DNA of 64,000 nt from Oscillospiraceae bacterium (GTDB taxonomy: Bacteria; Bacillota; Clostridia; Oscillospirales; Ruminococcaceae): the NCBI GenBank assembly GCA_021199795.1, contig JAJQHJ010000009.1, forward strand, positions 1 through 64,000, read 5' to 3'. The notes beneath the pieces were generated by a model. That model was not told the DNA's origin. It saw only the letters and a list, made by a program, of their open reading frames with translations, and did no database searches. Positions within the stretch are counted from its first letter, which is position 1. The number at the start of each line of letters is the position of its first letter. Positions 1 to 64,000 of the stretch are shown in pieces. The position numbers were made by a program, and so were the translations under genes.

Positions 1-56
1 ATCTTCTTTTCAAGGTCGTCCCTGACTTTATTTGTTGTATTGTTGAAAAGCTCCAT
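1..56 (-). CDS. 5' end of a gene running off the left edge
   Basis: On the minus strand an ATG at 56-54 follows a GGAGG ribosome binding site at a good distance and opens a frame (MELFNNTTNKVRDDLEKK) that is still open at position 1. Only about 18 residues are visible. The start resembles the N-termini of phospholipase-D/SNF2-helicase-like proteins from accessory regions, but this is a memory-based impression and cannot be proven from so little. Its neighbour downstream on the same strand of reading is an AlbA_2-type gene, which fits an accessory or defence-like context. Confidence 0.55.
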   Translation of the reverse strand, partial: MELFNNTTNKVRDDLEKK

Positions 57-273
57 TTAGTTTGCCTCCGATGCTGTTCTCACTTCTGTACATAATGTGA
101 TGTCTTATTCCAAAATCCACTCTCCAAATTGACAAGGAAAGCTATCATTATATGCTTTGATAGCATAAATTTCCTTAAGCTTTGAGCTGTTTACTACGAA
201 TCTTTATTATATTATAATGATTACTACTGATAAGCGTTTTAGCTTCATATTATGCTCAACCAACCAGACCTGC
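57..273. other. AT-rich intergenic region with an inverted repeat
   Basis: No convincing gene. It contains the inverted repeat GCTATCA (141-147) / TGATAGC (158-164) with a 9-base loop, which could be an operator for the leftward gene starting at 56. Confidence 0.4.
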
Positions 274-1302
274 TTACTTATTTCTATCTTTATATGCTTT
301 CTTTATCTGTTCAAATTCTTCAGGGTTATCACTAAGCTCCTTGAGTTTTTCACGAAGAAACTGTAATGCGAAGTTTGAAAATTTATGCGTTTTACTATTT
401 GCTGAAGTTGTGATCTCAAGATGATATTTTCTCGATTCTTTCATCTTAAAATACCAAATCAATGCATACAACTCTTGTGTTGTTATTCCTAACTTTTCTG
501 CAAGTTGCTTCTGGATATAAGGATGTGTTTCATCTGGTATTCCTTCAGGTACTGGCACTTCCTCTGCGAGATCTATATTACCTGTCACTTTAAGTACAGG
601 AATTCCCTCAGTCTCATTAAAACTTCCTTCTTTGATGAATTTCGCCTTTCTAAGAACTTGCGTTACAAGCTTTCGCTCAAAAGTCACATCAACGCCATAT
701 GGTGTAGACATTTTTCCATTGTTATAATTCACAATACCTAAATTGGCAGTTCCACTTTTACGAATAACCTCCATTAATTTCAGCAAGCTTTCCCTCTCTC
801 GATCTATTCTGTCTTGGATAATTTTCGTAATCTCAGCGTATTTAATTTTCTCTGATCTCGCTTTGTAACGATAAAAAATATCTCCGGGAACAATCTTCTC
901 TCCTTCATTACTTTTTTGAGCTACAACAGGCTTTTGCTCTGCTTCTTCAGCATATATCCATCCGACTTTTTTATCATCGACTATAATAGTTCCCATATCC
1001 CACTCTATTGAGGGCGCAAAGTAAGAATTAAGGACATCCGTAAACTTTTCCTGATTAAGATTATCAAAATTGTTATTTGTCAATCCAATAACATTTCTCG
1101 GACTATCTGTTACACCAAAAATTATGTAACCGTCGTGGTTATTAGCATAGGCAGACATTGTTTTAGCATATTTTACTCCGTTATTTCTATTGTATGACTG
1201 CTTAAATTCCACTGAAGAACTCTCTCGGTTCTTTAAAGTGCCGTTGGAATTTCGCTTTGAAAAAATACTTCGAACAACTTGTTCGTGGTTTATATCCTTC
1301 AA
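274..1302 (-). CDS. AlbA_2/Schlafen-type ATP-binding domain protein
   Basis: A 342-residue protein. Residues about 28-70 carry the family signature: an ESSSVEFKQ segment, then AYANNHDGYIIFGV, the usual E..EFK and N..GG.i.fGV pattern of AlbA_2 (Schlafen-type) domains. This fits a nucleic-acid- or ATP-binding module of unknown cellular role. The C-terminal half (about 170-342) is charged and contains a winged-helix-like stretch near residue 265 (EKLGITTQELYALIWYF). Such proteins are frequent on mobile elements, and some act in defence or as regulators. The gene is AT-rich compared with the his and topoisomerase genes, which suggests transfer. It sits about 800 bp from the 3' end of a tRNA-Leu gene. 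The exact function is unknown. Confidence 0.75.
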   Translation of the reverse strand: MKDINHEQVVRSIFSKRNSNGTLKNRESSSVEFKQSYNRNNGVKYAKTMSAYANNHDGYIIFGVTDSPRNVIGLTNNNFDNLNQEKFTDVLNSYFAPSIEWDMGTIIVDDKKVGWIYAEEAEQKPVVAQKSNEGEKIVPGDIFYRYKARSEKIKYAEITKIIQDRIDRERESLLKLMEVIRKSGTANLGIVNYNNGKMSTPYGVDVTFERKLVTQVLRKAKFIKEGSFNETEGIPVLKVTGNIDLAEEVPVPEGIPDETHPYIQKQLAEKLGITTQELYALIWYFKMKESRKYHLEITTSANSKTHKFSNFALQFLREKLKELSDNPEEFEQIKKAYKDRNK

Positions 1303-1526
1303 TTTTAAATTTCTCCTGTTTTTTCAATTTGTATCTTTTCACTTGTTTCGAGCAATCCTGTATTCGACATTTAAATTGTCGACTTAGACCTATTCAATGA
1401 TTATTATACCGTATTGTTTCAAATAAAGCAAGGGTTTGCAATCACAACAGTTGTCAAAACCTCTGGCAGTCAAAAACACACCTCTGTGACCATTTTAATG
1501 GAAACCAAAATCAAAACTTTTCAGTT

Positions 1527-1685
1527 TTGCAAAAGTCGAGGGAATGGGAACCCGAAATTCCCATCAAGATTTGCCTGTCGGAAATAACACATTTTGAGTT
1601 ATTGTCTGACATAGGCGTATCTGGCTCTGAATTCTTCAAAAAACTTTTTCGAGAAAAACTAAAACAGCTTGTCGATAAGATATAA
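1527..1685 (+). CDS. possible small ORF or gene remnant
   Basis: A frame without stops runs from 1401 to 1685 but has no ATG. The first usable start is TTG at 1527, giving 52 residues ending in a Lys/Phe/Leu-rich amphipathic stretch (EFFKKLFREKLKQLVDK). No clear ribosome binding site precedes it, so it may be the 3' end of a decayed gene. I do not recognise the family. It lies in the same AT-rich patch as the small ORF at 1749. The 1303-1526 stretch upstream shows no supported feature. Confidence 0.25.
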   Translation: MQKSREWEPEIPIKICLSEITHFELLSDIGVSGSEFFKKLFREKLKQLVDKI

Positions 1686-1748
1686 CTGTCTGTGTAAGTG
1701 AAGGGATAAAAAAGTCCCTGAAACTCCATCAGAAAGGACTATCGTTTA

Positions 1749-1940
1749 TTGAGCAGACGCAAGAAACTGATTAACAATTCCGGCATTCCAGAACGAGAAA
1801 TTGAAATTATCGCACGGTGCATTTATCCGAACGTTGTAGCTTTCTTTGAAAGTGAGGAAGGGCAACGGGAATTTGCTGAATGGAAAGCCATGCGTGAAAA
1901 AGAAAATACAGAAATTAAAACAGGCAAGGTAGCATCCTAA
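1749..1940 (+). CDS. small mobile-element-type protein
   Basis: A 63-residue protein starting with TTG, preceded by AAAGG at about 11 bases. It is basic at the N-terminus (MSRRKKLINN), then has a helical IPEREIEIIARCIYP segment and a FFESEEGQREFAEWK segment. Short proteins of this style accompany Tn1549/CTn-like integrative elements in Firmicutes; I recall this from family appearance and have not searched it. The last codons form the left arm of a strong intrinsic terminator, so the gene looks like an intact transcription unit. No integrase or recombinase is visible in the window. Confidence 0.55.
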   Translation: MSRRKKLINNSGIPEREIEIIARCIYPNVVAFFESEEGQREFAEWKAMREKENTEIKTGKVAS

Positions 1941-1960
1941 ACTACCTTGCCTGCTTTTTA
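1921..1960 (+). terminator. intrinsic terminator overlapping a coding end
   Basis: CAGGCAAGGTAG (1921-1932) and CTACCTTGCCTG (1942-1953) form a perfect 12-bp stem followed by CTTTTTA. The left arm is inside the reading frame ending at 1940. Confidence 0.85.
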
Positions 1961-2049
1961 CTTATTCACTTTCTTCTTATGCGGTCCTCGCGGTTTCGAT
2001 TCAGGTCGTTTGATAGCGCCGTTCGAGAAGTGAGTCTCCCTCATATCTA

Positions 2050-2102
2050 TCGAAATAAACAAACAATCCGAAGCCGTCTCCTATTGGGAATGGGTTCGGA
2101 TT
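2050..2102 (-). terminator. terminator of the tRNA-Leu gene
   Basis: Read on the minus strand, AATCCGAA (2102-2095) pairs with TTCGGATT (2072-2065). The 3' side is a T-rich tract (GTTTGTTTATTT). It lies about 10 bases past the CCA end of the tRNA. Confidence 0.6.
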
Positions 2103-2111
2103 ATCTTGGTT

Positions 2112-2194
2112 TGGTGCACCTGACAGGACTTGAACCTGCACGCAAAAGCAATAGAACCTAAATCTATCGTGTCTGCCAATTCCACCACAGGTGC
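2112..2194 (-). tRNA. tRNA-Leu (anticodon UAG)
   Basis: The reverse complement folds as a leucine tRNA of 83 bases. The acceptor arm GCACCTG/CAGGTGC is followed by A and an encoded CCA at 2114-2112. The D-arm has AATTGGCAGACA, and the anticodon stem ATAGA/TCTAT holds a TTTAGGT loop with anticodon TAG. A variable arm and a T-arm with GGTTCAAGTCC complete it. The 3' end faces the AT-rich patch at 1-2000, the side where an integrated element would lie if this tRNA served as its attachment site. Confidence 0.95.
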
Positions 2195-2202
2195 ATTTTC
2201 CA

Positions 2203-2218
2203 TGCGGGAATTCCCGCA
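2203..2218. repeat. perfect palindrome in the tRNA-Leu leader
   Basis: TGCGGGAATTCCCGCA is a 16-base perfect palindrome. It lies just downstream of the tRNA promoter -10 (2226-2231), so it would form the first bases of the precursor transcript. It may be a stabilising 5' hairpin or an operator. Confidence 0.6.
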
Positions 2219-2225
2219 GGAGATT

Positions 2226-2254
2226 ATTATAGCACTAATGCCTTTAAATGTCAA
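2226..2254 (-). promoter_or_regulatory. consensus sigma-A promoter for tRNA-Leu
   Basis: On the minus strand TTGACA (2254-2249) is followed by a 17-base spacer and TATAAT (2231-2226). Both hexamers match the consensus perfectly. Confidence 0.85.
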
Positions 2255-2324
2255 CGGAGGATTTCCAAGAAAAAATTTTTAATGTAGAACTACAATTTTT
2301 TCACTCATTTTCTCAAGAAAACAG

Positions 2325-2353
2325 TTGAAAAGCGGGCAAGTTTATTATATAAT
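2325..2353 (+). promoter_or_regulatory. sigma-A promoter for the isomerase gene
   Basis: TTGAAA (2325-2330), a 17-base spacer and TATAAT (2348-2353). The transcript would begin near 2360 and include a structured leader of about 105 bases. Confidence 0.8.
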
Positions 2354-2376
2354 AGAGGTGCATGATTGCATACACG

Positions 2377-2439
2377 TTCTTTATGGGTTGCCTGAATGGC
2401 AATTTGTCTGCGACAATTCGCGTTCAGCAAGATAAAGAA
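2377..2439 (+). ncRNA. structured 5' leader, candidate cis-regulatory RNA
   Basis: A closing stem TTCTTTAT (2377-2384)/ATAAAGAA (2432-2439) encloses two hairpins: TTGCC/GGCAA (2388-2402) and TTGTC/GACAA (2404-2416). The TGAA of the first loop (2393-2396) can pair with TTCA (2423-2426). A longer alternative helix (TGC-TGAA at 2389-2396, one bulge, with TTCAGCA at 2423-2429) excludes the first hairpin. A three-way junction with mutually exclusive pairings, lying between a promoter and the ribosome binding site at 2456, is what a riboswitch-like control element would look like. It matches no class I can name. Confidence 0.45.
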
Positions 2440-2465
2440 TGAAAATATTTATTTGGAGGTATAGT

Positions 2466-3950
2466 ATGATAAACATTCCTGTTGTAAAGCTCGGTATTGT
2501 TGCCGTATCCCGTGACTGCTTCCCGATTCAGCTTTCGGAGAAGAGACGCGCTGCTATCGCTGCCGAGTGCAAGGCTAAGGGTCAGGATCTCTATGAGTGC
2601 CCGGTAACCGTTGAGAACGAGCTCGATATGCTTAAGGCAGTCGAGGACGTCAAGGCTGCAGGCTGCAACGCTCTGGTTGTATTCCTCGGTAACTTCGGTC
2701 CTGAGACTCCTGAAACTCTTATTGCAAAGAACTTTGATGGTCCCTGCATGTTCGTTGCTGCCGCTGAGGGCGACGGAGACATGATTAACGGAAGAGGCGA
2801 CGCATATTGCGGTATGCTCAACTGCTCCTATAATCTCGGTCTTCGCAAGCTCAAGGGCTACATCCCTGAGTATCCTGTAGGCACTGCTGAGGACATCACC
2901 AAGATGATTGCTGAGTTCGTTCCGATCGCAAGAGTAGTCTTGGGTCTTAAGAACCTCAAGATAATCACTTTTGGTCCCCGTCCGCAGGACTTCTTCGCTT
3001 GCAACGCTCCTATCAACGGTCTTTATGAGTTAGGCGTTGAGATTGAGGAGAACAGCGAGCTCGACCTTTTGGTTTCCTACAAGGAGCACGCTGGTGATCC
3101 GAGAATTCCTGGAGTCTGCGCTGAAATGGCAGCTGAAATGGGCGAGGGCAAGTATTATCCCGACCTCAATGAGAGAATGGCTCAGTTTGAGCTCACTCTT
3201 CTTGACTGGGCTGAGAAGCACAAGGGTTCAAGACAGTATGTTGCATTCGCAGACAAGTGCTGGCCCGCTTTCCCGAGTCAGTTCGGCTTTGAACCCTGCT
3301 ATGTAAACAGCCGTCTCTGCTCAAAAGGCATCCCCGTTTCCTGCGAGGTTGATATCTACGGTGCTCTCTCCGAGTACATCGGCATCTGCCTCACCGGCGA
3401 CACCGTTACTCTTCTTGACATCAACAACAGCGTTCCTCAGTACATATATGATGAGGACAAGATTGCCGACCTCGGCTACAAGCTCACCGATACATTCATG
3501 GGCTTCCACTGCGGCAATACTCCTTCCTGCAAGATGTGCGACGACAGAGCCGTCAAGTATCAGCTCATCCAGCACAGAACTCTTGAGCCTGAAGGAAGCG
3601 ACCCTGACTTCACAAGAGGAACCCTCGAGGGCGACATCGCTCCGTCCGACATCACATTCTATCGCCTCCAGTGCGACAGTGACGGCAAGCTTCACGCTTA
3701 CATCGCTGAGGGTGAAATTCTTCCTGTTGCTACCCGTTCGTTCGGCGGTATCGCAGTATTCGGAATCCCTGAGATGGGCAGATTCTATCGCCACGTTCTC
3801 ATCCAGAAGAGATATCCTCACCACGGTGCGGTTGCGTTCAGCCATTGCGGCAAGCTCATGTTCGAGGTTATGAAGTATCTCGGCATTGAGGACATTGCCT
3901 ACAATCAGCCTGCTTCTCTTCCCTATCCGACTGAGAATCCTTTCGCCTGA
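2466..3950 (+). CDS. L-fucose/L-arabinose isomerase family protein
   Basis: A 494-residue cytosolic protein of the FucI/AraA-type sugar isomerase fold. The N-terminus (VKLGIVAVSRDCFPIQL) and the NFGPETPETL and ITFGPRPQDFFACNAP segments match the family, in which a divalent metal supports aldose-ketose conversion. I chose ATG 2466 because GGAGGT lies 7 bases upstream; an in-frame ATG at 2439 has no ribosome binding site and is part of the leader stem. The true substrate cannot be read from the sequence, and many members are annotated only at family level. It is monocistronic, has its own promoter and a structured leader, and is followed by a GC-rich hairpin. Hexuronate genes lie elsewhere in the window (57-60 kb). 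Confidence 0.85.
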   Translation: MINIPVVKLGIVAVSRDCFPIQLSEKRRAAIAAECKAKGQDLYECPVTVENELDMLKAVEDVKAAGCNALVVFLGNFGPETPETLIAKNFDGPCMFVAAAEGDGDMINGRGDAYCGMLNCSYNLGLRKLKGYIPEYPVGTAEDITKMIAEFVPIARVVLGLKNLKIITFGPRPQDFFACNAPINGLYELGVEIEENSELDLLVSYKEHAGDPRIPGVCAEMAAEMGEGKYYPDLNERMAQFELTLLDWAEKHKGSRQYVAFADKCWPAFPSQFGFEPCYVNSRLCSKGIPVSCEVDIYGALSEYIGICLTGDTVTLLDINNSVPQYIYDEDKIADLGYKLTDTFMGFHCGNTPSCKMCDDRAVKYQLIQHRTLEPEGSDPDFTRGTLEGDIAPSDITFYRLQCDSDGKLHAYIAEGEILPVATRSFGGIAVFGIPEMGRFYRHVLIQKRYPHHGAVAFSHCGKLMFEVMKYLGIEDIAYNQPASLPYPTENPFA

Positions 3951-3962
3951 TTTGAAACTTAT

Positions 3963-3988
3963 GCCCGCACGGGGAAACCTGTGCGGGC
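3963..3988. other. GC-rich hairpin after the isomerase gene
   Basis: GCCCGCAC (3963-3970) pairs with GTGCGGGC (3981-3988). It has no T-tract, so it may protect the mRNA 3' end or be a weak terminator. Confidence 0.5.
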
Positions 3989-4089
3989 TAACACTTCAGA
4001 TTGCCATGAATAACAAGCTTTCAAATAATTTGACGGCTTATTACTCTTGACAATCAAAGTTACTACAATATAAATTGGAGGAATCCGCT

Positions 4090-5502
4090 ATGAGAAAGAC
4101 AAAGATAATCTGTACCATTGGTCCCGCCTGCAGTGATGAAGCAACTCTTCGGGAAATGATGCTTTCTGGGATGAACGTAGCCAGGCTCAACTTCTCCCAT
4201 GGAACACATGAAGACCACCTTGAAAAGATAAACCTTATCAAGAAGCTCAGGGCTGAACTCGACCTGCCGGTTGCTATCATGCTCGACACTAAGGGTCCTG
4301 AATACAGAATCCGCTCTTTCGAGAACGGAAAGATAACTCTTAATGAGGGCGACAAGTTCACTTTCACTACAGAGGATGTTGTTGGAAATCAGGAGAGAGT
4401 CACCGTCAACTACAAAGGCTTGGCTCATGACCTTGAAGAGGGCGACATAATCTTGCTTAACAACGGTCTTCTCAAGTTTACAGTCACCTCGGTTGACGAC
4501 ACAAACGTCTATACGGTTGTTAATGAGGGCGGAGAGCTCTCCAATAACAAGTCGATGAGCTTTCCGACTAAGCTTCTGAAGCAGGAATACCTGAGCGAAC
4601 AGGACAAGTCCGATTTACTCTTCGGCATTGAAAATGGCGTTGATTTCGTCGCCTGCTCGTTCGTATCCTGCAAGCAGGATATGGTCGACATAAAGACGCT
4701 CTTAGATGCAAATGGCGGCGGAGATATCGACCTCATCGCCAAGATTGAAAATCAGGCTGGTATTGACAACATTGAGGAGATTTGTGAGGTTGCCGACGGA
4801 ATCATGATTGGCAGAGGCGACATGGGCGTTGAGATCGCCTTTGAGAAGCTCCCGGCTATTCAGAAAGACCTCATCACCAAGTGCAGACTCCTTGGCAAGC
4901 GCGTTATCACTGCCACCGAAATGCTTGAGTCAATGATCCATAATCCGAGACCCACAAGAGCTGAGACCTCCGACGTTGCGAATGCTGTTTACGACGGAAC
5001 AAGTGCTATCATGCTCTCTGGCGAGACCGCTGCGGGCAAATACCCTGTTCTCGCACTCCAGACTATGGCTAAGATTGCTGAGACTACTGAAAAGAGCATT
5101 GACTACAAGAAGCTTTTCAGAACAGCTGAATTCAAGATTCAGAACACTGTCGACGCTATCTCACACGCAACCTGCGGAATGGCTGTTGACGTAAATGCAA
5201 AGGCAATTGCTGTCTGCTCGCTTTCCGGCTCGACCGTAAGAATGGTTTCGAGATTCCGCTGCCCTGTTGACATACTGGGTCTTACAACCAACGTCAAGAC
5301 CTGCTATAAGCTTGCCCTTTCCTGGGGCGTTACTCCCTACATGTGCGACACCTATGAATCGACCGACGTTCTCTTCTACACTGCGAAGAACACTTCTCTC
5401 AAGGTGTTCAATCTCCAGAGAGGCGACAAGATAGTTGTCACCGGCGGCATGACAAACGGACGCTCGGGAAATACGAACCTTATCAAGGTTGAAACCATCT
5501 GA
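4090..5502 (+). CDS. pyk: pyruvate kinase
   Basis: Converts phosphoenolpyruvate and ADP to pyruvate and ATP in glycolysis. The 470-residue protein is the standard short form, without the extra C-terminal PEP-utiliser domain of Bacillus enzymes. It shows the N-terminal TKIICTIGPACSD and NVARLNFSHG motifs, the active-site region KIENQAGIDNIEEI, MIGRGDMGVEI, and the signature around ITATEMLESM and NPRPTRAETSDVANA. GGAGG at 4077-4081 sits 8 bases before ATG 4090; an upstream in-frame TTG at 4075 overlaps that site and is not used. A strong terminator follows. Confidence 0.97.
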   Translation: MRKTKIICTIGPACSDEATLREMMLSGMNVARLNFSHGTHEDHLEKINLIKKLRAELDLPVAIMLDTKGPEYRIRSFENGKITLNEGDKFTFTTEDVVGNQERVTVNYKGLAHDLEEGDIILLNNGLLKFTVTSVDDTNVYTVVNEGGELSNNKSMSFPTKLLKQEYLSEQDKSDLLFGIENGVDFVACSFVSCKQDMVDIKTLLDANGGGDIDLIAKIENQAGIDNIEEICEVADGIMIGRGDMGVEIAFEKLPAIQKDLITKCRLLGKRVITATEMLESMIHNPRPTRAETSDVANAVYDGTSAIMLSGETAAGKYPVLALQTMAKIAETTEKSIDYKKLFRTAEFKIQNTVDAISHATCGMAVDVNAKAIAVCSLSGSTVRMVSRFRCPVDILGLTTNVKTCYKLALSWGVTPYMCDTYESTDVLFYTAKNTSLKVFNLQRGDKIVVTGGMTNGRSGNTNLIKVETI

Positions 5503-5514
5503 CACTATAAATAA

Positions 5515-5555
5515 AGGCAACAGTACCCGATTTGGTGCTGTTGCCTGATTTTTTT
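5515..5555 (+). terminator. intrinsic terminator of pyk
   Basis: AGGCAACAGTACC (5515-5527) and GGTGCTGTTGCCT (5534-5546) form a 13-bp stem with one G-T pair, followed by a run of seven T. Confidence 0.9.
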
Positions 5556-5564
5556 GAATACCAG

Positions 5565-6479
5565 CTATTTCAGCTTCTTCATTTCTCCGCGGAATCTGAA
5601 TATGAGGACTCCGAAGCAAATCTGGACTGCCGCGCCAATTGCGCAATTGCAGAAACCGGATATTGAGCGTGATGCAAGGCTGGTTATTGCAGTGATTATG
5701 TTGATCACTCCGCCGATATAGCAGATGACGCCGATGAAAGCGGAGGCATTCTTGCCGGTATGTCTACCGGATTCCTCGCTTGCCGCTTTCTTTGCTGCGT
5801 TGAGGCTCTTCAGAATCATTGCAAGCCAGAAGATAATTACTCCGAAAACCACATCTATAATGAGAACGCTCACAAACGCCAGCATTGCATCCTCAGAGCT
5901 GGTCGAGGTGATGCTTGCAATAAGAAGTGCAACCATGCAGAGTGCAAGAAGTATGCACACAGCTACGAGCTCTATTACGTAGATGACCTTTATCATTGTG
6001 AGTCCTGAGGTGTTGAACGGCTTGTCCTTTTTGCTTGCGGCAGTAGCATAGGTCATCCAGAGACCGATGGCGATGAGAATTGATGGAACCTGCGAAATTA
6101 TCGCAGTCACTAAGCTGAAGCTACCGAGATATCTTGAGGCTTCGTTCACTATGCTTGGATCGATGTTATTGAATATCTCGCTGTATATTCCCCAGAAATA
6201 GCTGGTGTCAAACATGACCAGTATATTTGAGAGAATCAGTGAGCAGAATGCAAAAGCTGTGAACCGGAAAAGTGCGGAACTGGCGACTTTTCTGAGAGCT
6301 TCAAGCGGAGACTGAGACGCCGGCTCGCTGTAGACAGTGGGCTCGGGATTTGCAGCTGGCGGCGGAGACTGATAGAAATTTTCCGTTCTTTCCTGAGACG
6401 GATTATTTAACGGCGAACCACAGCCCTGGCAGAAGTTTGCGTTGTCGGGGTTTCTGGTGCCACATTTTGAACAAAACAC
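5565..6479 (-). CDS. zinc-ribbon membrane protein of unknown function
   Basis: A 304-residue protein. Residues 1-22 form a zinc ribbon with two CxxC pairs (FCSKCG and FCQGCG), followed by a polar Pro/Ser/Glu linker to about residue 60. About six hydrophobic segments follow, for example LVTAIISQVPSILIAIGLW and VIYVIELVAVCILLALCMV. This is the common zinc-ribbon-plus-membrane-domain layout in Firmicutes, with no assigned function. It has its own sigma-A promoter and converges on pyk. Confidence 0.75.
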   Translation of the reverse strand: MFCSKCGTRNPDNANFCQGCGSPLNNPSQERTENFYQSPPPAANPEPTVYSEPASQSPLEALRKVASSALFRFTAFAFCSLILSNILVMFDTSYFWGIYSEIFNNIDPSIVNEASRYLGSFSLVTAIISQVPSILIAIGLWMTYATAASKKDKPFNTSGLTMIKVIYVIELVAVCILLALCMVALLIASITSTSSEDAMLAFVSVLIIDVVFGVIIFWLAMILKSLNAAKKAASEESGRHTGKNASAFIGVICYIGGVINIITAITSLASRSISGFCNCAIGAAVQICFGVLIFRFRGEMKKLK

Positions 6480-6514
6480 TATATTCCCTCCTGTTTAAAA
6501 AATCCGTTTTATTG

Positions 6515-6544
6515 ATGATATCATATTTTTAATCATCCTGTCAA
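6515..6544 (-). promoter_or_regulatory. sigma-A promoter of the zinc-ribbon gene
   Basis: On the minus strand TTGACA (6544-6539), an 18-base spacer and TATCAT (6520-6515). Confidence 0.7.
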
Positions 6545-6593
6545 TACCCGAATCTGTCGAAGTGGTAGAGTTTTCGGCGGATTTTAACGGTGT

Positions 6594-6620
6594 TCCCCGC
6601 TTTCAGCACAAATAGCGGGG
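6594..6620. other. GC-rich hairpin upstream of the his promoter
   Basis: CCCCGCT and AGCGGGG pair around a loop of about 12 bases. There is no T-tract. Its role is unclear. Confidence 0.4.
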
Positions 6621-6653
6621 CTAATCTCAAAAGAATTTCGGTGAAAATACCAC

Positions 6654-6696
6654 TTGACTTTAGTACGCTGCTGTGGTAACATGGTAACGCAGTAAC
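6654..6696 (+). promoter_or_regulatory. his operon promoter with phased GTAAC repeats
   Basis: TTGACT (6654-6659), a 17-base spacer and TAACAT (6677-6682) form the promoter. GTAAC occurs at 6676, 6684 and 6692, exactly 8 bases apart, over and just after the -10. TrpR-family proteins contact half-sites with 8-bp spacing, and the first gene encodes a TrpR-like protein, so an autoregulatory operator is a reasonable inference. Confidence 0.65.
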
Positions 6697-6712
6697 AAAA
6701 GGAGATTCCCAG

Positions 6713-7000
6713 ATGGCAACTTATGAAGAAAACACCAAAGAGCTGTTTGAAGCAATACTAAAGCTCGAAACCGTAGAAGAGTGCCAGAGCTTCTTTAACG
6801 ACCTGTGCACTGTCAAGGAGCTCAAGGAAATGAGCCAGCGGTTTGAGGTTGCAAGGCTTCTCAGTCAGGGGCTTGTCTATTCAGACATAGCCAGCAAAAC
6901 CGGAGCCAGCACAACCACCATAAGTCGGGTCAATCGCAGTCTTATGTACGGCGAAAACGGCTACAAAACGGCAATCGAAAGGATGAATAAGAGTGAATAG
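6713..7000 (+). CDS. YerC/YecD family TrpR-like regulator
   Basis: A 95-residue all-helical protein of the TrpR-related YerC family. The helix-turn-helix is at about residues 55-82 (QGLVYSDIASKTGASTTTIS). It heads the his operon, and its stop codon overlaps hisZ by 8 bases, so the two are translationally coupled. By position it is the likely repressor of histidine synthesis, acting on the phased GTAAC repeats at its own promoter; the ligand is unknown. AAAGGAG lies 9 bases before ATG. Confidence 0.88.
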   Translation: MATYEENTKELFEAILKLETVEECQSFFNDLCTVKELKEMSQRFEVARLLSQGLVYSDIASKTGASTTTISRVNRSLMYGENGYKTAIERMNKSE

Positions 7001-8084
7001 TGCACTCAGAACAGATGAGGAAGCAATACTCAAGCTTCGGACTCTATATGAAAGTCGAGGCTATCAGGGCTACAAGATGAACGGCTTTGAAGAGTATGAC
7101 ATATATGCGCAGAATAAGGATTTCCTGGGCGGTGAAGCGGTTATAACTTTCACCGACACCGAGGGCAGGCTTATGGCTCTGAAACCGGATGTGACTATGT
7201 CAATTATCCGTTCAAGGACGGAGGAGGACGGCGTTACAGAAAAGCTCTATTATGATGAGAACGTCTGCCGGGTTTCGCATGATTCGCATCGGCTCAAGGA
7301 GATTTTGCAGTCAGGGCTTGAGTGCATAGGAAACATCGATTTATACAACACATGCGAAGTGGTCACCCTTGCCGCTGAGAGCCTTGGGCTGTTCGGGAGA
7401 AAATACATTCTCGACATTTCTCATATGGGGATCGTGACGGGACTTATAGATACTCTCCCGGTTTCTGAATCTCAGAGAAAAGAACTAACAAGGCTCATTG
7501 GCTCGAAGAATATTCACGGAATATCCGGTTTACTTTCCGGGATTTCGTGCGATGATGAGGCTAAAGAAAAGCTTTTAAAGCTGACGGAAATATCCGGTTC
7601 GCCAGATGAAGTTCTCCCCTCTCTCAGAGATATTTGCTCTAATACCCCTGCTGAAGACGGGCTCAGGGAGCTCAAAAGGGTTACAGAAACGCTCAGAGGC
7701 AGCGAGATTTTCGGAAGCCTGCGGTTTGATTTCTCGGTAGTTCAGGACATGAGCTACTATAACGGGATCGTTTTCCAGGGATTCATTGAGGGAATTCCGG
7801 AAAAGGTTCTGAGCGGAGGAAGATACGACCCATTACTTCGGAGAATCGGCAAGAACAAGGGTGCAATCGGGTTTGCATTGGATGTTGAGTCGCTTGAAAG
7901 GATTCTCGACACCAAGGATTCTCTTGATGCGGACATAGCTCTTGTGTATTCGGCTGAGGACGACGCCGCAGAAGTGGCTAAGCGTGCCGCAGAATTGTCT
8001 CAGAACGGTCAGCGGGTTCGGGTTCTCAACCAGATTCCGAAAAGAGCACGATTCGGCAAGGTAATCTATTTTAACGAAACTTGA
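6993..8084 (+). CDS. hisZ: ATP phosphoribosyltransferase regulatory subunit
   Basis: A histidyl-tRNA-synthetase paralogue required by the short form of HisG, with which it forms the first enzyme of histidine synthesis. The 363 residues carry the class II core (FLGGEAVITFTD, LKPDVTMSIIRS and, near residue 275, LSGGRYDPLLRR) but no anticodon-binding domain of full HisRS length. The start is GTG at 6993, overlapping the end of the YerC gene. It is followed after 10 bases by hisG. Confidence 0.93.
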   Translation: MNSALRTDEEAILKLRTLYESRGYQGYKMNGFEEYDIYAQNKDFLGGEAVITFTDTEGRLMALKPDVTMSIIRSRTEEDGVTEKLYYDENVCRVSHDSHRLKEILQSGLECIGNIDLYNTCEVVTLAAESLGLFGRKYILDISHMGIVTGLIDTLPVSESQRKELTRLIGSKNIHGISGLLSGISCDDEAKEKLLKLTEISGSPDEVLPSLRDICSNTPAEDGLRELKRVTETLRGSEIFGSLRFDFSVVQDMSYYNGIVFQGFIEGIPEKVLSGGRYDPLLRRIGKNKGAIGFALDVESLERILDTKDSLDADIALVYSAEDDAAEVAKRAAELSQNGQRVRVLNQIPKRARFGKVIYFNET

Positions 8085-8094
8085 GGAACGAAAT

Positions 8095-8727
8095 ATGATA
8101 AGTATAGCACTGCCCAAGGGACGTTTGGGCGAAAAAGCGTTGAAATTATTTCAGGAAGCCGGAATTATCCCGGATGGGGATATAGGATTCAGCTCAAGAA
8201 AACTGGTTCTTGAGCTTCCGGAATCGGGAGTCCGGTTCTTCTGGGTGAAGCCGTCGGACGTTGCGATATATGTTGAACGAGGAGCGGCGGACATTGGAAT
8301 CGTCGGAAAGGATATATTGACCGAATCGAATCCGGATGTTTACGAGGTTTTGGATCTCGGAATGGGCAAATGCAGGATGTGTGTTGCCGCTAAAAAAGAC
8401 TTCCGGGACAATCCGAACAGGACTTTAAGCGTTGCGACCAAGTTCCCCACTATTGCTTCCGAGTATTACGAGAGACAGTCACGAAGAATCGACGTTATCA
8501 AGCTGAACGGCTCGATTGAGCTGGCACCTATCTTAGGTCTTTCAGATGTAATCGTCGACATAGTCGAGACAGGAGACACTCTCAGAGAAAACGACCTTGA
8601 GGTTTTCGAGACTATATTTGAGATATCCGCAAGACTGATTCTCAACAAGTCGGCAGCGAAATTCAAAGCTGACGAAATCTCGGGAATCGTGTCGAAAATT
8701 TCGGAAATTATTGAGTCAGAGAGGTAG
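8095..8727 (+). CDS. hisG: ATP phosphoribosyltransferase, short form
   Basis: Catalyses the first committed step, ATP plus PRPP to phosphoribosyl-ATP. The 210 residues correspond to the short HisG without the C-terminal regulatory domain, which explains the presence of hisZ. Motifs are ALPKGRLGEKALKL at the start, ERGAADIGIVGKDIL in the middle, and VDIVETGDTLREN for PRPP binding. Confidence 0.96.
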   Translation: MISIALPKGRLGEKALKLFQEAGIIPDGDIGFSSRKLVLELPESGVRFFWVKPSDVAIYVERGAADIGIVGKDILTESNPDVYEVLDLGMGKCRMCVAAKKDFRDNPNRTLSVATKFPTIASEYYERQSRRIDVIKLNGSIELAPILGLSDVIVDIVETGDTLRENDLEVFETIFEISARLILNKSAAKFKADEISGIVSKISEIIESER

Positions 8728-8735
8728 ACAAAAGT

Positions 8736-10013
8736 ATGATAAAGATATATAATTACACAGAAGCCAATGCATCTGAAATATTTAAGAAACCGGTGGACAG
8801 CATGTCTGTTGCCGACACCGTTTCGGATATTATCGCGAATGTTAAAGCAAACGGCGACAAGACTCTGAAAGCGTATTCGCTCAAGTTTGACAAGACTGAA
8901 ATCAGCGATTTCAGAGTATCGGACGAAGAAATCGAGGAAGCCTATGCATCGGTTGAGCCGGAATTTGTTAGAATCCTCAATGAAGCGGCAGATAACATCC
9001 GCAACTTCCACAAGCACCAGCTGAGAAACTCGTTTGTCGTCTCTGAAAAGGACGGAATCGTCTGCGGGCAGAAGATTATACCGTTTGCTAAGGTTGGCTT
9101 ATACGTTCCCGGAGGAACTGCGGCTTATCCGTCTACTGTTCTTATGGATGCTGTTCCCGCGAAGCTTGCCGGGTGCCGGGAAATAGTCATGGTCACTCCC
9201 CCGGTGAAAGATGGCGGAATAAACAAGTATATTTTAGCCGCCGCAAAGATCGCAGGTATAGACAAGATATATAAAGTCGGAGGAGCTCAGGCTGTTGCGG
9301 CACTTGCATACGGAACCGAATCAATATCGAGAGTCGACAAGATTGTCGGACCCGGAAATGCGTTTGTGGCTGAAGCAAAAAGGCAGGTTTACGGCGAGGT
9401 TGCAATTGACATGATTGCAGGTCCGAGCGACATTCTGGTCGTTGCGGACGATAAGAGCAATCCTAGATTCGTTGCGGCTGACCTCCTTTCACAGGCGGAG
9501 CACGACAGAATGGCGAGTGCAGTTCTGGTTACAGATTCAGAAGAGCTTGCAAAGTCGGTTCAGGCGGAGATAGAAGTACAGCTTGCGAGACTTCCAAGAG
9601 AAGAGATTGCAAGGGCTTCTATTGAAAGCAACGGAAAGATTATAATCACCAAGGATATTTCCGAGGCAATAGAGGTTGCGAACCTGATAGCACCTGAGCA
9701 CATTGAGCTCTGCCTCGATAATCCGTTTGACGTCCTCGATAGAGTGAAGAATGCAGGCTCAATCTTTATGGGAAGATACTGCCCGGAGGCTTTGGGAGAC
9801 TACCTGAGCGGAGCTAACCACACGCTTCCGACCAATGGTTCTGCAAGATTCTCCTCTCCCCTTTCTGTTGACGACTTTGTCAAGAAGTCGCAGTTCACCT
9901 ACTACACAAAAGAGGCTTTCGAGAAAGTGTACGGCGACGTCGCCTACTTTGCGGAAAAAGAAGGCTTGCAGGCTCATGCGAAGAGTGCATTAATCAGATT
10001 TGAAGAGATTTGA
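8736..10013 (+). CDS. hisD: histidinol dehydrogenase
   Basis: Oxidises L-histidinol to L-histidine in two NAD-dependent steps using zinc. The 425-residue protein has VGGAQAVAALAYGTESI, IAGPSDILVVAD, the LLSQAEHD segment with the Gln and His metal ligands, and GDYLSGANHTLPTNG near the C-terminus. It lies 8 bases after hisG and 11 bases before hisC. Confidence 0.97.
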   Translation: MIKIYNYTEANASEIFKKPVDSMSVADTVSDIIANVKANGDKTLKAYSLKFDKTEISDFRVSDEEIEEAYASVEPEFVRILNEAADNIRNFHKHQLRNSFVVSEKDGIVCGQKIIPFAKVGLYVPGGTAAYPSTVLMDAVPAKLAGCREIVMVTPPVKDGGINKYILAAAKIAGIDKIYKVGGAQAVAALAYGTESISRVDKIVGPGNAFVAEAKRQVYGEVAIDMIAGPSDILVVADDKSNPRFVAADLLSQAEHDRMASAVLVTDSEELAKSVQAEIEVQLARLPREEIARASIESNGKIIITKDISEAIEVANLIAPEHIELCLDNPFDVLDRVKNAGSIFMGRYCPEALGDYLSGANHTLPTNGSARFSSPLSVDDFVKKSQFTYYTKEAFEKVYGDVAYFAEKEGLQAHAKSALIRFEEI

Positions 10014-10024
10014 CGGGAGTTTTT

Positions 10025-11089
10025 ATGAATAACTTTCTTATATCCAAATACAAAGACGTTGAGCCCTATGTTCCCGGCGAGCAGCCGAGGGATAAAAAGT
10101 ACATAAAGTTCAACACAAACGAATCTCCATATCCTCCATCGGAGGCAGTTCTAAGGGCAGTCAAGGAATCAGCCAGGAGCCTGCAGCTCTATCCTGACCC
10201 GGCTTGCAGGGATTTGAAAGCCGCACTTGCCGGAAGCTTAGGACTTGAGCCTGAGAACATTCTCCCGACTAACGGCTCGGATGAGGTTTTGAGTCTCAGT
10301 TTCATGGCGTATGCCCACGACGAGAAACCAGCTTACTATGCGGATGTCACCTATGGCTTCTATGATGTTCTGAGCGGACTGTTTAATGTAAAGGCGAATC
10401 ACTTTTCACTGTGTGATGACTTTACAATCGATATTGAGCAGTATTGCGAGCTGGATTCCGGGCTTATAGTGATTGCGAATCCGAATGCGCCTACCGGAAT
10501 TGCTATCGGCGTTGATGAGATTGAGAAGATATGCAAAGAAAGCCCCAATTGCGTAGTTCTTATCGACGAGGCTTATGTTGAATTTGGTGCTGAGAGCTGC
10601 GTTGGGCTCGTTGCGAAATATCCGAATCTGATTGTTTCGAGGACTTATTCAAAGTCGATGTCCTTAGCAGGCGCAAGGCTTGGTTATGCAATTGCAAATA
10701 ATGACAGGATAACTGAGCTTGAGACGCTAAAGTATACCTTGAATCCATATTCTGTTAACAGAACTGCACTTGCAGCTGGTGTTTCGACTATTGAGGACAT
10801 AGAGTACTATAGAAATAACTGCAAACTTGTTGCGGACACAAGAGACAAGACAGCTGAGAAGCTGAGAAGCCTTGGATTTGAGCTTACTGATTCAAAAACC
10901 AACTTTGTATTTTGCAGGCATCCAGGCGTAGAAGCTTCGGAGCTTTCGGATAAGCTCCGTCAGGCTGGAATACTTGTCAGACACTTTACCGGTGAGAGAA
11001 CCAACGACTGGCTCAGAATAAGCATCGGGACTCCGGAAGACATGTCGGCACTCACTGATACTCTTGAAAAAATACTGAACGGAGGCTAA
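10025..11089 (+). CDS. hisC: histidinol-phosphate aminotransferase
   Basis: A PLP enzyme converting imidazole acetol-phosphate to histidinol phosphate with glutamate. It shows FNTNESPYPPS near the start, ANPNAPTGI, IDEAYVEF, and SRTYSKSMSLAGARLGYA with the Schiff-base lysine. ATG 10025 is chosen because CGGGAG precedes it; the in-frame TTG at 10010 overlaps the hisD stop. Length is 354 residues, normal for the family. Confidence 0.95.
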   Translation: MNNFLISKYKDVEPYVPGEQPRDKKYIKFNTNESPYPPSEAVLRAVKESARSLQLYPDPACRDLKAALAGSLGLEPENILPTNGSDEVLSLSFMAYAHDEKPAYYADVTYGFYDVLSGLFNVKANHFSLCDDFTIDIEQYCELDSGLIVIANPNAPTGIAIGVDEIEKICKESPNCVVLIDEAYVEFGAESCVGLVAKYPNLIVSRTYSKSMSLAGARLGYAIANNDRITELETLKYTLNPYSVNRTALAAGVSTIEDIEYYRNNCKLVADTRDKTAEKLRSLGFELTDSKTNFVFCRHPGVEASELSDKLRQAGILVRHFTGERTNDWLRISIGTPEDMSALTDTLEKILNGG

Positions 11090-11091
11090 TT

Positions 11092-11679
11092 ATGAGAGAA
11101 GCTACAATTGAAAGAAAGACCGCTGAGACGGACATCAAGCTGTATCTGAATATAGATGCACCTGGCGATTCTGAAATTGACACCGGCTGCGGATTTTTGG
11201 ATCACATGCTGACATTACTTGCGAAGCACTCCGGATTCAGCCTCAAGGTTAAATGTAAAGGCGATGTGCTTGTCGACTATCACCACACGGTTGAGGATAT
11301 CGGCATCTGCCTGGGACTTGCTTTAAAAGAAGCTCTCGGAGATATGGCTGGCATCACCCGCTACGGATGGGCTGTTATTCCTATGGATGAAGCGTTAGTC
11401 TTGACTTCTATAGACATTTCGGGAAGAGCATACCTGGCTTGTCAGCTGGATATTCCAACTCAGAAAGTCGGGGATTTCGACACTGAGCTCTGTGAGGAGT
11501 TTATGGCGGCTCTCTCAAGAAGTGCCGGGCTGACTCTTCACATAAGGCAATTAGATGGCAGAAACAGTCACCACATTATAGAGTGCACTTTCAAGTGTCT
11601 GGCAAAGAGTCTTAAAACGGCGGTTTCGATTGACCCCAAGTCTATGGGTGCGGTGCCGTCAACAAAGGGAGTAATTTAA
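11092..11679 (+). CDS. hisB: imidazoleglycerol-phosphate dehydratase
   Basis: Dehydrates imidazole glycerol phosphate. The 195-residue monofunctional form has the manganese-binding motifs GCGFLDHMLTLLAKHSG, DYHHTVEDIGI and NSHHIIECTFKCLAKSL. No phosphatase domain is fused; that activity is supplied by the PHP-type hisK at the operon end. Confidence 0.97.
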   Translation: MREATIERKTAETDIKLYLNIDAPGDSEIDTGCGFLDHMLTLLAKHSGFSLKVKCKGDVLVDYHHTVEDIGICLGLALKEALGDMAGITRYGWAVIPMDEALVLTSIDISGRAYLACQLDIPTQKVGDFDTELCEEFMAALSRSAGLTLHIRQLDGRNSHHIIECTFKCLAKSLKTAVSIDPKSMGAVPSTKGVI

Positions 11680-12303
11680 TTGGGAGCTAGTACAGTTATA
11701 ATTGACTATGGCGTCGGAAACCTCTTTTCCCTGTCGATGGGGCTCAGGAAAATCGGAGAAAATGCTGAAATCACAGCTGATGTCGAAAAAATAAAAAATG
11801 CCACCCGGCTCATCCTCCCCGGCGTAGGGGCTTTTGAGGGTGCGGCGAATAAGCTTCGTGATACAGGGCTTGCAGATTTGATTAAATCAGAGACTGCGAA
11901 CGGCAAGCCGCTCTTGGGCATATGCCTTGGGATGCAGCTGCTGTTTGATGAGAGCTATGAGTACGGTCTGCACAAGGGTCTCGGGCTGATCCCTGGCAAG
12001 GTTGTGCCGCTCAAGGGATACGTCGACGAAAGCCTCAAGATTCCGCACATCGGTTGGAATTCGCTTGAAATAACAAAGCCTGAGTGCCCCATCTTCAAGT
12101 ATAGCGAGAATGGCGACCACGTTTACTTTGTCCATTCGTTCTATGCTACTGAGTGCGAAGCTGACACTGCTGCTATCACCGAATATTCGAGAACTGTTAC
12201 GGCGACGGTATGGAAAGACAACGTCTATGGCTGCCAGTTCCATCCGGAAAAGAGCGGAGAAAAGGGGCTCAAAATTCTCAAGGCTTTCTGCGAGCTGAGT
12301 TAG
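11680..12303 (+). CDS. hisH: imidazole glycerol phosphate synthase, glutaminase subunit
   Basis: Provides ammonia from glutamine to HisF. The 207-residue class I amidotransferase has the nucleophile elbow GICLGMQLLF and the catalytic FHPEKS near residue 190. It starts with TTG directly after the hisB stop; AAAGGGA lies 11 bases upstream and the conserved VIIDYGVGN follows, so the start is well supported. Confidence 0.96.
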   Translation: MGASTVIIDYGVGNLFSLSMGLRKIGENAEITADVEKIKNATRLILPGVGAFEGAANKLRDTGLADLIKSETANGKPLLGICLGMQLLFDESYEYGLHKGLGLIPGKVVPLKGYVDESLKIPHIGWNSLEITKPECPIFKYSENGDHVYFVHSFYATECEADTAAITEYSRTVTATVWKDNVYGCQFHPEKSGEKGLKILKAFCELS

Positions 12304-12315
12304 AGAGGTTTTAGT

Positions 12316-13029
12316 ATGAAGATTTATCCGGCTGTTGATATCCTGGGCGGTAAAGCTGTCCGGCTTTACAAGGGAGATTATTCGGAAAAGACGGACTATG
12401 GCGACCCGGTCGAGGCGGCTATGAGGCTTAAAGAGCTTGGTGCCGAATACCTCCACATCGTGGATCTCGACGGCGCAAAGAGTGGAGATACTCCGAATTT
12501 AGGCATCATTTCAGAGATTGCAAAGAAAACAGGAATATTTGTCGAGGTTGGCGGAGGAATCCGGTCGATGGAGACTGTGGAGAAATACCTAAGTCATGGG
12601 CTCAGCAGAGTTATAATTGGCACCGCAGCTGTTACCGACAGAGAGTTCTTATGTAAAGCTGTTTCACGTTACGGTGATAAAATTGCGGTCGGTGCTGATA
12701 TACTGGATGGAAGCGTCAGGATTTCCGGATGGCTTTCTGACAGCGGCATTTCTATCAGCGATTTCATGAAAGATATGCAGAATGTTGGTGTAAAAACGGT
12801 CATCTGCACTGACATTTCTAAGGACGGTGCACTCAAAGGAACGAATATCGCCCTCTATGAAGAGCTATGCCGGAAGTTTCCGGATATAGAAATAGTGGCT
12901 TCCGGAGGAGTTACCAGAATTGAAGAGATTTCGGATTTGAAGAAAGCCGGAGCCTCGGGTGCTATCATCGGAAAAGCGTACTACACAGGACTTATCGACA
13001 TTGCAAGAGCAATTGAGGTGGCAAGATGA
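12316..13029 (+). CDS. hisA: ProFAR isomerase
   Basis: A (beta/alpha)8 barrel isomerising ProFAR to PRFAR. The 237 residues contain [18 protein letters not shown] with the catalytic Asp, [15 protein letters not shown] and the phosphate-binding [11 protein letters not shown]. It overlaps hisF by 4 bases (ATGA). Confidence 0.96.
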
Positions 13030-13784
13030 TTACGAAAAGAATTATCCCCTGCCTGGACGTCAAGAATGGCAGGGTTGTAAAAGGAACGAAATTTGAGGGG
13101 CTTGAGGACGTATCCGATCCGGTCTCGCTGGCTGAATTCTACTCAAGTTCCGGTGCTGACGAGCTGGTCTTCTATGACATTACGGCTTCGAGCGATGGCA
13201 GACGACTTATCTGGGATGTTCTCAGAAAGACTGCGGAGAATGTTTTCATTCCGCTGACTGTCGGCGGTGGCATCAACAGCATAGACGACTTCGACATGGC
13301 TCTTAAGTGCGGTGCGGACAAGGTAAGCGTAAATTCGGGTGCTATTGCGAATCCTGAGCTTATCCGTGAAGCCTCGGAGCTTTACGGGTCGCAGTGCGTG
13401 GTTCTGAGCATCGATGCGAAGAGAACGGAAAGCGGCTTCACCGTTTTCACCAAGGGAAACAGGGTGAGAACCGAGCTTGATGCGGTTGAGTGGGCTAAGT
13501 ACGGCGAGAGCCTGGGTGCGGGAGAAATAGTCCTGAACTCTATTGACACTGATGGTGTAAAAGATGGATTCGATCTCGAAATGCTCAAAGCGGTTTCGGA
13601 TGCTGTGAGCATACCTGTCATCGCTTCGGGCGGTGCCGGGAAGAAAGAGGACTTCCTTGAGCTGTTCAAAACACTTGACAAGGTCGATGCCGGACTGGCG
13701 GCTTCTGTATTCCACTTTGGGACGATTGATATCAAGGATTTAAAGAAATATCTTGCCGAAAACGGCGTAAATATGAGGATTTAG
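13026..13784 (+). CDS. hisF: imidazole glycerol phosphate synthase, cyclase subunit
   Basis: Forms the imidazole ring together with HisH. The 252-residue barrel has [20 protein letters not shown] with the catalytic Asp, [25 protein letters not shown] and [11 protein letters not shown]. Confidence 0.97.
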
Positions 13785-13793
13785 GAGATTATC

Positions 13794-14456
13794 ATGCTTA
13801 ATATAGACGAACTTAAATTTGACGAAAAGGGGCTTATCCCTGCAATTGTGGTGGATGCAAAGTCTGGCAAGGTGTTGACCTTGGCATACATGAACAGAGA
13901 AAGCCTTGGAATTTCAATGGAAAAAGGGCTCACCTGCTTCTGGTCACGTTCTCGGGCTGAGCTCTGGCTCAAGGGCGAGACAAGCGGAAATTATCAGCAC
14001 ATTGTGAGTATCACTGCCGACTGTGACAGGGACGCTTTGGTTGTCTCTGTTGAAAAGGACGGTCCTGCCTGCCATATGGGGACTGAGAGCTGCTTTAACG
14101 ACAAGGTTTTCCAGTCAGAAACGCTCTCGGATTTCAGCTATTCTGAGCTTTATGACCAGATTTCAGGCAGAAAGGATTCCCCGAAAGAGGGCTCCTACAC
14201 CACATACCTATTCGACAAAGGTCTTGACAAGATTTTAAAGAAAGTCGGCGAGGAGTGCACGGAGGTCATTATCGCAGGCAAGGCTGAGGACAAGAGGGAG
14301 ACAGTCTACGAGATTTCCGACCTTATATATCACCTGTTCGTTCTGATGGTGGAGAGTGGAATCAGCCTGGATGACATCTGGGACGAGCTTTCCAGCCGCC
14401 ACGTCAAGGACAGTCTGGTTGTCGACAAAAAGGTCAAGCAGGAGAAGATGGTATGA
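13794..14456 (+). CDS. hisI: bifunctional PR-AMP cyclohydrolase / PR-ATP pyrophosphatase
   Basis: Carries out steps two and three of the pathway. Residues about 1-105 are the cyclohydrolase ([36 protein letters not shown] with the zinc-binding cysteines). Residues about 120-215 are the MazG-like pyrophosphatase ([28 protein letters not shown]). The fused HisIE form is 220 residues. It overlaps the next gene by 4 bases. Confidence 0.96.
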
Positions 14457-15271
14457 CGTTCCCAAGGCAGAACCTACATACCCACTGCACTTTCTGTGAC
14501 GGCAAGGACGAGCCGGAAGAGGGTGTGGAAGAGGCTCTTAGGCTCGGGATGACTTCGCTTGGATTCTCCTCACATAGTTTCACCGGGAATCCGAAAGTCG
14601 ACGGCATGAGCGATGAGCGAGGGTATATCGACTGCATCAGGGCTCTGAAAGAGAAATATTGCGACCAAATCAAGATATACTTAGGTGTGGAGCGGGACTG
14701 CTTCACGGAGATTTCCGGGCTTGAGGGCGAATACGACTACAAAATCGGGTCGGTGCACTATCTCAAGATTGGCGATGAGTATGAAGCAGTCGACTGGTCT
14801 CGGGATAGGCTCAGGAACACCTGCGAGAAGTACTTTGATGGCGATATGACGAAGCTTTGCGAAGCTTATTTTGAGCTTGAAAGCAATGTAGTTAGTATGA
14901 CCAACTGCCAGATTATCGGGCATTTTGATCTTGTGACGCTGTTCAGCGGTATCGATGACACCAATTCCGAAAACAGGAGATTTGTTGATGCCGAAATGTC
15001 GGCTCTGGATGAGCTTTTAAAAACCGATGCTATATTTGAAGTGAACACCGGCGCGATGGCGAGAGGGTACAGAAATATACCCTACCCGTCTGAAAGGTGT
15101 CTTAAGCGAATCAGAGAGAAGAACGGCAGAGTTATAATCTCGTCTGACTGCCACGACCGCTCGAAGCTTCTTTTCGGATTCGATATGGCGGCGGGGCTTC
15201 TCCAGAAATGCGGATTCAAGGAAGTATACATTCTGACTGACCAAGGGTTCAAGCCGGTCGGTCTTTCATAA
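14453..15271 (+). CDS. hisK: histidinol-phosphatase, PHP family
   Basis: Removes phosphate from histidinol phosphate. The 272 residues have the PHP metal motifs [46 protein letters not shown] and SSDCHD. Coupling to hisIE by an ATGA overlap and the lack of another phosphatase in the operon support the assignment. Confidence 0.93.
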
Positions 15272-15287
15272 GAAAGGAACCTTAAGT

Positions 15288-16295
15288 ATGAGTAAATTTA
15301 TTATTCCTGCGGACTACACCAGCAGTCTCACGCCTTATGAGACTCAGACGGCGATCGGGCTCATCAAGAGAAGCTTTGAGATAAGCCTTTGCCAGGCTCT
15401 TAACCTGAAACGTGCCTCAGCTCCACTGTTTGTCGACAACATGCGTGGTCTTAATGACGACCTCAATGGCGTTGAGAGACCGGTTTCGTTTGAAATCAAG
15501 GAGACCGGTGAGAATGCCGAGGTTGTTCATTCACTTGCAAAGTGGAAGAGGCTTGCCTTGAAAGAATATGGCTTCCACGAGGGCGAGGGCATCTATACCG
15601 ACATGAACGCTATCAGGCGTGATGAGAAACTCGACAACCTCCACTCGGTCTATGTCGACCAGTGGGACTGGGAGAGAATTATAACCCGGGATGACAGAAA
15701 TTTAGATTTTCTCAAAGGAATTGTCCAGAAGATTGTCGACTGCGTTGTCGACACCTCTGAAATTGTCACAAAGGTCTATCCGAATGTCCGGTGCCGTCTT
15801 TCAAGAAATGTCTCGTTTGTGACGGCTCAGGAGCTTGAGGACATGTTCCCGGAGCTCACTCCGAAAGAACGTGAAAATGAGTATCTGAAGATCCACAAGA
15901 CTGCCTTTATCATCGGCATCGGCGACACATTGAAGTCAGGCACAAAGCACGACGGTAGAGCTCCCGACTATGACGACTGGAGCCTGAACGGCGACATTCT
16001 CATGTGGAACGAGGTTTTGGACTGTGCTTTCGAGCTCTCGTCGATGGGAATAAGAGTTGATGCGGATTCACTTAAGGCTCAGCTCAAGAAAGCCGGCTGC
16101 GAATGGCGGTCGGGACTCGAGTTCCACAAGATGCTTCTTAATAATGAGCTGCCACTCACCATCGGCGGAGGCATAGGTCAGTCAAGACTCTGTATGCTCC
16201 TCTTAGGCAAAGCCCACATCGGCGAGGTACAGGTTTCCATCTGGGACAAGGACAGCCTTGAAGCTGCCGAAAAAGCAGGTATCAAGCTGCTGTAA
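15288..16295 (+). CDS. asnA: aspartate-ammonia ligase (asparagine synthetase A)
   Basis: Makes asparagine from aspartate, ammonia and ATP. It belongs to the class II tRNA-synthetase-like AsnA family, with a length of 335 residues. Typical segments are SAPLFVDNMRGLNDDLNG, YTDMNAIRRDE, VYVDQWDWE and GGGIGQSRLCMLLL. It begins 16 bases after hisK with AGAAAGGAA upstream and shares the terminator, so it is probably cotranscribed with the his operon. Confidence 0.97.
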   Translation: MSKFIIPADYTSSLTPYETQTAIGLIKRSFEISLCQALNLKRASAPLFVDNMRGLNDDLNGVERPVSFEIKETGENAEVVHSLAKWKRLALKEYGFHEGEGIYTDMNAIRRDEKLDNLHSVYVDQWDWERIITRDDRNLDFLKGIVQKIVDCVVDTSEIVTKVYPNVRCRLSRNVSFVTAQELEDMFPELTPKERENEYLKIHKTAFIIGIGDTLKSGTKHDGRAPDYDDWSLNGDILMWNEVLDCAFELSSMGIRVDADSLKAQLKKAGCEWRSGLEFHKMLLNNELPLTIGGGIGQSRLCMLLLGKAHIGEVQVSIWDKDSLEAAEKAGIKLL

Positions 16296-16305
16296 AATGC
16301 TAATT

Positions 16306-16338
16306 AAAATCCCGTCCAAATTAATGGGCGGGATTTTT
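16306..16338 (+). terminator. terminator of the his-asnA operon
   Basis: AAAATCCCGTCC (16306-16317) pairs with GGGCGGGATTTT (16326-16337), 12 bp with one T-G pair, ending in a T-tract. Confidence 0.9.
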
Positions 16339-16386
16339 GTTTGCTCCTTGGCGATTTGCCAGGCGGCTTTATTTCTCCTTTTCAGA

Positions 16387-17160
16387 CTATGAGGCGGATG
16401 CTACATACTTCGTTACATCGTCAATGCCGGAAAGAATCTCATAATAATCCTCTTCCGATTCAACAGAGCTGTAGGCTTCAACCAGATTCTGAATATTGCG
16501 CTCGTACTCCCACTCGGCAATGGAACACACTATGTTATACTTGTACTCATTGTAGCATATCTTTGAAACAATTTCATCATGTATGTAGGTCTCACGCCAG
16601 ACCTCTTCAAATTCGTAGACATCACTTTGAGTTACGTAATAATATCCGTCGATAATCAGAAAGTCCACATCCTCGCCATATCCGTCCGGCAAAGATGTAC
16701 CGTCAGAACCTATTGCATACTCGGTACCGTCTGACAACACAAGAATATATTCATCTCCCCAATAATCGCCGTCAGGCACGACAGACCAGACAACGCTGGG
16801 AAGCTCGTCAATCTCCATTTCCTGGATTAATGCGACTATGCTTGCTGTTTGCTCCTCATCAAGAAGTGTCGGCTCGTCATAACCATAAAAGTCGTGTGTG
16901 ACATAGACAGAACAGCCATCAAAATCTGCACCGATAAGCGGATTGGCAGGGCTCTCAATGGTATAGGTTGCGAACGGTTCAGGGACTGTCTGATATATTG
17001 AGGATTCGTCCTCGGAAACAATTCCCTCGGATATGGCTTCCGCCGCAATATCAGAAACATCCCCGGCGATAACCTCATCCTCCACCAAGCTTTCACCCGC
17101 ACAGCCAGTTAAACTCAAAAATACAGCAAATATGGTGAGTATCAAAAGTGATCTTTTCAT
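16387..17160 (-). CDS. lipoprotein of unknown function
   Basis: A 257-residue precursor. Residues 1-20 form a lipoprotein signal with lipobox LTGC, then an acidic spacer (about 21-60) and a globular, Tyr/Asp/Glu-rich domain. I do not recognise the domain. The promoter is not of sigma-A type: a 30-base bipartite motif at 17205-17234 matches the one in front of the ECF sigma gene at 37942, so this lipoprotein is a likely member of that sigma regulon. AGGAGG lies 7 bases before ATG 17160. An envelope stress or sensing role is inference. Confidence 0.75.
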   Translation of the reverse strand: MKRSLLILTIFAVFLSLTGCAGESLVEDEVIAGDVSDIAAEAISEGIVSEDESSIYQTVPEPFATYTIESPANPLIGADFDGCSVYVTHDFYGYDEPTLLDEEQTASIVALIQEMEIDELPSVVWSVVPDGDYWGDEYILVLSDGTEYAIGSDGTSLPDGYGEDVDFLIIDGYYYVTQSDVYEFEEVWRETYIHDEIVSKICYNEYKYNIVCSIAEWEYERNIQNLVEAYSSVESEEDYYEILSGIDDVTKYVASAS

Positions 17161-17204
17161 ATGAATTCCTCCTTATTTTTGCAATAAAAATTGCTTTCTA
17201 TAGG

Positions 17205-17234
17205 TAATACACTTTAAGATGGCGGATTATTGCA
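17205..17234 (-). promoter_or_regulatory. putative ECF-sigma promoter of the lipoprotein gene
   Basis: Minus strand: TGCAATAATCCGCC, 9 variable bases, TGTATTA. All 21 non-spacer bases are identical to the motif at 37809-37838 upstream of the ECF sigma gene, whereas only 3 of 9 spacer bases agree. It ends 44 bases before the ATG. Confidence 0.75.
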
Positions 17235-17267
17235 TTGGGGAGAAAATATTTTTAAAATGATATCAAT

Positions 17268-17296
17268 AAAAAGCCCGACTTTGCATCGGGCTTTTT
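17268..17296 (-). terminator. terminator of the MutS-like operon
   Basis: AAAAAGCCCGA (17268-17278) pairs with TCGGGCTTTTT (17286-17296). It is symmetrical, but placed 5 bases past the leftward MutS-like gene. Confidence 0.9.
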
Positions 17297-17300
17297 GATA

Positions 17301-18992
17301 TCAGTGCTGTAATTCTTTCTGCCGCTTCTGAACCTCTTCAAATGAGACGCCGAATTTTTCGTAGATACTTCTGGCGTAGCCGAATTCCTGCGGCTCGGCT
17401 CTCTGAATCTTGTAGAGACGGCGGTTGTCGGCGGTAGTGTCGACGGTTGTTACTATGCTCACAAGCTTGGTGTCGCCCTCTACCTCGGCGTTTAACTTGT
17501 CAAGGCTCCTTGCAAGCTCCAATAGGTGGGTGGCGTAGATGCCCCTGACACCGATGCAACGGAAGCACTTTGTTAGCTCGGTGGCAATATAGACGCATTC
17601 GGTAGGTGTTGTCGACTGGATGGACTCGTTCAGGAGAAGCAGACTATTAGAGGTGCAGTTGTCGATGGTTTCTTTAAACTGCTTGCACTCCTGAGTAAAT
17701 CTCGAAGTATTGAGTCCGACCTCCTCCTCTTTCGGAAAGTGGGTATAGATGTAATCTACCGGGCTTATCTCACAACGGGTGCACGGGACGTAGAGACCAG
17801 CCTGAGCAAGAACTTGGATAATGCCGATGGCACGGGTATAGGTGGTCTTGCCGCCATTGTTGGCACCTGTTAAGACAAAGAATCTGCCGTCGTCATCCAT
17901 AGTGCAGTCGTTAGTGATAATCTTCTGATCTAATTTACTCATCGGGTCTTCTGAGACCATCTGGACATAGAACGAAAGGTCAAAAGTGCCCTCAGCGACC
18001 ATTCTTCTCTCACCCATCGGGAGATACTTCGGTCTTACCATGTCGAGACCTCTCGCCTTGACAGCTTCTATGAGCTTTTTCGCACCGATATAGAAGCTGA
18101 GCTGACTCTCGAATGTAAGGATGTCCTCGGTGCTCTTCTTGAAGTATGCCCTGATAGCACGGTCAAGGTGGGTGATGTATTCGCTGTTGACTTCTCTTAG
18201 TTCACGGAAAAGCGGAGCCTCAAGGTCGTTGGTACCGCCGTTTTCGTTATAGAGGGAATGGGTTCTGCCTATAGCACGGGTTCCCTCGCCGTCAAGGTGC
18301 TTGAAGAGCCAGTCGAAGCGGCTCTTTTTCTTTATCGGATCAGTCGAGACACTTAGAAGCATTGCTTCAATCGGGCGCATCATGTCGTCAAAATTGATGC
18401 CGACGGTGACGCTCTTGACGCCTTTTGCCAGGATTGCGAGGCACTCATCCGTCTCTTTCTTAACCTCGGCGAAATAGTCGGAGTTATATACGGAAGCGAA
18501 ATAGTCTGCAACCTCGCAGAGGGCCGTCGATTTAAACGAGCCGCGGTACTTCGCACAGAATTCATGGCACTTGGTGATACACTCGATATAAGTCTTGAGC
18601 GAGTTGAGCCGGGTATTAAGGGCATAGAAGCTGTCGGCGAGACCAAGCTTCTGGATGTTTACATGCTCGTTTATATAGAGCTTGTGGACGTTTTCATAGA
18701 GGATAGCTTCGAGAGACGGGACGTTCAGGAAGTCTTCAAGGATGTCGAGGCGGTAGTTAAGCGTCTCTTCATCGGTCGAAAGCTGGGTGAATACGCGCAT
18801 GGCATTCAGGGAATTCTCCGGGCAGATGAGACGCGAAAGAGTCTCAAGCTCCAAGTCCCGGACATAATCCTGAGGGAGCTTTGAAAGGTCTGCTCCCCTC
18901 TTCATGTGTTTCTGCTTCTTCTCTGCTGACGGATACAGTAAGTCTGCCAGGTGCAGTTCTTCGATATCCGAAACGGCTTCATCTTTTGGCAT
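17301..18992 (-). CDS. MutS-related ATPase
   Basis: A 563-residue MutS-family protein lacking the N-terminal mismatch-recognition domain; it keeps a helical lever region (about 60-340) and the C-terminal ABC-type ATPase. Walker A is TGANNGGKTTY near residue 385. The Walker B site reads LLLLNES, with Asn where classical MutS has Asp. A DNA transaction other than canonical mismatch repair is likely. ATG 18992 is chosen because GAGGAGA lies 8 bases upstream; an upstream TTG at 19010 overlaps that site. It is the last gene of the DUF3737-aminotransferase operon. Confidence 0.85.
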   Translation of the reverse strand: MPKDEAVSDIEELHLADLLYPSAEKKQKHMKRGADLSKLPQDYVRDLELETLSRLICPENSLNAMRVFTQLSTDEETLNYRLDILEDFLNVPSLEAILYENVHKLYINEHVNIQKLGLADSFYALNTRLNSLKTYIECITKCHEFCAKYRGSFKSTALCEVADYFASVYNSDYFAEVKKETDECLAILAKGVKSVTVGINFDDMMRPIEAMLLSVSTDPIKKKSRFDWLFKHLDGEGTRAIGRTHSLYNENGGTNDLEAPLFRELREVNSEYITHLDRAIRAYFKKSTEDILTFESQLSFYIGAKKLIEAVKARGLDMVRPKYLPMGERRMVAEGTFDLSFYVQMVSEDPMSKLDQKIITNDCTMDDDGRFFVLTGANNGGKTTYTRAIGIIQVLAQAGLYVPCTRCEISPVDYIYTHFPKEEEVGLNTSRFTQECKQFKETIDNCTSNSLLLLNESIQSTTPTECVYIATELTKCFRCIGVRGIYATHLLELARSLDKLNAEVEGDTKLVSIVTTVDTTADNRRLYKIQRAEPQEFGYARSIYEKFGVSFEEVQKRQKELQH

Positions 18993-19015
18993 TGTTATTT
19001 CTCCTCTCAATCTGA

Positions 19016-20188
19016 TTATCTGTTCTTATATTGTTCTATACCATCTTTCAGTCTCGCCATGCCGTCTTCGACAAGGCTTCTCGGGCAAGCGACATTGATT
19101 CTTAAGAAGTACTTGCCGTCGCCGCCGTATTTGGTTCCATCCGAGACATAGAGTCCAGTTTTCTCCCTTATGAAAGTTTCAAGTTCCAGAGAATCATCGG
19201 TTACTCCCGAGCAGTCGACCCACAAAAGATATGTTGCCTCGGCTTTGATGAGCTTGATGTCGGGAATATTCTTCTCAATATAGTCCTCGCAGTAGTGGCG
19301 GTTCTGGTCGATGTAGACGTTCAGTTCGTCGAGCCACTGCCCACCCTCATTGAACGCCGCCACAGCAGCAGTTACCGAGAATGTGTTCGGCTCGGCAACC
19401 TCGTCGGTATTGATAGCTCTGACAACGCGGTTTCTTATGCCCTCGTTGGGGATGACTATTGCAGAAGTCTGGATGCCCGGGATGCTGAAGCACTTTGTGG
19501 GGGCTATGCAGGTGACGCTTATGTCGCGGCAGATGTCGGAAGCGGATGCAAAGGGAACGTAGTGCTTGTCGGGCGCGGTTATGTCGCAGTGGATTTCGTC
19601 GGAAATGACTGTGACATGGTGCTTGTAGCAGAGCTCCCCTATTTTCGCAAGCTCCTCTTTCGTCCAGATTCTGCCGACTGGGTTATGAGGGTTGCAGACA
19701 ATCATTAATGTTGTCTGAGGGTCGGAGAGCTTTTCTTCTAGATCCTCGAAATCGATATAGAACTCACCTGTTTCCTTGTTGTAGCCAAGTGGGCTGTCGA
19801 TGATAACTCTGCCGTTATTCAGGGTGGAGTTAAAGAACATGTTGTAAACCGGCGACTGAATGAGAACCTTTTCGGCTGGAGAGCTGAGTTTGCGGACTGT
19901 GCTCGAAATTGTCGGAATAACACCTGCGCAGTAGACAAGCCAGTCTTTATTTATCTCAAAGTCGTGGCGGGACTTCCACCAGTTGATGTAGGCGTCGTAC
20001 CACTCATCAGGCACTTCGCTGTAGCCATAGATGCCGTGTGCAGCACGCTTCTGGATGGCTTCTATAATTGATGGAGCAGTCGGGAAATCCATGTCCGCTA
20101 TCCACATGGGAAGCTCATTTTCGCCTACGTCCCACTTGACGGAGTCGGAACCTCTGCGGTCGGTTATTTTGTCAAAATCGTAGTTCAC
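19016..20188 (-). CDS. MalY/PatB family aminotransferase or cystathionine beta-lyase
   Basis: A 390-residue fold-type I PLP enzyme. The start (MNYDFDKITDRRGSDSVKWD) and IADMDFPTAPSI are characteristic of the MalY/PatB family, typically C-S lyases acting on cystathionine. NPHNPVGRIWT, ISDEIHCDI and APTKCFSIPGIQ (PLP lysine) are present. It starts with GTG after AGGAGG. The ribosome binding site overlaps the end of the DUF3737 gene, with a 1-base gap between the genes. Confidence 0.92.
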   Translation of the reverse strand: MNYDFDKITDRRGSDSVKWDVGENELPMWIADMDFPTAPSIIEAIQKRAAHGIYGYSEVPDEWYDAYINWWKSRHDFEINKDWLVYCAGVIPTISSTVRKLSSPAEKVLIQSPVYNMFFNSTLNNGRVIIDSPLGYNKETGEFYIDFEDLEEKLSDPQTTLMIVCNPHNPVGRIWTKEELAKIGELCYKHHVTVISDEIHCDITAPDKHYVPFASASDICRDISVTCIAPTKCFSIPGIQTSAIVIPNEGIRNRVVRAINTDEVAEPNTFSVTAAVAAFNEGGQWLDELNVYIDQNRHYCEDYIEKNIPDIKLIKAEATYLLWVDCSGVTDDSLELETFIREKTGLYVSDGTKYGGDGKYFLRINVACPRSLVEDGMARLKDGIEQYKNR

Positions 20189-20189
20189 T

Positions 20190-21044
20190 TTAGTCCTCCT
20201 GTTTATTGTTGATGATAATTACGGTCTTACTTGGATCAATCTTGTCCTTTTCCAGGATCAGTTCGTCGATATGGTCGGCTATGATTCTGCCGGAAGTCGG
20301 GTTGATAACGCTGTCGACTGAGCCTGTGATTTCGGCATCGACAGTTGAATACTCGAATGCAAGGGTTGTATTGATGAGCTTGCAGTTCACCATTTTAAGA
20401 TTATCTATGTAACATAGACCCTGGAGGCTCTCTATCGTGCAGTCAACGAGTGTGAGATTCTTTGCGTTCCAGCCCAGGTATTCACCCGATATAAAGCAGT
20501 TTGTGACGGTGACATTGTCGCCATTCCAGAAAGCGTCCTTTGAAAGGAGCTTAGAGTTGCGGATATTCACATTCTTTGCACCATCGAATGAATAGTTGCC
20601 ATAAAGCGTTAAGCCATCGATATCCATCCCGTCACAGTTCATAGCGAAATAGTCGCCCTTGGCGGTGATATTATTCATGGTGACCTGATTACATGCCCAA
20701 AGGGTTTCTTTTGCATCTGAGAAGCTGACGTTTTTGAGGCTCAGGTTATTGCAACGGCGGAAATTCTTCGGGGCTTCGATTGCGGAGTCGCTGACGGAAA
20801 TGTTATCCGTATACCACACTCCTGCCCTTGCCATGTCGAACCAGACGCAGTTTTTAGCCTCAATGTCCTTGCAGTACCATAAGGGGTACTTCCACTTGAA
20901 CATGCAGCCGTCGAGGGTGATGTTTCTTGATTCCTTGAGCGGCGATTCGCCGTCTGCAAATATTGTGTCCTTGATAGCGAGATCTCTGCTCATGAAAAGA
21001 GCTCTCTCGCCGGTTAAATATTGTCTGTCTACTGTTGTTGTCAT
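20190..21044 (-). CDS. DUF3737 family beta-helix protein
   Basis: A 284-residue protein matching my recollection of the DUF3737 family: TGERALFMSRDL, DTIFADGESPLKESRNI, FDMARAGVWYTDNI, APKNFRRCN and FEYSTVDAEI. Its short repeated N-V/L-C-I-x units give a right-handed beta-helix pattern. There is no signal peptide. The family has no established function. It is the first gene of a three-gene leftward operon. Confidence 0.85.
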   Translation of the reverse strand: MTTTVDRQYLTGERALFMSRDLAIKDTIFADGESPLKESRNITLDGCMFKWKYPLWYCKDIEAKNCVWFDMARAGVWYTDNISVSDSAIEAPKNFRRCNNLSLKNVSFSDAKETLWACNQVTMNNITAKGDYFAMNCDGMDIDGLTLYGNYSFDGAKNVNIRNSKLLSKDAFWNGDNVTVTNCFISGEYLGWNAKNLTLVDCTIESLQGLCYIDNLKMVNCKLINTTLAFEYSTVDAEITGSVDSVINPTSGRIIADHIDELILEKDKIDPSKTVIIINNKQED

Positions 21045-21097
21045 TAATGTTGATACTCCCTGTTCTTTGCGTGAAATTGATACTTTTCTAATTTATA

Positions 21098-21126
21098 ATG
21101 ATAGCACATTTTGAAGATGATTGCAA
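21098..21126 (-). promoter_or_regulatory. sigma-A promoter of the DUF3737 operon
   Basis: Minus strand TTGCAA (21126-21121), a 17-base spacer and TATCAT (21103-21098). Confidence 0.6.
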
Positions 21127-21145
21127 GACCTCTTGAAAGTGATTT

Positions 21146-21172
21146 TTAGCACTGTGAAAATTAGAGTGTTAG
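21146..21172. promoter_or_regulatory. CIRCE-like HrcA operator
   Basis: TTAGCACTG-N9-GAGTGTTAG matches the CIRCE consensus (TTAGCACTC-N9-GAGTGCTAA) at 15 of 18 arm positions with the exact 9-base spacer. It lies between divergent promoters, upstream of the small heat shock gene. Control by the HrcA repressor is inferred. The 21045-21367 intergenic region otherwise holds the two promoters and a small hairpin near 21305-21330. Confidence 0.8.
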
Positions 21173-21184
21173 CGCTTAACCAGA

Positions 21185-21213
21185 TTGACTGCTAAATTTC
21201 ACCGTTTCATAAT
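21185..21213 (+). promoter_or_regulatory. sigma-A promoter of the hsp20 gene
   Basis: TTGACT (21185-21190), a 17-base spacer and CATAAT (21208-21213). The transcript would have a leader of about 150 bases. Confidence 0.65.
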
Positions 21214-21367
21214 CATTTCAACATCAAATAGTCACATATGAGGTCTATACTAATAATCGTTGAAAGGAACGAGAGCTCCTGGAGACAGAAATAAAAAGCA
21301 ACGGCTCAAGCATAAAGCTTGAAAATAGCCGCAAAATAATAGAAAGATTTTTTAGGAGGAATTTATT

Positions 21368-21814
21368 ATGTTAGTACCTTATGTAAGACCTTACGGAGTA
21401 AGGCGCAATGTTTCAGTTTTCGATCCGTTCAGAGAGATCGATGAAATGGAAAAGGCATTCTTTGGAGAGACTCCCGCATCGAGAGCAGCTTTCTCCACCG
21501 ATATCAAGGAGACCGATGACGGTTACGTTCTCGAAGCTGATCTTCCCGGAGTAAAGAAAGAAGACATCAATCTTGAACTCACCGACAACGTCCTCACCAT
21601 CACCGCTGAAAGACATTCAGAGTATGAGGAGAAAGACAAGAAAGGCAACTACGTCCGCTGCGAGCGTTCGTATGGCTCTTATCAGAGAAGCTTTGACACC
21701 ACCGGAATTGACACCGAGCATATCGATGCTGAGTTCACCGACGGAGTTCTGAAGCTCACAATGCCGAAGATTCAGGAGGTAAAGTCGGAGACAAGAAAGC
21801 TCGAAATCCACTGA
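21368..21814 (+). CDS. Hsp20/alpha-crystallin small heat shock protein
   Basis: An ATP-independent holdase chaperone. It has 148 residues with a short N-terminal arm (MLVPYVRPYGVRRNVSVFDP). The alpha-crystallin domain spans about 38-145 (ETDDGYVLEADLPGVKKEDI, LTITAERHSEYEEKD). The ELTDNVLTI and EFTDGVLKLTMPK strands are also present. AGGAGG precedes the ATG. Heat induction through the CIRCE-like element is likely. Confidence 0.95.
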   Translation: MLVPYVRPYGVRRNVSVFDPFREIDEMEKAFFGETPASRAAFSTDIKETDDGYVLEADLPGVKKEDINLELTDNVLTITAERHSEYEEKDKKGNYVRCERSYGSYQRSFDTTGIDTEHIDAEFTDGVLKLTMPKIQEVKSETRKLEIH

Positions 21815-21863
21815 TTGTCTTCCACAGGGAACGGGTAAAGCCCACCTGCCCTTTATCATAAAT

Positions 21864-21899
21864 GAGAGGAACCGAAAACCCGGTTCCTCTCTTTGTTTT
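21864..21899 (+). terminator. terminator between hsp20 and the uracil permease
   Basis: GAGAGGAACCG (21864-21874) pairs with CGGTTCCTCTC (21881-21891), followed by TTTGTTTT. Confidence 0.85.
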
Positions 21900-21915
21900 A
21901 TGCAATTTTCAAGGA

Positions 21916-23265
21916 TTACTTGTCAGATTTATCTGTCTTTTCGCTCTTCTTTGAGAGAACCAGGTTAACGATGATTCCGAGGATAAGAGCACAGGCAACA
22001 CTTGTTATAGTGACTGAGCCGAATGTGAGCTCCATTCCGCCGATACCGCAAATCAGAATTACAGAAACTGTGAAGATGTTCTTGTTCTCGCCGAAGTCTA
22101 CAGACTGGATCATCTTGAGTCCGGATACTGCGATGAAGCCGTAAAGCGTGATGCAGACGCCTCCCATTACGCAGGACGGGATAGTTGCAAGAAGTGTTAC
22201 GAACGGAGCGAAGAATGAAATAGCCATTGCTATGATTGCAGTTGTGAAGATGGTGATGACTGAAGCGTTGCCGGTGATTGCTACGCAACCGACGCTCTCA
22301 CCATAGGTGGTGTTCGGGCAGCCGCCGAATATTGCTCCTGCCATTGAACCGACACCGTCGCCAAGGAGGGTTCTCGAAAGTCCGGGATCCTCGAGGAGGT
22401 CATGACCGATGATGGTGGAGAGGTTCTTGTGGTCAGCGATATGCTCAGCAAATACAACCAGTGCAACAGGGACATAGGCAACTGCTATTGTGCCAAGATA
22501 TGCTCCGATGCTTCCAACTTCTCCGAAATCATAGCTTCCGCTGAAAGCCTTGATGAATGTGAAGTCTGGGTACCACTGCATGTTTGAGAACTGCGAGAAG
22601 TCGATGATGAGAAGCTGCTCATTGCCGGTGGCGGTTCCGATTACGGTGAAGATTGCCGCTACAACATAGCCACAAGCGATGCCGATGATGAACGGGATGA
22701 GCTTAGCCATCTTCTTGCCATAGACCGAGCTTATAACAACTGCGAAGAGTGTTACCAAAGCGCAGATGAGGCAGATGGTGCTGTGAAGATTCATGTCGTA
22801 TGTAGAATCGAGGGCATCGCTGACAGCGTTTCCGGCAAGGGAAAGTCCGATAATAGAAACTGTAGGACCGATTACGACTGCTGGCATGAGCTTTGAAATC
22901 CATCCGACTCCTGCAAACTTGACGATGATTGCGAGGGCAACATAGACGAGTCCTGCCATTACAGCACCGATGATGAGTCCTAAGTATCCGACCGACATAG
23001 AAACGCCGCCTGCGAATGCGGCTGTCATAGAGCCGATGAACGCAAACGACGATCCAACGAATACAGGGCTTTTAAATTTGGTGAAGAGTAGATAGACGAT
23101 TGTTCCGACGCCTGCGTCAAAAAGAGCAGCTGACTGGGACATACCGTTGCCGACAATTGCAGGGACTGCGATAGTTGCGGCGAGTATTGCCAGAAGCTGC
23201 TGAAGTGCGAAGACGATGAGCTGACCGAATTTCGGCTTGTCTGAAATTCCATAGGTTAGATTCAT
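21916..23265 (-). CDS. NCS2 family uracil permease
   Basis: A 449-residue polytopic membrane protein of the nucleobase-cation symporter-2 family, about 14 segments. SPVFVGSSFAFIGSM, MPAVVIGPTVSIIGLSLAG, ALVVFAEHIADHKNL and LLGDGVGSMAGAIFGGCPNTTYGESVG are typical of UraA/PyrP-type uracil carriers. ATG 23265 is chosen because GGAGGC lies 7 bases upstream. Its promoter holds a perfect palindrome in the spacer, so repression, perhaps by a purine or pyrimidine sensor, is likely. Confidence 0.9.
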   Translation of the reverse strand: MNLTYGISDKPKFGQLIVFALQQLLAILAATIAVPAIVGNGMSQSAALFDAGVGTIVYLLFTKFKSPVFVGSSFAFIGSMTAAFAGGVSMSVGYLGLIIGAVMAGLVYVALAIIVKFAGVGWISKLMPAVVIGPTVSIIGLSLAGNAVSDALDSTYDMNLHSTICLICALVTLFAVVISSVYGKKMAKLIPFIIGIACGYVVAAIFTVIGTATGNEQLLIIDFSQFSNMQWYPDFTFIKAFSGSYDFGEVGSIGAYLGTIAVAYVPVALVVFAEHIADHKNLSTIIGHDLLEDPGLSRTLLGDGVGSMAGAIFGGCPNTTYGESVGCVAITGNASVITIFTTAIIAMAISFFAPFVTLLATIPSCVMGGVCITLYGFIAVSGLKMIQSVDFGENKNIFTVSVILICGIGGMELTFGSVTITSVACALILGIIVNLVLSKKSEKTDKSDK

Positions 23266-23300
23266 GTTACTGCCTCCAATAGACACATTTTTCGAGTTTT

Positions 23301-23330
23301 ATTATATAACACGTCCACGTGTCCTGTCAA
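23301..23330 (-). promoter_or_regulatory. uracil permease promoter with spacer palindrome
   Basis: Minus strand TTGACA (23330-23325), an 18-base spacer and TATAAT (23306-23301). The spacer contains the perfect palindrome ACACGTCCACGTGT (23309-23322, 6-2-6), ideally placed for repressor binding. Confidence 0.75.
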
Positions 23331-23352
23331 TACTAATTTGAAAATTTTCGAC

Positions 23353-23386
23353 AAAAAAGCCCGTTTTCATTACGAAGACGGGCTTT
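23353..23386 (-). terminator. terminator of the rnj-ftsH operon
   Basis: Minus strand: AAAGCCCGT pairs with ACGGGCTTT around a 13-base loop, followed by TTTTTT. It lies 13 bases past ftsH. Confidence 0.85.
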
Positions 23387-23398
23387 GGTGGTTTCAGA

Positions 23399-25312
23399 TT
23401 ACTGTGCCGGAGCTGGTGTGAGCTCAGGAGTGGGATCACTCGGAGTTTCGGGTGCTAGATCATCCGGATTCATTCCCTGCATGAGAAGTGCGAACTGCTC
23501 GCCGGAGACTTTCTCGTGCTCATAGAGGAATCTGGCAACGGTATGAAGCTGCTCGATATGCTCGGTTAAGATAGCCTGAGCCTTGTCGTATGCTCCGTGG
23601 ATGATGGAACGTACTTCTGAGTCAATCTCACTTGCGATAACCTCGGAATAAGCCTTGTTCGAGTTGTAGTCACGACCTAAGAAGACTTCGTCATCGTCTC
23701 TGCCGTAAACAACGGGACCGATCTTATCGCTGAAGCCATACTGGGTGACCATGCTTCTTGCAATGTTGGTGGCACGTTCGAGGTCGTTTGATGCGCCGGT
23801 TGAAATGTCGTCGAGGACAACCTTTTCGGCAGCTCTGCCTCCAAGGAGGGTGATGATCTCCTCGCTCATTTCTTTCTTGGTGGCATAAGCCTTGTCATGG
23901 TCGGGCAAAGCCATTGTGTAGCCGCCAGCCTGACCACGAGGAATAATCGAGATTTCCTGAACCTTATCTTGAGTCGGGCAATAATAGTGGCAAATTGCGT
24001 GACCGGACTCGTGATATGCTGTTATCTTCTTGTCGTTTTCGGTTACAACCTTTGACTTCTTCTCGGGTCCTGCGATAACCTTGATGGATGCGTCGTTAAG
24101 ATCCTGAGCGGTGATAGCCTTTCTGCCAGACTTTACTGCCAGAAGTGCCGCCTCGTTGACGAGGTTAGCCAAATCAGCACCTGTGAAGCCTACTGTTGCG
24201 GCTGCTACTGTATGGAGGTCGACATCGGGAGCTAAAGGCTTATTTTTTGAGTGAACCCTAAGAATAGCTTCTCTTCCCTTGATGTCGGGATAGTTTACGT
24301 AAACCTGTCTGTCGAAACGTCCGGGTCTTAAGAGTGCCGGGTCGAGAACATCCTTACGGTTTGTTGCCGCCATGACTATGACGTTTGAATTGCCCTCGAA
24401 GCCGTCCATTTCAACTAACAGCTGGTTAAGGGTCTGCTCACGTTCGTCGTGTCCGCCGCCAAGTCCTGTTCCTCTGCGGCGTCCTACAGCATCAATCTCA
24501 TCGATGAAGATGATAGACGGTGCGGCTTTCTTTGCCTGGTCGAAGAGGTCTCTTACTCTTGCGGCACCGACACCGACATACAATTCAAGGAAGTCGGAAC
24601 CTGAAATTGAGAAGAACGGAACTCCTGCTTCGCCTGCAACAGCCTTTGCAAGGAGGGTTTTACCGTTACCAGGAGGTCCCACAAGGAGAACGCCTTTCGG
24701 AATCTTTGCGCCTATATCCTGATACTTCTTCGGGTCTTTAAGGAGCTCTACAATTTCCTGGAGCTCGGCTTTCTCTTCGTCAGCACCTGCAACGTCTTCA
24801 AACGTTACCTTTGTCTGACCGCCGTTTTCAACCTTGACGTTAGCCTTTCCGACTGAGCCAATCTTGCCGGCAGATGAAATGCTTCTTGACATCGATATCA
24901 CTAGGAATATCATGACGCCTATCATCAGCAGGGTTGGAATAAGATTAAGCCAGAATGAGCTGTCAGTTGCGGCGACCAGGTCGTATTCAAGAGGCGTTGA
25001 GTGTGTCGCATTGTACTCATCGCGGTAGTTGCTGGTCTCATTGAACAGTTCGTTATAAAAAGCATTTACGCTTGGAACATCATATGTTATCGTCTCGCCT
25101 GAGTCCAGTGTCATTTCGAGCTCGCCGGAGCCGAGATTGAGGGAGAAATAGCTGACCTCATAATTGTCGAAATAGGACATTATTTCGGAATAGGAATAGG
25201 TCTCCCCGGTGGACGTCATGCTCTGGAAAGCAATTATCATAAACAAAAGGATTACTGCAGCGAATATAAAGTACGCTATCAGTCCTCTTGAGCGGTTGTT
25301 TCTATGGTTCAA
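23399..25312 (-). CDS. ftsH: ATP-dependent zinc metalloprotease
   Basis: A membrane-anchored AAA+ protease for quality control of membrane and cytosolic proteins. The 637 residues comprise TM1 (about 12-30), an extracytoplasmic segment and TM2 (about 118-140). The AAA domain follows with GPPGNGKT and [11 protein letters not shown], then the second region of homology near [10 protein letters not shown]. The protease domain has HESGH as zinc site, and the C-terminal tail is Pro/Thr-rich. It lies downstream of tilS-hpt, the classical Firmicutes order. Confidence 0.97.
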
Positions 25313-25350
25313 GTGTTACTCCTCATTTCTTTGTTGGTATTTGGGGCAGT

Positions 25351-25875
25351 TCAGAGGATCACCTCTCCGATATAGTCGAGGTTTCTGTACTGCTCATCGT
25401 AGTCAAGACCGTAGCCCACTACAAATCTGTCCTCTATTGTAAAGCAACAATAGTCTGCTTCGATTTCGATAGTTCTTCTGGATGGCTTATCCATGAACGC
25501 GGCTATTTTTACATCCTTGGCACCACGGGCAAGCATAGTTTCCTTGAGTACACTCAGGGTTCTACCGGTGTCGAGGATATCTTCAACAAGAAGAATGCTC
25601 TTTCCGGTTACGTCAAGCTCGGTGTCCATATATACTTTGACTGCCCCAACCGACTGAGTTCCAACATAGCTCTTGGCACTGATGAAGTCGAGAGTTATGG
25701 GCAGGTCGATAGCTCTTATCAGGTCAGCCATGAATACGAATGAACCTTTGAGAACGCCGACAAGCTCGATTTCCTTATCCCTGTAGTCACAGGAAATCCT
25801 TGCGCCAAGCTTTTTGACAGCCTCGGCAATCTCTTCCTTAGTAATCATGACCTCAATATTATCTGAATATTCCAT
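25351..25875 (-). CDS. hpt: hypoxanthine phosphoribosyltransferase
   Basis: Salvages hypoxanthine and guanine with PRPP. The 174 residues contain LVGVLKGSFVFMADL, the PRPP loop VEDILDTGRTL and DYDEQYRNLDYIGEV. I chose ATG 25875 because AAAAGGA lies 8 bases upstream; earlier in-frame ATGs lie within tilS. Only 1 base separates the tilS stop from this ATG. Confidence 0.96.
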   Translation of the reverse strand: MEYSDNIEVMITKEEIAEAVKKLGARISCDYRDKEIELVGVLKGSFVFMADLIRAIDLPITLDFISAKSYVGTQSVGAVKVYMDTELDVTGKSILLVEDILDTGRTLSVLKETMLARGAKDVKIAAFMDKPSRRTIEIEADYCCFTIEDRFVVGYGLDYDEQYRNLDYIGEVIL

Positions 25876-25876
25876 G

Positions 25877-27187
25877 TCAATCATCCTTTTTGTCAAATTT
25901 TTCTCTTACATTTATTTTCAAAGCGGAGGTAGTGTGCTCCCCGCATGAAACCCTTTCGGAGATGCCATACCCATTAACGAAAACCGCGCCCATATCGTCC
26001 GAAATAACCGGAACCATTTTGCGATTTTCAGCCGGAGTGCTGGCGAGAAGCTTTTTGACAGTGGATGTGAAGCCATTTCCCATTAGTTTTATCTTTTCGG
26101 AACCTTGATAAGGCCGGACAGTGAGACTGCCCTCAAGTCTATCTTTATCCATCAGCCATTTTAAACTTCTTTTGTTATAAGTCGATATATCAAATTGTGA
26201 AATCTCAGTGAATTCTATCACCATAGTCCCCCAGGTATAAACGCCTGTGTGGGATAGTTGAAGTGGTTCAGGAGCTTGCTCTCGCTCGCCAATAATCTTA
26301 AGCTTTCTGTTATTGCAGACGGCATAAACGCCTTTTTTAAGGTTTATCTTGCCGCCGGTTTTTACAAGGCTTTTAAGCTCGTCGATTTTCTGTTTAGAGG
26401 GCTCAATACCGTTTTTTCTCAGGATTTTGCCGAGGGCGTCTGCGAGAATGAACTCGTCGCAGTCTTCGGGAAAAGCATCTTCCGATGCTTCCAGAAGCTT
26501 TTCCGCTTCCCTGTCGATATAGTTTTCTGCATCCTCGAAATTTTCTAAGCTGGAACTATATGTCTTAAGCAAAGACGGATTGATTCTCTTGAGCTCGGGG
26601 ATTACGTTAAGCCTGATTATATTGCGGGAGCAGTCGTCCTCAAGATTGGTGCTGTCGGTGACGAATGTCTGTCCTCTTGAATCCAAGAATTCGAGGATTT
26701 CGGCTCTTGAAGTGCCTATAAGAGGTCTTACTATATTGTCCCTGACGGGAGGAATTCCTGTCAAGCCGCCTATTCCGCAGCCCCTCACGAGATTGAACAG
26801 TGTTGTTTCAAAGCAGTCATCAAGATTGTGGGCGGTGGAAATTTTACAATTGTTTGCGTGCTTGCTGAGTGCTTCGTATCTCAAAATTCGGGCAGACTCT
26901 TCCGTAGATTTGCCGGTTTCAGAGCAGTAGCCGACTACATCGACATGCTCAATATAGCTGTCTACGCCCAGGCGTTCACATAGCTCCTTGCAAAAGGCTT
27001 CGTCACGGTCGCTTTCTTCGCCACGAAGATGGTGGTTCACATGAACGGCACTTACCTGATATCCTAGCTCCTTGAGAGCCAAGAGAAGCGAGACACTGTC
27101 TGCTCCGCCGGAAAGGGCAACCAATACCCTTTCCCCGGGAGAAAGCATGTTATATTTTCTTATGGTATCTGAAACTGAGTTAAGCAT
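25877..27187 (-). CDS. tilS: tRNA(Ile)-lysidine synthetase
   Basis: Adds lysine to the wobble cytidine of tRNA-Ile(CAU) so that it reads AUA. About 436 residues, with the PP-loop motif ALSGGADSVSLLLALKE near residue 30, HVNHHLRGEESDRDE, and a C-terminal TilS domain. The start is ATG 27187 (MLNSVSD); ATG 27193 is an alternative. Either overlaps the end of dnaB, so the genes are coupled. Confidence 0.94.
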   Translation of the reverse strand: MLNSVSDTIRKYNMLSPGERVLVALSGGADSVSLLLALKELGYQVSAVHVNHHLRGEESDRDEAFCKELCERLGVDSYIEHVDVVGYCSETGKSTEESARILRYEALSKHANNCKISTAHNLDDCFETTLFNLVRGCGIGGLTGIPPVRDNIVRPLIGTSRAEILEFLDSRGQTFVTDSTNLEDDCSRNIIRLNVIPELKRINPSLLKTYSSSLENFEDAENYIDREAEKLLEASEDAFPEDCDEFILADALGKILRKNGIEPSKQKIDELKSLVKTGGKINLKKGVYAVCNNRKLKIIGEREQAPEPLQLSHTGVYTWGTMVIEFTEISQFDISTYNKRSLKWLMDKDRLEGSLTVRPYQGSEKIKLMGNGFTSTVKKLLASTPAENRKMVPVISDDMGAVFVNGYGISERVSCGEHTTSALKINVREKFDKKDD

Positions 27188-28541
27188 CGCCATTGTCCCT
27201 GGTTGTGCTTCTGAATAATGTATACTCGCCGATGAATGCAAGCGGAACTGTGCCAGTGGCACCATGACGGTTCTTTGAAACTATGCACTCGGTAGCCGCC
27301 TGATTTTCGGCTTCTTTATTGTAAACTCCCTCGCGGTAGATGAAGAGGATTATGTCGGCATCCTGCTCAATTGAGCCCGATTCACGGAGGTCGGACGGAA
27401 GCGGACGGTGATCCTGTCTACCCTCAACAGAACGGTTTAGCTGTGAAAGAAGCATGACCGGAACGTCGAGCTCCTTAGCCATGAGCTTTATCTGACGGGT
27501 TATCTCGGAAACCTCATTTACACGGCTGGCATGATTGCCTGTAGATTCCATCAACTGGAGATAGTCGATGATGACCAGTCCAAGATTCCTCATACGTCTC
27601 AGCTTTGCCTTGATCTGAGGAACGGTTATTCCTGCAGTGTCGTCAATGTAGATATTCATTTTCGAGAGGGATTCAGCAGCCCCCGCAAGCTTGATCCAGT
27701 CCTCGGGGGTTAACTTTCCGGAAGCCAGGTCGGTATTCGGAACAAGAGCCTCAGAGCTTAACATTCTTATTCCAAGCTGCTCCTTGCTCATTTCAAGGGA
27801 GAATGCGCAGATGGTTTTGTCGGGACTACGCTTAGCGACATTTGCCGCCACATTGAAAGCAAACGCTGATTTACCCATACCAGGTCTGGCTGCGACTATT
27901 ATGAGATCCGACTTATTGAGTCCGGATATGTAGCTGTCAAGAAGCGAAAAGCCGCTGCTCAAGCCTTTATAGAGATCCTTATCGTCGCCAGAAAGCTTCT
28001 GGATATGGTCATAGGCGGAAACAACTATGTCGCTGAGTCTGGTCAGACCCTCAACTTCCCTGCCCTGGCGGATTTCGTAAATCTTCTGCTCAGCCATGTC
28101 GAGAAGCGTTTTCGAGTCCTCTGAGCCGTCCATTGCGGTGTCAAGAATTTCCCTTGATGCATTTATGAGCGAACGGGTCAGGTACTTATCCTCTACAATC
28201 TTGCAATACGATTCAATATTCGAGGTTGAGGGAACGCTGTCCATTATGCCTTTTAAGTAGACTTTAGCCATTTCAGGCGTCTCAAAGACTTTCTCATTCA
28301 CAGCTTCGTTCATGACGGTTATGATATCAGAACGCTGACCGTTTGAGAACATCCGAAGTATTATCGAATAGAGCTCCCGGTGCTGGTCTCTGTAAAAGCT
28401 TTCCGGCTTCAGGTGGGCAATTGCTATAGGAAGCGCGTCCGGATTCAGAAGAAGTGCGCCCAAAACAGTTTGCTCGGCTTCGAGGCTATATGGAAGCTCT
28501 CTTCCACCAAGATCCATAGCGGAAAGGTTATTTACAGGCAT
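27180..28541 (-). CDS. dnaB: replicative DNA helicase
   Basis: The hexameric fork helicase. The 453 residues have an N-terminal DnaG-interacting domain (PYSLEAEQTVLGALLLNPDA) and a RecA-like domain with Walker A ARPGMGKSAFA, LVIIDYLQLM (Walker B) and SDLRESGSIEQDADII. AGGAGGG lies before the ATG. It sits downstream of rplI, the usual Firmicutes arrangement. Confidence 0.97.
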   Translation of the reverse strand: MPVNNLSAMDLGGRELPYSLEAEQTVLGALLLNPDALPIAIAHLKPESFYRDQHRELYSIILRMFSNGQRSDIITVMNEAVNEKVFETPEMAKVYLKGIMDSVPSTSNIESYCKIVEDKYLTRSLINASREILDTAMDGSEDSKTLLDMAEQKIYEIRQGREVEGLTRLSDIVVSAYDHIQKLSGDDKDLYKGLSSGFSLLDSYISGLNKSDLIIVAARPGMGKSAFAFNVAANVAKRSPDKTICAFSLEMSKEQLGIRMLSSEALVPNTDLASGKLTPEDWIKLAGAAESLSKMNIYIDDTAGITVPQIKAKLRRMRNLGLVIIDYLQLMESTGNHASRVNEVSEITRQIKLMAKELDVPVMLLSQLNRSVEGRQDHRPLPSDLRESGSIEQDADIILFIYREGVYNKEAENQAATECIVSKNRHGATGTVPLAFIGEYTLFRSTTRDNGDA

Positions 28542-28596
28542 GTTGTTCCCTCCTTTACTGGTTATTTTAGCTTTCTATTAGTCCTACGAGAACCAT

Positions 28597-29046
28597 TCAG
28601 TCTTCTGGAACCACGCTTACTGTGAGCTTGGCATTGACTCCCTGAGTCATCTTTATCTCGACATCATAGTCGCCATAAGCCTTGATGTCGCCGTTAAGTG
28701 AAATCTTCTTTTTGTCGATAGAGACGCCGAACTGCTCCTTGATCTTTTCACTGATGATGCTTGTTGTGACAGAGCCGAAGAGCTTTCCATTCTGACCGGC
28801 TTTCGACTTGATGACAATTTTGCCGCCGTTAAGTGCCTTTGCAGCCGCTTCAGCCTCGGCTTTTGCAGTGTCAAGCTTGTATTGAGCGGATGCTTTCTTG
28901 CCCTCAAGGTCATTTATGTTCTTAGCGGTTGCCTCGATTGCAAGACCCTTTACTATGAGATAGTTTCTTGCATAGCCGTCGGCCACTTCAAGAACTGTTC
29001 CGGCTTTTCCGGAACCCTTTACGTCTTTTAAAAGAATTACTTTCAT
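28597..29046 (-). CDS. rplI: 50S ribosomal protein bL9
   Basis: A 149-residue ribosomal protein. The conserved N-terminus [18 protein letters not shown] and [10 protein letters not shown] are unmistakable. A long helix and a C-terminal RNA-binding domain follow. It lies between gdpP and dnaB with 24- and 55-base gaps. Confidence 0.98.
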
Positions 29047-29070
29047 ATGGAGTTATCCTTTCTTCTGGTG

Positions 29071-31020
29071 TTATGCTATTATAAAGTCCTCGATTGCGGA
29101 CTTGATCCTGTCTACTGTCTCTTCGATGGATAAATCAAGCTGTGCGCCTGCCATTGTCTGGTGACCGCCGCCGCCCACTGATTCCATTATGAGCTGGACA
29201 TTGAATGAACCTAAAGACCTTGCCGAAACACGGCATTGACCGTCAAGCCTATATACTACAAACGAAGCCTTGACGCCATTTATGCCTAAAAGCTCGTCGG
29301 CTGCCTGAGCAGCTGCCAGGATAAGCTCCGGCTTCTCTGAATCGGTTGTCGCAATGGCGCAGCCGTGGAAAAGCTCTGCCGCCTGGATGAGCTTGCTTCT
29401 TTCGCGATAGGTTTCAAGGCTGTCGTTGAAGAAGCCCTTGACCGTTACTGTGTCTGCTCCAAGCTTCTTTAAGTATGCGGCAGCTTCAAAGGTTCTGGTG
29501 CCAGCTCTCATTACAAAGTTCTTTGTGTCAAGGTTGATTCCAGCAAGGAGTGCCTCAGCATCGGCGACGGAAATTCTGCAATCGACTCCGAAATACTGGA
29601 CAAGCTCGGTTGCCATTTCGCACGCGCTTGAAGCGAACGGCTCATGGAAGAAGATGACCGAGTTGTCGATGAAGTTGACCATCTTTCTGTGGTGGTCTAT
29701 TACGACTACTGTCTTTGCCTTTTCGTAGAGCTCCTTTGAATCAAGGAAATTGGGATTATGAGTGTCACAGATTATCAGGAGCGATTCAGGTGTGATTTCA
29801 CTTACAGCCTGCTCGCAGGACTTGAAATAGTCGCCCTCTCCGCTTGCGGATATGTAGTCTATCAGCTTTTTGGCGAGGTTCTTTTCGGGGTCTACTACCA
29901 CGTAAGCCTCTTTGCCGACACTTCTGAATGCACCACATAAACCTATGCAGGAACCGACTGCGTCGAAATCAGCGAGATTGTGTCCCATGAGGTACACTGT
30001 TCCGCAGCTATCGGCAAGCTCCCGGAGAGCTGTTGCTATGATACGGGAGCGAACTCGGTTCGACTTCTCGACTGCCTTTGATATGCCGCCGAAGAACTCA
30101 AATCCACTTTCTGTCTTGACTGCTGCCTGATCGCCTCCGCGTCCTAGGCACATATCTAACGCCTGCTTCGCGTAGACTTCGCTTTCGGCAAGGGTCTTGG
30201 CACCTCTGCCGACGCCTATTGAAAGGGTCACGCAGGGTCTTCCACCGAGCTGGATTGAACGGATTTCATCGAGAATATCAAACTTGCCCTCGATGATCCG
30301 TGTCAAGTGTCTCTCCTCGATTATAGCGAAAAATCTGTCGTTCGAGATCTTGTGGAGAACGCCGTTAGTGTGCTCGATGAACTGTTCGAAAATCTGCTCT
30401 ATCTGAGCCTGGACACTCGCCTTGTCGCTCTCCTTGGAGTTCTGGAAAGCGTCGTCGTAGTTGTCGACGGTCATGATGAGAACCGTCTTCTTCTGGGCAT
30501 TATATTCCTCTTCGAGAAGAACTCTGTCGGTTACATCACTGAGCCTTATTATAGATAGTGGGCTGGTGTCAGACTTTTTGGCATAGACGTTATAGTAGCG
30601 GTCAAAAATCCTGACGCACGCACCCGTCTGGGAATAGACCTTGGCGGTGTTGTTGCCGACGAGATTTGTGAGCGGCAGACCGTATGCACGGTCATCATCG
30701 AAGAATTTCTCCTCGAAACGCTTGTTGTACCAGACTATCCTGTCCTCATCGTCGGTTATAACGATAGGCTCGGGGAAATCATAGAAAGCCTCGCGGTTGA
30801 TGGCTTCGATAGACTTATCCATCTTTGTGACATATTTTGCAATGTCCTTGTTCATGATTGCAATCACGACGAACATCACAAGTGCGCACAGAAGCACCAT
30901 TCCCGCCGCAACGCACATGGCGGTTCTGCCGTCGGCAAAGAGCACAACGCAGAGTGCCAGGGAAGTTATTCCTAAGAGCAACAATGCAACTGCCAATACC
31001 CACGATAAGCGTTTTTTCAT
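29071..31020 (-). CDS. gdpP: cyclic-di-AMP phosphodiesterase
   Basis: A 649-residue membrane protein degrading c-di-AMP. There are two N-terminal membrane helices (about 5-55), then a PAS-like domain (EPIVITDDEDRIVWYNKRFE). A degenerate GGDEF domain (about 175-310) follows, without a GGDEF motif. The DHH/DHHA1 phosphodiesterase carries GHNLADFDAVGS, ICDTHNPN, VVIDHHRK and the terminal GGGGHQTMAGAQ. The gdpP-rplI-dnaB neighbourhood is widely conserved. Confidence 0.94.
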   Translation of the reverse strand: MKKRLSWVLAVALLLLGITSLALCVVLFADGRTAMCVAAGMVLLCALVMFVVIAIMNKDIAKYVTKMDKSIEAINREAFYDFPEPIVITDDEDRIVWYNKRFEEKFFDDDRAYGLPLTNLVGNNTAKVYSQTGACVRIFDRYYNVYAKKSDTSPLSIIRLSDVTDRVLLEEEYNAQKKTVLIMTVDNYDDAFQNSKESDKASVQAQIEQIFEQFIEHTNGVLHKISNDRFFAIIEERHLTRIIEGKFDILDEIRSIQLGGRPCVTLSIGVGRGAKTLAESEVYAKQALDMCLGRGGDQAAVKTESGFEFFGGISKAVEKSNRVRSRIIATALRELADSCGTVYLMGHNLADFDAVGSCIGLCGAFRSVGKEAYVVVDPEKNLAKKLIDYISASGEGDYFKSCEQAVSEITPESLLIICDTHNPNFLDSKELYEKAKTVVVIDHHRKMVNFIDNSVIFFHEPFASSACEMATELVQYFGVDCRISVADAEALLAGINLDTKNFVMRAGTRTFEAAAYLKKLGADTVTVKGFFNDSLETYRERSKLIQAAELFHGCAIATTDSEKPELILAAAQAADELLGINGVKASFVVYRLDGQCRVSARSLGSFNVQLIMESVGGGGHQTMAGAQLDLSIEETVDRIKSAIEDFIIA

Positions 31021-31064
31021 AATACCCCACCTCTCATTAAATGATTTTGAGATTAAACCGGATT

Positions 31065-33044
31065 CTAGATATCCAGAACTGTTACTATTACAGTAGGTCT
31101 GCGCTTGGTCTTAGAGAAGACAAAGTCGCTTATTTCATCACGAAGCTTGTTCTTGACTGCCGTGAAGTCATGCCTGGTTGAGAGCTCCTGCTGGAGAACC
31201 TGGTGAGCTTTCTTCTTTACTTCTGCAAAGAGCTCCTCATTCGTCTTTTCGTATACAAAGCCCTTTGAAACTATCTCGGGACCGGAGAGAAGCTTTCTGT
31301 CAATCTTATCGATAGTCGCAGAAACAGAAATAACTCCGTCCTCTGCAAGGCGTTTTCTGTCTTTAAGGACAGCAGCACCTACGTCTCCGACGCCCAAGCC
31401 GTCAACCATGACCTTGCCGGCAGGAACACTGCCGTTAACTTTGATGCCGTTGGGTCTTAATTCTATAACATTTCCGACATCGGCTATGAGGATATTCTTT
31501 TCAGGGATGCCTATTTCACGCGCTGTTTCGGCGTGGCGTGTCAGATGCTTGTATTCGCCGTGAACAGGGATGAAATATTTAGGTCTTACAAGGCTTATAA
31601 TGAGCTTCTGCTCCTCCTGGCAAGCGTGACCGGAAACGTGAACCTCATACATTTCTTCATAGACAACCTCTGCCCCGAGCTTGAGAAGCTGGTTGACAAC
31701 CTTGCCGACAAACTTTTCGTTGCCGGGGATGGGTCGAGCAGAAATTATGATGAAGTCGTTTGAAGTGATGCTCACTTGTCTGTGGTCGTTGGTTGCCATT
31801 CTTGTAAGCGCACTCATCGGTTCGCCCTGGCTGCCGGTTGTTATAAGGACAATTTCACCGTCAGAATAGTTATGCATATCCGCGATATCTATCATGACGC
31901 CGGCAGGAGCCTTGAGATACCCAAGCTCGGTTGCAAGACCGATGACATTTATCATGCTTCTTCCAAAAACTGCGACCTTGCGGTTGTGCTTGGCGGCACA
32001 GTTGATAATCTGCTGGACACGGTGGATATTTGACGAGAATGTAGCGATTATGATTCTCTTGTCGCCGGCTTTGTTGAATAGCTTCTCAAAGCTCTCGCCC
32101 ACTGTTCTTTCACTTGGAGTGAAGCCGCGGCGTTCGGAGTTGGTCGAGTCGCTCATCAGAGCCAACACGCCCTCGTCGCCAAGGCGCGCAAATTTCGGCA
32201 GATCGATAATTCCGCCCTCGATGGGGGTGTAGTCCACCTTGAAGTCGCCCATATGGACGATGGTTCCGGCAGGAGTGTGAAGAGCTATTGCAACTGCATC
32301 CGGAATAGAGTGATTTACCTTTATAAATTCTGCTGTGAATGCACCGAGCTGGACTTTGTCGTTCGGAGTTACAACATGGAGCATCGATTTTCCTAAGTTA
32401 TGCTCCTTGAATTTGTTCTCGATAAGACCTATCGTAAGCCTTGTCGCATAGACAGGGACGTTTATTTTCTTCAAAAGATACGGGATTCCACCGATATGGT
32501 CTTCATGACCATGGGTGACTAAGACGCCTCTGACTCTGTCGGCGTTCTTCTCGACATAGGTGAAGTCTGGGATGACCATGTCCACTCCGGGCATTTCGCT
32601 GTCGGGGAAAGTCATTCCGCAGTCGATGATTACAATATCGTTGCCGTATTCGACGAGGGTCATATTCTCGCCTATTTCGCCGAGACCTCCGAGAGGAATT
32701 ATTTTAAGCGGGGTTTTTGAATTTGGAACTACGGCGTTACTTACTATTTCCTGAGGCTTTGATGCCGGCTGTACTGCTACAGGTGCCTGTGTCTGGGCTC
32801 CTCTTTGAGGGAGCGATTCGGTTCTTTGGGGCTTTGATTTCTTGGTGCTGGACTGTGACTTTTTCCTTGATGGCTGTGAGCCTCTTGATTTCTGATACTG
32901 TGCCGCTTTCTTCGAGGGCTTGGGTGCGGATATTGCCGCAGCAATAGCGGCATCGAGCGCACTGTCCCTTGTCACAGCTCCGTCGCCTGACTTTGAGCGA
33001 CTTTTTCTTGATGCTTTAATCTTCTTTTCTTCAGTTGTTGACAT
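31065..33044 (-). CDS. rnj: ribonuclease J with a long basic N-terminal extension
   Basis: A metallo-beta-lactamase/beta-CASP exo- and endoribonuclease for mRNA decay and rRNA processing. The catalytic part starts near residue 110 (PLKIIPLGGLGEIGENM), with the metal motif THGHEDHIGG, GDFKVDYTP, SDSTNSE and HVSGHACQEE. The protein is 659 residues against about 555 for ordinary RNase J; the first about 105 residues are a low-complexity Lys/Ser/Gln/Arg/Pro-rich tail, possibly for RNA or ribosome contact. It is the first gene of the operon running to ftsH. Confidence 0.95.
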   Translation of the reverse strand: MSTTEEKKIKASRKSRSKSGDGAVTRDSALDAAIAAAISAPKPSKKAAQYQKSRGSQPSRKKSQSSTKKSKPQRTESLPQRGAQTQAPVAVQPASKPQEIVSNAVVPNSKTPLKIIPLGGLGEIGENMTLVEYGNDIVIIDCGMTFPDSEMPGVDMVIPDFTYVEKNADRVRGVLVTHGHEDHIGGIPYLLKKINVPVYATRLTIGLIENKFKEHNLGKSMLHVVTPNDKVQLGAFTAEFIKVNHSIPDAVAIALHTPAGTIVHMGDFKVDYTPIEGGIIDLPKFARLGDEGVLALMSDSTNSERRGFTPSERTVGESFEKLFNKAGDKRIIIATFSSNIHRVQQIINCAAKHNRKVAVFGRSMINVIGLATELGYLKAPAGVMIDIADMHNYSDGEIVLITTGSQGEPMSALTRMATNDHRQVSITSNDFIIISARPIPGNEKFVGKVVNQLLKLGAEVVYEEMYEVHVSGHACQEEQKLIISLVRPKYFIPVHGEYKHLTRHAETAREIGIPEKNILIADVGNVIELRPNGIKVNGSVPAGKVMVDGLGVGDVGAAVLKDRKRLAEDGVISVSATIDKIDRKLLSGPEIVSKGFVYEKTNEELFAEVKKKAHQVLQQELSTRHDFTAVKNKLRDEISDFVFSKTKRRPTVIVTVLDI

Positions 33045-33099
33045 GAATTTCCTTTCTCAAAAAATTTTTATTTTTAGGGTTATATTTATTATGTAGACA

Positions 33100-33120
33100 C
33101 GAGGCTCGGCTAAAGCCTCG
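33100..33120. other. hairpin in the rnj leader
   Basis: CGAGGCT (33100-33106) pairs with AGCCTCG (33114-33120). It lies between the rnj promoter and its start codon, with no T-tract. It may influence translation or mRNA stability. Confidence 0.4.
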
Positions 33121-33163
33121 CCTGTGTATAAGATTCCAGAATGAAAATAGAAATATAAATGAT

Positions 33164-33192
33164 ATGATACTACAAATCTTCGCAATTGTCAA
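33164..33192 (-). promoter_or_regulatory. sigma-A promoter of the rnj-ftsH operon
   Basis: Minus strand TTGACA (33192-33187), a 17-base spacer and TATCAT (33169-33164). The -35 overlaps the last codons of the upstream gene. Confidence 0.7.
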
Positions 33193-35336
33193 GATTGATG
33201 TGCCCTAAGTCGCGATAATATATCATCACAAATTGCTGTTGCCGCTTCCTGGGACACAGATTCGACATACATTCTGAGTTCTTTTCCGCTTTTCAAGGGT
33301 CTCACATAAGCTCTTGCACCTGCTGTTTCAACAATAATGTCGGAACCGTGACGGTTTCCGGCAAATTCACGATTAAGAAGCTTCGGCAGACCGTCCCTGA
33401 TTTTTGCAGTTCTGCGGTAGTAGCAGATATCAGGAAGCTCAGACAGGGCTACACTTGCGGAGATTTCTCTTTTTGCTAGATACCGGACAGCCTCGGCTAT
33501 TAAAAATAGTGGATCCATTGCGAATGAGGAAAGCTCGCCATCGTCTGATGGAGATATCCGGAAAACCTCTCTTCCGGATTCCTTTGCATACTCATCACAG
33601 ACAAGTGGGGCTTTCTCGGACAGGACGACATTTTCGCCATCGTAATAGTGCGAACGGCAGGACATCAGAAGCAGCTGCTCATAGGTTAATCTGCCACTCG
33701 GGAACTCGCACACGGTATCTTCAATACTTTTGCCAAGCGTGAACCTGAGATTGTCGCCGTCTGACCAGTCAAGACCGGATATGGCTTCCATAAAGATTTC
33801 CTTTTCACGTGGATCTTTGGATGAAAGCTGGATGCTTCCGGCAAAATGCTCTGGGAAAGCGCGCTTAAGTTCACTAAGATATAGCTTTCTTTCTGCGTCG
33901 GAATTGATTAAAGGTGCCGTCCCCAAGTCTTTAAGCTCGGCTCGATTATACTTTTCACAGAGCTTTCGCTCTTCGGAACGGGCAAGCTCGCAGTTGCCGC
34001 TCCGGAAAACCCGCACTTTTCCATCAGAAATATAGGCTGAGTATCGGGTCTTTAATCTGCGTGCTGTGAAAACGGTCTCGCCGAATGAGGCATTATTAAG
34101 ATAGTACACAGCCGTTCCGCAGGAGCGAATGCCCAGTGACAGGGCTTCAAACATGCTTGCGCCAGGCTCAGAATATCCGACTGTTATGGCTTCCTGATTG
34201 AATGCACTGGCGATGGCTTTTCCCAGGGTCAGAAGATTCTCGGTTGTCAGGTCTATTCCGTCTGCACGTCCGCCCTCGCCCATTTCAAGGAGCTTATAGC
34301 CAGAGGGAGTGACATCGCGTCGGACTCTTATACCGGCGGGGATTTTTGAATTCGGGGAGATTTTTACACCCGGATCTATTGTAACGGCTGAGCCGATTAC
34401 GCTTCCGCTTCCGACTGCTGAAAGCTCTCCGAAAGTAACTCCTCTTCCTATGGTGACGTCCTCGCAGATGACGCATTTACTAAGCTCACAGCCATCGCCC
34501 ATGGAGGAGCCGTTCATTATTAATGATGACTGGATCCGGCAATTTCTGCCGACGGTTGCGCCCTGTTCTATGACGCTTCCTCCGGTGACAGTGGTTCCAT
34601 CCCCCACCGATGCACCCTCGAAAATGAGGTAGTCCTTGTTTTCTTGATCCAGAAGAACCCTCTGACACGAAAGAAGTGAGGATATATCGCCGATGTCGAA
34701 CCAGATTCCGGTTTCGGGGATGGTGAAAATTCTGCCGTGAGTCTTGAGAACCTCCGGGAAGACGTCAGAAGCAAAATCGACTTTCTCGTTTTCCGGGATT
34801 CTTGAATTAATGTCCTTTGAAATGATATAGGCTCCGGTGTTGGCGAGGTCTGTCAGGCAGGAGTCGTAGGCTGGTTTTTCCGAGAAGCCTATTACCCTGC
34901 CGGTTTCATCTGCTGTCACAAGACCGTATTCCCGAGGGTCGCTCACTTCATGGGAGACAATAGTCACGTCGGCATCGTTTCGCTCATGGAAATCAACAAT
35001 CCCTGGAAGATCGAATTCGCAGACTCCGTCTCCGCTCAAGACCATCACATCGTCGCCATTCCAGGCTTTCCTGACGCAGCCGGCAGTGCCCAAGGGAACG
35101 TCCTCCCGGACATAGTTAAGTTTAATCCCGTTTGAGAAGCTGCCTAAAGCTTCCTCAAGCTTATCGGCAAGATAGAAGTCGGCGATGGTCGCCTCCTTAA
35201 AACCGCTTCGGAATAAAAGCGCCGTAAGCCGCTCAATGGCTGAAATTCCAAGAACTCTGACAAGAGGCTTGGGAGTGTCAGCGGTCAGCGGTCTGAGCCG
35301 CGTCCCCTCTCCTCCGGCAAGAATAATTATCTGCAT
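33189..35336 (-). CDS. sugar-1-phosphate nucleotidyltransferase fused to a degenerate phosphohexomutase domain
   Basis: A 715-residue fusion. Residues 1-230 are a nucleotidyltransferase (LAGGEGTRLRPLTADTPKPL, VLSGDGVCEFD) as in mannose-1-phosphate guanylyltransferases. Residues about 240-345 are left-handed beta-helix hexapeptide repeats. The rest aligns in layout with phosphomannomutase, but the expected catalytic serine loop (TASHNP-like) is missing where YSAYISDGKVRVF stands. The N-terminal reaction would give an NDP-sugar for cell-envelope glycans; the mutase half is probably structural or regulatory. It is the last gene of the ArgC-like-hflX operon. Confidence 0.82.
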   Translation of the reverse strand: MQIIILAGGEGTRLRPLTADTPKPLVRVLGISAIERLTALLFRSGFKEATIADFYLADKLEEALGSFSNGIKLNYVREDVPLGTAGCVRKAWNGDDVMVLSGDGVCEFDLPGIVDFHERNDADVTIVSHEVSDPREYGLVTADETGRVIGFSEKPAYDSCLTDLANTGAYIISKDINSRIPENEKVDFASDVFPEVLKTHGRIFTIPETGIWFDIGDISSLLSCQRVLLDQENKDYLIFEGASVGDGTTVTGGSVIEQGATVGRNCRIQSSLIMNGSSMGDGCELSKCVICEDVTIGRGVTFGELSAVGSGSVIGSAVTIDPGVKISPNSKIPAGIRVRRDVTPSGYKLLEMGEGGRADGIDLTTENLLTLGKAIASAFNQEAITVGYSEPGASMFEALSLGIRSCGTAVYYLNNASFGETVFTARRLKTRYSAYISDGKVRVFRSGNCELARSEERKLCEKYNRAELKDLGTAPLINSDAERKLYLSELKRAFPEHFAGSIQLSSKDPREKEIFMEAISGLDWSDGDNLRFTLGKSIEDTVCEFPSGRLTYEQLLLMSCRSHYYDGENVVLSEKAPLVCDEYAKESGREVFRISPSDDGELSSFAMDPLFLIAEAVRYLAKREISASVALSELPDICYYRRTAKIRDGLPKLLNREFAGNRHGSDIIVETAGARAYVRPLKSGKELRMYVESVSQEAATAICDDILSRLRAHQS

Positions 35337-35406
35337 AACATAGTTCCTTTCTTGTTTTGGTATATGTTAAGCAGGAATTTGGAAATTATGCAAAAGTGGA
35401 CAGCTG

Positions 35407-36648
35407 TTAACTGTCCACTCTATAGTTTTCTACAGTATTACAAAGCTTGATATCTACAAGCACATCTGCTCTGATTCCGTCGGGGGTGTACTCCTCAGAA
35501 TAAACTGTTCCGTCCTTTCTTATTTCAGAAAGTAGTCCGGCCTCGGTGTATGGGAGAAGTATTATCATCCGCCTTGCTGTTTCCGGGAGGGCTTTGGCTA
35601 TGCCATCAAGAAGAGAATCCAAGCCTGCCGAGTTCTTCGCCGAAATCCGGATAATTGAATCGTCTGAGACGGATATTTCGGGAATCAAATCGCACTTGTT
35701 CAGCACTGTCAGGGTCGGGATTCCATCGCAGCCTAAATCATGGAGAAGCTCCTCGGTGACGTGCTTTTCCTCCTCATAATACTCGCTGGAAGCATCTATA
35801 AGATGGATGAGGAGGTCGGCACTGGCGGCTTCTTCGAGGGTTGACTTGAAAGCCTCTACAAGCTGGTGAGGGAGCCTCGAAATGAGACCTACCGTGTCTA
35901 TGAGGGTTACGCTTCTGCCATCCGGGAGAAGAATTGCGCGGGAAGTGGTCTCGAGGGTGGCGAAAAGCTTGTCTTCGGAGAGGACTCCGGCATCGGTCAG
36001 GGCATTCAGAAGAGTTGACTTTCCGGCGTTTGTATAGCCGACTATGGCAGCAGTGAGAACGCCGTCTTTTTTGCGGCGTTTGCGGGTGATATCTCTGCGC
36101 TGCTCTACTTCCTTGAGATCTTTTTCAAGTGCCGTGATTCTTGAACGGATATGGCGGCGGTCGGTTTCAAGCTTGGTTTCACCTGGCCCACGGGTGCCAA
36201 TTCCTCCGCCGAGACGGGAAAGCTTTATGCCCATTCCGGCAAGCCTTGTTAAACGGTATTTATTCTGTGCTAGCTCTACCTGGAGCTTGCCCTCACGGGT
36301 TGTGGCACGCTGGGCGAAAATGTCGAGTATAAGCATAGTGCGGTCTATTGTAAATGTGTCGGTAGCATCCTCGATGTTTCTTATCTGGGTGGCGGTGAGC
36401 TCTCTGTCAAAAATGAGCTGGTCTATCTCAAGAGCTTCGCACTGCTCGGCAAGCTCCGAAAGTCTTCCCGAACCTATGCAGGTTGCACCCTCAATTGAGG
36501 GTCTTTTCTGAATGACAGTTGCGACTACCTCCGCACCCGCTGTGTCACAAAGAGCGCAGAGCTCTTCCATACTGCGCTCTGCGTCAAATTCGCCGGTATC
36601 CACCGACACAAGTATTACTCTTGGTTTTTCCTGACTGTTATCTATCAT
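35407..36648 (-). CDS. hflX: ribosome-associated GTPase HflX
   Basis: A 413-residue GTPase that splits stalled or hibernating ribosomes. It has the HflX N-terminal domain (IQKRPSIEGATCIGSGRLSE), then RGPGETKLETDRRHI. The G domain carries GYTNAGKSTLLNAL, DTVGLI and NKCD. It lies 6 bases after the ArgC-like gene. Confidence 0.95.
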   Translation of the reverse strand: MIDNSQEKPRVILVSVDTGEFDAERSMEELCALCDTAGAEVVATVIQKRPSIEGATCIGSGRLSELAEQCEALEIDQLIFDRELTATQIRNIEDATDTFTIDRTMLILDIFAQRATTREGKLQVELAQNKYRLTRLAGMGIKLSRLGGGIGTRGPGETKLETDRRHIRSRITALEKDLKEVEQRRDITRKRRKKDGVLTAAIVGYTNAGKSTLLNALTDAGVLSEDKLFATLETTSRAILLPDGRSVTLIDTVGLISRLPHQLVEAFKSTLEEAASADLLIHLIDASSEYYEEEKHVTEELLHDLGCDGIPTLTVLNKCDLIPEISVSDDSIIRISAKNSAGLDSLLDGIAKALPETARRMIILLPYTEAGLLSEIRKDGTVYSEEYTPDGIRADVLVDIKLCNTVENYRVDS

Positions 36649-36654
36649 AAAAAA

Positions 36655-37599
36655 TTATAATACTCCTGTTAATTCATCAAGTCCCAGCATCAGGTTCATG
36701 CACTGGACTGCGGCTCCTGCTCCGCCCTTGCCGAGATTATCATATCTTGCAGCCAAAAGGCAGATGTCATTGTCGCCGAATACGAAAACCTGCATCTTGT
36801 TTGAGCCTGCCATACCGTTTGCCTCAAGGAAACCGTCAAGATTCCCGATGGATGTCTCAAAGTCCATGACATCTATAAGTGGCTCGTGCTCATAGGCTCT
36901 CGCCATATAGTCCCAGACCTGACGGGAATGGAGACGCTTTGCAAGTGATCTTAAGTGCAGCGGGACTGTTACAAGTGCTCCGCTGGGGTAGTCGTCTATA
37001 ATCGGGCTGATTGCCGGCTTATAGGACAGTCCGCAGGCATGCATAAGCTCTTTCTGGAGCATCATTGTCTGTTCCAAAGCGTACATCCTTGCGGACGAGT
37101 AGCCATAGGGGCGGGATGAACTCTCATACATTGATATCATATTTGAACCGCCATTTGTGTAGCCGATGACGGAATTAATCATGAGGGTGTGGAAAGGAGG
37201 CATTACTTTAGCCTTGATAAGCGGCATTATGAGAAGAGCCGCGCCGGTTGCAATAGGATTCGGGAGGGCTACATATCTCGACTGAGATATCTTTCTGCGG
37301 TGATCGGGCGAAAGCTCCGGCAGACCGTATGCCCATTGGGGCGACATTCTGTAGGCGTTTGACGTGTCAAGCACCTTTGTATTTGTGTTGGAAATCAACG
37401 GCATCGTTTCAGTTACAGTCTTTGTGGACTGGCAGAGGATGACTATGTCGGCGGTGTTCAGAAGATTCAGCCTCTGATCCTCGGTGAACCTGGTTCTGTC
37501 CTCGAGGTGGATGACTTCAAGGTCGTCCCTGCCGCTGAGCATTGCATTTATATTAAGACTTACGGCTCCGTAGTGCCCATCAATTAGTACTCTGTTCAA
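36655..37599 (-). CDS. ArgC-like protein lacking the catalytic cysteine
   Basis: A 314-residue protein with the fold and length of short (type 2) N-acetyl-gamma-glutamyl-phosphate reductase: VLIDGHYGAVSLNINAML, YGLPELSPDHR, SVIGYTNGGSNMI and a C-terminal FGDNDICLLAARYDNLGKGG. The ArgC active-site motif NPGCY(A/P)TG appears here as NPIATG, so the nucleophilic Cys is absent. No arg gene is nearby. It may be a pseudoenzyme or may have a new role; coexpression with hflX is unexplained. Read quality here looks normal, since the frame is intact on both sides. Confidence 0.75.
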   Translation of the reverse strand: MNRVLIDGHYGAVSLNINAMLSGRDDLEVIHLEDRTRFTEDQRLNLLNTADIVILCQSTKTVTETMPLISNTNTKVLDTSNAYRMSPQWAYGLPELSPDHRRKISQSRYVALPNPIATGAALLIMPLIKAKVMPPFHTLMINSVIGYTNGGSNMISMYESSSRPYGYSSARMYALEQTMMLQKELMHACGLSYKPAISPIIDDYPSGALVTVPLHLRSLAKRLHSRQVWDYMARAYEHEPLIDVMDFETSIGNLDGFLEANGMAGSNKMQVFVFGDNDICLLAARYDNLGKGGAGAAVQCMNLMLGLDELTGVL

Positions 37600-37636
37600 A
37601 GATTACACTTCCCCGGATTTAGAGTTGCTCACAAAC

Positions 37637-37665
37637 ATAATCTCACATTTTTTGGGGTTTGTCAA
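37637..37665 (-). promoter_or_regulatory. sigma-A promoter of the ArgC-like/hflX operon
   Basis: Minus strand TTGACA (37665-37660), a 17-base spacer and GATTAT (37642-37637). Confidence 0.65.
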
Positions 37666-37808
37666 TACTTATAAGGCGAAAAAAGTCTTAATTTCACCGT
37701 TTTTTCGCAAATATCGTGAACATAGTTCCTACTGAAAGAAAAAATCTTGCCTATTCGCAGAAAATGGGTTTACTTTTCAAAAATTTCTGATAAAATATTT
37801 TGTATGGA

Positions 37809-37838
37809 TGCAATAATCCGCCGCTCTGATGTGTATTA
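37809..37838 (+). promoter_or_regulatory. putative autoregulated ECF-sigma promoter
   Basis: TGCAATAATCCGCC, N9, TGTATTA. It is identical outside the 9-base spacer to the motif before the lipoprotein gene (17205-17234). It lies 104 bases before the sigma gene in the 37600-37941 intergenic region, which otherwise holds only the divergent sigma-A promoter. Confidence 0.75.
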
Positions 37839-37941
37839 GTATTGAAAACATGATTCGGGAGCGATCACATATATGAAAGGAGTTCTTTGCCGCAAAGAAT
37901 TTTTACACCGGTGAATTTCTCGCGGTAATTAAAAAAAGATC

Positions 37942-38442
37942 ATGGCTGAAAAGGATGTAAATGCCTACATAACCTCCGTGATCGATAAATATTCGGATAT
38001 GGTTTACAGGACGGCGTTCCACGCGCTGACCGACACCCACTATGCCGAAGATATCACGCAGGAGGTATTTCTGAAGCTATGCCGCTCACTCCCCGATTTT
38101 GATTCGGAGGAGCACGAAAAGGCATGGATTCTTAGGGTAACGATTAACATGTGCAAAAACTGCAACAGAAAAGCCTACACTCATCCGAGCGTCGAGCTGT
38201 CCGAGACGATTCCCGCGACAGACGAATACGCTCATGAGAGTTCGGTTCTTAGCGCGGTGAGAGAGCTTCCGGAGAAATACCGGACTCCTATCTACCTCTA
38301 CTACTTTGAGGGATGCCCCACGCGTGAGATCGCTGAGATTACTGGTACCAATCAGAACACGGTGCTTTCTATTCTCATGCGCGGAAAAAAAAAACTCGCA
38401 GAAATGCTGAAAGGAGAGTTTGGCGAAGATGAAATTATCTGA
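37942..38442 (+). CDS. ECF-type RNA polymerase sigma factor
   Basis: A 166-residue sigma-70 family factor with region 2 (HYAEDITQEVFLKLCRSL, HEKAWILRVTINMCKN) and region 4 (LPEKYRTPIYLYYFEGCPTR, IAEITGTNQNTVLSILMRGK). These are the only two conserved regions of ECF factors. It overlaps the following membrane-protein gene by 14 bases. The shared bipartite motif suggests that it drives its own promoter and that of the lipoprotein at 16387. Confidence 0.93.
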   Translation: MAEKDVNAYITSVIDKYSDMVYRTAFHALTDTHYAEDITQEVFLKLCRSLPDFDSEEHEKAWILRVTINMCKNCNRKAYTHPSVELSETIPATDEYAHESSVLSAVRELPEKYRTPIYLYYFEGCPTREIAEITGTNQNTVLSILMRGKKKLAEMLKGEFGEDEII

Positions 38443-40417
38443 CGATTATAAAAACGAATTGAGCCGCCTTACTCTCAGCGATGATTTCAAGGCGAAGCTT
38501 AAAGAACAGTGCATTGCCGAGGCTGGACTTGACAAGGCAAGCGAAACTACAGAAGAAAAAGCACCTGAAATTCAGGAGACTAAGTCCGGAAAAATCTATA
38601 AGCAGATGAAAGTCTACCGCTATGTTGCGATTGCCGCATGTATCGTTGCCGCAGTGTCGATTGTGGGCGGAGCGTCTATCATGTCGAGTGTATTCTCAAC
38701 TGTAACGAGGAGCACCGATTCAGCAAGCAATGAGGACATCATGGAAGAAGCGATGGACGAACTTTACGACACCGACACTGACTGGGAAGAGGATTCCGAA
38801 GACCTAGATGTCTACGATGAGCCGGTTGAAGATACCGCCACGGATGACGACGATCTCTCTGTTGAAGATGTAGACCTCGATACCCCGGAGGACACCGACA
38901 CCGAGTATGAAGTTGACGCGGCAGAATCGGACACGCTTACAGCTTCACCGACTTCAGGAAGCTCGTATACTCCCGACGACTACGACGGCGACTACAACAC
39001 TGAGGACTATGTCCTTGGCGGAAGCAACACGAGTGCTTCCAATACGGCAGACGTTTACGGCTCATTCTCTGCACTGGCGGCTGATGCCGGATATGTAACC
39101 TACAGCACCAGCGGCGGAGACGACGAAGAGCTGGTTGAAGACGCAGACGAACCGGTTGAAGATACTATGGTTGAAGATGATGACGAAATGATCGATGAAG
39201 CAGTTGAAAGTTCCTGGTATGATGAGCCGGTTGAAGATACGGCGGTCGATAATGATGAATCATACGAGTCATCGTCCGGTTCTTCCCTTCCCGATATTAC
39301 CACCGATTACGGAACGGCATCGAACTTCTATGATGTTCTCTATAACCAGATGGGAGACGAATCTGAGACTATAGGCGTTAGCCTTGTATGGATTACGATT
39401 ACGGGCACTCCCGATGCAAGCGGCGTTCCAGCACCATCCAGCGGCGGCTACACCTTATACAGTGCGAATATCAGCTACGACTACCTGAACGCTGTTTCCT
39501 GCGACATCGACATCTACGTCTGGATCAAGGGAACTGAGGACTACCAGGTCAAGGGTATGCCGACCTATGAAGCAGGCGACGACCTTATTGTCTCCCTCAT
39601 CCTCGGTGAAAACGGCTGCATAACGGTTGTCGACGAGCTCATCTACGATGCTTACACCCTTAATGGTGTAGACATCGCATACCACAGGGTTTATGAGAAC
39701 GTCAACCCGGGCAACACTGACATGGGCATTCTCGACAGCGAAAGAGAGTACTACACCACTACTTCAAACAATCCGGCTATATACGTTCACAAGGCGTCTG
39801 CAAGAGAGCTGACGAGATATATAAGACGTAAGGTAAACGGCGAAAACTACAATCTCGCCGACCTCGAAAAGGTTTCTCAGTACAGCATGGGACTTGCTTC
39901 CTACAGCGTATTTGCGACGACCTCGACTACAGACCATGCCGAGGAAGAGGAAACGGTAAGCCAGGCTAAGTCCACCCTCAGCATCAATGCCGGCTCCTCC
40001 ACAAGCTATTTCAGTCTGACTGCGGCTGGAGAATCTATCTCTATGAATGACAGTTCATCCGCAGAAAGGCTTGGCGAGCTCTACCAGAGCTCCATGACCG
40101 GAACTTCCTCTGGTAACGGAACTTCCACTGCGATGTTCGTTGGCGGTCACCTGACATTCTCGTCTGACACTCCTTTCTCAGGAGGTGTCACCGAGATTGA
40201 GATCACAAGCTCCGGATGCCCGCTTGACATCCAGTTCAGAGGAATTTCCGTCGGCGATTCACTCGCCACGGTTAAGGATAAACTCTCGACCTCCTCTACC
40301 GATGTTGCCTCACAGAGCCTGACTGACGACTGCGTCATCACAATAAAGAGCGACTTCGGAACAGTGAAGCTCACTATTGAGTATGGTGTGCTCACAAAGA
40401 TTGTGGTTAGTGGCTGA
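38429..40417 (+). CDS. large acidic membrane protein, probable anti-sigma partner
   Basis: A 662-residue protein. Residues about 1-65 are cytoplasmic with a DDYKNELSRLTLSDDFKAK segment, followed by one membrane helix (YVAIAACIVAAVSIVGGASI). A long extracytoplasmic part then has an Asp/Glu/Ser/Thr-rich region (about 90-290) holding three copies of DEPVEDT. The remainder is globular and Ser/Thr/Tyr-rich. The type II topology and overlap with the ECF sigma gene suggest an anti-sigma or sensor function, with the N-terminal tail binding sigma. I see no zinc-binding anti-sigma motif. ATG 38429 has GGAG about 12 bases upstream; TTG 38420 is too close to it. Confidence 0.7.
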   Translation: MKLSDDYKNELSRLTLSDDFKAKLKEQCIAEAGLDKASETTEEKAPEIQETKSGKIYKQMKVYRYVAIAACIVAAVSIVGGASIMSSVFSTVTRSTDSASNEDIMEEAMDELYDTDTDWEEDSEDLDVYDEPVEDTATDDDDLSVEDVDLDTPEDTDTEYEVDAAESDTLTASPTSGSSYTPDDYDGDYNTEDYVLGGSNTSASNTADVYGSFSALAADAGYVTYSTSGGDDEELVEDADEPVEDTMVEDDDEMIDEAVESSWYDEPVEDTAVDNDESYESSSGSSLPDITTDYGTASNFYDVLYNQMGDESETIGVSLVWITITGTPDASGVPAPSSGGYTLYSANISYDYLNAVSCDIDIYVWIKGTEDYQVKGMPTYEAGDDLIVSLILGENGCITVVDELIYDAYTLNGVDIAYHRVYENVNPGNTDMGILDSEREYYTTTSNNPAIYVHKASARELTRYIRRKVNGENYNLADLEKVSQYSMGLASYSVFATTSTTDHAEEEETVSQAKSTLSINAGSSTSYFSLTAAGESISMNDSSSAERLGELYQSSMTGTSSGNGTSTAMFVGGHLTFSSDTPFSGGVTEIEITSSGCPLDIQFRGISVGDSLATVKDKLSTSSTDVASQSLTDDCVITIKSDFGTVKLTIEYGVLTKIVVSG

Positions 40418-40418
40418 T

Positions 40419-40488
40419 GTAGGGGCTGGATATACAGCCCTCTGCCCACGTATCAATGAAATTACGGGCGGATAATATCCGCCCCTAC
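40419..40488. repeat. composite palindromic repeat element
   Basis: A 70-base element bounded by GTAGGGG and CCCCTAC. It contains a hairpin (GGCTG/CAGCC) and the palindrome GGGCGGATA-A-TATCCGCCC. The right half, through CCCCTAC, is identical to the repeat at 63797-63823. It follows the acidic protein gene directly. Confidence 0.75.
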
Positions 40489-40491
40489 AAG

Positions 40492-40519
40492 AGACTCCCT
40501 TGACAGGGGAGTCTTTTTT
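40492..40519 (+). terminator. terminator of the ECF operon
   Basis: AGACTCCC and GGGAGTCT pair around a short loop, followed by six T. The loop contains the TTGACA used as -35 of the next promoter. Confidence 0.8.
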
Positions 40520-40529
40520 GTGATATAAT
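40500..40529 (+). promoter_or_regulatory. sigma-A promoter of the topoisomerase genes
   Basis: TTGACA (40500-40505), an 18-base spacer and TATAAT (40524-40529). The promoter is interlaced with the upstream terminator. Confidence 0.75.
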
Positions 40530-40584
40530 ATCAACATATTGTGCTCAGTATACATTTTTGACGCAAGATTTGCGGAGGGATATA

Positions 40585-42564
40585 ATGCCTAAAAAGGATT
40601 ACGGAAATGAAGCGATTCGCTCCCTGAAAGGGGCGGACAGGGTCAGGAAAAGACCTGCTGTTATCTTTGGCTCGGATGGGCTGGAGGGGTGCAAGCACTC
40701 TGTTTTTGAGATTATTTCAAACTCCATAGACGAAGCAAGAGAGGGCTACGGCTCGAAGATTATCGTCACCAGGTATAACGACTTCTCGATCGAGGTTGAG
40801 GACATGGGCAGAGGCTGTCCTGTCAACTTCAACAAGAGTGAGAACCGCTACAACTGGGAGCTTGTCTATTGCGAGCTCTATGCCGGAGGAAAATATGACA
40901 ACGTCTCCGGCGAAAACTATGAATATTCCCTGGGACTGAACGGCTTGGGAGCCTGCGCCACGCAGTATTCCTCCGAGTACATGGACGTCGAAGTCTTAAG
41001 AGACGGGTTCAGATATAATCTCCATTTTGAAAAGGGCGAGAATGTCGGAGGGCTTAAGAAAGAAAAGGTCTCGACAAGAAAAACCGGAACCAAAACAAGG
41101 TGGAAGCCTGACCTCGATGTCTTCACGGATGTCGCCATTGAAAAAGAGTACTTTGCCGATGTCTTAAAGAAGCAGTCGATAGTCAATCCAGGCATCACTT
41201 TTGTATTGAGATATCAGGACGAAGAGGGCGGATTCTCGGAGGAGAAATATCTCTACGAAAACGGAATTTTAGACTACGTTGCCGAGATTATCGGGGACGA
41301 AGCCTTAACCACTCCCCAGCTCTGGTCTGCTGAAAGAAAAGGCAAGGACAGAGAGGACATGAACGAGTACAAGGTCAAGTATAACTTTGCTTTCGTGTTC
41401 TCGAAAACCATAAAACAGGCTGAATACTTCCACAATTCGAGCTTTCTTGAATACGGCGGCTCCACCGAAAAGGCTGTCCGGCAAGCTTTCACCTCCTATA
41501 TCGACACTTATCTCAAGGCTAACAACAAATACCTCAAGAACGAAGCCAAGATTCAGTTTACCGACATTGAGGACTGCCTCGTCATGGTTTCGAGTTCGTT
41601 CTCGACTCAGACTTCCTATGAGAACCAGACAAAGAAAGCTATCAATAACAGATTCATATACGATGCGGCTGTTGCATTCTTAAAGCACCAGCTTGAGGTT
41701 TACTTCATTGAGAAGCCGGACGATGCGCAGAAGATATGCGACCAGGTTCTTATCAACAAGCGTTCGCGCGAGAGTGCAGAGAAGACGAGAATCAACACTA
41801 AAAAGCTCTACACCGAAAAGCTGGACATGGCTAACATGGTCAAGAAGTTTGTCGATTGCAGAACCAAGGATATTTCGAGGCGTGAGCTCTATATCGTTGA
41901 GGGTGATTCGGCTTTAGGCTCTGTAAAGCTTGCGAGAAATGCGGAGTTCCAGGCGGTCATCCCTATCAGAGGAAAGATCTTGAACTGCTTAAAAGCCAGC
42001 TACAACAAAATTTTCGAGAGCGAGATTATCACCGACCTCATGAAAGTCCTGGGCTGCGGAGTTGAGATAAAGAGTGCCAAGAACAAGGAGCTGTCGTCAT
42101 TTAACTTAAGCAATCTCAGATGGAATAAAGTTATCATCTGCACCGATGCCGATTATGACGGATTCCAGATCAGAACCCTTGTCCTCACAATGATTTACAC
42201 CCTCTGCCCTACCCTTATCGAGAAAGGCTATGTTTTCATCGCGGAATCTCCTCTGTATGAAATCAATACGAAAGACAGAACCTATTTTGCTTACGACGAG
42301 AGTGAGCGTGCCGAGATAATGAACATGATAGGCGACCAGAAATTCACTATCCAGCGTTCAAAAGGACTTGGTGAAAACGAACCGGATATGATGTCATTAA
42401 CCACCATGAATCCGGAAACAAGGCGGCTCATTCAGGTTTCGCCCGGTGAAGCGGAGCATACAAAGTTCATGTTTGACATGCTTTTAGGCGACAATTTAGC
42501 CGCAAGAAAAGAATTTATCAATAACAATGGTCATGATTATCTCGAAATGGCTGATATCAGCTAA
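40585..42564 (+). CDS. parE: type IIA topoisomerase B subunit (topoisomerase IV-like)
   Basis: A 659-residue ATPase subunit. The GHKL site shows ISNSIDEAREG and EVEDMGRGCPV, with GLNGLGACATQYSS; the Toprim domain has VEGDSALGSVK and TDADYDGFQI. Length and operon pairing with an A subunit, away from any dnaA-gyrB context, suggest the topoisomerase IV type used in chromosome decatenation, although gyrase-like activity cannot be ruled out. ATG 40585 follows CGGAGGG by 6 bases. Confidence 0.85.
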   Translation: MPKKDYGNEAIRSLKGADRVRKRPAVIFGSDGLEGCKHSVFEIISNSIDEAREGYGSKIIVTRYNDFSIEVEDMGRGCPVNFNKSENRYNWELVYCELYAGGKYDNVSGENYEYSLGLNGLGACATQYSSEYMDVEVLRDGFRYNLHFEKGENVGGLKKEKVSTRKTGTKTRWKPDLDVFTDVAIEKEYFADVLKKQSIVNPGITFVLRYQDEEGGFSEEKYLYENGILDYVAEIIGDEALTTPQLWSAERKGKDREDMNEYKVKYNFAFVFSKTIKQAEYFHNSSFLEYGGSTEKAVRQAFTSYIDTYLKANNKYLKNEAKIQFTDIEDCLVMVSSSFSTQTSYENQTKKAINNRFIYDAAVAFLKHQLEVYFIEKPDDAQKICDQVLINKRSRESAEKTRINTKKLYTEKLDMANMVKKFVDCRTKDISRRELYIVEGDSALGSVKLARNAEFQAVIPIRGKILNCLKASYNKIFESEIITDLMKVLGCGVEIKSAKNKELSSFNLSNLRWNKVIICTDADYDGFQIRTLVLTMIYTLCPTLIEKGYVFIAESPLYEINTKDRTYFAYDESERAEIMNMIGDQKFTIQRSKGLGENEPDMMSLTTMNPETRRLIQVSPGEAEHTKFMFDMLLGDNLAARKEFINNNGHDYLEMADIS

Positions 42565-42567
42565 AAA

Positions 42568-42614
42568 CAGTTGTCCTACGGACAACTGCTGAAGTTCGGC
42601 AAAGCCGAACTTCA
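42568..42614. repeat. tandem perfect hairpins between the topoisomerase genes
   Basis: CAGTTGTCC-TAC-GGACAACTG (42568-42588) is followed by TGAAGTTCGGC-AAA-GCCGAACTTCA (42590-42614). Both are perfect with 3-base loops. The same two-hairpin layout, with the second starting TGAAG, occurs at 54805-54851. Confidence 0.7.
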
Positions 42615-42654
42615 CACACCCCATACAACTTAAACTTAGAAGGATGTGATATAC

Positions 42655-44901
42655 TTGCCTAGGAAGAAAAAGCCGGTCGAGGACAAGCCGGTCAAGCTTA
42701 CAGAAAGACAGCGAGACGCCTATATCGGAGGAGCCGGAACGGTTGTGGACGAACCTATAACCGTCACGCTTGAAAAGAACTACATGCCATATGCGATGAG
42801 CGTCATCGTTTCAAGAGCTTTCCCGGAAATTGACGGCTTCAAGCCCTCCCACCGGAAGCTTCTTTACACCATGTACAAGATGGGGCTTCTGACTGGTCCC
42901 CGAACCAAGTCTGCAAACATTGTCGGACAGACTATGAAGCTTAATCCACACGGCGACCAGGCTATTTATGAGACTATGGTCAGATTAGCGCGTGGCAACG
43001 AGGCACTTCTGCACCCGTATGTAGACTCAAAGGGCAACTTCGGCAAGGCGTATTCGAGCGACATGGCTTTTGCTGCACCGAGATATACCGAGGCGAAACT
43101 TGAGCCCATATGCAACGAGCTTTTCAGGGACATAGACAGGGACACCGTCAATTTCGTACCGAACTATGACAACACCATGATGGAGCCGGAACTTCTGCCG
43201 GTTACTTTCCCAAGTATACTCGTCAATTCAAACGTCGGTATCGGCGTTTCGATGGCGAGCTCTGTCTGCCCTTTCAATTTAAGAGAGCTCTGCGAGGCTA
43301 CCATAAATATTATCAGAGATCCCGACTATGACGCCCTCGAAGTGATGAAAGGTCCCGACTTCCCCGGCGGCGGATATATGATAAATGAGCCTGAAAAGCT
43401 CAGGCAGATTTTCGACACAGGCAGAGGCTCTGTAAAAGTCAGGGCTAAGTATAACTTCGACAAAGAAGCCGGCTGCATCGAGATTACGGAAATTCCTCCT
43501 ACGACTACTGTTGAAGCCATAATTGAAAAAGTAATAGATCTCGCCAAGAACGGCATGAAAGAAATAGCCTATATCCGAGACGAAACCGACCTGGACGGCT
43601 TGAAGATTGCCATTGATGTGAAGCGAGGAACCGACCCGGATCTTCTCATGAAGAAGCTATATGCGAAGACTCCCTTGCAGGACAACTACTCTGCTAACTT
43701 CAATATCCTGGTCAACGGCTACCCGAAAGTTTTGGGTGTCAATGACATTATAAGAGAATGGATCAAGTTCAGAGTAGAGTGCATCAAAAGAAGAACTGCT
43801 TTTGATCTTAAGAAAAAGAACGAGAGATTGCACCTACTCGAGGGGCTTGAAAAGATACTTCTTGACATCGACAAGGCTATCAAAATTGTAAGGGAGACCG
43901 AGGAGGAATCGGACGTTGTCCCGAACCTGATGATTGGGTTCTCTATCGATGAGATCCAGGCGGAATATGTCGCAGAGATTAAGCTCAGGCACTTAAATCG
44001 GGAGTTTATCTTAAACAGGTTAGCCGATGTTGAACAGCTTAAGGCTGAAATTGACGAGCTCAACAGCATATTGGGCTCTGAGAGAAAAGTGAAGCTCATA
44101 ATCATTGACGAGCTCAAGAAAGTAGCCGAAAAGTATGGTCAGCCGAGAAGAACTGAGATTATCTATGTTTCCGACGAACCTCTTCCCAAGGAGGAGAAGA
44201 CCGTATCCGATTATCCTTGCAGAGTGTTCTTGACACGTGAGGGCTACTTCAAGAAGATTACTCCGCAGTCCTTAAGAATGTCTGGCGAGCAGAAAGTGAA
44301 AGAGAACGACGTCATGATGCAGGAGTTCGACACGACGAATTCGGCTGAGCTTCTGTTCTTCACGAATACGCACAACGTCTACAAGGCTAAGGTGGCACAG
44401 TTTGGAGACTCTAAGGCAAGCTTACTTGGAGACTTTATTCCTGTTACGCTTAAGTTCTCTGAGGGCGAAACGGTTGTAAGGATGGCTGTGACCCAGAACT
44501 ATAGCGGTTGCCTGCTGTTTGTTTACAAGAACGGCAAGGTTGCGAAAGTACCGCTTGAATCGTATCAGACGAAGACGAACAGAAAGATGCTCCAGAATGC
44601 CTATTCGGATAAAGAAGAGCTTGTCGAGATTCTCGATATCGGCGAGGGTGCGGATGTCATGCTTCGCTCAACCAACGGAAGAGCAATTCTCTTCAACACC
44701 GGAATGATTCTCCCGAAGACTACGAAGAACACCATCGGCGTCCAGGCTATGGCTCTCAAGGCTAAAGGAAGCTCAGTCGATTCGGCTGTTATCGTCACGG
44801 AAGATAAAGCCAAGGAGCTCTCCAAATACCGCACAAAGACGCTTCCCACCGCAGGACCATTCGCAAAAGACTTGGAAGATCCGAACCAATATACGCTATA
44901 A
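42655..44901 (+). CDS. parC: type IIA topoisomerase A subunit (topoisomerase IV-like)
   Basis: A 748-residue DNA-cleaving subunit. It has YMPYAMSVIVSRAFPEIDGF, PSHRKLLYTMYKMGL and AAPRYTEAKLEP with the active-site tyrosine, IGVSMASSVCPFNL, and a short C-terminal region without an obvious GyrA-box. Start TTG 42655 is preferred because AAGGA lies about 10 bases upstream; GTG 42646 is too close. It acts with the B subunit encoded just before. Confidence 0.87.
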   Translation: MPRKKKPVEDKPVKLTERQRDAYIGGAGTVVDEPITVTLEKNYMPYAMSVIVSRAFPEIDGFKPSHRKLLYTMYKMGLLTGPRTKSANIVGQTMKLNPHGDQAIYETMVRLARGNEALLHPYVDSKGNFGKAYSSDMAFAAPRYTEAKLEPICNELFRDIDRDTVNFVPNYDNTMMEPELLPVTFPSILVNSNVGIGVSMASSVCPFNLRELCEATINIIRDPDYDALEVMKGPDFPGGGYMINEPEKLRQIFDTGRGSVKVRAKYNFDKEAGCIEITEIPPTTTVEAIIEKVIDLAKNGMKEIAYIRDETDLDGLKIAIDVKRGTDPDLLMKKLYAKTPLQDNYSANFNILVNGYPKVLGVNDIIREWIKFRVECIKRRTAFDLKKKNERLHLLEGLEKILLDIDKAIKIVRETEEESDVVPNLMIGFSIDEIQAEYVAEIKLRHLNREFILNRLADVEQLKAEIDELNSILGSERKVKLIIIDELKKVAEKYGQPRRTEIIYVSDEPLPKEEKTVSDYPCRVFLTREGYFKKITPQSLRMSGEQKVKENDVMMQEFDTTNSAELLFFTNTHNVYKAKVAQFGDSKASLLGDFIPVTLKFSEGETVVRMAVTQNYSGCLLFVYKNGKVAKVPLESYQTKTNRKMLQNAYSDKEELVEILDIGEGADVMLRSTNGRAILFNTGMILPKTTKNTIGVQAMALKAKGSSVDSAVIVTEDKAKELSKYRTKTLPTAGPFAKDLEDPNQYTL

Positions 44902-44934
44902 CCCCGTCGCAATACTGAAAGGAATCCCCTGCTG

Positions 44935-45705
44935 ATGTTCTCTCTCAATCACTTTATATGGATAGGAATCTCGGTCGCATTGATTACAATTGCAATCGTG
45001 CTATTGCATAAATACCGACCGACGCTGAAAAATGTGCTGACAGTCTGCTGCGTGATGGCGGTGCTTTCGGAGATAACTAAAATCTTAAGCATGGTGAAGC
45101 TTGTACCATCAAGCGACGGCTCGATGATGACTCCATATTTAGAGCTCAACCAGCTGCCGTTCAATCCCTGCTCGCTGCAGATTATATTCATATTCATTGC
45201 AAAGCTTACGAGTAATGAAAACCTAAGAAGAACAGCTCTCGGATTCATGTATCCCACCTGTCTTGGAGGAGCTGTAGGAGCTATCCTCCTGCCGACCATA
45301 TTCGCCTACAGCATTGACGCCTCGCAGGCATTCACCCACCCGCTTGGGTATCAGTATTTCATCTACCACTCGATGCTGTTTACATTGGGAGTGTACATTC
45401 CGATGTCGAGGGAGGCTCACCTGGGGAGGAAGCAATATGCCACAACTATGGCACTCTTCTTCACTTTCGGGTTCTCATCTATCTACATCAATGCCCTCTG
45501 CGCTTCGCCTACATATGTCGATGGAGAGCTAATAAGCGTTGACTTTGCGACAAACTTCTTCTTCACAGGCAGCCAGAGCTGGCTGATGACGTTCACAGAT
45601 ATAAGTCAGTGGCGGCTCTATTTCCTGGCGATTGTAATCTTTGCAGCAGTTGGCATAACTGCGGTCTATGTGCCATACATAAGGAAACCGAAAAAGACTG
45701 AATAA
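44935..45705 (+). CDS. YwaF-like integral membrane protein
   Basis: A 256-residue polytopic protein with about seven hydrophobic segments and a few conserved polar residues (ELNQLPFNPCSLQIIFIFIA, YQYFIYHSMLFTLGVYIP, GSQSWLMTFTD). The LPFxxCS and H-containing segments recall the YwaF/TMEM164-type family, which has no assigned role. The gene starts 33 bases after the topoisomerase gene. Confidence 0.65.
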   Translation: MFSLNHFIWIGISVALITIAIVLLHKYRPTLKNVLTVCCVMAVLSEITKILSMVKLVPSSDGSMMTPYLELNQLPFNPCSLQIIFIFIAKLTSNENLRRTALGFMYPTCLGGAVGAILLPTIFAYSIDASQAFTHPLGYQYFIYHSMLFTLGVYIPMSREAHLGRKQYATTMALFFTFGFSSIYINALCASPTYVDGELISVDFATNFFFTGSQSWLMTFTDISQWRLYFLAIVIFAAVGITAVYVPYIRKPKKTE

Positions 45706-45714
45706 AGAATAACT

Positions 45715-45763
45715 CACCCTTTCCTGAAATAAACTTGTACTAAGCTTATTCAAGGAAAGGGTG
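45715..45763 (+). promoter_or_regulatory. stem sequestering the flippase ribosome binding site
   Basis: CACCCTTTCCTGAA (45715-45728) pairs with TTCAAGGAAAGGGTG (about 45749-45763) in a stem of about 14 bp with one bulge. The right arm contains AGGAAAGGG, the only plausible ribosome binding site for the flippase gene. A T-rich stretch follows, so it may also act as a terminator. Confidence 0.6.
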
Positions 45764-45770
45764 TTATTTT

Positions 45771-47456
45771 ACGGGCAGGAAGACAGTACTTAAGGGTTCA
45801 ATTGTACTTCTATGCTCTGTCGTTATCTCAAGGGCGGCAGGGCTTCTTTTAAAGATTCCGCTCACAAACTTACTTGGCGGCACAGGTATGGGCTACTATT
45901 CGGGTGCTTATGCCGTTTTCATGCCTCTTTATTCGCTGTGCGCAGGGAGCTTGTCTATAGCCGTGGCGCAGATGGTTTCAGAAAGCTCGGCTTTCGGGAA
46001 CAGGAGGCGGATGCTGCTTATAAGGAAGCTTTCTGTCTGGTTTTTCGGGGCTATCGGGCTTGCTTTAACGCTTATTCCCCTGTTGTTCTCTGAATTCATA
46101 GCAAACAGGCTCATCGGGATTCCGGAAGCCAGGCTCTCAATTATGGCTATTTCGCCTTGCGTGTTCTTAGGAACCATCACTGCGATTCTCAGGGGATACT
46201 ATGAGGGCTTGGGAGACATGACGCCGTCGTCCGTTTCGCAGACAGTTGATGCAATAGTCAAGCTCATAGTGGGACTCGGACTATCGATGGCTGTCAGGAG
46301 CTATGCCATAGGGCTATATGAAGCAGGGCAAGAGGTTTTCGGGGTGTACTGCTCAAATGAATCGGAGGCTGTTGAAATAGCTCTGCCGTTTATTGCCTGC
46401 GCAGCTGTTCTGGGAACAGTGGCGGCGGATTTGGCAGGAATGCTGAGCCTTGTTATATTCGGGAGGCTCAGAAGAGACAAGGGTGTCGTCTGCGAGAATC
46501 CGGAAAGAGCCGAGAGAGCCGAGATTATAAAGCGGCTTGTGAAGCTTTGCACGCCTATTTCGCTTGCATCAGTCGTTTCAAGTCTCTTAGGAACCATTGA
46601 TTTGTCAACCATCGTCATGCTCATCGGAAACAATCTTCGTAACAATCCTGAGCTATATATCACTGAATATGCAACGGTTATTGAGAGCGGAGTGAGCCTT
46701 AAGGATTTGCCGAGCTTTCTCTACGGCTCTTTCACCGGGCTTTCGATGTCCATATTTACCCTTGCGCCGTCACTCTGCGCAGTTTTCGGGAGAAGTGCTT
46801 TCCCGTCTGTTTCAGAAAACAACGCAAGAGGAAACAAGGAAGCCGTTTCCAAGGAGATAAGAAGAGTCATCTGCCTGTCTCTCTACATAGCGATTCCGGC
46901 TGGAATGGGACTTTGCTTGTATTCGGAAAATATTCTTAAGCTTATATTCCCATCCAGAATGGCTGAGGTTTCAGTTTCCTCTGTTCCTCTGGCAATACTC
47001 GCAACTTCTACTGCCTTTATGACCGTTTCAGGCTCAGCCAGCTCAATGCTACAGGCTCTGGGTCGGACGGATATTCCCCTTAAAATCAACCTGGGCGGGG
47101 CAATTCTCAAGCTTGCTTTGAATATGGTGTTCATTCCTATGAGTTCATCCGGACTTTCGGGTGCTGCATTCGCGACAGTGGTTTCATATATAGTGACATG
47201 CATTGTGTCAGTAATCATCCTCTACCGGCTGACAGGCACTAAGCCGAGACTGCTTTACTCTGTTGCCATACCTGCTACTCTTGGCGCGATTTCCTGCATT
47301 TCCTCCTCTTATGTCTATAAGTATGCTATTATATATCTTTCAGAGGCAATTTCACTCATGGTTTCTGTTATTTTTGCTGTAATAACCTACATTTTGATGG
47401 TAGAATTATTGGACATAACCTACAAAAATCGAATCCGGTCGCAAATTTTTGAATAA
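45771..47456 (+). CDS. MurJ/SpoVB-type polysaccharide flippase, non-canonical start
   Basis: A polytopic membrane protein (about 14 helices) of the MATE/MurJ/SpoVB group, which flips lipid-linked glycans. The first ATG in frame is 45888, but the frame upstream encodes the typical family N-terminus (GRKTVLKGSI, then LLCSVVISRAAGLLLKIPL), which must be translated. No ATG, GTG or TTG exists between the in-frame stop at 45741 and 45888. ACG 45771 lies 9 bases after AGGAAAGGG and is my preferred start; ATT 45801 is an alternative. The protein would have 561 residues. The start-codon problem could reflect a mutation or very low expression. Confidence 0.75.
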   Translation, partial: TGRKTVLKGSIVLLCSVVISRAAGLLLKIPLTNLLGGTGMGYYSGAYAVFMPLYSLCAGSLSIAVAQMVSESSAFGNRRRMLLIRKLSVWFFGAIGLALTLIPLLFSEFIANRLIGIPEARLSIMAISPCVFLGTITAILRGYYEGLGDMTPSSVSQTVDAIVKLIVGLGLSMAVRSYAIGLYEAGQEVFGVYCSNESEAVEIALPFIACAAVLGTVAADLAGMLSLVIFGRLRRDKGVVCENPERAERAEIIKRLVKLCTPISLASVVSSLLGTIDLSTIVMLIGNNLRNNPELYITEYATVIESGVSLKDLPSFLYGSFTGLSMSIFTLAPSLCAVFGRSAFPSVSENNARGNKEAVSKEIRRVICLSLYIAIPAGMGLCLYSENILKLIFPSRMAEVSVSSVPLAILATSTAFMTVSGSASSMLQALGRTDIPLKINLGGAILKLALNMVFIPMSSSGLSGAAFATVVSYIVTCIVSVIILYRLTGTKPRLLYSVAIPATLGAISCISSSYVYKYAIIYLSEAISLMVSVIFAVITYILMVELLDITYKNRIRSQIFE

Positions 47457-47461
47457 AACTC

Positions 47462-47490
47462 TTGTATTTTTAAAAAAATCAGTGTAAGAT
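47462..47490 (+). promoter_or_regulatory. promoter of the HU gene
   Basis: TTGTAT (47462-47467), a 17-base spacer and TAAGAT (47485-47490). A leader of about 90 bases follows. Confidence 0.5.
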
Positions 47491-47590
47491 AGGTATATCG
47501 ATTTGTCGGTTATTACCGGCGCATTTGCGGCGTGAATGTAGCTTATGGATCTGCATTTACGTAGGCGAAATAATTACGGAGGAAGTCATC

Positions 47591-47860
47591 ATGACAAAAG
47601 TAGAATTAGTAAACAAGGTTGCGGATAAGTCCGGTCTCTCAAAGAAAGATTCCGAGAAGGCTGTATCGGCAGTAGTTGCCGCAATCACCGAGGCTCTTTC
47701 CGAGGGTGAGAAGGTTTCTCTCATCGGTTTCGGAACGTTTGAAGTAAGAGAGCGTCAGGCTAAAGAGGGTATCAACCCCAGAACCGGCGAGAAGATTCAG
47801 ATTCCCGCAAGAAAGGTTCCCGCTTTCAAGCCCGGTAAGGCTCTTAAAGAGTCTGTTTGA
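47591..47860 (+). CDS. hup: HU family DNA-binding protein
   Basis: An 89-residue nucleoid protein: [20 protein letters not shown], the [16 protein letters not shown] arm, the [23 protein letters not shown]-contact strand and [17 protein letters not shown] precedes ATG 47591; an upstream ATG-like extension to 47525 lies outside the conserved protein. Confidence 0.97.
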
Positions 47861-47884
47861 TGATAAGACACGTCCTGTGTCCAG

Positions 47885-47914
47885 AAGCCGACCCTCCCGT
47901 CGGCTTTATTTTTT
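47885..47914 (+). terminator. terminator after the HU gene
   Basis: AAGCCGAC (47885-47892) and GTCGGCTT (47899-47906), followed by TATTTTTT. The next gene's ribosome binding site begins just after, so readthrough could still express rqcP. Confidence 0.85.
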
Positions 47915-47931
47915 AGGAGGAAAAGAGAATT

Positions 47932-48174
47932 ATGAGACTAGACAAATACTTAAAGGTCAGCCGCCTTATCAAGCGCAGAACGGTTGCGAATGAGGCTTGC
48001 GACGCAGGAAGAATCCTTGCAAATGGCAAGCCGGCAAGGGCTTCATATGAAGTCAAGGTCGGCGACATTATTGAGATTAAGCTCGGCAAGACACCTCTTA
48101 AGGTGAAAGTCCTCTCCGTTTCGGAGTATGCGACGAAAGAGACTGCCGCAGGACAATACGAGATTATCCCCTGA
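47932..48174 (+). CDS. rqcP: S4-domain RNA-binding protein RqcP
   Basis: An 80-residue S4-domain protein (MRLDKYLKVSRLIKRRTVAN, GRILANGKPARASYEVKVGD) of the Hsp15/YabO group, which in Bacillus supports RqcH in C-terminal alanine tailing on obstructed 50S subunits. The hup-rqcP neighbourhood is classical in Firmicutes. GGAGG lies 9 bases before ATG. Confidence 0.92.
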   Translation: MRLDKYLKVSRLIKRRTVANEACDAGRILANGKPARASYEVKVGDIIEIKLGKTPLKVKVLSVSEYATKETAAGQYEIIP

Positions 48175-48191
48175 TTTTATTACACATTTCC

Positions 48192-48230
48192 AGACCGAGG
48201 TCATTTCTTTGTGGCTTCGGTCTTTAAATT
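48192..48230 (+). terminator. probable terminator after rqcP
   Basis: AGACCGA (48192-48198) pairs with TCGGTCT (48217-48223), followed by TTAAATTTT. Confidence 0.55.
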
Positions 48231-48260
48231 TTCCTCTGTTTTTTAAACATTCACCGAAAT

Positions 48261-48295
48261 TTAAGGTAGATTTTAGGTTGGAATTGTATTATAAT
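48261..48295 (+). promoter_or_regulatory. response-regulator promoter with TTAAGG-type repeats
   Basis: TATAAT at 48290-48295 lacks a good -35. Instead TTAAGG (48261-48266) and TTTAGG (48272-48277) form direct repeats 11 bases apart, as for OmpR-family activators. The same arrangement precedes the VTC operon (50302-50333). Confidence 0.65.
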
Positions 48296-48324
48296 AGAAA
48301 GATGAACCTTAGGGAGGAATACGC

Positions 48325-49005
48325 ATGAGACTTCTTTTAGCGGAGGACGAAAGGGCTTTATCAAAGGCATTGGTCGCAATACTTGAGAGAAACAACTACT
48401 CTGTTGACGCCGTCTATGACGGGCAGGAGGCACTTAACTATCTTGAAGCGGACAACTATGACGGAGTAATACTCGACATTATGATGCCTAAGGTGGATGG
48501 GTTCACTGTCCTTAAAGAGATGCGTAGAAAGGGCAATACAATTCCTGTTCTCATGCTCACTGCCCGCTCGGAGGTGAGCGACAAGGTTACGGGGCTTGAT
48601 CTCGGCGCAAATGACTACCTCACAAAGCCGTTCAACTCGCAGGAACTTTTAGCAAGAATCCGTGCGATGACGAGAACATCCACCCAGCATCAGAGCTCAC
48701 AGATAAAGTTCGGGAACGTCACCCTTGACAGGGCAACATTCGAGCTTTCAACCCCATCGGGAAGCTTAAGGCTTGCAAACAAGGAATTCCAGATGCTTGA
48801 ATTTCTTATGAGCAATCCGCACACAATCATCCCGTCGGAAAGATTTTTGGAGAAAATCTGGGGCTATGACAGCGATTCGGAGATAAACGTTGTCTGGGTG
48901 TATATTTCGTACCTGAGAAAAAAGCTTGACGCTCTGAAAGCAAATATTCAGATCAAGGCTGTAAGGAACGCCGGCTACTCGTTGGAGGAGATTCCAGATG
49001 ATTAA
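48325..49005 (+). CDS. OmpR-family response regulator
   Basis: A 226-residue two-component regulator. The receiver domain (1-120) has acidic residues in LLAEDERA, the phospho-acceptor in GVILDIMMPK, and LTKPF. The winged-helix output domain (about 130-225) has KEFQMLEFLMSN and VWVYISYLRKKLD. It overlaps the kinase gene by 8 bases. Its likely targets are its own promoter and the VTC operon. Confidence 0.95.
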   Translation: MRLLLAEDERALSKALVAILERNNYSVDAVYDGQEALNYLEADNYDGVILDIMMPKVDGFTVLKEMRRKGNTIPVLMLTARSEVSDKVTGLDLGANDYLTKPFNSQELLARIRAMTRTSTQHQSSQIKFGNVTLDRATFELSTPSGSLRLANKEFQMLEFLMSNPHTIIPSERFLEKIWGYDSDSEINVVWVYISYLRKKLDALKANIQIKAVRNAGYSLEEIPDD

Positions 49006-50275
49006 TAATCTTCGCCTTAAGCTGATTGGCGCAACTATGCTCTCCCTTATCATAGTTCTCTCGGTTGTCGTGGGAGTTATCGCATATTCAACCTATCGTG
49101 GAATCGTTGACGACGCAGATATCGTTCTCATGCTTCTTGCTGACAACGGCGGAAGCTTTCCGGACAAGGTCGAAAGTCCTCCCGATGGCGACGGCATAGA
49201 CCCGAGCGACGGAAATGGTGATGGCGGCAACAGAAGACAGAACACCATCCTCCAATCCCCCGAGCTCGAATATGAGACGAGATACTTCACCGTCACTTTC
49301 AATAATCGTTCGGGAAATCTCGTTTCCGTAAACACCGGCAAGATTGCAGCTGTAGACAGCTCGGCGGCCGTTGAATACGCTGAGAAAGTTCTGGCAAAAA
49401 GCAGTACAAAGGGATTTGTCGACGATTACCGGTACCTTGTCTACGATGGCGAAACTGAAAAGACGATTGTATTCCTGGATTGCGCAAGAAACATGTCAAC
49501 ATTCAGGACGGTTATCACCGCCAGCCTCGGCATTTCTGCCACAGGACTTGTGATGGTTCTGATTCTCCTGATTTTCCTTTCGGGAAGAATTGTCAAGCCA
49601 TTCTGGGAAAACTATGAAAAGCAGCGCAGGTTCATCACCGACGCAGGTCACGACCTCAAGACTCCCCTGACCGTTATAGGTGCGGACGCTGAGGTTCTTG
49701 AAATGGACATCGGCGAAAACGAGTGGATTACCGACATCAGAAACCAGGTTACCAGGCTCACAGATATGACAAACAGTCTTATTATGCTGTCTAAAATGGA
49801 GGAGCCGGAGCCGCAGTATCAGATGATCGACTTCCCTCTTTCGGACATAGTTGAAGAGGTTCTGGATCAATACCGTTCGCTTGCAAAAACGCACGAGAAG
49901 AATCTTTCGGGCTCAATTCAGCCGATGATAAGCCTCAACGGCGACGAAAAGTCGATAAGAAGACTTCTAGGGGTGCTTCTTGACAACGCCATGAAGTATT
50001 CGGACGAGCACGGGACTATCACCCTCACCCTCGAACAGCAGAGAGGAACGATAAGGCTGTCGGTGTTCAACACATGCCCATACATGCCAAAGGAAAGCCT
50101 GCCGCACCTGTTTGACAGATTCTATCGGACAGATGAAAGCAGAAACTCGCAGACCGGCGGCTATGGCTTAGGACTTTCTATTGCGGCGGCTATCGTAACC
50201 GCGCACAAGGGAAAAATTTCAGCATCAACCACAGATGAGAAGTCGCTCTTAATCACCGTCACACTTCCATCATAA
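48998..50275 (+). CDS. sensor histidine kinase
   Basis: A 425-residue membrane kinase. TM1 is at about 10-32, an extracytoplasmic sensor at about 33-175 and TM2 at about 178-200. The HisKA site is DAGHDLKTPLTVIGAD, and the ATPase domain has LLDNAMKYSDEHG, FDRFYRTDESR and GGYGLGLSIAAAI. The sensor begins with an Asp/Gly/Pro-rich stretch (DGDGIDPSDGNGDGG) resembling calcium-binding loops, so divalent-cation sensing is possible but unproven. Confidence 0.93.
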   Translation: MINNLRLKLIGATMLSLIIVLSVVVGVIAYSTYRGIVDDADIVLMLLADNGGSFPDKVESPPDGDGIDPSDGNGDGGNRRQNTILQSPELEYETRYFTVTFNNRSGNLVSVNTGKIAAVDSSAAVEYAEKVLAKSSTKGFVDDYRYLVYDGETEKTIVFLDCARNMSTFRTVITASLGISATGLVMVLILLIFLSGRIVKPFWENYEKQRRFITDAGHDLKTPLTVIGADAEVLEMDIGENEWITDIRNQVTRLTDMTNSLIMLSKMEEPEPQYQMIDFPLSDIVEEVLDQYRSLAKTHEKNLSGSIQPMISLNGDEKSIRRLLGVLLDNAMKYSDEHGTITLTLEQQRGTIRLSVFNTCPYMPKESLPHLFDRFYRTDESRNSQTGGYGLGLSIAAAIVTAHKGKISASTTDEKSLLITVTLPS

Positions 50276-50301
50276 AACTTTGACCTTATTTTCACATTGA
50301 T

Positions 50302-50333
50302 TTAAGGCAGACTTAAGGAACGTTAAGTATAAT
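50302..50333 (+). promoter_or_regulatory. VTC operon promoter with three TTAAGG repeats
   Basis: TTAAGG at 50302-50307 and 50313-50318 plus TTAAG at 50323-50327 lie 11 and 10 bases apart. They abut TATAAT (50328-50333). There is no -35 hexamer, which suggests activation by the upstream response regulator. Confidence 0.65.
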
Positions 50334-50340
50334 TTAAACA

Positions 50341-50419
50341 TTCCCCGGGACACACCGTGCCATTCGTACCTTTCTGAACTCCTTTCGGAATCCGACATTC
50401 GCCCGTGAGTCCTGGGGAA
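50341..50419 (+). ncRNA. structured leader of the VTC operon
   Basis: TTCCCCGGGAC (50341-50351) pairs with GTCCTGGGGAA (50409-50419): 11 bp with one G-T pair, enclosing about 57 bases that can form inner hairpins. The stem begins where the transcript should start. It may be a stabilising or regulatory leader. Confidence 0.4.
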
Positions 50420-50473
50420 CCCCCCACTTTTAGTTTTATCGCAATACCCCGAAAACCATAGAGGAGGATCATA

Positions 50474-51232
50474 ATGGACTACCAAGCTACATTCAAACGA
50501 TATGAAGTAAAGTACATGCTGACACGTGCACAGAAGTACGCGATGCAGGAAACAATGCGACCATACATGGAGCTTGACAAATACGGAAGAACAACCATAA
50601 GGAATATATATTTTGATACAGAAAACTACCGACTTATAAGGCACTCCCTCGAAAGCCCGACCTACAAGGAAAAGCTGAGGCTACGCAGCTATCGTAAAGC
50701 AGGTCCTGAGGATCCGGCATTTGTGGAGCTCAAGAAGAAATATAAGTCGGTCGTTTACAAGAGAAGACTTGAAATGCCTGCCGGGGACGCAACTCTTTGC
50801 CTGCTGCATGGCATAGCTCTCCCGATTCACTCGCAGATTGCGAACGAAATTGAATACTTCAGAAACTACTATGGCGACTTAAGACCAGCGATGTTCATTT
50901 CCTACGAAAGAGAAGCCTATTATTCTGACGACGGCTCCGATTTCAGAGTGACGTTTGATGAAAACATTCTCTGCCGCCAGAGCGACTTCTCGCTCTCAAG
51001 TGACGCCTATGGGCTGTCAATTCTCCCGGAGGGCATGACACTCATGGAAATAAAGACCTCGGGAGGATATCCTCTCTGGATGAGCCACGAGCTCAATCGC
51101 CTCGGAATATTCAAAACCTCATTCTCAAAATACGGCACTGCTTACCGCAGAATGTTTGAGGAGCACAACTTAAGCCAGACACAGCCTGTCAACACAATTC
51201 AAGTAACAACCGGAGGACGTCTCTATGCTTAA
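50474..51232 (+). CDS. VTC-domain polyphosphate polymerase
   Basis: A 252-residue protein made almost entirely of a VTC domain, the tunnel fold that in eukaryotes makes polyphosphate from ATP. Basic tunnel positions appear in YEVKYMLT, RNIYFDTENYRLI, EKLRLRSYRK, FVELKKKYKSVVYKRRLEM and SYEREAYY, with the closing MEIKTSGGYPLW. AGGAGG precedes ATG. It overlaps the DUF4956 gene by 8 bases. The true product in bacteria is not settled. Confidence 0.88.
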   Translation: MDYQATFKRYEVKYMLTRAQKYAMQETMRPYMELDKYGRTTIRNIYFDTENYRLIRHSLESPTYKEKLRLRSYRKAGPEDPAFVELKKKYKSVVYKRRLEMPAGDATLCLLHGIALPIHSQIANEIEYFRNYYGDLRPAMFISYEREAYYSDDGSDFRVTFDENILCRQSDFSLSSDAYGLSILPEGMTLMEIKTSGGYPLWMSHELNRLGIFKTSFSKYGTAYRRMFEEHNLSQTQPVNTIQVTTGGRLYA

Positions 51233-51920
51233 TAATATTTTCAAAGGAATTTTCGATTCGGACACCGTAGCAGCAATCGCCATTTCAGACTTTCTAGCCT
51301 GTGTGGTTTCCGCACTCGTCATAGGACTTATCCTCGCCTTATGCTACATGTATAAGACCAGATATACAAAGAGCTTTGTCGCTACTATCGCCCTTTTGCC
51401 GGCAGTTGTATGCGTTGTTATAATGATGGTAAACGGCAATATAGGCACTGCTGTTGCAGTTGCAGGAGCTTTCAGCTTGGTGAGATTCCGTTCTGCTGCC
51501 GGAACTGCAAAGGAGATAACAGCAATCTTCCTTGCGATGGGCACAGGACTTGTGGTCGGAATGGGCTACATAGGATTCGGTTTCCTGTGTGCCATTATCT
51601 TCGGAGCTGTCAGTATGCTCTACTCGACTCTCGACTTCGGAGTTAAGAAGAGAGCCCAGAAGTATAAGACGCTTCACATCACGATTCCTGAGGATCTCGA
51701 CTACACCGGTGTCTTTGACGACCTCCTCAAGGAGTACACCTCAGAGTATGAGCTGACGCATGTCAAGACCACCAATATGGGAAGCCTTTACCGCCTTACT
51801 TACGACCTCGTTCTGAGAGACCCATCAAAGGAAAAGGAATTTGTTGACCAGCTTCGTTGCCGCAACGGCAATCTTGAGATTTCCATATCGAAGCAGGAAA
51901 CCCAGGTAGCGGAGCTCTAG
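51225..51920 (+). CDS. DUF4956 membrane protein
   Basis: A 231-residue protein with about four membrane segments in residues 18-145 (LACVVSALVIGLILALCYMY, AVAVAGAFSLVRFRSAAGT, MGTGLVVGMGYIGFGFLCAI) and a cytosolic ACT-like C-terminal half. The VRFRSAAGTAKEI motif is typical of the DUF4956 family. The family is commonly a neighbour of VTC genes, so a membrane channel or anchor for the VTC product is a reasonable inference. Confidence 0.88.
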   Translation: MLNNIFKGIFDSDTVAAIAISDFLACVVSALVIGLILALCYMYKTRYTKSFVATIALLPAVVCVVIMMVNGNIGTAVAVAGAFSLVRFRSAAGTAKEITAIFLAMGTGLVVGMGYIGFGFLCAIIFGAVSMLYSTLDFGVKKRAQKYKTLHITIPEDLDYTGVFDDLLKEYTSEYELTHVKTTNMGSLYRLTYDLVLRDPSKEKEFVDQLRCRNGNLEISISKQETQVAEL

Positions 51921-51959
51921 TTAAAGCTTTTGGCTTGGCTTAGTAGGAGAATAAGAAAT

Positions 51960-54707
51960 ATGAAACATAGGATAAAAAGAATTTTGTCGCTTATGACCTC
52001 GGCGGCTTTGTTCATTACATGCTTTTCCGGATGTTCATCTTCAGCTTCGGATGGCGACAATCCCCTTGTCTCGATAGATTCAAGTGAAATGTTCGCTGAG
52101 ATAGTCGATTCCGAAATAGTTGAAGCAGACCCGGAAACGATGTTTGAGGACACAACTGTAGGAACCGATTCAAGCGAACTGTTCAGTGACGAGGATTACG
52201 AAATCGGCTATGACGAGGAAACAAGTGCTACTATAACCCTTTCTGGCACGTCCGCATCGAGCGACTCTTCATCTGTCACCATTTCCGGAAGCACGGTTAC
52301 AATCACCGACGAGGGAACCTATATTATCAGCGGAACCCTGGATGACGGCATGATCATAGTCAGTGCCGACAGCAAGGACGATGTGCAGCTTGTTCTGAAC
52401 GGAGTTACAATAACAAGCAAGACCTCTGCGGCGATATATGTTCTGAATGCGGACAAGGTCTATATCACGACCGCTTCGGGAACCTCGAATACCCTTTCAA
52501 ATGGCGGAAGCTACGTTGCTATCGATGAGAACAGCATCGACGCGATCATCTACTCAAAAGACGACCTCACACTGAACGGCTCGGGAACTCTGACGATAAA
52601 TGCGAGCGCAGGGCACGGCATAGTCTCGAAAGACGACCTGGTCATCACGAGCGGAACCTACAAGATAACCTCAGCAAGCCACGGTCTTAGTGGAAAGGAT
52701 TGCGTCAATATTGCCGGCGGCACGTTCACAATTTCATCCGGCAAGGATGGCATCCACTCTGAAAATTCTGACGACACAAGCCTTGGTTACATCTACATCA
52801 CCGGCGGCACCTTTGATATCACTTCTGATGACGATGGTATCAGTGCATCCAATAATGTCACTATAAAGGACGGTAGCTTCACAATATCAGCTGTTGACGA
52901 GGGAATCCAGGCAGACGGAGCTGTGATTATCACCGATTCGACTATTGATATAGACTCCGACAGCCACGGACTCTCTGGCTGCGAGAGCGTAAGAATTGCA
53001 GATGGAACAATAACGATTATCTCCGGCAAGGATGGAATCCATGCGGAAAGCTCGGAGGATTCGACTATCGGATTTGTTTATATCTCCGGCGGCTCGCTCG
53101 ACATAAAGGCTGACGACGATGGAATCAGTGCGGCGACATATGTGACCATCGAGGGCGGAAATATCACCATCGACTCGGGGCTTGACAGCTCAAATACCAG
53201 CCTCAAGGGCATCAAGGCTGTCAGCTCAATAAAGGTTACAAGTGGAACCCTGACCATAGATTCAGCTGACGACGCTATCCATTCGGATGCAAGCGTTACG
53301 ATTTCGGGCGGCACATTCACTCTTGACGCCACCGACGACGGAATCCATGCAGACACAACTCTTCAGATCACTTCCCTCTCCTCAGCTAAAATTACAGCCG
53401 GCGGACATGGGCTTTCGGCTGGAGAGAGCGTAAGAATTGCAAAGGGCAGCTTCACTATTTCATCCACCAAGGACGGAATCCACGCCGAGGATTCAACTGA
53501 CACATCAGTAGGATTTGTCTATATCTCAGGCGGAACATTCAATATCACAGCAGATGGCGACGGAATCAGTGCCGCAACATATCTTCAGATTGAGGATGGA
53601 GACTTCGACATAACAACTGCCGACGGTGCGGGAGAGATTTCGACCTCCTATACTTCCGGCGGAGCTTTCAGCTGGGACGGCTGGAGTTCAGGCTCTTCCT
53701 CTGACGACTCTTCAAGCACAAAAGGCTTGAAAGGCGGAACCAGTGTCACTATTTCAGGAGGCACATTCCTGATAGATTCAGAGGACGACGGAGTTCACTC
53801 TAGCGGCGACGTCACAATCTCTGGCGGCTCATTCGATATCGCTACAGGCGATGACGGAATGCACGCTGATGAAGAGCTTAACATTTCGGGCGGAACCATC
53901 AATATCTCCCAGAGCTATGAGGGCTTGGAGGGAGAGACGGTAGTTATCTCAGGCGGAAACATAGATGTTGTTGCCAGCGACGACGGCATCAATGCGGCTG
54001 GCGGAGGCGACTCAAGCGGCTTTGGAGGCTTCGGCGGATTCGGAGGAGACTCATTCTCGTCAAGCAGCTCAAGTTCATCCATAACCATTTCCGGCGGCGT
54101 CATCTATGTCAAGGCAAGTGGTGACGGAATTGACTCGAACGGAATATTCACAATGTCCGGCGGCGAGCTGTATGTTTCAGGTCCTACTTCGTCAGCAGAT
54201 GCTCCGGTTGACTGGGAATCATCGGCTACGATTACCGGTGGAATCCTCATTGCAGTCGGTGCATCAGGAATGCAAGAGAACTTCGGCTCAAGCTCGACTC
54301 AGGGCGCGATGCTCCTATCGGCAAGCGGCTCTTCCGGCGACACCATCACTCTTAAAGATTCAAGCGGAAACGTGCTTGTTTCATACACCTGCGAATCATC
54401 CTATTCGTGCATCCTTATAAGCTGTCCTGAACTGGAAACAGGTTCGACCTACACCATAACCTATGGCAGCAACAGCAGTTCTGTTACCCTCTCAAGCCTT
54501 ATCTACAGTGAGTCCACAATGGGTGGAATGACCGGCGGAAACATGGGCGGCGGTAACATGGACATTGGCGGCGGCAGAGGTGACAACTTTGACAGCGGCA
54601 TGACTGCTCCCGACTCCGGCAATATGGGCGGAGACATGGGCGGCAATATGGGCGGCGGTCGAAGTGGCGACATGGGTGGCAACCAGAGCGCAGGCACCAA
54701 AACTTAA
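51960..54707 (+). CDS. large secreted beta-helix lipoprotein
   Basis: A 915-residue exported protein: signal peptide with lipobox (LFITCFSGC), an acidic spacer, then many repeats built on SGGTFxIxSxDDGIHA-type units forming a parallel beta-helix of the carbohydrate-binding (DUF4353-like) kind. A Gly/Met/Asn-rich tail (about 855-915) ends the chain. ATG 51960 follows AGGAGA; an upstream in-frame start at 51930 would place extra residues before the signal peptide. It is 39 bases behind DUF4956, so it is probably the surface product of the VTC operon. Its ligand is unknown. Confidence 0.85.
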   Translation: MKHRIKRILSLMTSAALFITCFSGCSSSASDGDNPLVSIDSSEMFAEIVDSEIVEADPETMFEDTTVGTDSSELFSDEDYEIGYDEETSATITLSGTSASSDSSSVTISGSTVTITDEGTYIISGTLDDGMIIVSADSKDDVQLVLNGVTITSKTSAAIYVLNADKVYITTASGTSNTLSNGGSYVAIDENSIDAIIYSKDDLTLNGSGTLTINASAGHGIVSKDDLVITSGTYKITSASHGLSGKDCVNIAGGTFTISSGKDGIHSENSDDTSLGYIYITGGTFDITSDDDGISASNNVTIKDGSFTISAVDEGIQADGAVIITDSTIDIDSDSHGLSGCESVRIADGTITIISGKDGIHAESSEDSTIGFVYISGGSLDIKADDDGISAATYVTIEGGNITIDSGLDSSNTSLKGIKAVSSIKVTSGTLTIDSADDAIHSDASVTISGGTFTLDATDDGIHADTTLQITSLSSAKITAGGHGLSAGESVRIAKGSFTISSTKDGIHAEDSTDTSVGFVYISGGTFNITADGDGISAATYLQIEDGDFDITTADGAGEISTSYTSGGAFSWDGWSSGSSSDDSSSTKGLKGGTSVTISGGTFLIDSEDDGVHSSGDVTISGGSFDIATGDDGMHADEELNISGGTINISQSYEGLEGETVVISGGNIDVVASDDGINAAGGGDSSGFGGFGGFGGDSFSSSSSSSSITISGGVIYVKASGDGIDSNGIFTMSGGELYVSGPTSSADAPVDWESSATITGGILIAVGASGMQENFGSSSTQGAMLLSASGSSGDTITLKDSSGNVLVSYTCESSYSCILISCPELETGSTYTITYGSNSSSVTLSSLIYSESTMGGMTGGNMGGGNMDIGGGRGDNFDSGMTAPDSGNMGGDMGGNMGGGRSGDMGGNQSAGTKT

Positions 54708-54720
54708 TTTCGGGTAAAAC

Positions 54721-54795
54721 CCGCCCGGGTGAACATCCTCACATTCTCCACTAAGCGTTTCACCCTCACTTCCTGTTTTGTGTTCATTCGGGCGG
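54721..54795. other. long inverted repeat after the beta-helix gene
   Basis: CCCGCCCGGGTGAACA (starting about 54721) pairs with TGTTCATTCGGGCGGG (ending about 54795), 16 positions with two G-T pairs. It may serve as terminator or 3' protection of the VTC operon transcript. Confidence 0.5.
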
Positions 54796-54804
54796 GATTA
54801 CCAC

Positions 54805-54851
54805 ATATAACGCCTTTGGCGTTATATGCTGAAGATGCTTGCGCATCTTCA
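54805..54851. repeat. tandem hairpins downstream of the VTC operon
   Basis: ATATAACGCC-TTT-GGCGTTATAT (54805-54827) is followed by TGAAGATGC/GCATCTTCA (54830-54851). The design is the same as at 42568-42614. Confidence 0.65.
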
Positions 54852-54884
54852 TAATTTAAAAACTCTCCTTCATATTAAAATACC

Positions 54885-54925
54885 CCAAAGAAAACCCGGG
54901 CAAGGATTAAGACCTTGTCCGGGCT
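54885..54925 (-). terminator. terminator of the eda-kdgK operon
   Basis: CCCGGGCAAGG (54895-54905) pairs with CCTTGTCCGGG (54913-54923), one wobble. On the minus strand a T-rich stretch (TTTTCTTTG) follows. Confidence 0.8.
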
Positions 54926-54947
54926 TCTTATATACTTTTGTATTTTC

Positions 54948-55973
54948 TTATCTCTGAACTCTTCCAGATGCGTTTCCGCCGGCAAGAGATTCAACTTCTG
55001 CTACTGAGCAAAGGTTAAAGTCGTGTTCGATTGAGTGCTTCAGGCAGGAAGCTGCGACTGCAAAGTCGATCGCTTTCTGGGGCTCGTAATCATTCATGAG
55101 TGAATAGATGAGTCCGCCGCCAAAGCTGTCGCCACCACCGACACGGTCGACAATGTGCATGTGGTACTGCTTCGAGAAGTAGGCGTTGTCACCTGTGTAG
55201 AGCATACCTGCCCAGTCGTTGTCGTTTGCGGAGATTGAAGATCTAAGAGTGATTGCAACATGGCTGCAGCCGAATCTTTCGTGAAGCTGGCGAGCAACGC
55301 TGATGTAGCCCTCATGGTTGAGTTTTCCGGAGTCGATATCGGTGTTCTCAGCTTCGATTCCGAATACGTCCTTGGCGTCCTCCTCATTTGAAATGCAGAC
55401 GTCGACATAAGGAACAATCTTACTCATGCACTCTCTAGCCTGGTCTCTAGTCCAGAGCTTCTTGCGGTAGTTGAGGTCACAGCTGACTGTTACGCCCTTA
55501 GCGTGAGCTGCCTTGACTGCGTCGAGGCAAATCTCCGGGAGCTCGCCGCCGAGTGCAGGAGTGATGCCGGTAAAGTGGAACCACTTGGCACCGTCGAATA
55601 TCTTGTCCCAGTCGAATTCTTCCCTCTTTGCAAGGGAGATTGCGCTGTAGGCTCTGTCGTAGATGACCTTTGACGGTCTCTGCGACGCACCTTTCTCAGC
55701 AAAGTAGATTCCGACTCTGTCGCCGCCTCTCAGGATGTCACTTGTATCAACGCCATAGCGTCTTAATTCATTTACTGCCGCCTGACCTATTTCGTGCTTG
55801 GGGAGCTTGGTGACGAACGATGCATCTACGCCATAGTTAGCAAGAGACACTGCAACGTTGGCTTCTCCGCCGCCGAAAGTTGCCTCATAAGTGTTAGCCT
55901 GCAAAAATCTTAAATAGCCCTCCGGGTTAAGCCGAAGCATTATTTCACCGAAAGTTACTGCTTTATTTCCCAT
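54948..55973 (-). CDS. kdgK: 2-keto-3-deoxygluconate kinase
   Basis: A PfkB-family kinase phosphorylating KDG to KDPG. The 341 residues have FGGGEANVAVSLANYG near the start, NYRKKLW, SNEEDAKDVFG and the anion-hole motif VDRVGGGDSFGGGLIYS. It lies 15 bases after the aldolase gene and divergent from uxuAB, so the substrate is assigned with confidence. Confidence 0.93.
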   Translation of the reverse strand: MGNKAVTFGEIMLRLNPEGYLRFLQANTYEATFGGGEANVAVSLANYGVDASFVTKLPKHEIGQAAVNELRRYGVDTSDILRGGDRVGIYFAEKGASQRPSKVIYDRAYSAISLAKREEFDWDKIFDGAKWFHFTGITPALGGELPEICLDAVKAAHAKGVTVSCDLNYRKKLWTRDQARECMSKIVPYVDVCISNEEDAKDVFGIEAENTDIDSGKLNHEGYISVARQLHERFGCSHVAITLRSSISANDNDWAGMLYTGDNAYFSKQYHMHIVDRVGGGDSFGGGLIYSLMNDYEPQKAIDFAVAASCLKHSIEHDFNLCSVAEVESLAGGNASGRVQR

Positions 55974-55988
55974 TATATTACCCTCCTA

Positions 55989-56948
55989 TTACTTTTTCTG
56001 AACAAGATGAATTGCGAAGCCCATGAATTCGTCCTTGAAGTAAACCGCTCCTGTCGGAATAGTGGACTCGTCTGCGAATTCGTAGCCCTTTGATTTGAAG
56101 TAGGCAACTGCACGGGCTGTTGAGTTGGTTGCGATTGCGATGTGACCATACTTTCCGGGCTTCGGGGTCTTGCAGATTTCAATCTTTTTGTCAGCTGTGA
56201 AGACGGACGAATTGCCCTCGTTATAACTGAATCCGAACATCGTCTCAAGAAGCTTTGCTGCCTTTAATGCTTCCTCGGGAGCGTCGCAATTGATTCCCAT
56301 ATGGGCAAATTCAAGACCGAGCATTGCATGGACGGCTTCTTTTGTGAGTCTGGTGATTTCCGCCCAGTTTCCGGCGTCGATCAAGTCTTTCTTGACCATC
56401 CATGTGCCGCCGCAGGCGATAATCTTATTAAACTTGATGTAATCTACAAGATTAGTGGCATTTACTCCGCCTGTCGGGATGAATCTTAATTTCTGATAGG
56501 GTGCCGCGACCGCCTTTAGTTTTGCAAGACCGCCGTTCTGCTCAGCCGGGAAGAACTTGACAATGTCAAGACCCATACCCATGGCCTGCTCCATTTCGCC
56601 GGGAGTTGCTGTGCCGGGCATTATTACTGCACCTTTTGAGAGTGCATACTTAACTATTTCCGGATTGAAGCCGGGAGTTACTATGAATTCTACTCCGGCA
56701 TCTAATGCGTCGTCGACCTGCTCTTTTGTAAGAACTGTTCCGGCTCCTACGAGCATTTCAGGAAGTTCTTTTCTTATTCTCATGATGGCTTCCTTGGCGC
56801 ACGCTGTTCTGAATGTGATTTCAGCTGCGGGAAGACCGCCGTCACAAAGAGCCTTGGCAAGAGGAACAGCCTTGTCGGGATCCTCAATCGCAATTACGGG
56901 GAGGATTCCGAGATTATAAATTTTATCTGCAATAGCTTGATAAGACAT
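55989..56948 (-). CDS. eda: KDPG aldolase fused to a VOC-like domain
   Basis: Cleaves KDPG to pyruvate and glyceraldehyde-3-phosphate. Residues about 1-208 are the aldolase, with GAGTVLT, FIVTPGFNPEIV, VKFFPAEQNGG (Schiff-base lysine) and FIPTGGVN. Residues about 212-319 are a glyoxalase/VOC-like domain (FAHMGINCDAPEEALKAAK, HIAIATNSTARAVAYFKSKG, HLVQKK). The usual enzyme has about 210 residues. The extra domain also occurs in some Firmicutes homologues and is of unknown role. Confidence 0.92.
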   Translation of the reverse strand: MSYQAIADKIYNLGILPVIAIEDPDKAVPLAKALCDGGLPAAEITFRTACAKEAIMRIRKELPEMLVGAGTVLTKEQVDDALDAGVEFIVTPGFNPEIVKYALSKGAVIMPGTATPGEMEQAMGMGLDIVKFFPAEQNGGLAKLKAVAAPYQKLRFIPTGGVNATNLVDYIKFNKIIACGGTWMVKKDLIDAGNWAEITRLTKEAVHAMLGLEFAHMGINCDAPEEALKAAKLLETMFGFSYNEGNSSVFTADKKIEICKTPKPGKYGHIAIATNSTARAVAYFKSKGYEFADESTIPTGAVYFKDEFMGFAIHLVQKK

Positions 56949-56985
56949 CGCTTTATCCGCTCCTTTGAAATTTTATTACGTCTTA

Positions 56986-57014
56986 ATTATAAAGACTTTA
57001 TGTCTCATTGTCAA
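56986..57014 (-). promoter_or_regulatory. sigma-A promoter of eda-kdgK
   Basis: Minus strand TTGACA (57014-57009), a 17-base spacer and TATAAT (56991-56986). An AGAC-N5-GTCT inverted repeat sits in the spacer and could be an operator. Confidence 0.8.
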
Positions 57015-57065
57015 TAATCCACAATTCAAATTTACAAAAAAGTCTATGCAATACCTAAAAAGGTC

Positions 57066-57094
57066 TTGAAAAGAGCCGGACAAAATGTTATTAT
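57066..57094 (+). promoter_or_regulatory. sigma-A promoter of the uxuA operon
   Basis: TTGAAA (57066-57071), a 17-base spacer and TATTAT (57089-57094), divergent from the eda promoter. Confidence 0.65.
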
Positions 57095-57171
57095 TATTTT
57101 GTGAAATACTGAGCTTAAGTCTGCCTGGCAGAGTTAGACTCAAACTATATAATTGAAAGGCTGTGGTTATA

Positions 57172-58257
57172 GTGAAAATGACATTCAGATGGTTCGGGCA
57201 TGACAGCGACAGTGTTACCCTTTCGCAGATCCGCCAGATTCCGAACGTAAGCGGACTTATGGGTGTGCTCGACTACAAGGCTGCTGGTGAAGTATGGACT
57301 GAAGAGGAAATCAAGACCTACATCGATGAGGTTCATGCTGCCGGACTTGAATGCGAGGTTATCGAGAGCGTAAACGTCCACGAAGATATCAAGTTAGGTC
57401 TTCCCACAAGGGACAAATATATAGAAAACTACTGCATCACGATAAGAAACCTTGCGAAGTATGGCGTCAAGTGCATTGTCTATAACTTCATGCCTGTTCT
57501 CGACTGGCTGAGAACCGACCTCGCCAAGCCGAATCCCGACGGTTCTACAAGCATGTACTATGATGAAGAAGAGCTTGGAAGCATGACTCCTCTTGAGATA
57601 GTCAAGAAAACTGCTGATGATTCAAACGGCTTCACCCTCCCCGGCTGGGAGCCTGAGAGACTTGCCGACCTCGAAAAGGTTCTTAAGCAGTATGAGAGTG
57701 TAGATGAAGAGCAGCTCCTCAAAAATTACAAGTACTTCCTCGAGGGAATTATTCCGACATGCGAGGAGTGCGGAGTTGTTATGGCTTGCCATCCGGACGA
57801 TCCGGGATGGAAAATTTTCGGTCTTCCGAGACTTGCTCACACCCAAGCAGGCTATGACAAGATTGTAGGCTTAGTCGACAGCCCCTGTAACACCCTTTGC
57901 CTCTGCACCGGTTCCTTGGGTTCCAATACTGAGAACGACGTTGTTTCCATTATCCGCCACTTCGGCGAAATGGGCAAAATCGGCTGCATGCATGTAAGAA
58001 ATATAAAGCACCTTGGGTCAGATCGCAGATTCTGCGAGACAAGCCACCTTTCAAGCGATGGCGAGCTCGACATGTATGAGATTATGAAAGCTATCTATGA
58101 GGTCTGCCCCGACACATATATCCGCCCCGACCACGGAAGAATGATCTGGGGAGAGACAGGAAGACCGGGTTATGGTCTTTACGACAGAGCATTGGGAGTA
58201 TGCTACCTCAACGGTCTCTGGGAAGCTATTGACAAGAGTAAAAGGGAGTGCAAATAA
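57172..58257 (+). CDS. uxuA: mannonate dehydratase
   Basis: Dehydrates D-mannonate to KDG in glucuronate breakdown. About 361 residues with [15 protein letters not shown] at the start, [22 protein letters not shown] and [10 protein letters not shown] carrying metal ligands. The start is taken as GTG at 57172 (VKMTFRW), as GAAAGG lies about 11 bases upstream; GTG 57163 and ATG 57178 are alternatives. It is followed by uxuB without a gap. Confidence 0.94.
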
Positions 58258-58258
58258 A

Positions 58259-59860
58259 ATGAAGCTTTGTTTGGATTCGCTCAAGAATACTTCCGCCTGG
58301 GGAGAGATTAAGCTCCCCCGGTATGATGTTGAAAAAGTAACTGAGAACACTCACAAGAACCCTGTCTGGCTGCACTTTGGTGCCGGAAACATTTTCAGAG
58401 GATTCATTGCAAGCTTGCAGCAGAATCTTCTTGACAATGGTCTTTCTGAAACCGGAATTATCGCTGCTGATACCTTTGACTATGAGATTATCGATAATAT
58501 TTTCAAGGCTCACGACAACCTGACAGTAAGTGCAAGTCTTAAGCCGGACGGCTCGGTTGAAAGCGAGGTTATAGCTTCTGTCTGCGAGGCTCTGAAAGCT
58601 GACATCACCGACGAGGCAGAAATGGCTAGATTCCATGAAATCGCTAAGAGCCCGTCGCTGCAGATGATAAGCTTCACCATCACCGAAAAGGGCTATGCCG
58701 TCACGAACACTCAGGGTGAGCTCACTCCCCTTGTGACTGCTGACATAAAAGAGGGTCCCAAGCACGCAAGGCACGCTATGAGCTTCGTTACAGGGCTTAT
58801 GCTTGAAAGATATCACTCAGGAAAGCTTCCTGTGGCACTCGTAAGCATGGACAACTGCTCCCACAACGGCGAGAAGCTGAAGAGCTCAGTTATGACTATA
58901 GCCAAAGGCTGGGTTGAGAATGGATTCGCAGATAAGGGCTTTATAGACTACCTTAACGACGAAAGCCTTGTTGCGTTCCCATGGAGCATGATTGATAAGA
59001 TCACTCCCCGTCCGTCTGAAAAGGTTGAAGCAATCCTGACTAAAGCCGGACTCGAGGAAATGTCCCCCATCGTCACTTCAAAGAAGACCTTTATCGCTCC
59101 GTTTGTCAATGCTGAAAAGCCGCAGTACCTCGTTATTGAGGACAGCTTCCCGAATTCAAGACCTGCTCTTGAAAAAGCCGGTGTATACATGACCGACAGG
59201 GACACCGTCAACAATGTTGAGAGAATGAAAGTCACAACATGTCTGAATCCTCTGCACACGGCTCTTGCGGTTTATGGCTGCCTGCTCGGATATACACTCA
59301 TCTGCGAAGAAATGAAAGATGAGGATTTAGTCAAGCTAGTAAGAAAGCTCGGCTATGATGAGGGCTTGCCGGTTGTCACTGACCCGGGAATTCTCTCGCC
59401 AAAGGCATTCATTGACGAGGTTATTAACGAAAGACTCCCGAATCCGTTCATGCCGGATGCCCCTCAGAGAATCGCCACCGACACTTCTCAGAAAGTTGGA
59501 ATCAGATTTGGTGAGACCATCAATAGCTATGAAGCCAACGGAAATGTAAGTAAGCTCACGGCTGTTCCTCTTGCTATTGCAGGATGGCTGAGATATCTTC
59601 TGGGCATTGACGACAACGGTCAGCCGATGGAAATCTCTAGTGACCCGCTCAAGGACGAACTCAGGGCTCACATCGAGGGAATTGAGCTCGGTAAGCCGGA
59701 AACAGTTGGGTCGAAGCTTGACGTGATACTCTCGAATGCTCAGATTTTCGGAACAGACCTCGTCGCAAATGGTCTTTCCAAGAAGATTACCGAGATATTC
59801 TTGAAAGAAGTCTCCAGAACCGGTGCTGTAAGGGATACTCTGAAAGAGTATTTAGGTTAA
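58259..59860 (+). CDS. uxuB: fructuronate reductase (polyol dehydrogenase family)
   Basis: Reduces D-fructuronate to D-mannonate with NADH. The 533 residues have HFGAGNIFRGFIAS (dinucleotide binding), VSMDNCSHNGEKLK, FPWSMIDKITPRPS and TCLNPLHTALAVYGCLLG of the mannitol dehydrogenase family. ATG 58259 has AAAGGGAG 11 bases upstream; the longer frame to 58172 lies inside uxuA. It is coexpressed with uxuA. Confidence 0.93.
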   Translation: MKLCLDSLKNTSAWGEIKLPRYDVEKVTENTHKNPVWLHFGAGNIFRGFIASLQQNLLDNGLSETGIIAADTFDYEIIDNIFKAHDNLTVSASLKPDGSVESEVIASVCEALKADITDEAEMARFHEIAKSPSLQMISFTITEKGYAVTNTQGELTPLVTADIKEGPKHARHAMSFVTGLMLERYHSGKLPVALVSMDNCSHNGEKLKSSVMTIAKGWVENGFADKGFIDYLNDESLVAFPWSMIDKITPRPSEKVEAILTKAGLEEMSPIVTSKKTFIAPFVNAEKPQYLVIEDSFPNSRPALEKAGVYMTDRDTVNNVERMKVTTCLNPLHTALAVYGCLLGYTLICEEMKDEDLVKLVRKLGYDEGLPVVTDPGILSPKAFIDEVINERLPNPFMPDAPQRIATDTSQKVGIRFGETINSYEANGNVSKLTAVPLAIAGWLRYLLGIDDNGQPMEISSDPLKDELRAHIEGIELGKPETVGSKLDVILSNAQIFGTDLVANGLSKKITEIFLKEVSRTGAVRDTLKEYLG

Positions 59861-59861
59861 A

Positions 59862-61112
59862 ATGCTTAAAAGAATTTTTGCAACTACATTGGCAGTAGTG
59901 TTCCTTATGAGCACAGTTGCTTGCACAAGCCTCGTCGAGGAAAATCCCGACGAGGTGACTACTGCCGGGGAGGTTACCGAGGCTACAACTGCTGCCGCAG
60001 AAGCGACTACAGAAGCTACCACCGTAACCACCGAGGCTACCACGGTCACAACAGAAGAGCCAGAGCCGGACATAAGGACTGTGACACTTCTTTGTGCCGG
60101 GGACAATCTCATTCACTCGTCTATCTACAATCAGGCGCACAGAAGAGCCAAGGCTAACGGCGATGAGGACGGGTATGACTTTGACTACGTTTACGCTAGT
60201 ATTGAAAGCTATCTTGAGGACGTGGACATCGCTATCCTGAACCAGGAGACCATTGTCACAGATGAACTTGAGCCGAGCGATTATCCCAACTTCTGCTCGC
60301 CGGGTGATTTGGGAAGAAAGATGGTTTCGCTAGGTTTCAACGTCATGTCGATAGGAAACAATCATGTTCTTGACAGGGGCGAAACGGGGCTACTTGCTAC
60401 CTTAAACTTCTGGAAAGAGCAGGACGAAGTCATCTGCTATGGAGCTTACGAGAGCGAAGAGGATATGAACAATATCCGCACCATGGAAGTTGACGGCATC
60501 ACGTTTGCTTTCTTAGGTTATACCGAGCACACAAACGGGCTTTATCTCCCGTCCAACACCGAGTGCTGGGTTATCAGGGTTACTGATGCGAATATGGACT
60601 TGATTGAAGAGCAGGTACGGTATGCCGACAGCATTGCGGATGTGGTGGTTGTGTCGGTGCACTATGGCACGGAAGTCTCGAATGAGCTGTCAACTTTGCA
60701 GAAGACATTCACCCCGAAGCTGGTTGAATGGGGAGCAGACCTCATCATCGGAACTCAGGCACACACTGTTGAAACTATGGAATACATAGACAAGCCGGAC
60801 GGTGGGCAGGCATTTGTCTTCTACGGGCTGGGAAACCTGGTCTCTGCCATGGCTGACCCCCTCGCAATGGTCGGAATTTTAGGCAAGTTTGAAGTCACCA
60901 AGAATATGGACACAGGTGAAGTGACCATTGAGAATGTCAGGGCGATTCCCATCATCACTCAGTATGGCTACAACTACTCTAATATTCACATTGAGCCGTA
61001 TGTGACTTACACCGATGACCTGCTGTCAGCGCACGGTTGCTCCGGATTCACACAGGACACGATAGACAAAGTGCTCAGTTACATTCCGGAAGAATATCTT
61101 TCGATAGAATAA
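59862..61112 (+). CDS. CapA-family lipoprotein
   Basis: A 416-residue exported protein. The signal peptide has a lipobox-like STVAC near residue 21, followed by a Thr/Glu/Ala-rich linker (about 28-68). The CapA metallophosphatase-like domain carries LLCAGDNLIH, AILNQETIVT, SIGNNHVLDRGETG, VVSVHYGTE, IGTQAHTVE and VFYGLGNL. CapA relatives act in poly-gamma-glutamate or capsule synthesis. The gene begins 1 base after uxuB, so it is in the same operon, an unexpected partner. Confidence 0.88.
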   Translation: MLKRIFATTLAVVFLMSTVACTSLVEENPDEVTTAGEVTEATTAAAEATTEATTVTTEATTVTTEEPEPDIRTVTLLCAGDNLIHSSIYNQAHRRAKANGDEDGYDFDYVYASIESYLEDVDIAILNQETIVTDELEPSDYPNFCSPGDLGRKMVSLGFNVMSIGNNHVLDRGETGLLATLNFWKEQDEVICYGAYESEEDMNNIRTMEVDGITFAFLGYTEHTNGLYLPSNTECWVIRVTDANMDLIEEQVRYADSIADVVVVSVHYGTEVSNELSTLQKTFTPKLVEWGADLIIGTQAHTVETMEYIDKPDGGQAFVFYGLGNLVSAMADPLAMVGILGKFEVTKNMDTGEVTIENVRAIPIITQYGYNYSNIHIEPYVTYTDDLLSAHGCSGFTQDTIDKVLSYIPEEYLSIE

Positions 61113-61149
61113 ACACCAAAATATATGAACATGAAAGGAAGATGCAAAA

Positions 61150-63489
61150 ATGAAATTTGCAGACGGATATTGGCTTAATCAGGTCGGATATTCGGTCAAC
61201 TATGCCTGCGAGGCTTATGAGGTTGACGAAATCCCCTGTGGCGTCAAAATCTTGGCTACGAACGCTAAAATCTGGAACCGAGGTCAGACCCTTGGCGGAC
61301 CTACACTTGAGCTTGAGATAACCTCCACTATGGAGAACGTCATCAAGGTCTCGGTTGTCCACTACAAGGGAACTCTCGACGATTCACCGAAATTTGATCT
61401 TAATGAGGACACCGGCTTCAAGCCAGTTGTCGAGAACGGCGAAAAGTGCGCCACCATCACAAGCGGAAAGACCAAGGTCGTTATCAACAAGGAGAACTGG
61501 GGCATCGAATATTACTATGGCGACAAGCACCTGACCGGCGGCAGCTATAGAGCTTTAAGCTACATCACCGAGCAGAACAGCCACGCTGAGAAGAGGCTCG
61601 GGACTCACATCGACGACACATTCTGGGCTTATCCCGCAGACCCGCACACCTCCTACATCCGTGAGCAGCTGACTCTCGACGTCGGAGAATATGTCTACGG
61701 CTTCGGTGAGAAGTTCACCCCGTTTGTTAAGAACGGCCAGAATGTTCAGGTATGGAATTCCGACGGTGGAACCTGCTGCGACCAGTCATACAAATCGATT
61801 CCGTTCTATGTTTCCTCTAACAGCTATGGCGTATTCGTGAATTCCTCCGACAACGTTTCATTTGAGGTGGCTTCTGACACCGTTTCAAAGGTTTCCATAA
61901 CTATTCCCGGCGAGAGCCTTGAGTACTTCGTTATAGGCGGCGAGAATCTTGAAGAGGTTCTTTCAAACTACACAACCCTCACCGGCAAGCCGGCACTCCC
62001 TCCTGCTTACACATTCGGTCTCTGGCTAACTACTTCGTTCACTACCCAGTATGACGAGGCAACTATAACCTCATTCATCGATGGCATGGCTGAGAGAGAC
62101 ATTCCGCTTTCAGTCTTCCACTTCGACTGCTTCTGGATGAAAGAGTATGAATGGTGCAATTTTGAGTGGGATCTGAAGCAATTCCCCGACCCTCCGGCTA
62201 TGCTCAAGAGGCTTCATGACGACAAGGGTCTAAAGACCTGCGTATGGATCAACCCCTATATTTCCCAGCGTTCAAAGCTCTTTGACGAGGGCGTCGAGAA
62301 CGACTACTTCATCCTTAATCCTGACGGCTCGGTATTCCAGTGCGACATGTGGCAGCCGGGAATGGCTATTGTGGACTTCACTAATCCTGCCGCATGTGAG
62401 TGGTATGCTTCTAAGCTAAGAACCCTTTGCGAAATGGGCGTTGACTGCTTCAAGACCGACTTCGGCGAGAGAATCCCAACTGAATGCGTCTACTACAACG
62501 GTGCAGATCCCATCAAGATGCACAACTACTACACTTATCTCTACAACAAGACTGTTTTCAATGTTCTTAAGGATTACTACGGCGAGAATAAAGCGTGCTT
62601 ATTCGCAAGAAGCGCGACTGTTGGCTCGCAGCAGTTCCCTGTTCACTGGGGCGGCGACTGCTCGGCTGAATACAGCTCGATGGCTGAGACCTTAAGAGGC
62701 GGACTTTCACTTTCGCTCTCCGGCTTTGGCTTCTTCTCACACGACATTTCCGGATTTGAGCAGACCGCTACTCCCGACATCTACAAGCGTTGGTGCGCAT
62801 TCGGACTTCTCTCGACACACTCAAGACTTCATGGCAACAGCTCCTACAGAGTTCCGTGGCTCTTTGACGACGAGGCTTGCGATGTCCTCGGATTCTTCAC
62901 CAAGCTCAAGGGCAAGCTGATGCCATACATCTTCTCACAGGCTGTCAAGACTCACGTCAAAGGCGTTCCGATGATGAGAGCAATGGTCATGAGCTTCCCG
63001 GATGATCCGACCTGCAAGACCATTGACACTCAGTATATGCTGGGCGATAACCTCCTCTGCGCTCCTATCATGAATGACCGCAGTGAGGCACTCTGGTATC
63101 TGCCTGCCGGCAAGTGGACAGATGTCATCACCGGTAAGGTTTATGAGGGCGAAAAGTGGCACCGTGAAACCATGAACTACTTCAGAATGCCGGTTCTTGC
63201 TAGACCTAATTCCATCATCGTCTGGGGCGACTTCAAGAGAGACTTCGAGTATAACTACATGAAGAACGCTGAGGTCGTTATCTACGAGCTTGACGACGGC
63301 AAGACCGCTTCCGCAGTTGTTTACGACAAGGACGCTGTAAAGATCACTGAGATTACTGCTTCGAGAAGTGGCAATACCGTCACCGTCAGCTACGATAAGT
63401 GCGACTGCGACTTCACGGTCAAGCTGAGTGGAAGTGACAAGGCTGTCTCCTGCCCTGCCGGTTCGACTTCCGTTACTATCGGACTTTAA
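61150..63489 (+). CDS. yicI: GH31 alpha-xylosidase (YicI-like)
   Basis: A 779-residue cytosolic glycoside hydrolase family 31 enzyme releasing alpha-linked xylose, for instance from xyloglucan oligosaccharides. The nucleophile motif is CFKTDFGERIP, the acid/base lies in HWGGDCSAEYSSM, and VFHFDCFWMKEYEWCNFEWD is present. The N-terminus (MKFADGYWLNQVGYSV) matches YicI. AAAGGAAG precedes the ATG. Together with uxuAB it points to use of plant cell-wall sugars. Confidence 0.93.
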   Translation: MKFADGYWLNQVGYSVNYACEAYEVDEIPCGVKILATNAKIWNRGQTLGGPTLELEITSTMENVIKVSVVHYKGTLDDSPKFDLNEDTGFKPVVENGEKCATITSGKTKVVINKENWGIEYYYGDKHLTGGSYRALSYITEQNSHAEKRLGTHIDDTFWAYPADPHTSYIREQLTLDVGEYVYGFGEKFTPFVKNGQNVQVWNSDGGTCCDQSYKSIPFYVSSNSYGVFVNSSDNVSFEVASDTVSKVSITIPGESLEYFVIGGENLEEVLSNYTTLTGKPALPPAYTFGLWLTTSFTTQYDEATITSFIDGMAERDIPLSVFHFDCFWMKEYEWCNFEWDLKQFPDPPAMLKRLHDDKGLKTCVWINPYISQRSKLFDEGVENDYFILNPDGSVFQCDMWQPGMAIVDFTNPAACEWYASKLRTLCEMGVDCFKTDFGERIPTECVYYNGADPIKMHNYYTYLYNKTVFNVLKDYYGENKACLFARSATVGSQQFPVHWGGDCSAEYSSMAETLRGGLSLSLSGFGFFSHDISGFEQTATPDIYKRWCAFGLLSTHSRLHGNSSYRVPWLFDDEACDVLGFFTKLKGKLMPYIFSQAVKTHVKGVPMMRAMVMSFPDDPTCKTIDTQYMLGDNLLCAPIMNDRSEALWYLPAGKWTDVITGKVYEGEKWHRETMNYFRMPVLARPNSIIVWGDFKRDFEYNYMKNAEVVIYELDDGKTASAVVYDKDAVKITEITASRSGNTVTVSYDKCDCDFTVKLSGSDKAVSCPAGSTSVTIGL

Positions 63490-63491
63490 TC

Positions 63492-63800
63492 ATGTCAAGT
63501 TTCGATTTGATTTACGAGACCGTAAAGAAAATCCCAAAAGGAAAAGTGGCTACCTATGGACAGGTAGCCACTCTTTCGGGTAATCCGAAATGGTCTAGAG
63601 TTGTTGGTTATGCCCTCCACCGCAACCCAGAACCGGGAGTTATCCCCTGCCACAGAGTCGTCATGAAAGACGGCTCACTTTCGCCAGCGTTCGCCTTTGG
63701 CGGAGAGAATCGGCAGAGGGAGCTGTTGGAGAGTGAGGGTGTGGAGTTTTTGACGGATGGGAGGGTTGATATGGTTAAATGCCAGTGGCGACATTTGTAG
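63492..63800 (+). CDS. MGMT-family DNA-binding protein
   Basis: A 102-residue protein corresponding to the C-terminal domain of O6-alkylguanine-DNA alkyltransferase: IPKGKVATYGQVATLSG, RVVGYALHRNP and the active-site PCHRVV with the cysteine retained, unlike ATL proteins that have Trp. No N-terminal Ada domain. It may repair alkylated DNA or only sense it. Its stop codon lies inside the palindrome at 63797-63823. Confidence 0.88.
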   Translation: MSSFDLIYETVKKIPKGKVATYGQVATLSGNPKWSRVVGYALHRNPEPGVIPCHRVVMKDGSLSPAFAFGGENRQRELLESEGVEFLTDGRVDMVKCQWRHL

Positions 63801-63823
63801 GGGCGGATAATATCCGCCCCTAC
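63797..63823. repeat. GTAGGGGCGGATA palindrome between convergent genes
   Basis: Perfect inverted repeat of 13 bases around a single A. It supplies the stop codons of both flanking genes (TAG at 63798-63800 and, on the minus strand, TAG at 63822-63820). The right half and centre are identical to 40466-40488. Confidence 0.8.
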
Positions 63824-64000
63824 ATTTTAGTCCCATTCACCACCACTTCCCTGAGCCTATCCCCCTCATACCTGAGCTTCAGCGAGAAGAACGGTTCGTT
63901 ACTGTCCAATAGCTCAAAGAATATCTTATCTCCCTCCCAGATGGGGAGGGTTTTTATTTCAGACTTCTTGACCCATTCAAGGTCACCCTCGTTGCAGTCA
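63820..64000 (-). CDS. NUDIX hydrolase, C-terminal part
   Basis: On the minus strand a frame enters at the right window edge and stops at 63822-63820. About 59 residues are visible, including CNEGDLEWVKKSEI, LPIWEGDKIFF and FFSLKLRYEGDRL, which match the C-termini of 8-oxo-dGTP diphosphatase-like NUDIX proteins. The NUDIX box itself lies outside the window. Confidence 0.7.
   Translation of the reverse strand, partial: DCNEGDLEWVKKSEIKTLPIWEGDKIFFELLDSNEPFFSLKLRYEGDRLREVVVNGTKM

Follow-up and report, generated by a model that had tools for sequence, protein, structure and literature searches.

The ECF sigma factor encoded in the 64,000-nt stretch of Oscillospiraceae DNA analysed here (the window) probably reads a promoter code from which it transcribes its own operon, a regulon and a trans-encoded small RNA that pairs with the sigma mRNA and represses it; we hold this reading with good confidence. 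We also think it rather likely, if with a little more reserve, that the sigma factor directs a trans antisense RNA against its own leader, with 25–43 predicted pairs running from the 5' end through the Shine-Dalgarno sequence and with repeated compensatory changes genus-wide, and that autoactivation and shut-off would share one code, which differs by one base, regulon-wide, between lineages. The motif, the regulon, the small RNA gene and the base pairing with its compensatory changes can be followed in the genome sequences themselves.

The sigma operon, its promoter code and the regulon

The gene proposed in the first-pass annotation as an ECF sigma factor is one by Pfam (Sigma70_r2 and Sigma70_r4_2) and by TIGR02937, and the best PDB sequence match of its 166-aa product is Bacillus subtilis SigW. 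In the Pfam matches r2 spans residues 14–74 and r4_2 residues 102–152, with a linker of about 28 aa; this is the group IV (ECF) architecture of sigma2 and sigma4 domains only, joined by a short linker, as given in the available text of PMC8103513. The features of the window on which the analysis of the promoter code draws are the following.

37769–37796, + strand: possible housekeeping-type promoter, TTTACT-16-TAAAAT with TG before the -10, upstream of the ECF promoter (scan, 9/12 matches)
37809–37838, + strand: ECF-type promoter of the sigma operon, TGCAATAAT-N14-TGTATTA (motif search, relatives)
37942–38442, + strand: ECF sigma factor, 166 aa (Pfam, NCBIfam, PDB sequence match)
38420–40417, + strand: 665-aa protein with a single TM stretch near residue 69, putative membrane anti-sigma factor (position, topology)
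17205–17234, - strand: ECF-type promoter of the lipoprotein gene (motif search)
16387–17160, - strand: lipoprotein of unknown function, 257 aa, lipobox LTGC (ORF, lipobox)

The reading frame of the 665-aa protein, which is rich in acidic residues, overlaps the sigma stop by 23 nt, and the order of sigma gene and overlapping single-TM protein was found in all 24 genomes read (own included) out of 30. Pfam and NCBIfam gave no match to this protein, and so no known anti-sigma domain by either; we take it as a putative anti-sigma factor by its position and topology. In 13 aligned sequences its cytosolic start is invariant (Y10, K11, L19, K24, L27, K28), as are parts of its outer domain. Also in the window, at 40558–44901, lies a GyrB/ParE-like and GyrA/ParC-like pair that may represent an extra or divergent type II topoisomerase, on the basis of NCBIfam matches that, as shown, are all below the curated cut-offs.

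Both window copies of the motif were recovered at the positions and on the strands first reported, with 0 mismatches and with 0 occurrences in 100 dinucleotide shuffles. From the end of the motif it is 103 nt to the sigma ATG at 37942 on the + strand and 44 nt to the lipoprotein ATG on the - strand. The 21-base code that the first-pass annotation had read from these two copies is indeed identical at both, and in the own 2.16-Mb genome (G000; L-numbers denote individual motif sites) this full pattern has 5 exact sites and 12 at up to 3 mismatches, with 0 in controls. Its CCGCC, however, falls outside the general code (5 of the 19 genome sites match the full pattern exactly), and the long form was ruled out as such: the general parts are TGCAATAAT and TGTATTA alone. 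Nor is the spacer wholly free: the bases directly 5' of TGTATTA lean to GAT/AAT/AAG (by eye, from the site listing). Three of the five full-pattern sites (L001, L002, L004) share the spacer too, as expected for a duplicated promoter-leader cassette; their shared leader and spacer look as if such a cassette had been duplicated. A common leader with a GCAATTTTTATTGC-type hairpin is found at L001, L002, L004 and L007, several secreted-protein genes. A stretch resembling the possible housekeeping-type promoter is visible upstream of the sigma gene in relatives, but the scan of the region gave 2 promoter-like sites against 1.3 expected.

The general code, TGCAATAAT-N14-TGTATTA, has 13 exact and 6 one-mismatch sites in the own genome, 19 in all, and its reversed-pattern control has 0. 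At up to 3 mismatches there are 51 genome sites against 15 control matches, and sites at 2–3 mismatches were left out of the regulon, the control matches being too numerous. When the genome scan that had been suggested was run, 18 of the 19 sites at no more than one mismatch were found to precede a start codon by 4–223 nt. A signal peptide is called for 14 of the 18 targets, compared with 65 of 348 background genes (Fisher p 2.6e-7), where the background is the 348 genes in 400 kb of the own genome and the signal peptide is called by a simple rule that counts membrane proteins too (31 of the 348 are positive without further TM). The target of L010 was scored negative, yet looks like a lipoprotein with a later start. 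At 12 of the 18 targets the distance from the end of the motif to the ATG is 20–45 nt, into which a further promoter would hardly fit.

The targets include the sigma gene, an ABC ATPase and an aminotransferase class V protein, which we take to resemble cysteine desulfurase (NifS-like), as well as a serpin, a DUF4349 protein and proteins with fibronectin type III domains (above the Pfam cut-off in three cases, below it in two); the others are unknown secreted proteins and lipoproteins. The serpin is itself a secreted protein (L019, G000:C41:71281, E 2.6e-68), and the 257-aa lipoprotein of the window is a paralogue of another regulon member, L017. The candidate regulon of sigma factor, membrane partner and lipoprotein proposed earlier is retained, within a set larger than proposed: 19 sites, mostly at secreted proteins and lipoproteins. 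At the NifS-like gene the motif lies 4 nt before the ATG (L013, G000:C9:119803-119832, - strand), and at the relatives' sites L144, L151 and L153 this distance is 3–18 nt, so that the transcript may be leaderless or nearly so.

The code was then followed through a genus set of 31 genomes, 17 in clade A (11 A1 and 6 A2) and 14 in clade B. With a degenerate pattern, a form of the motif was found upstream of the sigma gene in 31/31. A search of 99 genomes, the own one among them, gave 15–19 sites at no more than one mismatch in each of the 11 whose sigma is closest (at least 87% identity). Exact TGCAATANT-N14-TGTATTA occurs in 17/17 clade A genomes (1–13 sites each) and at one site among the 14 clade B genomes (G016); exact TGCAATANT-N14-CGTATTA occurs in 0/17 clade A and 12/14 clade B genomes (1–8 sites each). 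A looser C-type pattern, at no more than one mismatch, gives 7–14 sites per B genome (controls 0–2), 0–2 in A1 and 2–7 in A2, the A2 matches listed being mostly T-type sites counted as one mismatch. By these counts TGTATTA and CGTATTA are each all but confined to one of the two sister clades. Both clades have among their targets the sigma gene, the NifS-like gene, the ABC ATPase and lipoproteins. In G022 the sigma gene appears to be in two pieces (G022:C55:17852-18318), although promoter, leader and small RNA are kept.

On the sigma tree (30 sequences) the T/C clade difference is one change with 100/100 support. Motif and sigma follow one species tree, so the clade difference counts as one event and is no proof of recognition alone; the link between motif and sigma factor is drawn because a form of the motif stands upstream of the sigma gene throughout the genus set and has promoter geometry. 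A search for the sigma residues behind the C/T difference gave 15 clade-separating positions (24 of 30 sequences), none of them in the stretch that we presume to be regions 2.3–2.4. Outside the genus, 68 other-genus genomes gave 5 motif matches against 7 control matches, which is no excess. Two of these five, the single matches at G048:C18:4397-4426 and G055:C47:80541-80570, lie directly upstream of a homologue of this sigma factor, with short leaders.

The motif might instead be read by another regulator, either a different sigma factor or a transcription factor acting on the direct repeat TGCAATAAT / TGTATTACT. This would be in keeping with the 18 sigma-70 region-2 matches in the own genome, with the likeness of the half-sites in clade A and with motif and sigma differences that follow one species tree. 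We nevertheless judge it quite improbable: in clade B the half-sites, TGCAATATT and CGTATTA, are no longer alike, motif spacing and position fit an ECF -35/-10 promoter, and a motif form precedes this very sigma gene in every genome of the genus set. The matches upstream of the sigma homologues of G048 and G055 point the same way, though against the background of control matches given above. We infer that the sigma factor at 37942–38442 reads TGCAATAAT-N14-TGTATTA.

The small RNA gene and its pairing with the sigma leader

Downstream of the nineteenth site of the own genome (G000:C15:316508-316537, one mismatch) come a 5' hairpin, an unpaired stretch and a strong terminator, and an RNA of ~95 nt with a terminator is predicted there, on another contig than the sigma gene. 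This RNA folds better than 200/200 shuffles (z -4.0, own genome). It has its own motif site and intrinsic terminator at a locus distinct from that of its target, and is in this sense trans-encoded. In sequence, the unpaired stretch is the reverse complement of the nucleotides with which the sigma mRNA of the same genome is predicted to begin.

G000:C15:316538-316639, outside the window: small RNA region, carrying the seed CATGTTTTCA
37843–37852, + strand: TGAAAACATG, predicted 5' start of the sigma mRNA, complementary to the seed
37875–37882, + strand: GAAAGGAG, Shine-Dalgarno of the sigma mRNA, within the predicted duplex; a predicted hairpin lies in the 59 nt up to the ATG

Copies were first noticed among eight relatives' sites without a near ORF, seven of which run, by eye, into the reverse complement of the sigma start (L149 does not). 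Later copies came from similar A1 sites, from motif sites with a terminator, from covariance models and from a promoter-plus-seed pattern. Only the RNAs went into building R1 and R2, yet both models contain the seed letters, and CGTTTCA is required by the pattern, so that all three lean towards the seed; the list of motif sites with a terminator was made without use of the seed. The terminator filter passed over the G016 copy (L236) and also picked out several coding stretches. Altogether 29 of the 31 genus genomes have a copy (11 A1, 6 A2 and 12 B), and in G018 and G019 no small RNA was found among motif sites at no more than one mismatch, by R2 or by the pattern. L181 of G027 was ruled out as a small RNA, being a lipoprotein gene.

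R1 has matches in 11 of 31 genomes, all of clade A1, at one locus each, and an extra weak match in G020 lies on the opposite strand of the same small-RNA locus. The promoter-plus-seed pattern matched once in each of 12 clade B genomes (of 14) and nowhere in clade A or in controls. R2 recovered the same 12 B genomes plus G012 and G013, and had further weak matches, among them some (E 0.01–0.08) on the antisense strand of the sigma leader in G005, G003, G017 and G010. RNAalifold returned no consensus structure for the clade-B RNA, so R2 is a model of sequence only; it does not detect the A1 form even in the own genome. When R2, which misses the A1 form, was run under stricter filters on 100 family genomes, none of the 98 from other genera gave the small RNA. 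Rfam (release 15) had 0 matches at E≤1 in 8 small-RNA loci.

Representative pairs of sigma start and RNA seed are the following.

Own genome: sigma TGAAAACATG, RNA CATGTTTTCA
G006, G014, G025, G030: sigma TGAAAGTATGAT, RNA ATCATACTTTCA
G012, G013: sigma TGAAACTTGAAT, RNA ATTCAGGTTTCA, one G-U
G016: sigma TGAAACGTG, RNA CACGTTTCA
G004: sigma TGAAACGAGT, RNA ACTCGTTTCA

The seed register was set by TTTC, a string with a single occurrence per RNA in the range tested, and the genomes then give 22 distinct sigma/RNA rows. Columns 1–8 are paired in all of them, and columns 6, 7 and 8 hold 3, 5 and 3 pair types. Over columns 1–11, 93.4% of positions are paired against 71.4% (sd 3.5) with permuted partners, and 0/10000 permutations reach the observed value. 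Duplexes between own partners have -25.2 kcal/mol, compared with -17.0 for permuted partners and -21.4 for partners permuted within clades (0/10000 each). Within A1, the AACA and the AGTA version each form the stronger duplex with partners of the same version (-20.8 and -25.1 vs -16.6 and -16.5). By our reading of the sigma tree, the compensatory changes fall on at least five branches. Conserved complementarity with compensatory changes, as found here, is characteristic of a trans-encoded base-pairing small RNA.

Could the complementarity be chance, or a by-product of shared start-site sequence, with an RNA that has other target mRNAs or none? The sigma start does have a constant TGAAA. In the own genome alone, 9 of 4000 random 60-nt segments equal the small RNA in their pairing with the leader, so the case for pairing rests on covariation. 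There, the variable positions change together on both sides, on the several branches just mentioned, and permuted partners never reach the observed pairing, which makes chance or a by-product a very improbable explanation. Base pairing between the small RNA and the sigma mRNA is strongly supported.

RNAcofold predicts 25–43 intermolecular pairs in 27 of 29 genomes, the exceptions being G008 with 11 pairs and G022 with 18. Ranked by their pairing with the small RNA, the 19 regulon leaders of the own genome are headed by that of sigma (-37.8, next -27.8). A second pairing region is weaker and uneven, with z from -6.0 to +0.7 against shuffles and a within-clade permutation p of 0.0024; z is above -1.5 in 7 of the 29 genomes (G004, G005, G008, G010, G015, G021, G022).

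The predicted Shine-Dalgarno contact and the probable direction of control

An AAAGGAG Shine-Dalgarno is present in 30/30 sigma leaders examined. It stands 11–17 nt from the start codon in 7 leaders and 32–63 nt away, with a variable predicted hairpin, in 23; being constant, with a spacing that is either short or bridged by a hairpin, it is very likely real. Where present, the hairpin (within 37883–37941 in the window, compared with 29 relatives) looks as if it splints the distance from Shine-Dalgarno to ATG. At least three of the four GGAG bases lie in the predicted duplex in 23 of 28 genomes, against 47% with shuffled RNAs, and fewer than three Shine-Dalgarno bases are paired in 5 of 28; G008 was not scorable. 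An own-leader structure that hides the start codon was set aside, as the CAUGAU/AUCAUG match in the G000 fold was not seen by eye in clade B.

The small RNA might activate the sigma mRNA rather than repress it, by covering the extreme 5' end and blocking 5'-3' decay by RNase J in the manner of RoxS-yflS. The most constant helix starts about 3–5 nt after the -10 element, near the expected transcription start, which speaks for such protection. The predicted duplex nevertheless continues into the Shine-Dalgarno in most genomes, by the count just given, which should block ribosomes, and a second positive loop atop positive autoregulation would presumably be unstable; we consider activation unlikely. 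Repression is the direction suggested by the Shine-Dalgarno contact.

In the repressive loop that we prefer, a signal would free the sigma factor from the membrane protein, and the sigma factor would drive its own operon, 17 other sites before protein genes, for the most part encoding lipoproteins and small secreted proteins, and the one trans-encoded small RNA. With its 5' hairpin, unpaired seed and terminator, this RNA would pair from the 5' end of the sigma mRNA, usually through the Shine-Dalgarno. The likely outcome would be blocked ribosome binding and mRNA decay, and hence less sigma factor; the anti-sigma factor may be lowered too, through the overlapping reading frame. Such direct negative feedback would oppose positive autoregulation. 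We infer from the genome comparison that the RNA is produced, that the sigma factor reads the motif and that the pairing represses.

Relation to known sigma-dependent small RNAs

If this is true, a direct RNA brake on the mRNA of the same sigma factor would be a second brake built into the regulon, beside the anti-sigma factor. The pair offers 22 distinct natural mRNA/RNA variants for the study of RNA-RNA pairing, and the two promoter codes of the sister clades are material for how a whole regulon changes its -10 element. A secreted-protein regulon is also defined in uncultured gut Oscillospiraceae.

The comparisons that follow draw on the available parts of the cited reports. The usual state of an ECF sigma factor is autoregulation with an anti-sigma factor (PMC8103513). 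In the available open-licence literature we found no same-sigma loop, in which the RNA made by a sigma factor pairs with the mRNA of that factor. The Escherichia coli RpoE (sigma E) system is alike in that an ECF sigma factor transcribes itself and small RNAs, MicA, RybB and MicL, but the main targets of these are envelope protein mRNAs (PMC8103513), whereas the supported target here is the sigma mRNA. FoxJ of Fusobacterium nucleatum is sigma E-dependent too, and its overexpression lowers 28 genes, rpoE among them; the available text describes no direct pairing of FoxJ with the rpoE mRNA (PMC11005410). The SigAb/SabS system of Acinetobacter has a similarly small ECF regulon, comprising the sigma factor itself, relA and a small RNA, and in the available text pairing of SabS with sigAb mRNA is not described (PMC12153292). 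RoxS-yflS of B. subtilis is likewise a Firmicute case in which the very 5' end of an mRNA is paired, but it is activating, through a block of RNase J1 and more 30S binding, and its target is a malate transporter rather than a sigma factor (PMC5419742).

Pairing of small RNAs with sigma factor mRNAs is known: UdsC binds rpoHII mRNA (PMC9779115), and StsR of Rhodobacter sphaeroides, a sigma-dependent small RNA, pairs with rpoE mRNA in a negative loop (PMC8307010). The StsR seed starts 10 nt inside the coding region, whereas the pairing described here would begin at the predicted 5' end of the mRNA. StsR is moreover under RpoHI/RpoHII and has another sigma factor as its target (PMC8307010), whereas here one sigma factor would stand at both ends of the loop.
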